DNA of 18,384 nt, taken from an archaeon. Lineage in GTDB: Archaea; Micrarchaeota; Micrarchaeia; Norongarragalinales; SBBD01. Shown here one piece after another: positions 1-18,384 of this stretch. Positions within the stretch are counted from its first letter, which is position 1. Each line of letters opens with the position of its first letter. The notes under the pieces are model-generated. The model searched no databases, was not told where the DNA came from, and was given only the letters and a program-made list of their open reading frames with translations. The stretch covers positions 1 to 18,384 of the forward strand of contig SBBD01000022.1 of the NCBI GenBank assembly GCA_005239845.1, in the 5' to 3' direction. A program made the position numbers and the translations under genes.

Positions 1-377
1 GCCACAGTTTTGAACGTGTTGTCGATTCCAAGCGCCACATCCGCTTTCGGGCTGCTTTTCTCTGCAATCAGGCGCGAGAGAAAACTGCCCACGTCCCCGG
101 GGGCCACGACGCGCACCTTGCAGCCGCATCGTTGTTCAAACAACGGGAAAATCTTCGGACCCAAACCCCATTCCGCGGTCATGCCGTCGTAGGTATAGAC
201 GACGAGCTCTGGAACAGGAGTTGGGGAAAGGGCAGAGGAGGGAGCTGGAGAGGAAGCCAACATCGATGGAGAACCAGAAACGGTCGTTGCAGCAGCCGTA
301 CTGGAAGGAGAGGGAGTAGTGAGGCAGCCGAGCGAAAGAAGTACGGCAAGTAAGGACAGGAGAAAAAACGAGCGCAT
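1..377 (-). CDS. thiB: Thiamine ABC transporter substrate-binding lipoprotein (ThiB/TbpA-like), N-terminal part
   Basis: The frame is open to the left edge, so only the first 125 codons are present. Residues 1-18 form a signal peptide ending in a lipobox (LLSLGC), so the protein is probably lipid-anchored outside the membrane. A Ser/Thr/Pro/Ala-rich linker of about 40 residues follows. The mature domain then shows the ThiB pattern: VVYTYDG, WGLGPKIFPLFE, a CGCKV segment, and KADVALGIDN near the edge. Known ThiB proteins deliver thiamine and its phosphates to an ABC importer, whose permease and ATPase would lie beyond this window. The start at 377 has GGAGGAG upstream; an in-frame ATG at 386 sits too close to that SD. 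The APH-fold kinase lies directly upstream on the same strand. Assignment is by motif recall, not a search, but the match is strong. Confidence 0.85.
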   Translation of the reverse strand, partial: MRSFFLLSLLAVLLSLGCLTTPSPSSTAAATTVSGSPSMLASSPAPSSALSPTPVPELVVYTYDGMTAEWGLGPKIFPLFEQRCGCKVRVVAPGDVGSFLSRLIAEKSSPKADVALGIDNTFKTV

Positions 378-426
378 AAGCAGCATTCTCCTCCAGCGTT
401 TTTAACTCGAACGCGTCTTAAATAGC

Positions 427-437
427 ATATTTAAAGC
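427..437 (-). promoter_or_regulatory. TATA-like box for thiB
   Basis: On the minus strand the sequence reads CTTTAAATATG. It overlaps the stop codon of the upstream kinase gene and lies about 50 bases before the thiB ATG. That leaves room for a short leader carrying the GGAGGAG ribosome binding site. So thiB can be transcribed on its own as well as by read-through. The 53-base gap is too small for a TPP riboswitch, and none is seen. Confidence 0.45.
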
Positions 438-1402
438 ATGACCTGTGCCTTGAGTTTTTCGGAAGAACGAAACGCTTTTTCCAGGAAACGCGGCGAAGCA
501 AACCAGGCTCTTCTTGAAATGGAGCGGGCGTTGGGGGCATAGTCGCACAAGATCCAGCTTATTACCATGGAATTGTAGGCGCCCCACAAGCGAACGACAT
601 CGTCATGCAAGGCGCGCTTTTCCTCCCTGGAAAGAGGTTTTGCGTAAGTTGCAAGGAACGTGTTTGCGTGCTTCGGGGTAAGGAAAAGCGGCTTTTTCCA
701 CGAAGTGACAAACGGGGAAAGAGCGCCGCAAATGTCTACGGCTGGAGAGGAGTGCATGGCCCACCCCCAGTCGATGAAGAACACGCGCTTTCCTTGAACC
801 AACACGTTGTCGGAAACCAAGTCGTTGTGCACCAAGCAGGATGGGAAAGTTTGGACGCCAACCAAACTAGCTCGGGCATGTTCGGAAGCCTGCGCCAGTA
901 TGCCACGCACGGAAACAGAAATCTTGGAATAGGGCTTGTCTTCATAGGCATCGAGCTGTTTTTTTGCCCAATTCAACACGTCGCCCGTCTGGTGCAGGCC
1001 TTCGCCGGATTTTCGGGTGTGATGATGAAGCGCGTACAAGGCATTGACCAATAAAGACACGTCCTTCGCGTGGTTCAAGGGACGGCCGGCAACGAATTCT
1101 TGGATGGAGTACGGGAATTTTCTTCCAGCTACTACGACGACCCCTGACTCGAAGACGCGGGGAGAAAGGTGCAGGGAAGCAACTCGTTTCCACACCTTCT
1201 TCTCGTAGTCGTATTGCACGAAAACGGAGGGCTTGAGAGCGGGCGCTTTCGAGAAGCGCACGGCATACGTTTTTCCTTTCGACCGCACGCGAAAGACGAG
1301 GTTGCTGTAGCCGCTCTCGTGGAATGCAATGTCGGGAAAGGAAAAGAACGGCATCCTGCGGATGTGTGCCGCGAAGGCTTCCTGCAGCTTCTCAGAAATC
1401 AT
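431..1402 (-). CDS. Aminoglycoside phosphotransferase/choline kinase-family small-molecule kinase, possibly a thiamine kinase
   Basis: 323 residues with the APH/protein-kinase-like fold. The N lobe (about 20-110) holds a GYSN turn and beta strands like the nucleotide-binding lobe. The catalytic loop is VHNDLVSDNV (H192, D194, N199) and the metal-binding segment is FFIDWG (D211). These are the Brenner/DFG-equivalent motifs of APH, choline and homoserine kinases, which transfer ATP phosphate to a hydroxyl. The family does not fix the substrate. Because the next gene downstream is a ThiB-like thiamine-binding lipoprotein, and bacterial thiamine kinase ThiK belongs to this family, thiamine is a reasonable candidate. 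There is no SD; a TTTATTTT box about 20-28 bases upstream suggests a leaderless mRNA. Choline, sugar or antibiotic kinase activity remains possible. Confidence 0.8.
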   Translation of the reverse strand: MISEKLQEAFAAHIRRMPFFSFPDIAFHESGYSNLVFRVRSKGKTYAVRFSKAPALKPSVFVQYDYEKKVWKRVASLHLSPRVFESGVVVVAGRKFPYSIQEFVAGRPLNHAKDVSLLVNALYALHHHTRKSGEGLHQTGDVLNWAKKQLDAYEDKPYSKISVSVRGILAQASEHARASLVGVQTFPSCLVHNDLVSDNVLVQGKRVFFIDWGWAMHSSPAVDICGALSPFVTSWKKPLFLTPKHANTFLATYAKPLSREEKRALHDDVVRLWGAYNSMVISWILCDYAPNARSISRRAWFASPRFLEKAFRSSEKLKAQVML

Positions 1403-1420
1403 ATAAACAAAAAGCGGACA

Positions 1421-1430
1421 GAAAATAAAG
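1421..1430 (-). promoter_or_regulatory. TATA-like box for the APH-family kinase
   Basis: Minus-strand CTTTATTTTC lies 19-28 bases before the ATG at 1402, the spacing expected for a leaderless archaeal transcript. The start lacks any purine-rich SD. The same T-rich stretch follows the translin stop at 1438 and could also serve as its terminator. Confidence 0.4.
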
Positions 1431-1437
1431 CAGTAGG

Positions 1438-1998
1438 TTAATGGCGGAGCATCTCGCTCCTGGCGTGTTCTACTTGCCCGCGCACCATGTCCTGCTTGTG
1501 CTTCAGCGCGCCCACCAGCGAACCCGAATACTTGAGCACCATGAGGTTATCGTAGATCTCGTTCATTTTCTGGAAAAAGTATTCTGCTTCCTGCGTTTTT
1601 CCCTCCCGTAATGCGAGCTGCAACGCCCTCCGTAATTCCCCGACCGCGTCGGCGAGTCCGGAAAGCCACGGCTTGAAGTCCACCTGCAGGTCCTCATAGT
1701 CCGGAATCTCTTTCCTCTTGAAGAGGGCGTCCAGTACCTGGATTTCCACGACTTCCTGGTAAGCTTGCTGGGAAATGTGCTCGAAGTCCTTGTCCATGGC
1801 CTTCAAGGCATGCACCTGCTCATCGATTTGAGGCAGCAAGGCATCACACGCCCGTAAATCCCCTACATGCAGGCACTTGATGGCCTTCGCGCACACGCGG
1901 ATGAGTTCGCGGTTCGCCTGCAGGACGGCATCCTGCCGCTTTTCCTGCTCTTGCAGCACGACGTCAATGCGCGCAATGGCTTGTTCCAGTTTGCTCAT
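1438..1998 (-). CDS. Translin family protein
   Basis: 186 residues, almost entirely helical, close to the usual length of archaeal translin homologues. The opening is a heptad-rich helix (SKLEQAIARIDVVLQEQEKR). The middle carries the acidic FEHISQQAYQEVVEIQVLDALF region, and the end has EYFFQKMNEIYDNLMVLKYS, typical of the translin C-terminal helices. Translin forms nucleic-acid-binding rings, and the related TRAX component of C3PO is an endoribonuclease; the role in archaea is less clear. The longer frame could start at 2064. I chose the ATG at 1998 because a GGGGGAGGA SD precedes it by four bases and because the extra 22 residues are low-complexity and unlike the family. Confidence 0.8.
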   Translation of the reverse strand: MSKLEQAIARIDVVLQEQEKRQDAVLQANRELIRVCAKAIKCLHVGDLRACDALLPQIDEQVHALKAMDKDFEHISQQAYQEVVEIQVLDALFKRKEIPDYEDLQVDFKPWLSGLADAVGELRRALQLALREGKTQEAEYFFQKMNEIYDNLMVLKYSGSLVGALKHKQDMVRGQVEHARSEMLRH

Positions 1999-2094
1999 CC
2001 GTCCTCCCCCGTTCCCCTTTGAATCCGGCCTAAACCCAATTTCCTGTTTCCCCTCCTCGTTCATACGCCGGGCTTCCCTTCTTCTTGAACAAGC

Positions 2095-2104
2095 GTTTTA
2101 AACC
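2095..2104. promoter_or_regulatory. TATA-like element between translin and UMP kinase genes
   Basis: GTTTTAAACC is near-palindromic and lies about 40 bases before the UMP kinase ATG. A transcript starting about 25 bases downstream would just include the GGGAGG SD at 2128-2133. On the other strand it could also serve the translin gene, with a leader of about 70 bases. Confidence 0.4.
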
Positions 2105-2141
2105 TCTCGCCTTTAATGCTTTTTGTTGGGAGGGAAACGTC

Positions 2142-2834
2142 ATGAGAAGAGTGGTCATTTCGCTGGGGGGTTCCACGCTGTTCTCCAATGGCAAGCTGGA
2201 TGTACAATACGTCAAAAAACTGGCGCAGCTCTTGCTCAAGCTCAAGGAAAGCGGCGTAGGAATGGCCCTTGTCGTAGGCGGAGGATATTATGCAAGAGAC
2301 TACGCCTCGGCCATACGCGAATCTGCAAACAACGAGTTTCTTGCAGACCGGGCAGCCGTGTATGTGACGAAAGCCAATGCCACACTCGTGCAGGCCGCTT
2401 TAGGCGATGCAGCCTATCCGAGGTTAATTCAAGCGTTGGATGACGCTTCGGCGGCACTCGAAGAGGGAAAGATTGCCTTGGGCTGCGGCATCCTGGAAGG
2501 CGTCTCTACGGATTTCGACAGCATGCTGGTTGCGGAACGGATGAAGGCAGACGCCGTAGTGAACGCAAGCAATACGGACGGCATTTATTCGGAAGACCCC
2601 CAGAAAAACGCGAAGGCCAAGAAGCTGAAGCAGATCACGCACGCGCAGCTCGTGCAAATGGCTTCTGAAGCGGATGCGAGAAAAGCGGGCACGCATTTCG
2701 TGTTTGATGCCGTGGCCAGCAAACTGGCCGCCAGGAGCAATATCCCGTTGCATTTCGTGAACGGCAGGAACCTGAAGGACGTGGAGGCGGCCATTCTCGG
2801 CAGGCTGCACGCCGGCACCATCGTCAAAGACTGA
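2142..2834 (+). CDS. pyrH: Uridylate (UMP) kinase, archaeal type
   Basis: 230 residues of the amino acid kinase fold. It phosphorylates UMP to UDP in cytosolic pyrimidine nucleotide synthesis. Visible motifs: VVISLGGSTLF at the N-terminus (phosphate-binding glycines), MALVVGGGYYARDY around residue 45, the GCGILEGVSTDFDSMLVAE substrate region where archaeal enzymes carry a TTD/STD signature, and VVNASNTDGIYSEDP, the nucleotide-binding loop. The length is typical of the archaeal form, shorter than bacterial enzymes with an allosteric GTP site. The start at 2142 has GGGAGG eight bases upstream; the frame also opens at 2085, but that extension has no family similarity. The gene converges on a small membrane protein gene. 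Confidence 0.9.
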   Translation: MRRVVISLGGSTLFSNGKLDVQYVKKLAQLLLKLKESGVGMALVVGGGYYARDYASAIRESANNEFLADRAAVYVTKANATLVQAALGDAAYPRLIQALDDASAALEEGKIALGCGILEGVSTDFDSMLVAERMKADAVVNASNTDGIYSEDPQKNAKAKKLKQITHAQLVQMASEADARKAGTHFVFDAVASKLAARSNIPLHFVNGRNLKDVEAAILGRLHAGTIVKD

Positions 2835-2872
2835 AGTAGGCAGGCGGGCGAAGTTTGGGTAAAAAAAACGGT
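2835..2872 (-). terminator. T-rich tract after the small membrane protein gene
   Basis: Directly after the minus-strand stop at 2873 the coding strand reads GTTTTTTTTACCC, an eight-T run fitting archaeal T-tract termination. Read on the plus strand it is the first of three GGTAAAAAAAAC copies that lie at plus-strand gene ends. Confidence 0.4.
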
Positions 2873-3316
2873 TCACGAGACGCACACTTCCAGCACGACG
2901 ACTTGTTTTTGCAGGAGAGCCAAGCGCCTCACGCACACGTTGTTGGAGGAAGCAGAGGCATTCGCGCTAGCCAAAATGCGGTCCTCCACGTCCAACAGGC
3001 GTAGGGAGAGGGAGTGATTGGTTTGGAGGTGGCGGTGCAAAAAAGAAAGGGTTTGGTTGGCACGTAGAATAGAATGGTGCGGGGAAAGCGTGTGGGAATA
3101 ACGGAAAGCAGCGTCGCAAGCCAACAGGCCGCCGTCTTCAGCACAGGCCGAAAGGAGGAAGTCAGCCGCTTGGATTGCCAGGCGCTCTTTTTCCGCAACC
3201 TGGAAACGGGAAAGCGTGGTGGAAACGTGGAAAGAATAGAAAGTGAATAGCGTGGCGGTAGTAACCAGGAGGAGGAGCGACGCAATGGAAACATCGAGGG
3301 AAAAAACGGCTTTCAT
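2873..3316 (-). CDS. Small membrane-anchored, prepilin-like protein of unknown function
   Basis: 147 residues. The N-terminus is MKAVFSLDVSIASLLLLV followed by more hydrophobic residues to about 27, then a soluble part. A short basic start, a small S-L-D segment and a long hydrophobic helix resemble archaeal class III (type IV pilin) signal peptides, where QxSxE precedes the helix; here the Q is a V and the E a D. The exterior part has four cysteines and several N-glycosylation sequons (NQT, NHS, NAS), consistent with an extracellular location. The frame extends to 3340, but the ATG at 3316 has a GGGGAG SD six bases upstream. It is divergent from the membrane-anchored amidotransferase-fold gene. 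No enzymatic motif is seen; a simple signal anchor is the alternative. Confidence 0.6.
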   Translation of the reverse strand: MKAVFSLDVSIASLLLLVTTATLFTFYSFHVSTTLSRFQVAEKERLAIQAADFLLSACAEDGGLLACDAAFRYSHTLSPHHSILRANQTLSFLHRHLQTNHSLSLRLLDVEDRILASANASASSNNVCVRRLALLQKQVVVLEVCVS

Positions 3317-3356
3317 TGCCTTCTCCCCTTCGCCTCCCACGCTTTAAGGGGCAGAT

Positions 3357-3370
3357 AGGTTTAAATACCT
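3357..3370. promoter_or_regulatory. Shared bidirectional TATA element
   Basis: AGGTTTAAATACCT has AGGT/ACCT arms around an AT core that reads TTTAAATA on plus and TATTTAAA on minus. It is 41 bases from the minus start at 3316 and 57 from the plus ATG at 3427. It is the only strong TATA box in this divergent gap. Confidence 0.55.
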
Positions 3371-3426
3371 AAAATCGCATAGTTTGCTTCGTCCGCTTGC
3401 GTTTTAACGAAAACGGTGATTTTTGC

Positions 3427-4245
3427 ATGTACGGCCCGGTAACAGGAAAAACCCAGCACTTGGAGAGCTCCATTCCCCTGATTTTAATCATCATTCTCGC
3501 CATCTTTATTGCGGGAAACTTCGGATTCATCAACTTTTCCGACGTGCCCCTGCTCAACCAAGTATTCGGAGGAAAGATCATCAAGGTAGGAGTCGTGGGC
3601 CGGATTTCTCCAGAGCTTAAGAACATGCTCATCAGCGAGGAAGCCCGCGTGCTCGGCATCTATTATGGAACGGGCGAAGGATTGCAGCCCAACCAGCTCT
3701 TTGGAGGCGTGCTGAAGCCCTTCGACATCATTATTCTTCAGAACCAGCAGGTCTGCGACCGCGCCGCCAGGAAAACAATCACGGACTGGGTGAAAGGCGG
3801 TGGAAAGCTCATCGTTATAGGAGACGCGTGCACGAGGGTAACAGACGACCCCGCGGCTTTGGGCTGGGACGTGGGCATCGGGTTGATGGGCGACATCATG
3901 CCTGCTAAAATCGGGGGCGTCACGCCTGAACGCGAGCCCATTACCACGGGTTGCAGCTCAGGAAAATTCAAGTTCTTGGTACCGGACCACCCCATCCAGA
4001 GCGGAATCAAGAACTTCCAGTTCTCCGGAAGAACTATTAACGTGTTCCCAACCGCCAACTCGAACCTGATTGCCACCATCGACTGTTCCGACACGGGCCG
4101 CGTCAGCGCCCCTGCCACCTACGCCATCCTGGAAAGCTCGGGCATCCTGACGGGCAAGGTCGTCTATTACGCGTACGATCCGGGCATTACGTCCCGCAAC
4201 ATGCTCATCAACACGATCAAGTACCTCAAGAGCCAGAGAGGGTAA
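3427..4245 (+). CDS. Membrane-anchored protein with a class I glutamine amidotransferase-like (DUF4350/ThuA-like) domain
   Basis: 272 residues. One membrane helix near the N-terminus (about 15-33, IPLILIIILAIFIAGNFGF) is followed by a probably extracytoplasmic alpha/beta domain. The segment FDIIILQNQQVCDRAARKTITDWVKGGGKLIVIGD matches the pattern seen in GATase1-like domains, where a strand leads to a D-x-V-x-x-G-G turn. The C-terminal part (KVVYYAYDPG, then an amphipathic helix) also fits. I see no convincing catalytic Cys-His pair, so it may bind a ligand or act as a structural protein. A TTG at 3397 lies about 30 bases after the TATA box and could be a leaderless start; I prefer ATG 3427 because GGTGA precedes it by eight bases. 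No function is assigned. Confidence 0.6.
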   Translation: MYGPVTGKTQHLESSIPLILIIILAIFIAGNFGFINFSDVPLLNQVFGGKIIKVGVVGRISPELKNMLISEEARVLGIYYGTGEGLQPNQLFGGVLKPFDIIILQNQQVCDRAARKTITDWVKGGGKLIVIGDACTRVTDDPAALGWDVGIGLMGDIMPAKIGGVTPEREPITTGCSSGKFKFLVPDHPIQSGIKNFQFSGRTINVFPTANSNLIATIDCSDTGRVSAPATYAILESSGILTGKVVYYAYDPGITSRNMLINTIKYLKSQRG

Positions 4246-4264
4246 AAAAAACAGCTGGCCCCTT

Positions 4265-4291
4265 TCTTCTTTTTTTCTTTTGTTTTTCTAA
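4265..4291 (+). terminator. Pyrimidine/T-rich terminator tract
   Basis: Three T runs (TTTTTTTCTTTTGTTTTT at its core) begin about 20 bases after the stop at 4245. This is the usual form of an archaeal intrinsic terminator. The following 130 bases up to the antitoxin gene hold its promoter region and no gene. Confidence 0.6.
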
Positions 4292-4382
4292 GGTCAGAAT
4301 CCATAGTGTCCCCACTTACCTCGAGAAGTTTTGAATCCACAGGGGAAAAGTTAAGGAATCAGCAGAACCAATCCTCCGAAAG

Positions 4383-4411
4383 CCTTAAAAGTAAGGAGAT
4401 TTTACTATTTT
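4383..4411 (+). promoter_or_regulatory. Promoter with candidate operator for the AbrB/PIN pair
   Basis: A perfect 5-base inverted repeat, CCTTA-AAAG-TAAGG (4383-4396), spans a TTAAAAG TATA-like core about 35 bases before the antitoxin start. Directly after it TTTTAC occurs twice, two bases apart. AbrB/MazE-fold antitoxins commonly bind such symmetric AT-rich sites and repress their own operon, so this is a candidate autoregulatory site. No binding is shown by sequence alone. Confidence 0.4.
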
Positions 4412-4423
4412 ACGGTGAGGGAG

Positions 4424-4678
4424 ATGGAGGACGTGGACGTTACAACATTGTCACCGAAAGGGCAAGTCGTCATACCCGACCGCATCCGCAAAAAGCGGAA
4501 GCTGCGGCCCGGAACCAAGTTCGCTGTCAGCTCCACGAAGGAACTCGTCATCTTCAAGCGAATCGAAGTTCCCAGCGCCTCCGAAATGCTCGAAGAAGTC
4601 CTGAAAGAAGGAAGCGCGCACGCGAAAAAACTTGGCATCCACAACGAAGGCGACGCGCTCAAACGCATGTTAAGGTAA
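4424..4678 (+). CDS. AbrB/MazE-family antitoxin
   Basis: 84 residues. The N-terminal half is a swapped-hairpin AbrB/SpoVT domain: VTTLSPKGQVVIPDRIRKK, then LRPGTKFAVSS and ELVIFKR. This domain dimerises and binds DNA. The C-terminal half is helical and charged (SASEMLEEVLKEGSAHAKKLG) and probably wraps the partner toxin. The PIN gene begins six bases after this stop, the classic layout of a type II toxin-antitoxin operon with the antitoxin first. A GTG at 4415 is in frame, but ATG 4424 has a GGTGAGG SD at good spacing and leads straight into the domain. Confidence 0.85.
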   Translation: MEDVDVTTLSPKGQVVIPDRIRKKRKLRPGTKFAVSSTKELVIFKRIEVPSASEMLEEVLKEGSAHAKKLGIHNEGDALKRMLR

Positions 4679-4684
4679 GCACGC

Positions 4685-5092
4685 ATGCTGCAAGCCGTCG
4701 TGGACACCAACGTGCTCGTCTCCGCCTTGCTCAGCGACGGCCCTTCCAGAAAAATCCTTCGGCTTGCGGCTTCCAAGGAACTCCTGCTGGTTTCAAGTCC
4801 TGAACTCATGAAGGAACTCGAGAAAGTCCTCAAGCGCGACTTCGAGTATTCGGAAGCCATGGTGCAAAACGTCGTCGACAGTCTTACAACTACCCTTGCC
4901 TTTGTCGAGCCCTCCTTCAAGCTCGAAGTCATTAAAAAAGATCCTACCGACAACAAGCTCCTTGAATGCGCCAAAGCTACCCACGCCGACTACCTCCTTT
5001 CCTACGACAAACACCTCTCCGAAATTCGGGAATATGAAAACACAAAAATCACGACTCCCGACAGCCTCTTGCGAAAACTAGGAAAAAGGTAA
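4685..5092 (+). CDS. PIN-domain ribonuclease toxin (COG1569-like)
   Basis: 135 residues, a single PIN domain. Acidic residues that would bind Mg or Mn: D7 in VVDTNVLVSALL, E44 in SPELMKELEKVL, D89 in DPTDNKLLECA, and D108 in YLLSYDKHL. This is the full set expected of an active PIN nuclease, which cleaves RNA single strands. The HADYLLSYDKHL segment is typical of the COG1569 subgroup. It follows the AbrB-type antitoxin by six bases and is surely co-transcribed. The role may be stress response or locus maintenance; target RNA cannot be read from sequence. The stop is followed by a run of A, giving the third copy of the GGTAAAAAAAAC motif. Confidence 0.85.
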   Translation: MLQAVVDTNVLVSALLSDGPSRKILRLAASKELLLVSSPELMKELEKVLKRDFEYSEAMVQNVVDSLTTTLAFVEPSFKLEVIKKDPTDNKLLECAKATHADYLLSYDKHLSEIREYENTKITTPDSLLRKLGKR

Positions 5093-5153
5093 AAAAAACC
5101 GGGAAGAAAGACGCGCCCTTCACACCGATAAAACAGCTCGGATGCAAGGGTAA

Positions 5154-5765
5154 CTAGGGGTTTTGGGGCGAAATTTTTTCTTCTGGAAAAGAAGACTCAG
5201 CGCCCTCTTCCTTCTTGTAGCCCCTAATCGACGCTTTCCTGCTCGTCTTCACGACGCGGTGCTCTAAGGCAAAGTTGGCGGAACGCTCTCCAAAGGCTTG
5301 TGCGCGCACCAAATCCAGTTCGTCCAACTGCTGCCGCAGCAATCCCTTGCGCTTCAAAGCAAGCGTGTTCAGCACGCGGGCGCCCTTGGCTTCCAGCAGG
5401 CGGGCGGCTTCCGCCAACGCCTTCTTTCGCGTCTCGAAACAGCAGAAAACCGCCGCCTTTTTTTCCTTCCAGTCGTTGCTTTCCATGAAATCGAAGGCCT
5501 TCCGGCTCTCGGAAAGCGACCCGGACTCGAAGCCGATCAGAACCAGCGAATAAGCGGAAAGGTCTGCTGGAATTTTTTCTTTCTTGCGCAAGCCTGCAAA
5601 CCAGGGATAGTTCTGCAAGCCCTTCTTTTCCCCCAAGTCCAGCAAGACGGCATCAACGCCTGCCTTCCGGCAGCCTTCCGCGATCGCGGAAGCCATTTGC
5701 TTGGCAAACCCTTCCGGGGAAGCAAAGACGACGAGGACTCGGGGAAGGGAAACGACGGGCTCCAT
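5154..5765 (-). CDS. Flavodoxin-like fold protein
   Basis: 203 residues. The start PRVLVVFASPEGFAKQMASAIAEGCRKAGVDAVLLDL matches the flavodoxin first strand, phosphate-binding loop and helix, although the loop is S-P-E-G-F and not the usual T-x-T-G-x-T. A second strand YSLVLIGFESGSLSESRKAFDFME fits the loop that packs on the flavin ring. A third, KKAAVFCCFETRKKALAEAARLL, fits the C-terminal strand and helix. The last 45 residues are charged and extend the domain. It probably binds FMN but the loop change leaves doubt. The frame extends to 5807; I prefer ATG 5765 because a TTTTTATACG box lies 25-32 bases upstream, giving a leaderless start. It is divergent from the riboflavin kinase/regulator gene. 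Confidence 0.65.
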   Translation of the reverse strand: MEPVVSLPRVLVVFASPEGFAKQMASAIAEGCRKAGVDAVLLDLGEKKGLQNYPWFAGLRKKEKIPADLSAYSLVLIGFESGSLSESRKAFDFMESNDWKEKKAAVFCCFETRKKALAEAARLLEAKGARVLNTLALKRKGLLRQQLDELDLVRAQAFGERSANFALEHRVVKTSRKASIRGYKKEEGAESSFPEEKISPQNP

Positions 5766-5785
5766 GGAAAGGTTTGAGAAAGCCC

Positions 5786-5803
5786 AACGTATAAAAACGT
5801 AGC
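5786..5803. repeat. Flavin-locus repeat, copy 1, over the flavodoxin-like gene TATA box
   Basis: AACGTATAAAAACGTAGC, identical to the copy at 5857-5874. It contains two ACGT tetramers flanking ATAAAA. On the minus strand it supplies TTTTTATA at the right distance from the start at 5765. GAAAGC precedes it by two bases (5778-5783). Candidate operator plus core promoter. Confidence 0.6.
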
Positions 5804-5856
5804 GCACTTACCCACCGAAAGCAGGCGAGCCGGGCTTTCCAGCCTGAAAGCATCCG

Positions 5857-5874
5857 AACGTATAAAAACGTAGC
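5857..5874. repeat. Flavin-locus repeat, copy 2, over the riboflavin kinase gene TATA box
   Basis: Second exact copy of AACGTATAAAAACGTAGC, 71 bases from the first. On the plus strand TATAAAAA lies about 35-40 bases before the TTG start at 5902. GAAAGC precedes it by five bases (5846-5851) and forms a perfect inverted repeat with GCTTTC at 5834-5839. Confidence 0.6.
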
Positions 5875-5901
5875 CCGCCTCACCTTCCGGAAGGGTTTCT
5901 T

Positions 5902-6603
5902 TTGAAGGACTTGCACGAAAACCTATTGGGGGCGCTCCTGAAACTGGCGTCAAAAGGAGCGTTGCACCAAATGATTAACTTGAGTACGGCTTCGCTCGGC
6001 AAGGAAATGCAGGTGTCGCAGCAAACGGTTTCCCGTTGGCTCTCCCAACTAGCGACAGAAAGATACGTGGAAAGGCGGTTCAACCGCATTCGCTTGACTC
6101 CGAAGGCGAGGGAGTTTTTGGAAGGCGTTTCGGGCGACCTTCAGGCCGTATTGCAGGAAAAGCACGAGTTCAAGCTGCAGGGACGTGTGGTTGCCGGCTT
6201 GCAGGAAGGACAGTACTATTTGATGCAACCCGAATACCAGGCCCAGTTGCACAAGCTGTTGGGCTATAACGTGTTTCCGGGAACGCTTAACTTGCAGCTT
6301 TCGGAAGCAAGCGGAGGAGAAGCGGAAAGAAAGGGCGTGGAAGGGAGGAAGCAGCTTGCCGGCATCCCTGGAATCGAACTGAAACCATTCAAGAAGGAGG
6401 GAAGAGAGTTCGGGGGGGCCATGCTATATCCCTGCCACATCGTGAAACTGGCCAAACAAACCATGACAGAGGGAGCCATCATTGTTCCCTATAAGACGCA
6501 TCACGGCCCCAACATCCTGGAACTCGTGGCACCTTACTCGCTGCGGGACAAGCTCATGCTCAAGAACGGCGATGAAGTGGAAGTCAGAGTGCTCGGCAAA
6601 TAA
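5902..6603 (+). CDS. ribK: CTP-dependent riboflavin kinase with N-terminal HTH regulator domain (RbkR-like)
   Basis: 233 residues in two parts. Residues 5-75 form a winged HTH (LGKEMQVSQQTVSRWLSQLATERYVER is the recognition helix region). Residues 90-233 are the archaeal riboflavin kinase (DUF120) domain: GRVVAGLQEGQYYL for the nucleotide, FPGTLNLQL (127-133) with the metal/phosphate-binding Thr-Asn, EGAIIVPYKTHHGPNILELVAP, and LRDKLMLKNGDEVEV. It makes FMN from riboflavin using CTP. Fused archaeal proteins of this type (RbkR) also regulate riboflavin genes, so this one may do both jobs. Start is TTG 5902, with GGAAGGG upstream; the next ATG would cut the HTH. Two exact repeats over TATA boxes sit in the divergent gap. 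Confidence 0.9.
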   Translation: MKDLHENLLGALLKLASKGALHQMINLSTASLGKEMQVSQQTVSRWLSQLATERYVERRFNRIRLTPKAREFLEGVSGDLQAVLQEKHEFKLQGRVVAGLQEGQYYLMQPEYQAQLHKLLGYNVFPGTLNLQLSEASGGEAERKGVEGRKQLAGIPGIELKPFKKEGREFGGAMLYPCHIVKLAKQTMTEGAIIVPYKTHHGPNILELVAPYSLRDKLMLKNGDEVEVRVLGK

Positions 6604-6638
6604 AACGCGGAGCAAACGGGATAGGAGGCCTGGAAAAC

Positions 6639-6649
6639 AAATATTAATT
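6639..6649 (+). promoter_or_regulatory. TATA-like box for the 6670 gene
   Basis: AAATATTAATT lies about 21-31 bases before ATG 6670. The spacing supports a leaderless start there; a TTG at 6649 would overlap the box. Confidence 0.4.
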
Positions 6650-6669
6650 TGAGTCAGCGTAAGCGTTGC

Positions 6670-7593
6670 ATGCCGAATAAAGGAAGAGGCAACATAGAAG
6701 TGCTTTTCAGCCTTACGGAGCATAACGAGCCACAAACGGCATCCCAATTCGCTAATCATGCGGAGGAGTTCCTGAAGGGCAGAAGAGGCACGTTCCTCGT
6801 GGAAATGGCGATGCCCAAAAACGTGCCAGACGCTATGCTACTTCGGACATTATTCAGAAAACCGGAAGCCATGGACGCCTATGCAGCCATATTGGATGGC
6901 GAGCATTTGCCTGCCTTTTGGGGCGATTTTCTGCGCCACCTAGCACAGAAGGTAAGGGAAGGACATTCTGTTCATTGGCTGGAGCGCATGCCAGAGAGAA
7001 ACTATGCAGCAATCGTAGAGAAGCTGGGATTTGAAGAGAGGCTTGCAGAAGCGATGCAAAAATATGCCAAAGGGCATTACGAAGAAGGAGTAGCACTAGC
7101 CCGAAAAACGCTGAAGGAAATCTTTGAAATTAATGCCTTGCGGAAAACGGCGGCGGAATCCAACATCAGGGACGCCATTCGCGCTGGACAAAAAAACAAG
7201 CAGGCTCGACCCATCGTCGTTTGGCAAGGCGTCGCACACTCGATGGAAGCGAGGGCGCTAAAGAGAGAATTGGAAAAGGCCGGTGCCACCGTAAGCGTTC
7301 GAGTGGTTCCCTTCAAAACCGATCCCTTCAGTTCATTGGTACGGAAGAGAATGCTCTATCCGAACCAACCCATATCCGATGAAGAAGTCCAGCGGGCACT
7401 CATGGGTTCTTACGTGTTTTATACGCTCCGCCCGCATCTCGGACATGAAAAAGCTGTTCGGAAGAGCATGGCGATTGCGCGGGAGGCAACCCCCCAAGAA
7501 ATCAGGAACGTCTCCGTAGAGCTCGGAAGGAGAAAGGGAGAAGCCATTGAGGAAATCCTTCGAAGACTTCGAGAGCGGAAGCAAAGACCTTAA
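6670..7593 (+). CDS. Uncharacterised protein, possible TraB/ChaN/EreA (Tiki-like) superfamily member
   Basis: About 307 residues, no signal peptide or membrane helix. Near the N-terminus a strand leads to SLTEHNEP (E17, H18), then a helix with H30 and the strand TFLVEMAMP (E45). A later strand IVVWQGVAHS places H190 at a strand end, followed by ALKRELEKAGATV. Acidic-His pairs at strand ends plus a late G-x-x-H are what TraB, ChaN and EreA families share, so a metal-dependent hydrolase-like fold is possible. This is pattern-level reasoning with low certainty. The C-terminus is long, helical and very basic. ATG 6670 is preferred over TTG 6649 because of the TATA spacing. Its stop codon overlaps the TATA box of the RNase P RNA gene. 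Confidence 0.5.
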   Translation: MPNKGRGNIEVLFSLTEHNEPQTASQFANHAEEFLKGRRGTFLVEMAMPKNVPDAMLLRTLFRKPEAMDAYAAILDGEHLPAFWGDFLRHLAQKVREGHSVHWLERMPERNYAAIVEKLGFEERLAEAMQKYAKGHYEEGVALARKTLKEIFEINALRKTAAESNIRDAIRAGQKNKQARPIVVWQGVAHSMEARALKRELEKAGATVSVRVVPFKTDPFSSLVRKRMLYPNQPISDEEVQRALMGSYVFYTLRPHLGHEKAVRKSMAIAREATPQEIRNVSVELGRRKGEAIEEILRRLRERKQRP

Positions 7594-7597
7594 AAAC
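7589..7597 (+). promoter_or_regulatory. TATA box of the RNase P RNA gene
   Basis: CTTAAAAAC overlaps the TAA stop of the upstream gene. It lies about 25 bases before the first base of the P1 helix at 7619, the normal archaeal TATA-to-start distance. Confidence 0.5.
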
Positions 7598-7618
7598 GAC
7601 TACACGCACAAATACGTA

Positions 7619-7903
7619 GGCAGGCGGAGGAGTGTGCCGCTGACCTTCGAAAGGAGGAGGAAGTTCTGTCCGCCCGAGACTTCATGTCTTGCAAGGCCTG
7701 CAACACGGCTTGCCTAAGGCAAACGACGGGGAACAGAAACGAGACCGCCCGCATGGAGCCATGATGCACAAGAGCTTCGAAATGCGCGCGGGTGAAACGG
7801 CCTCGCCGGCAGGTGCTCCGGCACCGGGGCGCAAGAGCCCAAGACGCTCGCTCAGACCGATGCGGCAACCAACGGAAGACAGACTACGGCTCTTCCGCCT
7901 GCC
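7619..7903 (+). ncRNA. rnpB: RNase P RNA, archaeal type
   Basis: About 285 bases, the catalytic RNA that trims the 5' leader of pre-tRNA. The ends pair as P1: GGCAGGCGGA (7619-7628) is the perfect complement of TCCGCCTGCC (7894-7903). Inside this, TGCCGC (7635-7640) pairs with GCGGCA (7862-7867) as P2. The conserved 5' block GAGGAAGTTCTGTCC (about 7656) matches the archaeal GAGGAAGUUC core. Further landmarks are AACAGAAACGAGACCGCC (about 7734), GGGTGAAACGG (about 7790), the hairpin GGTGC-TCCG-GCACC (7812-7825) and a 3' ACAGACTACGGCTC. A T-rich CTTTATT follows. No protein frame of this region resembles a known protein. The exact ends are inferred from P1. Confidence 0.9.
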
Positions 7904-7915
7904 CTTTATTCTAAT
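7904..7915 (+). promoter_or_regulatory. T-rich element between RNase P RNA and RPA genes
   Basis: CTTTATTCTAAT directly follows the P1 helix and may end the RNA transcript. It also lies 15-25 bases before the RPA start, so it could act as that gene's TATA box. Only 25 bases separate the RNA from the RPA ATG, so co-transcription is another option. Confidence 0.35.
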
Positions 7916-7928
7916 AGGAGTTGCTTCC

Positions 7929-9110
7929 ATGAAGTTTGAGGAACTCGTTTTTTTGGCCGTGAAGAAGTCCGGCTTAAGCGAAGAGGAAGTCAAACACAAC
8001 ATCCGCTTAAAACAGAAGGAGTATAACGACCTGATTCTCGAAGAGGACGCTGCCAAACTGCTATTGCAGGAACTCGGCATTACCGTGCCAGAAGAAGAGC
8101 CGCCCCTGCAATGGAATACCTTGAAAGAAATCTCGCAGCAAAAAATAGGGGAGGCAAGTACGGTCGTCCGCATTCTTCACATGAACAGCCCCAAGGCTTT
8201 CGAAACCGCCCAAAAGAAGGGGCTCGTGTGCAACGTGGAAGTCGCGGACGAGACCGGCAAGGGAATGCTCGTGCTGTGGGACGAGGACGTGTGGCTCATG
8301 GAAAGGGCGAAATGGCAACGGAATGATGTGCTGGAATTGCGAAGGGTGCGGGTGAAAAACTTCAATCCCCTCGAATTGCATGCCGCACTGCTGAGCGAGT
8401 TTGCCCTTGCAGGAGAACGGGAAGCGTACCCGAAGAACGAGCAAAAGCTCGCTGATTTCAAGCAGTTGGAGGTTGGGAAGGACGTGGACGCCGTTGCCCG
8501 CGTACTGGAAATGGGGCAGTTGAAGGAGTTTGAAAGGGAGGGAAGGAAGGGAAAAGTGTTGAACGTGTTGCTGGCAGATCCTCAAGGAAACCTGGCGAAA
8601 GGAGTGTTGTGGGACTATTACGCGGACTTTGCAAACCGGCGAGTGCACGTAGGGGATTTGGTGAAGCTGGAATCGTTTTCCGTGAAGAAGAACCTGGAAA
8701 TCGAGCTGCACGGCACGTGGAGGTCCCACGTCATACTGAGTCCGGAAGGATATGCCGCCAAAACGAGGGAAGAAGCGCTTACGGAATCTGCTCCGGCCAC
8801 ATCGATAGCTGAATTGCCGAAAAAAAAGAAAGGAGTAGTTACGGCTACCTTGCAGGAAATCGTTTCCGCGGAAAAAAAGGGGGAGGAAGTCAGGGTAGAG
8901 GCCGTATTGAAGGATGAAAGCGGACAAGAAAGGTTGGAGTTTAAGGGGAGAGAGGGGCTTCGGATTCTAGAACTGAAGCATGTTCCGCGAATTCCGTTGG
9001 AGCTCGTCTTGAAACTCAAGGCAGAGCATTTAAAAGGCAAGAAAGTCACCGTGGTGGTATCCGAAAAAAAAGACAAGTACGAGGCGGAACACGTCATAAA
9101 AATGGAATGA
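7929..9110 (+). CDS. Replication protein A, large subunit (OB-fold single-stranded DNA-binding protein)
   Basis: 393 residues. RPA coats single-stranded DNA in replication and repair. A helical N-terminal segment (about 1-60, SEEEVKHNIRLKQKEY) is shared by archaeal RPA large subunits. OB-fold 1 spans roughly 70-160 (STVVRILHMNSPKAFE, GLVCNVEVADETGKGMLVLWDE). OB-fold 2 is about 175-290 (VDAVARVLEMGQLKEFER, GKVLNVLLADPQGNLAKGVLWD). After a short charged linker a third, less clear OB-like domain fills 305-393. No zinc finger is visible, unlike some euryarchaeal RPA. ATG 7929 has GGAG nine bases upstream; the frame opens earlier, but that part is the RNase P RNA gene. Nop5 follows in the same direction. 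Confidence 0.85.
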   Translation: MKFEELVFLAVKKSGLSEEEVKHNIRLKQKEYNDLILEEDAAKLLLQELGITVPEEEPPLQWNTLKEISQQKIGEASTVVRILHMNSPKAFETAQKKGLVCNVEVADETGKGMLVLWDEDVWLMERAKWQRNDVLELRRVRVKNFNPLELHAALLSEFALAGEREAYPKNEQKLADFKQLEVGKDVDAVARVLEMGQLKEFEREGRKGKVLNVLLADPQGNLAKGVLWDYYADFANRRVHVGDLVKLESFSVKKNLEIELHGTWRSHVILSPEGYAAKTREEALTESAPATSIAELPKKKKGVVTATLQEIVSAEKKGEEVRVEAVLKDESGQERLEFKGREGLRILELKHVPRIPLELVLKLKAEHLKGKKVTVVVSEKKDKYEAEHVIKME

Positions 9111-9180
9111 AGGGATTAACGGCAAAACAGCAAACCGGCTAATCGGCCATCGTACACTTCAAAAAAACGGAGTGGATTTT

Positions 9181-10107
9181 ATGCAGCGCGAGGAACTCTT
9201 GGAGCAGGCAAAAAAAAAGGTGCAGGAAGAGCTTTCCGGAAAGGACTTGCGGCTCATGCAGGCCGTGAAGACGCTGGACGACTTGGATGAGGCGAAAAGC
9301 CTGCTCTTCGAGCGCTTGCGGGAGTGGTTCAAACTCAATTTTCCTTCGTTGGAGTTGCAGAACGAGGAATCCTATTGCAGGGTCGTCGCGGAATTTGGGG
9401 CAAAAGAGGAATTCGAATTAGTGAAGCTGCAGGAAGTCGTGGGGGAAAAGAAGGCCCTCGAGCTCTTGCAGGCGGCGGAAAGGGGCTATGGCGCTCCCTT
9501 CGACTTGCAGGACCGGAAGGCCGCGAAAGGCCTTGCCAAACGCATACTCGAACTGTATTTTTTGAGAAAGGAATTGGAGGAATACATTTCGTTTGAGGCG
9601 CAGCGGACGCTGAAAAACATCAGCTACTTGTCAGACCCCTTGTTTGCCGCGCGCTTGGTCACGACGGCGGGAGGCTTGCACCGCCTGGCGAAGATGCCGG
9701 CCAGCATGATTCAAGTAATTGGGGCGGAAAAAGCGCTGTTCAGGCACCTTCGCACGGGTTCGCGGCCCCCCAAGCACGGCGTGCTGTTCCAGACGGCGCT
9801 CATCAGCACGGCCTCTCCGGAGAAAAGGGGTAGGCTGGCGCGCGCGCTCGCCGGCAAGCTGGCGATTGCCGCGAAGGCGGACTATTACTCGCACGAATTC
9901 ATTGCCCCGAAACTCAAGGAACAACTGGAAACCAGGATAAAGGACATTGGACAGCAAAAGAAGAGGAAACCTGAACCCGTTCATGAAGGAAGAGAACGCA
10001 AGTTCAGCAAACGAAGGGAAAAAGAGTTTGGCAACCGGAATTCCTTTGGAGAACAGGAGGGATATCAGAAAAAACCGCCGTTTCCGGGAAGGAGAAAATT
10101 CCGTTAA
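9181..10107 (+). CDS. nop5: Nop5/Nop56/58-family box C/D sRNP protein lacking the N-terminal domain
   Basis: 308 residues, versus roughly 370-410 in most archaeal Nop5. Residues 1-160 are the coiled-coil region, starting at the LMQAVKTLDDLDEAKSLLFERLREWFKLNFPSLE block. The Nop domain follows: GGLHRLAKMPASMIQVIGAE, KALFRHLRTGSRPPKHGVLF, and RGRLARALAGKLAIAAKADYYS. It binds L7Ae and the guide RNA. A Lys/Arg-rich tail covers 259-308. Usual Nop5 has about 120 residues before the coiled coil that hold fibrillarin; they are absent here, and no coding frame upstream supplies them. The start has GGAG eight bases upstream; GTG 9172 adds only three residues. No fibrillarin gene is adjacent, although it usually is. 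Family assignment is firm. Confidence 0.9.
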   Translation: MQREELLEQAKKKVQEELSGKDLRLMQAVKTLDDLDEAKSLLFERLREWFKLNFPSLELQNEESYCRVVAEFGAKEEFELVKLQEVVGEKKALELLQAAERGYGAPFDLQDRKAAKGLAKRILELYFLRKELEEYISFEAQRTLKNISYLSDPLFAARLVTTAGGLHRLAKMPASMIQVIGAEKALFRHLRTGSRPPKHGVLFQTALISTASPEKRGRLARALAGKLAIAAKADYYSHEFIAPKLKEQLETRIKDIGQQKKRKPEPVHEGRERKFSKRREKEFGNRNSFGEQEGYQKKPPFPGRRKFR

Positions 10108-10141
10108 GCAACCCCCTTGGCATTCCGGAAATACTTGAAGG

Positions 10142-10149
10142 CATATATT
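10142..10149 (+). promoter_or_regulatory. TATA box of the triple-HTH protein gene
   Basis: CATATATT ends 20 bases before the ATG at 10169, about 26 from its centre, which fits a leaderless transcript. No SD is present. Confidence 0.5.
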
Positions 10150-10168
10150 CTTTTCCCTATCTTACAAT

Positions 10169-11245
10169 ATGCGTAGAATGGCATCAACCCCAGAGGAGAT
10201 TCCTCCCCAGTTTTCGGATTTGAGTGCCAAAGAACGGCAGCTCATGGAGGAGTTCCATCGTAATCCCGTGCAATGGCAGCACGATCTCGCAAAAAAACTT
10301 GGCTGGAAAAGTTCCCACGTGACAATCCGGATTCCAAACATTGCAAGAAAGCTCAGGCAAAGAGGATATCCGAATCCATTCAGGAAAAGCCGGATAGGCT
10401 TCTTCAACCGGCTTGCGCTCACCCCGGAATATATGGAAAGAGCAGGAATCCCTCTCACCACCGCTCTCGAAACGCACTTCCGGCCTCGTCTTGCAGGAGC
10501 GATTCGTGTTCTTGCCGAAAATCCAGGAATAAACCGAAGGAAGCTCGCCAAACGGCTAGGGGTCAGCAGCACCAAGGCAGAAAGAATGGTGGCCGAAATG
10601 CTCGGCGTTGTGCGCGCAGATTCCTTGCCGCCCATCTACCATTTGAAACGGTTGGGAATCATCGTTTCTCCCCAGTTTTCGGAGCGTTTTGCCTTGCCTT
10701 CCACTCGCGACGTCATTTCTCCATTTCTGGGAGAGGAAGCGAGGCGGGTTTTAGAATACAAAAGAGCGCACCCCAATGCGTCGTACTGGCAAACGGCTAC
10801 TGCCTTGAGAGTCGACCCTGCACGGGCACGACACCATTTTTACACGATACGAAGAATTGTTTCTGCAACGCACACGCCGCACTCTCCACAGTTTCCTATT
10901 TCAGACGCATTGCTTTCCTACGTGCCCAACCATTTCGGCTTTCTCCGGTTCGATGGCAGATGGCAAATCCCACACGGTGTGAACCGCAACCCCGCCTTAT
11001 CGAGGGCCCTTCTTTGGACAGCCGAAATCAGGAGAATATTGGGCGGAAACCATGAGGAGCGCTTGCAAGATGCCGTCCGCACGCGATTGAAGAGATCGTA
11101 TCCAATCGAATTGATCGAGTCGGCGCAAAGGCACTTGGAAACAGAACTCGGACATCAAGATCAGGTGGGCCGGCCCAATTTAAAGAAGCGAAGCCAAATT
11201 GTTCATGAACTGGACTTGCTTCAACAATATCTTCAGGCAAAGTAA
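10169..11245 (+). CDS. Unrecognised protein with three helix-turn-helix-like units
   Basis: 358 residues, no signal peptide or membrane helix, basic. I do not recognise the family. Three helical stretches look like HTH units at about 19-66 (AKERQLMEEFHRNPVQWQHD, then LAKKLGWKSSHV), 104-148 (NRRKLAKRLGVSSTKAERMV) and 188-232 (YWQTATALRVDPARARHHF). They are spaced about 85 residues, and each of the first two is followed by a similar tail ending in a proline (RLALTPEYMERAGIP; RLGIIVSPQFSERFALP). A repeated DNA- or RNA-binding unit is likely. The last 100 residues (RTRLKRSYPIELIESAQRHL) are helical and charged. The start follows a TATA box by 26 bases. The neighbours do not suggest a pathway. Confidence 0.6.
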   Translation: MRRMASTPEEIPPQFSDLSAKERQLMEEFHRNPVQWQHDLAKKLGWKSSHVTIRIPNIARKLRQRGYPNPFRKSRIGFFNRLALTPEYMERAGIPLTTALETHFRPRLAGAIRVLAENPGINRRKLAKRLGVSSTKAERMVAEMLGVVRADSLPPIYHLKRLGIIVSPQFSERFALPSTRDVISPFLGEEARRVLEYKRAHPNASYWQTATALRVDPARARHHFYTIRRIVSATHTPHSPQFPISDALLSYVPNHFGFLRFDGRWQIPHGVNRNPALSRALLWTAEIRRILGGNHEERLQDAVRTRLKRSYPIELIESAQRHLETELGHQDQVGRPNLKKRSQIVHELDLLQQYLQAK

Positions 11246-11282
11246 AGAGGGTCACAGAGTCAGATCCACTCAAAGCAGTTGA

Positions 11283-11720
11283 TTAGGCGACGTCGCTCAT
11301 GCGTTTTCCACGAAGTACGGCCGCCTGGGCGAGGAAAGGCTCCTTCCCATGCGCTTGCGCCCTCCGCTTCACTTGCCGGACCTTGTTCTCAATCGAGTGA
11401 AAGGCCTTCAAGGCCGCGGCAAGCGCATCCCGCTCGTGCGCGTTCTTGGGACGGAATTCAGAAGTCAGCTTATACTTTTCCTGCAAGGTCAGCGAGTGCT
11501 TCGGGCAAAAGAGGCGGCAGGAAAAAGAACGATGCAACTTGTTGGCGAGCTTGGAAGGAGGGTTGGTGTCGCTTGCCACGATGACGGGGTCATACGCTGC
11601 AATGGCCTGCAGAAAGCCTTCCGAGCCCCAGTTCCTGCGGCTGCGCAGGGCTAAAACGTTTCCTTGCAGGTCGAGCACGGCGAAAGCCGTCGTCACCCCC
11701 GCATCGATTCCAACGATGAT
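11283..11720 (-). CDS. DUF460 N-terminal-domain protein, RNase H-like fold, with anomalous start
   Basis: About 145 residues. The frame reads IIVGIDAGVTTAFAVLDLQGNVLAL, the first strand of the RNase H/RuvC-like fold with its Asp. Then come IVASDTNPPSKLANKL with a second acidic site, and the C-terminal PKNAHERDALAAALKAFHSIENK. These are DUF460 (COG2433) signatures. Such proteins are predicted nucleic-acid enzymes, but the activity is unknown. In frame, the nearest ATG, GTG or TTG is a GTG at 11696; it would delete the conserved GIDAG strand. An ATC at 11720 lies eight bases after GAGGGG, and an ATG at 11728 is out of frame by one base. I placed the start at the ATC provisionally. A frameshift near 11721-11725, real or assembly error, is likely. 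Confidence 0.65.
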   Translation of the reverse strand: MIVGIDAGVTTAFAVLDLQGNVLALRSRRNWGSEGFLQAIAAYDPVIVASDTNPPSKLANKLHRSFSCRLFCPKHSLTLQEKYKLTSEFRPKNAHERDALAAALKAFHSIENKVRQVKRRAQAHGKEPFLAQAAVLRGKRMSDVA

Positions 11721-11753
11721 GGCCGCATCCCCTCTAATACAAGAAGCAGGAAG

Positions 11754-11765
11754 CGAAATAAAAAG
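11754..11765 (-). promoter_or_regulatory. TATA-like box for the DUF460 gene
   Basis: Minus-strand CTTTTTATTTCG lies about 30 bases before the out-of-frame ATG at 11728 and about 60 before the GTG at 11696. This supports initiation near 11720-11728 and argues against the GTG. Confidence 0.4.
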
Positions 11766-11832
11766 ACGGAGGAAGGCGCCTATCCCGCAACCTTCCGCAT
11801 AATAAATGACCGCATGGCGTTCTGAAAATAGG

Positions 11833-12402
11833 TTAGCCTAAAACCACGTAGATAGAGACGAGGTTATAGAGCGCGTGCGAGAGGATACAGGGATACAAAT
11901 TCTTTTCCCTTCTAACGTACAACCCCAACAGCAAGGCGACCAGCAACGCGCCCAACACTTCCACCCACGAGCCGTACACGAAATGAAGCAACGAAAAGAG
12001 CCCTGTAGAAAAAGCCAGGCCGAACTTTTCCTGCAAGTACCCGCGGAAAAAGAGTTCTTCCGCAAGAGGGGAAAGCGTGACCGCGATGACGAGCACGAAG
12101 AAGGGCTGTTGTTTCAGCAAGGCGTCAATGCGGTCCAGGTCGGAAAGGCCCAGGAGTTGCGAAAAATAGGAGAGAAGGAAAGCGAGAACGAACAAGGCTA
12201 CAAAAAGCAGCAGCGAATGCACGAGCATTTGGCGAACCAATTGGGGCTTCCTCCAGTAGGCGGGGTCCACATGGAGATAGGGCAGGGCTTGCGTCCATTT
12301 TTTTCCTTCCAAGGCTAGGGCTGCAAAGGAGGCGAAAAGAAAGAACAAGGCGGGCGCGGCCGCCACCAAAAAACCAAGAAAGGAAAAGGCGTAGAAGTCC
12401 AC
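11833..12402 (-). CDS. CPBP-family intramembrane metalloprotease
   Basis: 189 residues with about six membrane helices. Catalytic motifs of the CPBP (Rce1/CaaX, Abi) family are present: EELFFRGYLQ (the EExxxR glutamates) at about 116-125, then FSLLHFVYG (FxxxH) and HALYNL (HxxxN/B) near the C-terminus. These bind the metal inside the membrane. Family members trim CaaX proteins, process peptides or protect from bacteriocins; in archaea the substrate is usually unknown. The start is GTG 12402 with GGGGA seven bases upstream, only 10 bases after the DnaG stop at 12413, so the two are probably one transcript. No substrate candidate is seen nearby. Its stop overlaps the open DUF460 upstream region. 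Confidence 0.85.
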   Translation of the reverse strand: MDFYAFSFLGFLVAAAPALFFLFASFAALALEGKKWTQALPYLHVDPAYWRKPQLVRQMLVHSLLLFVALFVLAFLLSYFSQLLGLSDLDRIDALLKQQPFFVLVIAVTLSPLAEELFFRGYLQEKFGLAFSTGLFSLLHFVYGSWVEVLGALLVALLLGLYVRREKNLYPCILSHALYNLVSIYVVLG

Positions 12403-12412
12403 ACCGTTTCCC

Positions 12413-13693
12413 CTATTCCGCCAAGAGCACGCGCATGCCGTCGGGCTTGCGCACCAAGTTGCCCGCCCGGATTCCTACGGCGTACGAGGCGCCTTTCTGT
12501 TCCGCGAGGTCGACGAGGCGCTGGGTCACGATGCCGTCCAGCACGACGGCGAACACGCTGTTTGCTGCGGAGAGCGCGCTCATGATTTCCCGAATGGGTG
12601 CTTCCTGCACCGCATTCAAGTCCTTGTCCAGAAAGCGGGCCTTCAGCGTGCCTTCGAGTTCCTTCAAGTGCTTGCGCAGGGTTTCCTGGCGCTGCACGTC
12701 CTCCGCAGAAAGCGGGGGCTCGAGGGGAACGGGTTCTTTTTGCGGCAGGGGCTCCATGGCCCCGGGTCCTGGAGCGGGCTCGTCAGGAGCTTCGCGGCGT
12801 TCCCGGTATTCACGGCGCGGAGGGTATTCCCTTCTCCGGTCAAACCGCGGCTCCCGGTCTCCTGCAAGGAGCGCCTCCGCCTGGTCGGCAGGGACTTTCC
12901 TGCGCAAGGCCATGATGATTTCCTTGCGCGTCAGCTCCTCCACTTCCTTTCCTGCAGGAGCCCGGCAAACGAAATCAATGTCCGTGGCGTGCATGAGTTC
13001 TCTCAGAATGATGTCTCCGCCTCTATCCCCATCCAAGAAGACGGTGGCTTCCTTGGAGCGCGCCAAGTCCGAAATGGTCTGGCCTACATTGGCTCCCCCG
13101 ATGCCGACAACGTTCTTGATGCCGTTGCGCAGCAAGTTGATGACGTCCGCCCTTCCCTCCACGATGATGACGGCGTCGCTCTTCTCGATGTCCGGCCCGC
13201 AGGGAAGCTTGTCCGAGCCAAACGTCTTCACGTCCGAGACCTTGACGTCGCTGCGCACCATTTCCGAGAGCTCCTTGCTTTCCGGAATCTCGTCGAGAAC
13301 AATGTTCTTCAGGAGTTCCTTGGCACGGTCGAGCACCAGCTTGCGCTTCAGGTTGCGTGTGTCCTCCACTTTTTCCGTGGAAATGCGTGCTTCGCAAGGA
13401 CCAACGCGGTCTACAATTTCAAGGCTGGCAGCAAGAATCGCGGTCTCTACGCGGTCCAGGCTGGAAGGCACCAGGATGCTCCCAAAGCTTTTCCCGTTCC
13501 TTACGTTGAGGTTGACTTCAATCCTTCCAATTCTTCCGTTCTTCTGGAGTTCCCTAAGATCGAGTTCGTCGCCCAGAAGGCCTTCCGTTTGTCCGAAAAT
13601 AGCGCCCACGATGTCGGGCTTGTCGATGATGCCATCGATTTCGAAGTTGGCCTTGACCAAGTATTTTACAGTATCAATATACGTCTTTCCCAT
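12413..13693 (-). CDS. dnaG: Archaeal DnaG-type primase (TOPRIM), exosome-associated
   Basis: 426 residues. The N-terminal 165 residues match archaeal DnaG (YLVKANFEIDGIIDKPDIVGAI, LLGDELDLRELQKNGRIGRIE). The TOPRIM domain spans about 170-260: VIIVEGRADVINLL with E179, VGIGGANVGQTISDLA, and VFLDGDRGGD with D221 and D223, which bind Mg. A linker of about 50 residues (278-330) is rich in Arg, Pro and Glu. The C-terminal domain follows at 330-426. Archaeal DnaG has primase activity in vitro but also acts as a stable subunit of the RNA exosome; both roles are plausible. There is no zinc finger, as expected for archaeal forms. The ATG has GGTGA six bases upstream. The leader holds a large inverted repeat. 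Confidence 0.93.
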   Translation of the reverse strand: MGKTYIDTVKYLVKANFEIDGIIDKPDIVGAIFGQTEGLLGDELDLRELQKNGRIGRIEVNLNVRNGKSFGSILVPSSLDRVETAILAASLEIVDRVGPCEARISTEKVEDTRNLKRKLVLDRAKELLKNIVLDEIPESKELSEMVRSDVKVSDVKTFGSDKLPCGPDIEKSDAVIIVEGRADVINLLRNGIKNVVGIGGANVGQTISDLARSKEATVFLDGDRGGDIILRELMHATDIDFVCRAPAGKEVEELTRKEIIMALRRKVPADQAEALLAGDREPRFDRRREYPPRREYRERREAPDEPAPGPGAMEPLPQKEPVPLEPPLSAEDVQRQETLRKHLKELEGTLKARFLDKDLNAVQEAPIREIMSALSAANSVFAVVLDGIVTQRLVDLAEQKGASYAVGIRAGNLVRKPDGMRVLLAE

Positions 13694-13746
13694 GTCCGCT
13701 CACCTTGGACAGGGACGAGCCGGAAGAAGCGCTCGGAATCCGTTGG

Positions 13747-13826
13747 AATGCCCCGTGCACTGTTGACTCGGCAGTCATCTTCCTGCTTGCGCGGGAATAA
13801 GCGAGCCATCCATGCACGCGGGCATT
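13747..13826. other. Structured element in the dnaG leader (near-perfect inverted repeat)
   Basis: AATGCCCCGTGCA (13747-13759) pairs with TGCACGCGGGCATT (13813-13826): 13 pairs and one bulged base. Between the arms are two more hairpins: TGACT-CGGC-AGTCA (13764-13777) and a 7-pair stem TTCCTGC-TTGC-GCGGGAA (13780-13797) that needs one G-U pair on the plus strand. The form is a three-arm cloverleaf. It lacks the T-arm GGTTC sequence of a tRNA. It may be a leader structure for dnaG (minus strand) or a small RNA; strand is undecided. Confidence 0.5.
13775..13825 (-). CDS. Possible 16-codon leader ORF before dnaG
   Basis: Minus-strand ATG at 13825 is preceded by GAGGAG (13837-13832) with six bases of spacing, an ideal SD, and the 16-codon frame MPACMDGSLIPAQAGR ends in TGA. 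The start codon lies inside the 3' arm of the inverted repeat, so translation would compete with folding. The peptide resembles nothing I know. It could be a translated leader that controls dnaG or a chance ORF. Confidence 0.25.
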   Translation of the reverse strand: MPACMDGSLIPAQAGR

Positions 13827-13865
13827 GAATTCTCCTCGAAAATGAATACAACGGTTCTTGCAATC

Positions 13866-14291
13866 TTACTTCAGGTGTCCCTGCACTTTTTCGGCAATCA
13901 GGTCGTACAAGCTCGGAGAAATTTTGACGATGTCCCGGTCGGAAAGAAGGCCTACGATCTTCCCTTTCTTATAGACCACGAGCCTCCTCAAGTCCTCGTT
14001 TCCCATTAGCTTGGCTGCATCGCTGACGTCCGCTTCGGGCTCCACGCCCACCAGCGGCTGGCTCATCACGTGCCCGATCTTGCACGAGCCGCCCTTTCCT
14101 TCCGCAAGGCAGCGTTCCACAAGATCCGAGCGGGTCACGATGCCCGAAATGCCTCCCTTTTTGGCCTTGACGAGCACGCTTCCCACGTGGTTTTTCTTCA
14201 TCAGCTTGGCTGCATCGAATACGTTCTGGTCTTCGCTAATGGTGATCAGGTTCGTCTTCATGACGTCTCCAACCTTGATGCCTGTCTCCAT
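13866..14291 (-). CDS. CBS-domain pair protein
   Basis: 141 residues made of two tandem CBS motifs: VGDVMKTNLITISEDQNVFD followed by VGSVLVKAK and GIVTRSDLV, and IGHVMSQPLVGVEPEADVSD followed by RRLVVYKKGKIVGLLSDRDIV. The pair folds as one Bateman module that binds adenosine nucleotides such as ATP, AMP or SAM, and acts as an energy or ligand sensor. There is no other domain, so it probably works as a separate regulator. A CTTATAAAATC box (14312-14322) lies about 25-30 bases before the ATG, giving a leaderless start. It is upstream of dnaG on the same strand; the 172 bases between hold the structured leader element. Confidence 0.9.
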   Translation of the reverse strand: METGIKVGDVMKTNLITISEDQNVFDAAKLMKKNHVGSVLVKAKKGGISGIVTRSDLVERCLAEGKGGSCKIGHVMSQPLVGVEPEADVSDAAKLMGNEDLRRLVVYKKGKIVGLLSDRDIVKISPSLYDLIAEKVQGHLK

Positions 14292-14311
14292 GAAGAGGTT
14301 TTATGCAGGCG

Positions 14312-14322
14312 ATTTTATAAGG
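14312..14322 (-). promoter_or_regulatory. TATA box of the CBS-pair gene
   Basis: Minus-strand CCTTATAAAAT ends about 21 bases before ATG 14291 (centre about 26). The start has no SD, so the message is probably leaderless. Confidence 0.5.
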
Positions 14323-14432
14323 GTTTCGCGCATGAACAAACCCTCTTACGACAGGAAGCGAAGTAGGAAAAAAGAACTGCGCAAGAATGCCGTTATGTCT
14401 GCAATTTTTGCTCCGGCCATTCGAGGGACATA

Positions 14433-14441
14433 GTATTAAAT
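14433..14441 (+). promoter_or_regulatory. TATA box of the GMP synthase gene
   Basis: GTATTAAAT lies about 80 bases before the guaA ATG, so transcription should begin near 14460-14465 with a leader of about 57 bases. That leader holds the CGCAG-GAAA-CTGCG hairpin and the ribosome binding site. Confidence 0.5.
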
Positions 14442-14474
14442 ACCCCCTTCGCATGAAATAGTTGCTAATTCTCT

Positions 14475-14488
14475 CGCAGGAAACTGCG
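14475..14488 (+). other. GNRA-loop hairpin in the guaA leader
   Basis: CGCAG-GAAA-CTGCG is a perfect five-pair stem closed by a GAAA tetraloop, inside the predicted 5' leader 32 bases before the start codon. It resembles a stable RNA hairpin; no known purine riboswitch fold is recognised. Confidence 0.4.
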
Positions 14489-14519
14489 TTCGTTTTACGG
14501 GAAGGATAGGGGTAGGCAT

Positions 14520-16073
14520 ATGATCGTCGTGCTCGACTTCGGGGGACAGTTCGCGCACCTCATTGTCCGAAGGATAAAGGACGTGGGAGCCAACGCAGAG
14601 ATTCTGCCGTATCATGCAAGCGTGGAAGAAATCAAGAAAAGGAAGCCCCAGGGCATCATCTTGTCCGGAGGGCCTGCCGCGATCACGGGCAAGAACGCCA
14701 TCTTCCCCGATTTGCGGTTATTCGACCTCCAGTTGCCTGTCCTAGGCATTTGTTACGGCGAACAACTGATTGCCTGGCACTATGGCGGAGGACTTGCCAC
14801 GAGGGGAGACCAGAGGCAATATGGAAAGGAAATGATGAAAATGGCAGCGGATAGTGACCTGTTTAAGGGGTTGGAAAAAGAGGAGCAGGTGTGGATGTCG
14901 CACGGGGACGCCGTGACGACGCTTCCGGAAGGGTTCGAGGTCACGGGAACCACGAAAAAGTGCCCTGTGGCTGCATTCGAGAACAAGGCGCGCAAATTGT
15001 ACGGAGTGCAGTTCCATCCGGAAGTCGCGCACACGAAGAATGGGAGCAGGATGCTCGCCAATTTCGTTTTCGGAATATGCAAGGCAAAAAAGGATTATTC
15101 TCTCAAGGGATTGGATAGGAAGTTGATTAATGAAGTACGGGAAGAAGTGGGGAAGGAAGGCGTGCTGATAGCGGTTTCGGGGGGCGTGGACTCGCTCGTG
15201 ACGGCAGCGTTGTTGAACCAGGCCATTGCAGACCAGCTGTACGCCGTGTTTATTGACACGGGGCTCATGCGCAAGGGCGAAGTGGAGGAAACGGAGTCGT
15301 TCTTCAGGAAAATGGGGTTCAGGCACTTCGAGGTCGTGGATGCCAGCAAGTCGTTTTTGGGAAAGCTGGAGGGAGTAATGGATCCGGAACAGAAAAGAAA
15401 AATTATTGGGCACACGTTCATTGAAGTGTTCGAGAAAAAGGCCAAGGAATTGGGCAAGCGGACGGGGAGAGGAAAGAAGGCCAACATTAGGTTCTTAGCG
15501 CAAGGCACCATCTACCCTGACCGCATCGAGAGCGCGCAGGCCTCAAAAGCCGCGGACAAGATCAAGAGCCACCACAACCTCACTCTTCCAGAGAAGATGG
15601 ACTTGAAGCTCCTCGAGCCCTTGAAGGACTTGTACAAGGACGAGGTGCGAGAGCTCGGGGAAATGCTGGGACTCCCTAAAAAGAGAGTCTGGAGGCAACC
15701 CTTCCCCGGACCAGGACTCGCTATACGGATTTTGGGGGAAGTGACTCCGGAAAGAGTGCGCATCGTGAGGGAAGCCGACGCCATCTTCCGGGAAGAAATC
15801 GCGAAAGCAGGTCTCGAGGAAAAGATTTGGCAGTATTTTGCCGCGTTGCTGCCCGTGAAGGCCGTGGGGGTCATGGCGGACGAGCGTACGTACGAATACA
15901 TCATTTCGTTGCGTGCGGTGACGAGCAAGGACGGCATGACAGCGGACTGGGCCAAGATTCCTTTTGCAGTGCTGGAGAAAATCAGCACGCGCATCTCGAA
16001 CGACGTGAAGGGCGTGAACCGCGTCGTTTATGACGTGAGCCAGAAGCCTCCCGCCACGATTGAATACGAATAA
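14520..16073 (+). CDS. guaA: GMP synthase, fused glutaminase and ATP-pyrophosphatase
   Basis: 517 residues, the complete one-chain enzyme that aminates XMP to GMP. Residues 1-190 are the class I glutamine amidotransferase: ILSGGPAA, nucleophile C78 in LGICYGEQ, and H166/E168 in FHPEV. The usual GICYGMQ motif carries Glu at the Met position. The ATP-pyrophosphatase follows from about 200 with the P-loop SGGVDS (220-225) and TIYPDRIESA. The dimer domain ends in FPGPGLAIRILGE and the closing KPPATIEYE. Many archaea split these into two genes; this fused, bacterial-like form suggests a bacterial origin or a lineage with the fused gene. ATG 14520 has GGGGTAGG upstream. The gene converges on the large secreted protein gene. 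Confidence 0.95.
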   Translation: MIVVLDFGGQFAHLIVRRIKDVGANAEILPYHASVEEIKKRKPQGIILSGGPAAITGKNAIFPDLRLFDLQLPVLGICYGEQLIAWHYGGGLATRGDQRQYGKEMMKMAADSDLFKGLEKEEQVWMSHGDAVTTLPEGFEVTGTTKKCPVAAFENKARKLYGVQFHPEVAHTKNGSRMLANFVFGICKAKKDYSLKGLDRKLINEVREEVGKEGVLIAVSGGVDSLVTAALLNQAIADQLYAVFIDTGLMRKGEVEETESFFRKMGFRHFEVVDASKSFLGKLEGVMDPEQKRKIIGHTFIEVFEKKAKELGKRTGRGKKANIRFLAQGTIYPDRIESAQASKAADKIKSHHNLTLPEKMDLKLLEPLKDLYKDEVRELGEMLGLPKKRVWRQPFPGPGLAIRILGEVTPERVRIVREADAIFREEIAKAGLEEKIWQYFAALLPVKAVGVMADERTYEYIISLRAVTSKDGMTADWAKIPFAVLEKISTRISNDVKGVNRVVYDVSQKPPATIEYE

Positions 16074-16087
16074 AAAGAACCCACCCG

Positions 16088-16162
16088 TTCCCCTGCAACC
16101 ATCGAGTAGGAGGGAAGCGGACGCAGGGAAGAGCCCAGTTTTTGCTTATTTTCTTGTTTTCC
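16088..16162 (+). terminator. Hairpin and T-tract after guaA
   Basis: TTCCCCTGC (16088-16096) can pair with GCAGGGAA (16123-16130), one base bulged, and is followed by TTTTTGCTTATTTTCTTGTTTT (about 16139-16160 in pieces). This fits a plus-strand terminator whose T-tract overlaps the 3' end of the convergent minus-strand gene. Confidence 0.45.
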
Positions 16163-18384
16163 GCAAAAGGGCTAAAGCAAGTACGGCAACGATAGGAAGC
16201 AAGAAGAGGTTAAAGTCTGGGACGGCGCCCGAGGGAGCCGTGTTGACGCGCGTGACATCGCACGTCGTTTCGGGAAGCAAGGGGTGCAAGGCCGTCATGA
16301 CAAACGTTCTGGCCATGAGCGTTTCCGCCCGGAAAACAAAGGATTGGCCTTGTTGCCCGACGAGTTCCGTGTACGCCCCATCCAGCGAGACGTCTTGAGG
16401 CAAACAAGGAAGGCCGCCCATCACGCACTGGACGGTCACGTTGACGTAATCCGCATAGGCAATGCGCGGACACTTCAGGAACAGCACGTTGGCTTCCGTG
16501 CCGAAAGGAACGCACGTGCAGTCGGAAGAACGGCAGAACTTTCCGGCGCCGCACGCCGGAGAGTTGCCGCAGGAGGCGCCGCAGGCAACACTGCAGCTCA
16601 GAATGGGTTCGGGAAAAGCGCTGCACGAGCAGGCGTAAGGGTCGGTGTTGCAGGAAGTCTGGCCGCTGGTCATTGTTCCGTAAGGAGGGTAGTCCCGATA
16701 TTTCGGAGTTCCGGCAACACAGCTGTCTTGGTAGCCACAGTCCACGTTTGAGCTGCACTGTGCGCTACACTGCGCTTTCGAGACACTGCAGTCCGAAGCC
16801 ACCCACGGGCCGTACACGCAGGCAAATTCGGCCACGTTGCAGGAATACGTCCGCGTTTCATAGGTGATGCCGTTGCAGCGGGAAGCTTGCGTGATACAAT
16901 CGCTGTCCTCGTCGCATTCGAAAGGGCCGTACTGGATTTGCAGGGAATCAAGCACGGGCGTCGTCGTACCTGCCCACGCGCCCGTTCCGGACAAGTAGGC
17001 GTTCCACCGCAAGTGGCCCGTGGAAGGGATAGGGAACGGCGTGGCAACGCCGAGAGGCCAGATCGAGCCAACGCTTCCATCATCCTGGTTGTTCAACCGG
17101 TACACAATCTGTGTGTCCGGAGGCAGAGAGTGCACCACTGCCAGTTTTGCCCATCCGATGGGATCCGTTGGACTAGCGATGTTTTTGGACATGGCCCAGC
17201 CTGCACGGTAACCCGACAAGTCGAAGGGGGCATACGCGAGCACGCCCGCGCTGGGAGTGCAGCAGGGTCCCTCACTGAAGGAAGCAAATACGGAGTAGTA
17301 GGGGGTTGGCTTGCCAGGTGGAGGCGTCGTGTCGTTGTAGATGAAGACGGCTTGAGAGACGGAGCCTAAGGGAACCATGTCGGGCCATGAAAGGCTGCCT
17401 TTCTGCGAAATGTCAGCCGCATTCGAGACGTTGAACACTAGCGTAGTCCGATTGTTGACGGGGCGGAAGAGCTGCCCGTTGATGTAGGCCAAGTGCGGCG
17501 TGTCCCCGAAGTTGGCGCCCGGACACGAAATGGCGTCCAGTTGGGAAATGAAGGCGGGGTTGGAAACGTCAAAGGAACGGATGCCCGTCCTTCCCACCAC
17601 GAACGCCTTGGTATCGTTTACCTGCAACCCCGCGCTTCCCGAAATTCCTGTGAGAATGCCTCCCAAATAGGAAGGATTGGCGGGGTCGGAAAGGTCCCAG
17701 ATGCTGAGGTTTCCCGTGGAATTCTCGAAGGTGTAGAGGCGATTGTTGAGAACAAACAAATCAGAAACGCAGCCAATGGAGCGAGTCGCTGCCTCGGCCG
17801 GCGCGAGCGGATCGAAGATACTGACGACAAAAAACCCGTTGACGCCTCCTCCTCCAATGTCGCACGTGGAAACATACAAGTAGTCTCCGAAACCCACCAT
17901 TTCCGTAGCCAGCGAGTTTCCAAGGACGAGGCGCGTGCCCAAATACGCGAGCGGAACTTGCGTGTCGTAGTCATTCCAGTCCGTGCCCACAACTTCAATG
18001 GCAGTCTTGTCCACGCCCCCCACTTGCGTCCGCAAGCACAAGTAGAGGTACGTGCTGCCGACCTCCCCGCACACGAAATAATCGGAGGGAGGAGCAGTCA
18101 AGGGAATAGAACGCGATCCGACCGCTTGCAAGAGGTCTTCATACGTCCAATCTTCCCAAGGCGGAAAGCCGTTCTGCGTCAAGAAATTGAAGAGCGTGAC
18201 GTTCCGGTGCCCGATCCAGAAAAACTCTTTATTGAACACGGTCGTCAGCAGGCTGGAAACGTCGTGCTGCCAGCTCATGTTAATGGTTGGAGACGAATAC
18301 AGGGCAACGGAACTCCAACCAACAGGCATGGACACGTTGCCCGCACACGTGTCCCAGCGCACGGACGAGTTGTCTCCCTTGTAC
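16146..18384 (-). CDS. Large secreted, cysteine-rich LVIVD-like beta-propeller protein with C-terminal membrane anchor (5' end outside the window)
   Basis: Open to the right edge, so the N-terminus is missing; at least 745 residues remain. The first 140 residues have no recognised domain. From about 17990 down to 17330 there are repeated blades of the LVIVD type (LWDLSDPANPSYLGGI, GIRSFDVSNPAFISQLD, LVFNVSNAADISQKGS), where D-x-S-x-P turns link strands. They are followed by a jelly-roll-like segment (16930-17200). Then comes a region rich in cysteine (about 28 residues between 16920 and 16480), probably disulphide-bonded modules. The end, VPDFNLFLLPIVAVLALALLRKTRK in pieces, is a membrane helix with a basic tail after a PDF motif. 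Many N-x-S/T sequons fit an S-layer or cell-surface role. The function is unknown. Confidence 0.75.
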   Translation of the reverse strand, partial: YKGDNSSVRWDTCAGNVSMPVGWSSVALYSSPTINMSWQHDVSSLLTTVFNKEFFWIGHRNVTLFNFLTQNGFPPWEDWTYEDLLQAVGSRSIPLTAPPSDYFVCGEVGSTYLYLCLRTQVGGVDKTAIEVVGTDWNDYDTQVPLAYLGTRLVLGNSLATEMVGFGDYLYVSTCDIGGGGVNGFFVVSIFDPLAPAEAATRSIGCVSDLFVLNNRLYTFENSTGNLSIWDLSDPANPSYLGGILTGISGSAGLQVNDTKAFVVGRTGIRSFDVSNPAFISQLDAISCPGANFGDTPHLAYINGQLFRPVNNRTTLVFNVSNAADISQKGSLSWPDMVPLGSVSQAVFIYNDTTPPPGKPTPYYSVFASFSEGPCCTPSAGVLAYAPFDLSGYRAGWAMSKNIASPTDPIGWAKLAVVHSLPPDTQIVYRLNNQDDGSVGSIWPLGVATPFPIPSTGHLRWNAYLSGTGAWAGTTTPVLDSLQIQYGPFECDEDSDCITQASRCNGITYETRTYSCNVAEFACVYGPWVASDCSVSKAQCSAQCSSNVDCGYQDSCVAGTPKYRDYPPYGTMTSGQTSCNTDPYACSCSAFPEPILSCSVACGASCGNSPACGAGKFCRSSDCTCVPFGTEANVLFLKCPRIAYADYVNVTVQCVMGGLPCLPQDVSLDGAYTELVGQQGQSFVFRAETLMARTFVMTALHPLLPETTCDVTRVNTAPSGAVPDFNLFLLPIVAVLALALLRKTRK

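Follow-up and report, generated by a model that had tools for sequence, protein, structure and literature searches.

Our data indicate that riboflavin uptake, too, is very probably under an RbkR-type operator in the micrarchaeal lineage from which the DNA analysed here (hereafter the window, the whole stretch of 18,384 nucleotides) comes, and this is the firmest result of our comparison of sequences. Within the window, one identical 18-mer is present at both promoters between divergent genes for a flavodoxin-like protein and an RbkR-like protein. A tentative reading, which we put somewhat below an even chance, is that the two copies form a weak autoregulatory RbkR site that overlaps the TATA box of each gene.

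RbkR is reportedly a bifunctional riboflavin kinase and regulator of archaea, with operators that vary between archaeal lineages. Its DNA binding is stimulated by CTP and relieved by FMN. We derived the operator of the present lineage separately; it reads TTACTC-N6-GAGTAA and often consists of two dyads 18 bp apart. When 20 rib-gene loci were scored, the two best sites lay exactly 18 bp apart in nine of them (seven distinct regions from six genomes). The tandem pattern, with up to two mismatches, occurred at 10 places in 9 of the 29 genomes of the order; when the pattern was reversed as a control, there were five strand-matches, spread over four genomes. Eight of the 10 places are 40-97 bp upstream of ribB or ribH matches (G001, G007, G008, G009, G010, G023 and, twice, G025), and the other two, in G002 and G028, are upstream of a gene for an ECF-like membrane protein that is followed by an ABC ATPase gene. 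Neither ribB nor ribH was found in G002 (90% complete) or G028 (79% complete). By comparative genomics this is an RbkR-type regulon, in which genes of riboflavin biosynthesis or uptake share an operator.

The window's own genome (G000) contains a counterpart of the G002 membrane protein, 61% identical, at the following locus:

L218 (G000:C149:17805-20609), 1433-1468 and 1501-2301: RbkR-type operator in tandem form, followed by genes for an ECF-like S component and an ABC ATPase

Upstream of this S-component gene stands TTACTCTTTTTTGCGTAT, then, 18 bp on, the weaker TTACTCCTTTCTGATAAG, and then a TATA box. In G028, where the ATPase was identified by eye, the membrane protein aligns with that of L218 (37% over 100 amino acids) and gave no match to PF12822, and the pair of genes is directly 3' of rbkR. 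No counterpart was found in G001, the third genome of the family, which has ribB and ribH. Across the 29 genomes of the order, an S-component profile matched strongly in six (G000, G002, G005, G011, G012 and G028), in none of which ribB or ribH was found; a seventh match, in G026, reached only 3.3e-4, and that genome has ribB and gave no rbkR match. The 18 rbkR-positive genomes, several of them incomplete, divide into 11 with ribB or ribH, six with the S component, one with neither and none with both (7/18564 = 0.0004 by hand, uncorrected for relatedness or incompleteness). With a matrix built from 14 sites before rib genes, none of them from the window's family or from rbkR promoters, each of the six S-component genes, that of L218 included, was preceded by a site at P 0.0005, the lowest value that 2000 shuffles allow.

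The protein encoded at L218 is a probable riboflavin ECF importer, with its substrate assigned from regulation and gene distribution only. It scores 24.6 bits against PF12822 and another ECF-like protein scores 17.2, both below the cut-off of 30.7; the ECF-like membrane protein had no match among PDB sequences, and the model of the L218 S component has a pLDDT of 53.3. In bacterial RibU-type ECF riboflavin importers, an ABC ATPase follows the membrane S component, and regulation is shared with flavin genes. The ECF-like membrane protein of this lineage resembles them in being followed by an ABC ATPase gene and in its candidate co-regulation with flavin genes, and differs from them in scoring under the PF12822 cut-off and in its lack of a match to a PDB sequence.

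The arrangement resembles the known archaeal RbkR systems in the order of HTH and CTP-dependent kinase, in a regulon for riboflavin supply and in palindromic promoter sites. It differs from them in its place in a Micrarchaeota lineage, in sites that are often two dyads exactly 18 bp apart, in an ECF-like importer that replaces the rib genes in the regulon, in a flavodoxin-like gene that shares the rbkR intergenic region, and in an 18-mer at the rbkR/flavodoxin promoter that matches the lineage's own operator poorly. An enzyme that also regulates its own pathway is a rare kind of regulator, and the present analysis extends it to a small-genome DPANN lineage. The content of the regulon appears to track vitamin supply, with biosynthesis genes where these were found and the probable importer where they were not. 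The operator consensus makes simple binding tests possible, and it draws attention to a probable riboflavin importer in archaea that are likely to obtain the vitamin from others. The original RbkR study (Rodionova et al. 2017, NAR 45:3785, gkw1331) is cited in passages of PMC10746257, PMC8305020 and PMC7693651. One paper treats RbkR control of the Pyrococcus riboflavin operon as predicted, a second lists Haloferax rbkR as a gene regulator and enzyme, and the passages of a third, which cites the original study, are silent on RbkR itself. The titles and abstract beginnings of literature on Micrarchaeota and riboflavin, and on DPANN regulons, gave no description of the present regulon.

The features of the window that bear on the 18-mer are as follows:

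5154-5765, minus strand: gene for a flavodoxin-like protein of 203 amino acids (PF00258, 25.4 bits, cut-off 25)
5785-5802, no strand: candidate weak RbkR operator, dyad CAACGT-N6-ACGTAG, flavodoxin-like promoter
5786-5803, plus strand: 18-mer, copy 1, covering the flavodoxin-like gene's TATA-like core
5856-5873, no strand: candidate weak RbkR operator, dyad GAACGT-N6-ACGTAG, rbkR-like promoter
5857-5874, plus strand: 18-mer, copy 2, covering the rbkR-like gene's TATA-like core
5902-6603, plus strand: gene for an RbkR-like protein of 233 amino acids from a TTG start (PF01982, 112.1 bits, cut-off 25)

The preliminary description had named the two divergent genes as flavodoxin-like and riboflavin kinase/regulator, and profile, alignment and fold matches agree. 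The product of 5902-6603 is identified by its matches as an RbkR-like protein that joins an HTH to a CTP-dependent riboflavin kinase, with the winged HTH at about residues 9-69 and the kinase at residues 96-230. Residues 20-230, with the HTH covered, align with the riboflavin kinase 3cta (E 1.4e-18), and the comparison with 2p3m/MJ0056 gave E 7.1e-20. The best NCBI match is NF010762 (winged HTH/riboflavin kinase), at 151.3 bits over both domains and under the equivalog cut-off of 279. The HTH scores slightly below the cut-offs of PF13545 (25.2 against 27) and MarR (22.0 against 24.6), and a 15-row alignment takes it in. No in-frame start lies upstream of the TTG at 5902, with which the rbkR start of the relative G002 aligns; the public version of the protein (P0011, 210 amino acids) begins later, within the HTH.

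Modelling indicates that the product of 5154-5765 has a flavodoxin fold. Its AlphaFold model has a pLDDT of 82.6, and Foldseek returned 156 matches at E<=0.001, the top ones of which include FprA, the archaeal flavodoxin 5wid and WrbA, at query TM values of about 0.5-0.6. Entries for certain human receptors are likewise near the top, presumably by reason of a flavodoxin fusion partner. In the alignment an SPEGF stretch falls, as judged by eye, where the loop is expected, and the protein would bind FMN. The flavodoxin-like gene and rbkR adjoin in all three genomes of the family (divergent in G000 and G002, tandem in G001); the order has 15 further genomes with rbkR, and in these the flanks of the gene, roughly 1.5 kb, gave no flavodoxin-like match. 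At 4415-5092 of the window, a weak MazE/AbrB-like gene (below cut-off) precedes a PIN-domain gene, and the two look like a VapBC-type toxin-antitoxin pair.

We found that AACGTATAAAAACGTAGC occurs twice on the plus strand, at 5786-5803 and 5857-5874, 71 bases from start to start, as had been described. A search of the window with up to three mismatches gave these two matches, both perfect, where a mean of 0.01 was expected, and none of 200 shuffles contained two matches. The repeat unit is longer than the 18-mer, with 20 of 21 bases identical between 5783-5803 and 5854-5874; that these are kept while the flanks differ argues for a constraint beyond the TATA box. Each copy covers one TATA-like core, in line with the earlier assignment of each to the TATA position of one gene. 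Measured to the dyad centres, copy 1 lies 28.5 nt from the ATG of the flavodoxin-like gene (5765, minus strand) and copy 2 lies 37.5 nt from the kinase TTG (5902), distances that plausibly fit archaeal TATA spacing. Given that both copies are on one strand and the genes diverge, each gene reads the opposite orientation of the 18-mer, which suits a near-palindromic or bidirectional element. The hexamer GAAAGC, which the preliminary description had linked to the repeat, does precede both copies, but at unequal spacing (2 and 5 nt), and it is a common word, with 38 occurrences in the window against 23.9 expected and four in the flavodoxin/rbkR intergenic region (both strands); it is therefore poor evidence of a compound site.

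The 18-mer is rare in its own genome, as judged from an assembly of 1.19 Mb in 195 contigs that is 70% complete. A search of this assembly with the 15-base core and up to two mismatches gave only the two window copies and one palindrome at an unrelated promoter of another contig (C8:696-711). This palindrome, around ACGTATTAATACGTA at L003:695-712, precedes genes that by eye resemble a small toxin-antitoxin operon in which one protein is AbrB-like. Further copies had been expected before rib or transporter genes, and none was found before flavin genes or transporters in this 70%-complete assembly.

Conservation of the 18-mer is partial within the family. In G002, which belongs to another genus, one copy with 16 of 18 identical bases stands at the orthologous position, in an intergenic region of 56 bp that runs from the flavodoxin ATG at L006:1435 to the first rbkR start, at 1492 (an ATG at 1501 would make it 65 bp), and in G001 no copy was found. 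A merged 18-mer pattern, run with up to three mismatches on the three genomes, gave no excess over its reversed control (7 against 7 in G000, 3 against 34 in G001 and 12 against 13 in G002). Nine loci from these 22 places were inspected; one is the G002 flavodoxin/rbkR region and the other eight, by eye, have no flavin gene. A strict single-site pattern gave two places in the three genomes (0, 1 and 1, against 7, 18 and 13 per strand in the reversed control); that of G001 is between two divergent genes, one of them PPDK-like, and that of G002 is L216.

The preliminary description took the 18-mer for the RbkR operator, and this is supported in part. The dyad spacing of the 18-mer is that of the lineage operator, it is the best place in its intergenic region and an RbkR-type regulon exists in the genome; its match to the operator is weak, the lineage operator has a different sequence and the G002 copy is ordinary. 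With a 12-site matrix, copies 1 and 2 rank 1 and 5 among the 18367 positions of the window and take the top two places in the region between the genes (P 0.0035 and 0.0005). With the 16 tandem sites from outside the family they rank 3 and 9 (23 and 65 for the 6+6 arms alone), and with all 22 tandem sites 6 and 10 (40 and 88 for the arms alone). On the arms alone both copies score under all 16 training sites, and on the full tandem matrix copy 1 is above one of the 16 and copy 2 above none. The P value of the intergenic maximum was 0.0035 for the 12-site matrix, 0.0033 for a 3-site matrix and 0.057 for the rib-gene sites, the most independent set; the matrices were chosen after the data had been seen.

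For comparison, a further 174 promoters were taken from stretches of the G000 and G002 genomes and scored. Copy 1 was matched or beaten by four of them with the tandem matrix (two of these being the same site in both directions) and by none with the rbkR-type and all-26 matrices, while copy 2 was reached by 21, 10 or 10, depending on the matrix. The conserved copy of G002 was reached by 59 to 87 of the 174, around the median, so the feature conserved there is not operator likeness. A separate strong operator-like site, TTACACAAAAATGAGTGA, lies at the G002 rbkR start (L006:1478-1495), and none of the 174 promoters reaches it. G001 has no clear site before the flavodoxin-like gene (P 0.095) or rbkR (P 0.25). 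These scores give the window copies some likeness to the operator and the G002 copy none.

Dyads before rbkR were compared in 80 loci from a contig collection, among the matches listed of 568 confirmed with an alignment query (a single-protein query of the same collection returned no RbkR relatives), and in 17 other genomes of the order and 30 loci of the class, partly from the same genomes. An exact TGAG-N6-CTCA precedes rbkR in at least 16 loci (16 of the 80 among the matches listed), with 0.15 expected from shuffles; these loci (L113-L174) are mostly Methanophagales and Methanosarcinales by record title. Like the window, they have a dyad with a 6-bp spacer near the rbkR start. The half-site differs, and so does the recognition helix, which is S[VIL]QTAARR or SSKTAAR-like in these loci and SQQTVSRW in the window, such that operator and helix may have changed together.

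An exact CTAC-N10-GTAG was found before rbkR at gap 10 only, of gaps 4-15 tried. Among the matches listed it occurs in 2 of 45 loci with the SQQ helix and 0 of 35 others; it occurs in 1 of 18 family and order loci and 0 of 30 class loci. With one mismatch there were 6 of 45 SQQ loci among the matches listed, a small excess against a shuffle mean of 2.8 and a largest value of 7. The 3-site dyad matrix was built from L015, L100 and L102, and these training loci were left out of the counts. At P<=0.01 it detected 7 of 36 rbkR promoters of the family, order and class, with 0.36 expected, and the seven include those of the window (P 0.0033) and G002 (P 0.0066); among the matches listed it detected 3 of the 42 remaining SQQ loci and 1 of the 35 with a different helix. 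At P<=0.05 the counts were 10 of 36 in the family, order and class and, among the matches listed, 6 of 42 and 9 of 35, and the last of these indicates that the lax level fails to separate the groups.

The reading of the 18-mer as a specific protein site, with RbkR as the only linked candidate, is slightly ahead of that of a core-promoter element. RbkR would sit on CAACGT-N6-ACGTAG and on its twin GAACGT-N6-ACGTAG, hiding the TATA box from TBP/TFB at both genes, and the supply of kinase and one FMN-using protein would thereby be tied to flavin status. The strong tandem site before the importer gene would shut uptake first, and the kinase/flavodoxin pair would be held more loosely. We infer the binding of RbkR to the 18-mer and to the other sites, as well as repression, the order of affinities and the response to ligand. 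In its full form this would be a regulon of two tiers, in which strong tandem operators shut the importer and two weak TATA-overlapping copies tune the kinase/regulator and the FMN-using flavodoxin in an archaeon that is probably riboflavin-dependent; as a whole it is rather doubtful. If true, it would couple the supply of FMN to the pool of a single acceptor protein.

The 18-mer may instead be a bidirectional core-promoter element to which RbkR does not bind, that is, a TATA box flanked on either side by TFB-contacting bases and duplicated to serve each gene. We consider this quite possible, short of an even chance. Each copy is at TATA distance from one start, and in G002 a single copy, with TTTATATA, serves the whole 56-bp divergent region and is unlike an RbkR site. 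With a promoter model learned from 127 regions of G002, both window copies rate well as ordinary promoters, at the 91st percentile in the flavodoxin direction and the 72nd in the rbkR direction (a model from 49 G000 regions reached no clear TATA box), and a second divergent promoter of the window, at 3356-3371, has a dyad, TAGGT-TTAAAT-ACCTA, over its TATA box. However, the A-rich upstream element of the model is missing, by eye, before the flavodoxin-side TATA box, and the operator likeness of the window copies is left unexplained. Dyads over AT cores also lack clear enrichment in 33 divergent promoters (5/5 pairs in 1 and 4/5 pairs in 10, against 0.5 and 6.2 in shuffles and 1 and 12 in 42 one-way promoters). 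In the region 3356-3382, which has counterparts in G002 and G001, an operator-like 18-mer at 3365 tops the window with the tandem matrix.

It is unlikely that a regulator other than RbkR, for example a redox-responsive one, uses the 18-mer as its operator and acts on the flavodoxin-like and kinase genes together. The dyad ACGT-N6-ACGT, the presence of the identical pair at no other place found in its own assembly and a weak likeness to the RbkR site would all suit such a regulator, as would the similar palindrome in the C8 promoter region, but rbkR is the only regulator gene linked to the 18-mer and adjoins it in both genomes in which the 18-mer was found. A recent tandem duplication without function past the TATA box, its identity a leftover and GAAAGC before both copies perhaps a remnant, is very improbable, because 20 of 21 bases are unchanged between flanks that have diverged and 16 of 18 persist in another genus of the family.
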